NCBI GenBank assembly: GCA_017936985.1
Contig: JAGBEM010000228.1
Coordinates: 1 to 5,519 of the forward strand
DNA from: Oscillospiraceae bacterium
Lineage (GTDB): Bacteria; Bacillota_A; Clostridia; Oscillospirales; Oscillospiraceae
DNA length: 5,519 bases
Reading direction: 5' to 3'
In this document: positions 1-5,519 of the stretch, in pieces
Layout of the letters: every line of letters begins with the position of its first letter
Numbering within the stretch: the first letter of the stretch is position 1
The notes under the pieces: model-generated
What the model was told of the DNA's origin: nothing
Database searches by the model: none
What the model saw: the letters and a program-made list of their open reading frames with translations, nothing else
Made by a program: the position numbers and the translations under genes

Positions 1-1
1 G

Positions 2-235
2 CCTGCGGGGCAGCCGTCGGATGTGAAAACAGGTCCGGCGGTGATCCGCTGCACGGTGCAGGGCGATACGGCTCGGGAATATTCTGTGAAGATTCTGAAA
101 GTTTATCCCCATTCGGGGACATCGGGCAGAAATATGCTGCTGCAGATCACCGACCCGGCGCTGTTGGAAGTCACCGGCGGCATCGTACAGGGAATGGGAG
201 TGAGTTATAATAAGGACAACCAATGGAACCCGTAG
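2..235 (+). pseudogene. spoIVB: SpoIVB peptidase (S55), fragment cut at the catalytic serine by element insertion
   Basis: SpoIVB is the serine protease sent from the forespore into the intermembrane space, where it triggers pro-sigma-K processing late in sporulation. The frame is open at the window start and reads GPAVIRCTVQGD, then LLQITDPALLE and TGGIVQGM, which I recognise as the end of the S55 protease domain (family TGGIVQGMSGSPI). The Asp of ITDP (152-154) fits catalytic Asp363 of the B. subtilis enzyme. Fifteen codons on, where Ser378 should be, is Gly (197-199). From there similarity stops: eleven unrelated residues follow (VSYNKDNQWNP), then TAG at 233-235. No SGSPI coding follows in any frame nearby, so this is not a simple frameshift. 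The upstream part of the gene lies outside the window, and the 3' part is expected beyond the far end of the element. An internal GTG at 23 is not the true start. Identity is recalled from family motifs, not searched; I am fairly sure of it. Confidence 0.85.
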
Positions 236-249
236 CTTGCAAAGGGTTC
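196..249. other. Presumed left attachment site region with a short inverted repeat
   Basis: This is the junction between the spoIVB fragment and the element. Just inside lies a six-base inverted repeat, GAACCC (226-231) and GGGTTC (244-249), separated by 12 bases. Recombinase or excisionase sites are often built like this, but one short repeat can occur by chance. I infer the site from the gene break alone; the partner half-site is not in the window. Confidence 0.4.
206..211 (+). promoter_or_regulatory. Perfect TATAAT -10-like box just inside the element end
   Basis: TATAAT matches the sigma-A -10 consensus exactly. In the integrated form the -35 position 17 bases upstream falls in spoIVB and reads TCGTAC, which is poor. 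In the excised circle this -35 position would come from the other element end, so a promoter could form only on circularisation. Transcription would then start near 218, leaving the small frame at 223 almost leaderless. Speculative. Confidence 0.2.
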
Positions 250-396
250 TGGTGCCAGTCCCTATTTTCAATGACCTCGAGAATAGTTTGCATCAAGCGC
301 AGATGCAATTGGACGGAATCGCCGGAAGTCTGTGATCGAGATGGTTGGGCGAAATCTTCGAAAGGAGTCTACTTACTCAACGAACTTAATAAATAG
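223..396 (+). CDS. Possible small cysteine-containing protein, 57 residues, unrecognised
   Basis: ATG at 223 is preceded by AAGGA (212-216) at a six-base gap, a credible ribosome binding site, and the frame runs to TAG at 394-396. The product has five cysteines (C6, C11, C23, C28, C37) and a basic patch IKRRC, with no membrane segment and no family I recognise. Against it: a 57-codon frame is not rare by chance. The frame starting at 204 is also open to TGA at 333-335 and reads a helical-looking string (NDLENSLHQAQMQLDGIAG) without a good start codon, so the stretch may be a gene remnant or non-coding. It is the only candidate gene between the element end and the terminator at 434. Confidence 0.22.
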   Translation: MEPVACKGFWCQSLFSMTSRIVCIKRRCNWTESPEVCDRDGWAKSSKGVYLLNELNK

Positions 397-413
397 TATA
401 AGCAACCTTATAA

Positions 414-432
414 AATCCTGCCACACAGGATT
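414..432 (+). promoter_or_regulatory. Short hairpin immediately before the terminator at 434
   Basis: AATCCTG (414-420) pairs perfectly with CAGGATT (426-432) around the five-base loop CCACA. It sits one base before a strong terminator hairpin, so the two form a tandem pair in the leader of the next gene. It could be a protein- or ribosome-responsive element in an attenuator, or a spacer. No known riboswitch class is recognised. Confidence 0.35.
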
Positions 433-433
433 G

Positions 434-471
434 GCACCGGACGGTATCTGTCACACCGTTCGGTGCTTTTT
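434..471 (+). terminator. Strong intrinsic terminator upstream of the DUF5348 gene
   Basis: GCACCGGACGGT (434-445) pairs with ACCGTTCGGTGC (455-466), a 12-base stem with one G-T wobble and a nine-base loop, followed by TTTTT (467-471). It ends only about a dozen bases before the ribosome binding site of the gene starting at 492, and there is no clear promoter in between. That gene would therefore depend on read-through or regulated antitermination. Confidence 0.8.
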
Positions 472-491
472 CATATAGAATGGAGGCAATT

Positions 492-704
492 ATGAAAACA
501 GGAACCCTAATCCCTCAACGCGGCACAGATCGTATGGACATTCGCTTCGACCTCTATGACTACCACGGCGGGCTTCATTGCGGCGAAACCCTTGATGTGA
601 AGATCAGCGGAAGGTGGGTCCCTACCCGGATTGAAAAGGGTAAGGATTGGTACCTTGTGGGTGTTGATGTCGATGACTTGGTTGGTTTGATCGTCCGAAT
701 ATAA
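492..704 (+). CDS. DUF5348 family small protein
   Basis: This 70-residue protein has no known function. The order MKTGTLIPQ, DIRFDLYDYHGGLHCGE, GRWVPTRIE, WYLVG and a closing GLIVRI is the pattern I know from DUF5348 proteins, which are common in conjugative elements of gut Clostridia. Its length is about that of the family, so it appears complete. I chose ATG 492 over the in-frame ATG at 480 because GGAGG (483-487) lies four to five bases ahead of 492 and would fall inside the longer version. The product is acidic at its C-terminal half (VDVDD), soluble, with no membrane segment and one cysteine. It sits alone between two terminators (434-471 and 717-746). Family assignment is from memory of the motif, with good confidence; a role in the element is unknown. 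Confidence 0.85.
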   Translation: MKTGTLIPQRGTDRMDIRFDLYDYHGGLHCGETLDVKISGRWVPTRIEKGKDWYLVGVDVDDLVGLIVRI

Positions 705-716
705 TAACCCCCCGTA

Positions 717-746
717 GGCCAGCAGGAGTAATCTTGCTGGCCTTTT
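717..746 (+). terminator. Strong intrinsic terminator between the DUF5348 gene and the next gene
   Basis: GGCCAGCAGGA (717-727) pairs with TCTTGCTGGCC (732-742) with one G-T wobble and a four-base loop GTAA, followed by TTTT and a T-rich stretch. It starts 12 bases after the DUF5348 stop codon, so it could simply end that transcript. It also lies only 14 bases before the ribosome binding site of the next gene, so that gene has no room for a separate promoter after it. Confidence 0.85.
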
Positions 747-775
747 CTATTTTTCAGGAGAAGGAGGATCGCAGT

Positions 776-1837
776 ATGAAGTGCCTGCGCAAGTATGATT
801 GGGTCAAACTGCCCCGGAGCATTCCGGATATGGGCAAAGGGCGAATGGGATACTGGGCCAAGCTGGCATCTCGCGCAGCCTTTCGCAAAGGCAACAGCAA
901 GTACTGCGGCCACACCAACCCTGTAACACCAGGAATGTGGGCAGGCGGTGCTGTCGGTCTAAAGAGCATTCTGGGCGTCAGAAGCCGAGCAGCGGCTTTG
1001 GATATCCTGGAGCAGCTTGCGGCACTAGGATATGTGAAGTATTCGCTTGACCCAGTAACCAAAAAGCTTACTTATGAAATCACCGACTGGGTTATCAAGT
1101 GCTCGGGTGCCGAGTGCATGGACGGAGCAGTATATACCACAGAAGGCTTTGGATTTCTTTGTTTGCCCAGAAACATTACAGAACGGCTCTTTGCGCAAAA
1201 GCAAACCTTCGAGGAAGCAGATGCATGGCTCGATCTGTGGTGCCATACCACATTCGAGGACAGAGGAAATGCGTTTTCCTTTCTCTCCCCTGTTATTCAA
1301 TACGGCAAATTCGGTGCCGTGCTAACCTTAGAAACCCTGGGACAGCGCTGGGGTTGGGAAAAGACTAAGGTGTGGAGATTCTTTAAAAAGCATGAGGATG
1401 TCTTCTCTCTACACCGTCTACCCAGCTCCTATGGCTGTCTCATTTTCAATACGCAATACCCCACAGGAGTTGATATCTCCCTTCCTTCACAGGACGAAAT
1501 TATGAGTATACTGACCGAAATACTTATAAGCGGCAAATATGAGTACAAGGAGAACAGTGAGAATGCTAAGGTGAATCATATGGTCGCTTGGCATAGCGCA
1601 AAGGTCATTGTAGCTCGACAGGGGCAGTCTGCCCATATGGAGGCAGAACCCCGCGTTGCACCTTTTGCCCCTATAACGCGTGCGTATATTTCTCATGGTT
1701 GGAACTGTAAGAATTGTAGGAACTGTCAGTATGCCTGCCGGGGTACGTTAACTGGTCCACCCGTCTTTCGTGAAATAACAGACAGGATACGAGGACCTTG
1801 CATACACAATCGGCAAGATATGAGGAGGTTTCACTAA
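776..1837 (+). CDS. Unrecognised protein with two likely winged-helix regions and a C-terminal cysteine cluster
   Basis: The product has 353 residues and I do not recognise a named family. Start 776 is preferred to the in-frame ATG at 734: AAGGAGG (761-767) stands eight bases before it, and 734 lies inside the upstream terminator. Residues about 60-106 look like a winged helix: an SRAAALDILEQLAALGYV helix pair, then a basic TKKLTYEI wing. Residues about 178-235 hold a second one, LTLETLGQRWGWEKTKVWRF, matching the LAxRWGWSxxKVxRFL pattern of helix-turn-helix domains in phage and plasmid replication or regulatory proteins. Near the end C311, C314, C317 and C321 form C-x2-C-x2-C-x3-C, with C342 further on. 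This spacing is that of a ferredoxin [4Fe-4S] loop, without the usual following Pro, and could also bind zinc. Its stop overlaps the next start (TAATG), so the two genes are coupled. Likely a DNA-binding regulator or replication-associated protein (inference). Confidence 0.8.
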   Translation: MKCLRKYDWVKLPRSIPDMGKGRMGYWAKLASRAAFRKGNSKYCGHTNPVTPGMWAGGAVGLKSILGVRSRAAALDILEQLAALGYVKYSLDPVTKKLTYEITDWVIKCSGAECMDGAVYTTEGFGFLCLPRNITERLFAQKQTFEEADAWLDLWCHTTFEDRGNAFSFLSPVIQYGKFGAVLTLETLGQRWGWEKTKVWRFFKKHEDVFSLHRLPSSYGCLIFNTQYPTGVDISLPSQDEIMSILTEILISGKYEYKENSENAKVNHMVAWHSAKVIVARQGQSAHMEAEPRVAPFAPITRAYISHGWNCKNCRNCQYACRGTLTGPPVFREITDRIRGPCIHNRQDMRRFH

Positions 1838-2463
1838 TGCCACGAAAAAGAATAACCTTGTATGACGCTCATGAGAAGCGTATTTTGGAACAAGCATCGG
1901 CCTTTGCCGAGTTTTTGACTATAAACGGAACAATTGGAGACGCACGGATAGAGGATGAAAAGCTGCGGCAAGTAAAGCAGACCGCAGCAAAGAAGGCTTA
2001 TCACAATACCAAGGTCCTGTTGGAACAGTATCGGACCATTGTTTGGGCCTTGGAGTGTGTTCCCGGTGAGCTGGCTGAGGAACTAAAGCTGTCCACAAAG
2101 AACATCGATGAGCTGGTTAGTAGGATTGATTTTGAAATGGCAATGGAGAACAAGCGGCTTGAGGGTCGGCTGAACACCATTATCAAGACCAGGATCCTCC
2201 TCGAACGGGTTCAGGATGCTTTGATGGTCGTCCGCAAAAAACCCAATGTTGGAGAACTCCTTTATCGCCTGGTTTACGAGGCGTTTATTGATCCCAAGGA
2301 AAGGCCCTCGCACGAATTGATCAGCAGAGCTCAGCTGGCACCGAGGACCTACTACCGGATGCGATCAGAAGCTATTACGATCATGTCAATTCGCCTGTGG
2401 TCTGCCCCTCCAGGAGAAATCGACAACTGGATCGAAATCCTTACTATGATGGAGCAAATGTAA
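1837..2463 (+). CDS. Helix-turn-helix regulator, ArpU/RinA-like sigma-factor-type protein
   Basis: The product has 208 residues. ATG 1837 is chosen over the ATG at 1798 because GAGGAGG (1822-1828) lies eight bases ahead, and the start overlaps the stop of the preceding gene by one base, indicating translational coupling. The protein is highly charged and mostly helical, with no membrane segment. A central part (about residues 52-110) contains AYHNTKVLLEQYRTIVWAL, then long amphipathic helices to 130. The C-terminus (about 157-188) reads SRAQLAPRTYYRMRSEAIT, the helix-turn-helix signature of ArpU/RinA-type late-gene activators of phages, in which a TYYR motif enters the recognition helix. This layout is common in regulator-like proteins of clostridial conjugative elements. 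It lies directly upstream of the repeat array and promoter of the transfer genes, so it is the best candidate to bind there (inference). The family link is by motif only. Confidence 0.85.
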   Translation: MPRKRITLYDAHEKRILEQASAFAEFLTINGTIGDARIEDEKLRQVKQTAAKKAYHNTKVLLEQYRTIVWALECVPGELAEELKLSTKNIDELVSRIDFEMAMENKRLEGRLNTIIKTRILLERVQDALMVVRKKPNVGELLYRLVYEAFIDPKERPSHELISRAQLAPRTYYRMRSEAITIMSIRLWSAPPGEIDNWIEILTMMEQM

Positions 2464-2486
2464 GTCCAGACGCAGGCTGGCCTATC

Positions 2487-2563
2487 TGGCAAAACGGTGG
2501 CACAACTTTGGCAAAACGGTGGCACAAAAATGGCAGTAAAATGACAATGACTTGGCACAAAGG
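2487..2563 (+). repeat. Seven tandem 11-bp repeats (iterons), consensus TGGCAMAAMNN
   Basis: Seven direct repeats start at 2487, 2498, 2509, 2520, 2531, 2542 and 2553 with no gaps. They read TGGCAAAACGG, TGGCACAACTT, TGGCAAAACGG, TGGCACAAAAA, TGGCAGTAAAA, TGACAATGACT and TGGCACAAAGG. Six of seven keep TGGCA; the sixth (TGACA) is altered where it forms the -35 box. Eleven bases is close to one helical turn, so bound proteins would line up on one face of the DNA. The array begins 24 bases after the regulator gene and runs into the promoter spacer. It is probably an operator for cooperative binding. An iteron-type replication or transfer origin is an alternative. Confidence 0.85.
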
Positions 2564-2575
2564 GTGTGATATACT
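2547..2575 (+). promoter_or_regulatory. Promoter of the transfer (pilin) operon, extended -10 type
   Basis: The -10 box TATACT (2570-2575) matches five of six consensus bases and has an extended TGA (2567-2569). A -35 box ATGACT (2547-2552) shares TGAC with TTGACA and is 17 bases away. The sixth 11-bp repeat contains the -35 box and the seventh fills the spacer, so a protein on the array would directly contact or block RNA polymerase. The start of transcription is expected near 2582. The weak -35 suggests dependence on an activator. Confidence 0.65.
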
Positions 2576-2581
2576 TGTATT

Positions 2582-2595
2582 GTCCAAAACTGGAC
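2582..2595 (+). promoter_or_regulatory. Hairpin at the predicted 5' end of the transfer transcript
   Basis: GTCCA (2582-2586) and TGGAC (2591-2595) form a perfect inverted repeat around AAAC. It starts at the expected first base of the transcript, where it could protect the RNA from decay or serve as an operator. It is short, so confidence is limited. Confidence 0.4.
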
Positions 2596-2601
2596 GAAGC
2601 G

Positions 2602-2654
2602 AAAAGACACTGTTTTGAGAGCTGATTTCAGCTCTTCAAGATGGTGTCTTTTTT
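2602..2654 (+). terminator. Terminator-like structure in the leader of the pilin gene, probable attenuator
   Basis: AAAAGACAC (2602-2610) pairs with GTGTCTTTT (2644-2652), and inside it GAGCTGA (2619-2625) pairs with TCAGCTC (2628-2634). The flanking TTGAGA and TCTTCAA extend the inner stem with a bulge. A run of six T (2649-2654) follows GTGTC. This has intrinsic terminator form, yet it lies after the promoter at 2547-2575 and before the ribosome binding site of the pilin gene. It should therefore end most transcripts early unless it is overcome. It could alternatively end read-through from the regulator gene, or yield a short RNA of about 70 bases. Confidence 0.7.
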
Positions 2655-2671
2655 CGTTTCCAATCCCGATG

Positions 2672-2679
2672 AAAGGAGG
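2672..2679 (+). promoter_or_regulatory. Strong ribosome binding site of the pilin gene
   Basis: AAAGGAGG ends eight bases before ATG 2688. It decides against the out-of-frame ATG at 2681, which lies too close to it and opens an unrelated shadow frame. Confidence 0.8.
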
Positions 2680-2687
2680 TATGTCGT

Positions 2688-3056
2688 ATGGTCAAACAAC
2701 TCACCAAAGGCAAAGAGCGGCTGACGAATGCGTACTGGTCTATGGTTGGTATGGCATCTGTCGCGATGCTGTCTCTGCAGCCGGTGATGGCGGACACGAT
2801 CTGGGATCGTTTCTCCACGATCCTTCAGGACATTTATGGTCAGGTCGTTGCCATCAGCACCATCGTTGCAGTTACAGTTGGTGCCATTGCGCTGCTGATC
2901 CGGATGATCTCCAGAAATCAGCGTGCGGTGGAAGAAGCAACCCAGTGGCTTAAGAGAATCGTGGTTACCTGGATTATCCTGAACTCTCTCGGCTTCATCG
3001 TTGCTTATCTGCAGCCCCTCATTGCCGGCGGTAGCTATTCCCCTGGCACCACCTAA
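2688..3056 (+). CDS. VirB2/TrbC-like type IV secretion pilin or membrane subunit
   Basis: The precursor has 122 residues. A basic N-terminus (KQLTKGKERL) is followed by a hydrophobic stretch at about 16-35 ending in PVMA-D, a plausible signal peptidase site, which leaves a mature protein of about 87 residues. Two membrane helices follow, about 53-71 (VVAISTIVAVTVGAIALLI) and 91-108 (IVVTWIILNSLGFIVAYL), separated by a charged loop (RMISRNQRAVEEATQWLKR). The C-terminus is short and Gly/Pro-rich. Signal peptide, two helices and a charged cytoplasmic loop are the layout of VirB2/TrbC pilins. Such proteins in Gram-positive elements are assumed to form part of the conjugation channel or its surface extension. 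It is the first gene after the regulated promoter, and the VirB6-like gene follows 36 bases on, as in transfer operons. Residue identity to known pilins is low by eye, so the call rests on topology and context. Confidence 0.75.
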   Translation: MVKQLTKGKERLTNAYWSMVGMASVAMLSLQPVMADTIWDRFSTILQDIYGQVVAISTIVAVTVGAIALLIRMISRNQRAVEEATQWLKRIVVTWIILNSLGFIVAYLQPLIAGGSYSPGTT

Positions 3057-3092
3057 CCGTTCCAAGTCAAGCAGGGATGGAGGTGAAAACCG

Positions 3093-5519
3093 ATGCTTGA
3101 CTGGATATTTGAAGGCATCGTCGGTTGGGTAGCAAGCATCGTATCTCAAGCAATGGATGCAGTTTCTGCTCTGTTCCTTGAGGCGCTCGGCACCGATATG
3201 ACAGCCATGGAGGAATACTTTCCCTTCGTAACCAAAGCCTTTGACGTGATACAGGTCACAGCCTGGGCGATCTTGATATTGATCACCGTATGGCAACTGT
3301 TTCGAGCATTCGGAGGACCAATTACAGAAGCGGAAAACCCGTGGCATCTATTAATCCGTGGCGCGCTGTTTGCATTCCTCATCGGCTATGCCAAACCCAT
3401 ATTCCTAACGTGCTTGTCGATTGCCCGAGCGCCGTACACAGCACTGATGGATATCACAATGACTGGCTCGGATTTCACCTTTGCCGGTATTGAGCAAGCA
3501 CTTACCAATGGCCTAACCTCAATCATAGCGGTGGCCAGTGTGGTGGGTATGATCCTGATTCTGATCCTGGAGATCGCATTGGGTTGGAACTACTTCAAGC
3601 TCCTTCTGGAGACGGTTGAACGGTACATCGTAGTTGGTGTTCTGTGCTACACATCTCCTCTGGCGTTCTGCATGGGTGCATCCAAGGCAACAAACCCTGT
3701 GTTCAAGTCTTGGTGTCGCATGGTTGGTTCCCAACTCTTGCTGCTGGTGATGAATGTTTGGTTCCTGAGAGGCTTTGCTTCCTCTATGGGCCAATACATC
3801 GCCAACGGTGGCGCTCTTACGACAGGAAAAGGTAGCATCTTCCTTTGGCTGTTCTGCGCGATCGCCTATCTGAAGACTGCACAGAAGTTTGACAGTTATT
3901 TGGGAGCGATCGGTTTGAATGTAGCTCAGACCGGCAGTGGCATGGGAATGGAGCTGTTGATGGCAGCTCGTGTAATCACCGGTGTCGGCGGCGGTATGAC
4001 TCGCAGTGCCGGCAGTATGTTTGGCAGAGCAGGCGGTAGCGTTGCAACCGGAACCGGTGCAGCTGCAGCTGGCTTTGCGCAGGGCTTTGCAAACAGATTT
4101 AGTCCCAACTCTTATGTCCGCGATGCTGTCGTTCAAGGCGGTCAACGGATGGGCTTCGGAGGAGGCGCCGGCTTTATGGCTCGTGCCTTCGGTGGTATTG
4201 CCGCAAGAAATGGTGCTACTTTGAACAGTAACTCCATTTCTTCTGTGGCAACCAGAACGCCTAACGCATCCGGCACCATCGCCGGTGACATTGCAGATCG
4301 CAGTTTGGGCAACTACATGCCTCAGATGCAGGGCTTCCAGCTTCAGGGCACGCAGATTACAGGCGGACACATCAGTACAACGGCGATTTCTCCCGATGGT
4401 AAGCAATCTGCTGTTGATATGTACAGCGCTGCTCAGTATGAAAAGCCTGACGCGCCTCACAGCGTGGTTACTGCATCCGACGGAAGTCAGTGGTATCAGA
4501 TGGCCAGCGGCGAAGGCCGTGGTGCTTTCTACGATGCTCCTGTATTCAACGGTATGTCTGCAGATGTGCCTCAGGGTACCGGATCTCCTGTTGGCGACGG
4601 TACACCTATGGATCCTGCTGTTGGAGGTATGCCCACCACAGGTGGCGACACAACCCAGTTGGATCCTGGCGGAGTCGATGGAACACCAATCGGTGTCTCC
4701 TCCGACACACCTCAGATCGCTGGAGACCCTGGAGATATTTCTGTTCCCGGTACCACAGTTGTGGCTGGTGGCGCAGAAGTGATCGATGGTACGCCCATGG
4801 ATGTCAATATACCTGACGGCGGTGTTGTGGCTGCCGGTGTTGCTGCGGGTGAAGATTTCCCCGAGGCTCCCCAAGGCGGAGGCTTTGTTGCTGGTGTTCC
4901 TTACCACGGCGAAGAGCCTATGGATGGTTCTGGCGGGTATGGTCCTGCAGACGGAGGCTCTGGATTCTATTCCGAGGCACCTCTGGTTGCAGCAACCTTC
5001 CCCAGCGCACCCGAAGGTACCGCACTGCGCACAGTGGATGAAGGTGTTATTGAAGCAAGTAGCCCGGATGGCGGAAACACACTATGGTACAACAGCGCCT
5101 ATTTCCAGGAGCCCGATGCGCCTCACTCTGTCATGCAGTCTGCCAACGGAGTCGACTGGTATGCTATGCAGCAACACGCGGATGTTCCCCAGTTTGAAAC
5201 TGGAGACGCAGCCGAAAGCTACAACCAGGCAACCTTCCAGCAGTTCATGCCCGGCTACGGTGAGCAGGTCTATCAGGTGGATGGATCCCATCGTCAGGAC
5301 GGACACTTTGAAGTCCGCAACGAGGATGGATCCGGCACCCGATTCTATGACACAGCCCAGTACGCTGCGCCTCGCGGAGACTACCAAGTCTTTGAAGATG
5401 CACGCGGAAGTCAGTGGTATGCAATCCGTGGAGAAGCAGCTGTGGAGCGCCGACCCGTCTATGAGCAAGGACGTGCGGTCTATGACGGTGATAAGCTTCG
5501 TACCGAGACGGTGGAAACC
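3093..5519 (+). CDS. trbL: VirB6/TrbL-like conjugal transfer channel protein with a long repeat-bearing tail, C-terminus outside the window
   Basis: The frame is open from ATG 3093 to the last base (809 codons, no stop). GGAGGTGA (3079-3086) precedes the start by six bases. The role expected is the polytopic inner-membrane core of the mating channel (VirB6/TrbL family, as in Tn1549/CTn-type ICEs). Residues 1-265 show about six membrane helices, roughly at 52-70, 86-105, 141-164, 178-196, 212-228 and 247-262, with the conserved-looking RYIVVGVLCYTSPLAFCMG stretch at 177-195. Residues about 280-345 are the Gly/Ala/Met-rich segment usual after the last helix. From about 346 on the protein is soluble, acidic, poor in Lys and free of Cys, with three copies of a ~45-residue repeat (near 426-474, 652-697, 737-780) and a Gly/Pro/Asp-rich linker with DGTPMD motifs. 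Proteins of this family that I know of end far sooner, so the tail is unusual. Confidence 0.85.
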   Translation, partial: MLDWIFEGIVGWVASIVSQAMDAVSALFLEALGTDMTAMEEYFPFVTKAFDVIQVTAWAILILITVWQLFRAFGGPITEAENPWHLLIRGALFAFLIGYAKPIFLTCLSIARAPYTALMDITMTGSDFTFAGIEQALTNGLTSIIAVASVVGMILILILEIALGWNYFKLLLETVERYIVVGVLCYTSPLAFCMGASKATNPVFKSWCRMVGSQLLLLVMNVWFLRGFASSMGQYIANGGALTTGKGSIFLWLFCAIAYLKTAQKFDSYLGAIGLNVAQTGSGMGMELLMAARVITGVGGGMTRSAGSMFGRAGGSVATGTGAAAAGFAQGFANRFSPNSYVRDAVVQGGQRMGFGGGAGFMARAFGGIAARNGATLNSNSISSVATRTPNASGTIAGDIADRSLGNYMPQMQGFQLQGTQITGGHISTTAISPDGKQSAVDMYSAAQYEKPDAPHSVVTASDGSQWYQMASGEGRGAFYDAPVFNGMSADVPQGTGSPVGDGTPMDPAVGGMPTTGGDTTQLDPGGVDGTPIGVSSDTPQIAGDPGDISVPGTTVVAGGAEVIDGTPMDVNIPDGGVVAAGVAAGEDFPEAPQGGGFVAGVPYHGEEPMDGSGGYGPADGGSGFYSEAPLVAATFPSAPEGTALRTVDEGVIEASSPDGGNTLWYNSAYFQEPDAPHSVMQSANGVDWYAMQQHADVPQFETGDAAESYNQATFQQFMPGYGEQVYQVDGSHRQDGHFEVRNEDGSGTRFYDTAQYAAPRGDYQVFEDARGSQWYAIRGEAAVERRPVYEQGRAVYDGDKLRTETVET
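4368..5438 (+). repeat. Three protein-level repeats of a DG...Y...WY module in the tail of the VirB6-like protein
   Basis: Copies span about 4368-4514, 5046-5183 and 5301-5438. They align as SPDGKQSAVDMYSAAQYEKP, SPDGGNTLWYNSAYFQEP and NEDGSGTRFYDTAQYAAP. Each is followed by a stretch with V and then SDGSQWYQM, SANGVDWYAM or DARGSQWYAI. Copies 1 and 2 share PDAPHSV. Copies 1 and 3 share 16 identical bases, CGGAAGTCAGTGGTAT (4481-4496 and 5405-5420). The module looks like a small beta-rich fold with an invariant WY pair. More copies may follow past the window end. Confidence 0.7.
4596..4928 (+). repeat. Gly/Pro/Asp-rich linker with recurring DGTPMD motif
   Basis: DGTPMD is encoded at 4596-4613 and 4785-4802, DGTPI at 4677-4691 and EEPMDG near 4911-4928. 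The linker between repeat copies 1 and 2 is rich in Gly, Pro, Asp, Thr and Val, lacks Cys and nearly lacks Lys, and is predicted disordered. It probably acts as a flexible spacer. Confidence 0.45.

Follow-up and report, generated by a model that had tools for sequence, protein, structure and literature searches.

A conjugative-type integrative element very probably splits the forespore protease gene spoIVB at its catalytic serine codon

The stretch of DNA analysed here (the window; 5,519 nucleotides from an Oscillospiraceae bacterium) very probably contains the attL junction of a conjugative-type integrative element that was inserted in the sporulation gene spoIVB by a large serine recombinase. 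SpoIVB is a signalling protease made in the forespore, and in B. subtilis its catalytic residues are Asp363 and Ser378. In the proposed mechanism, a circular attP with arms TTGTCC... and ...GGGACAA about a TG core would recombine with an attB located within spoIVB, at the ATG that precedes the serine codon. The split SpoIVB would then end at this Met plus 12 element codons and leave the catalytic Ser at the far (attR) end. Because recombination moves the serine codon to the attR end, the split protein would be without its catalytic residue, and the interrupted gene is presumably inactive; the block of sigma-K activation predicted earlier would be a possible consequence. A preliminary description of the window had already suggested that a conjugative-type element splits spoIVB at the position of the catalytic serine, a suggestion upheld by seven split junctions at this one point (window, G001, G297, G441, G657, G687, and L149).

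The host part of spoIVB occupies positions 2..196 of the forward strand, the only part readable in the window since the upstream part lies beyond its edge, and encodes the peptidase S55 domain as far as TGGIVQGM. The frame 2-235 gives matches to Pfam Peptidase_S55 (PF05580, E 3.4e-17, profile positions 114-176 of 210) as well as to TIGR02860 spore_IV_B (E 4.3e-18), the latter with 65.5 bits against a whole-protein cut-off of 305, because the window holds only a fragment of spoIVB. The match breaks off where intact relatives read MSGSP; past the junction these relatives follow the pattern MSG(S/A)PI(I/L)Q(D/N)G...GYGIFI(E/D/G/S)NML. An Asp codon in the motif ITDP (GAC, 152..154, forward strand), which we take to be catalytic by B. 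subtilis SpoIVB, lies 15 codons upstream of the junction. Codon 194-196 is ATG (Met) and codon 197-199 is GGA, which occupies the position of the serine codon, since intact relatives continue with MSG(S/A)PI there. The Asp codon, the GGA codon, and the spacing of 15 codons from 152 to 197 that had been reported for the window were confirmed in its sequence. Beyond the junction, 12 element-encoded codons (GVSYNKDNQWNP) are fused to SpoIVB and followed by a TAG stop (197..235, forward strand); their translation is identical in G441 and reads GVSYNRDNQVNP in L001. Relatives with an uninterrupted spoIVB reading MSGSP represent the empty site, and the comparison of hosts supports the earlier notion that the target stretch is conserved between them. 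The site seems to be chosen for its conserved GGIVQGMSGSP codons.

The break had been placed exactly at the serine codon. This position was confirmed, but the crossover itself is better placed one step upstream, in the dinucleotide TG (195..196, forward strand) inside the preceding Met codon. In the left junctions the base ahead of TG is A (C in L149) and element sequence follows, while in the right junctions this base is A, G, T, or C and the host serine codon follows. Since the flanks of attL and attR differ on either side of TG, the exchange is placed within it, and the serine codon would therefore be the first host codon past the core and move intact to the other side. When attP was rebuilt from the two ends in G297, its dyad was best centred on TG, with 15 of 28 positions paired against 11 for the next centre, and G584 holds an unsplit arm pair carrying a TG core. 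From these alignments, TG is the putative crossover core.

The left end of the element starts with the P' arm of the attachment site (GGAGTGAGTTATAATAAGGACAACCA; 197..222, forward strand), which is common to L001, L149, G297, and G441. It is followed by a conserved and apparently non-coding leader (236..475, forward strand). In the alignment of the window, L001, and L149 over positions 194-475 (three sequences, 282 window bases) the mean column identity is 87%, and the lengths of the indels in the leader are not multiples of three. A search of Rfam with 236-475 gave no credible match; the leader may be a structured RNA. All genes downstream lie on the forward strand. They encode a DUF5348 protein (480..704; PF17295, E 1.6e-22), a 353-residue protein without family match that is 80% identical in L001 and 57-79% identical in seven other loci (776..1837), and, according to the list of open reading frames and Pfam, a 221-residue product whose 208 C-terminal residues have no family match (1798..2463). 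The conjugation proteins of the window give only weak matches, under the curated cut-offs: a pilin-like, TrbC/VirB2-like protein (2688..3056; PF04956, E 0.0049) and a TrbL/VirB6-like protein that runs off the window (3093..5519; PF19597, E 2e-5). The window contains no recombinase gene. A group II intron with a GTGAG start at the junction was considered and rejected, as Rfam gave no match and conjugation-type genes follow downstream. Searches of IMG/VR with the window protein and with the spoIVB fragment found no relatives. Relatives of the element were also seen in genome G002 (L002 and L003), with left ends that align poorly before position ~417.

The same junction occurs in other genomes. 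Scanning the 353-residue protein (776-1834) against one genome for each of 84,980 species gave eight loci, among them L001, a contig of the metagenome-assembled genome of Oscillospiraceae bacterium SIG479 (G001), where the junction recurs within a spoIVB of different sequence (62% identity over 77 residues). With a 295-base query across the junction, two matches were found among 400 genomes of this family, G001 and G297. The P' arm pattern with up to three mismatches gave eight matches in 394 genomes of the order and none for the reversed-pattern control. Four of the eight are split spoIVB genes (G001, G441, G657, and G687), three are arms behind an intact spoIVB (G584, G750, and G648), and one lies inside another reading frame (G738). 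The IMG/VR contig L149 starts with 13 host-like bases and then shows the junction, with CTG instead of ATG. In G441, G657, and G687 both halves of spoIVB were found on separate contigs and an intact copy was not found. For G001 (1.7 Mb), the matching 3' half was not found; this genome has only a worn 3' fragment on another contig, truncated on both sides (PLIIQNGNLVGALAHVCVNDPTSI; L017, 1500-1570, minus strand).

An assembly chimera or contig-end artefact is extremely improbable. The contigs of the window and L001 are short, and coverage of L001 is low (1.2), but the same junction recurs in independent assemblies (L001, G297, G441, G657, G687, and L149), one of them a single-contig genome, and in hosts with very different SpoIVB, which contradicts an assembly join at the point of divergence. 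Among the six hosts with enough sequence, pairwise SpoIVB identity ranges from 27 to 62% over 15 pairs. Between the window and G441, the element is equal at 105 of 105 bases, after which the G441 contig ends, but the 52 SpoIVB residues that precede the junction show 33% identity in an ungapped, position-by-position comparison. Because the element is identical where SpoIVB is so different, the junctions reflect transfer into one site and not decay, misassembly, or an inherited old insertion; a single old insertion passed down to all hosts was rejected on the same ground.

In G297, a single contig of 3,156,307 bp, both ends can be seen together. The only spoIVB matches in this genome are at C1:1092036-1092548 (profile positions 2-176) and 1187235-1187345 (174-210), 94.7 kb apart on the same strand, with no other copy, and a gene with a Spo0A_C domain follows the second half. 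Just inside the left end of the element are genes for ParA and ParB. Its conjugation genes encode a coupling protein (T4SS-DNA_transf, 165.7 bits), a TraG P-loop protein, and TrbL_4, all above the cut-offs and TrbL_4 just so. The right end carries three serine recombinase genes in tandem, the last of which stops 63 bases short of the right-junction ATG, where the arm reads AGTTGTCCCATATTGACATCAACC. The spoIVB 3' part that was to be expected at the far end of the element was found behind a recombinase gene in G297, L136, L137, and G657.

The enzyme is likely a large serine recombinase, the last of the three in tandem. The recombinases of G297 and L149 match the Resolvase, Recombinase, and zinc-ribbon domains of Pfam, the zinc-ribbon just under the cut-off in both. 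With the last recombinase of G297 as query, the sole IMG/VR match was L136 (49%), and the best among 473 phage-collection records was L137 (50%); each of these lies within a row of three recombinase genes, and behind each come an arm like that of G297 and then a spoIVB 3' end. L149 joins the leader of the window to three such genes, which lie beside the left junction on the opposite strand; the closest one is 50% identical to that of G297. For this reason the recombinase clade of G297 and L149 can be ascribed, by sequence comparison, to the element of the window as its putative integration enzyme. In a tree of 44 recombinase sequences, G297, L136, L137, and L149 form one clade (100/100). Outside the tree, a 52% identical recombinase gene is present at the right end of G657, and only a 30% identical recombinase piece, ~1 kb off, at that of G687. 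More tandem recombinase triples were seen at L107, L116, L125, L130, and L135 (G002:C3 and C7), with no spoIVB end beside them in the stretches fetched.

What the insertion does to its host can be read in more than one way. Probably, though with considerable doubt, it is a plain disruption, in which a conserved attB is used and the host lives with a broken spoIVB, either without sporulation or because SpoIVB is dispensable. Splits at this site are sparse, as is expected if insertion is costly: in a survey of 400 family genomes, of which 344 had a spoIVB match and 39 with several, partial, or weak matches were re-searched, two had a split gene and no intact copy (G001 and G297), and four more had the 3' end only. 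Inserts that carry a gene tail, described below, likewise imply selection for the whole gene. On the other hand, insertion is recurrent, and SpoIVA, present in 13 of 15 genomes tested (10 of 11 with the second type of split described below and one of two cassette hosts), is kept in both split hosts tested (G297 and G001), although a recent insertion would look alike.

The retention of SpoIVA in these two hosts would also suit a regulated switch, in which excision during sporulation restores spoIVB in the forespore and the element persists by re-integration or as a partitioned circle. We consider such a switch unlikely. The ParA and ParB genes of G297 and the published precedents of spsM, gerE, sigK, and yabG speak for it. 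G297 also has sigK-like parts ~11 kb apart around a serine recombinase and, by eye, restriction-modification-like genes (C1:2532000-2546500, L210). This sigK split scores below the cut-off. It is tentative, because the sigma-K profile also picks up a wide range of sigma factors, among them 11 of 14 controls; no match exceeds the cut-off, either in the controls or in the 15 genomes of interest. Against the switch, SpoIVB acts in the forespore, and because the chromosome of the forespore is inherited, excision would risk loss of the element. In the mother-cell cases the spore genome is not rearranged, according to the main text of the published account (PMC4191935).

Some inserts carry a replacement 3' end, which may be an answer to this paradox of a forespore gene, as the gene is not lost. 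Among the split-type left ends examined no replacement 3' end was present. A switch that flips gene tails by inversion was also considered and is left as an idea: a search around the split left ends for another spoIVB 3' end found none (best E 0.06) in the window, L001, L149, 20 kb each of G297 and G657, and short stretches of G687 and G441. An arm scan of six of the seven junctions (all except G441, with 105 bases beyond the junction) showed an extra arm in G297 only.

A second insertion site lies ~20 codons downstream, at GAVTHV, where spoIVB is parted in 10 of the 344 genomes (G068, G158, G222, G238, G263, G294, G319, G369, G374, and G379; L086-L105). Where the parts share one contig, the gap is 27.5 kb (G238) or 16.8 kb (G158). 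Left ends read TGATACC in six of nine visible cases, with G003 included, and TAATACC in G319; G374 and G222 differ, and in G379 the contig ends there. Of the ten right ends shown, six have GG(T/C)ATCA. Recombinases of a distant clade end beside the second site in three cases flagged by script, and one G222 recombinase joins on a 100/100 branch. G003 (5' part, with a second full copy elsewhere in the metagenome-assembled genome) and G378 (3' part only) resemble these cases.

Displaced gene ends point to a further use of the first site. An extra or lone spoIVB 3' end that starts at profile position 175-176 was found in 15 of the 344 family genomes, all from the 39 re-searched. In seven (G094, G146, G392, G199, G251, G100, and G176; among L068-L085 and L203) the same contig also carries an intact spoIVB, 0.4-3.6 kb upstream, and in four (G366, G320, G067, and G165) the intact gene is on another contig; in the other four (G301, G308, G339, and G027) an intact copy was not found. 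Upstream sequence covers 12 of the 15, leaving out G308 and G339, where the displaced end starts at the contig end, and G165. In 11 of these 12 the arm before TG and the serine codon is of the TTG(T/C)C type, typically TTGTCCCTAATGACAATCACTC, and that of G027 is worn; the arm in G320 resembles that of the large elements. The site is an attR-like hybrid of P arm and spoIVB 3' end.

The seven same-contig loci all have a recombinase-type arm, and one or two genes lie between the intact gene and the displaced end. These genes differ from locus to locus: a short-chain dehydrogenase/reductase (SDR) gene plus a weak TetR match in G094, a MerR-TipAS gene as the only gene in G392, DUF1275 in G199, a cyclase in G176, a 953-residue protein whose sole match is to DUF6650 over 25 residues, together with a small, unscanned partner, in G146, and genes of no assigned family in G251 and G100 (the latter unscanned). 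PADLOC gave no match for five of the cassette proteins. The exact arm pattern had no match in IMG/VR; allowing up to three mismatches over its 25 bases, 11 sites were found in 10 of 400 genomes and none with the control. Among these sites, no tail follows in G154 and at the second site of G067, the tail of G302 stops after SGSPIVQ, and that of G073 is worn. Two consecutive arms are present in G154, each preceded by a gene. The first of them has a score of 17.5, whereas 71 shuffles reach no more than 13.7, and a shortened tail lies behind it.

Comparison between loci gives further detail on these inserts. G392 and G154 have SpoIVB proteins that are 52% identical, yet the MerR-TipAS gene of the former and the second cassette gene of the latter share 84% identity. 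In G011 the site is empty and an EamA transporter gene starts at +123 after spoIVB; an EamA-like gene, 80-81% identical, follows the displaced end in G392, where the MerR cassette intervenes, and in G366, where the intact spoIVB is on a different contig and all that is visible of a TipAS-like gene is its end. Of the eight cassette loci compared with the downstream genes of the survey, G100 (~35%), G146 (55%, to part of a TipAS gene), and G251 (60%, with the third gene downstream) have weaker links, G094 only a 32% TetR-type match, and G199 and G176 none. That survey covered 60 spoIVB regions, of which 59 contain the motif (one of the 59 was taken from the wrong side), and found a Spo0A-like gene in 25, 0.9-4.9 kb off in five of the 25.

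We propose, tentatively, that a serine-recombinase gene-cassette system uses spoIVB as its platform in this order, with arrays that grow at the gene-proximal end as in integrons; this may well be so, but it falls short of being probable. Each cassette would bring a 3' end to replace that of spoIVB, together with a terminator-like repeat, one or two genes, and a P arm. By entering at the catalytic-serine codon, it would make spoIVB whole again and displace the former 3' end downstream, and the large elements that split spoIVB would use the same site with arms of a like kind. The cassettes would be moved by the same or a related recombinase. It is conceivable, if rather doubtful, that the displaced-tail loci are instead remnants of large insertions that were repaired by homologous recombination with foreign spoIVB DNA. 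The tails are repeats of ~110 bp that could recombine, and in the seven same-contig loci no recombinase gene could be made out in the interval from the intact gene to the tail (by eye, with a domain search for six of their proteins). However, repair of this kind fits poorly with one kind of arm ending different genes, with a MerR-TipAS gene that is more alike in G392 and G154 than the host SpoIVB, and with the empty site of G011 followed by the same downstream gene.

Two further observations concern this region. Behind the whole spoIVB of G584 (L235 3690-3830), G750 (L239 2980-3100), and G648 (L240, reverse complement, 5775-5890) lies one arm pair without the TG core together with a second, inverted attP-like site, which is whole in G584, whereas in G750 and G648 it is fused with an attB-like half; these paired sites suggest possible further DNA inversions behind a restored gene. 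In L075 (G002:C3, 2318-5600), an intact spoIVB is followed by Lrp, M20 peptidase, and aminotransferase-like genes and then by a shortened spoIVB 3' end with no clear arm.

With these junctions, spoIVB joins the sporulation genes split by mobile DNA, and the target motif is common to hosts with otherwise very different SpoIVB. The question of how an element in a forespore gene avoids its own loss or the sterility of its host becomes testable, and inserts with a replacement gene end would be one answer visible in genomes. If the cassettes move as units, they would constitute an integron-like gene-capture system built on serine recombinases. Recombinases with matched attB and attP are also candidate tools for DNA integration.

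Sporulation gene-intervening elements are known from several genes, namely skin (sigK), SPbeta (spsM), gin (gerE), and yin (yabG). Like the spoIVB element, these are serine-recombinase elements that split a sporulation gene at one site; unlike them, the spoIVB element targets a forespore gene, and in G297 it spans ~95 kb and carries conjugation genes. The skin-type arrangement, with both gene halves at the two ends and no intact copy, is present on one contig in G297 and on separate contigs in G441, G657, and G687. In gin of B. cereus ATCC 10987, as described in the main text of its report, there are also three serine recombinase genes, two in an operon and the third apart, whereas those of the spoIVB element are three in tandem (PMC5595907). 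The elements of Durrant et al. (2022; PMC10083194), in the main text of that paper, likewise have an enzyme with Resolvase, Recombinase, and zinc-ribbon domains and an attB in a conserved coding stretch; other preferred target genes are named there, and the word sporulation occurs once, within the title of a reference. The main text of a study of spoIVB expression describes no insertion (PMC5894183). Within the main-text parts, without supplements, of the open-licence PMC literature searched, no element in spoIVB is described, and in that literature the element is of a known kind with a target not met before. The cassettes find their nearest likeness in another class of systems. Integrons hold gene cassettes with attC sites and use the tyrosine integrase IntI. 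Like integron cassettes, those at spoIVB are small, with one or two genes and a recombination-type site apiece, and they sit at one platform, two of them in a row in G154; unlike them, they have serine-recombinase-type arms, and each putative cassette carries a copy of the 3' end of the host gene.
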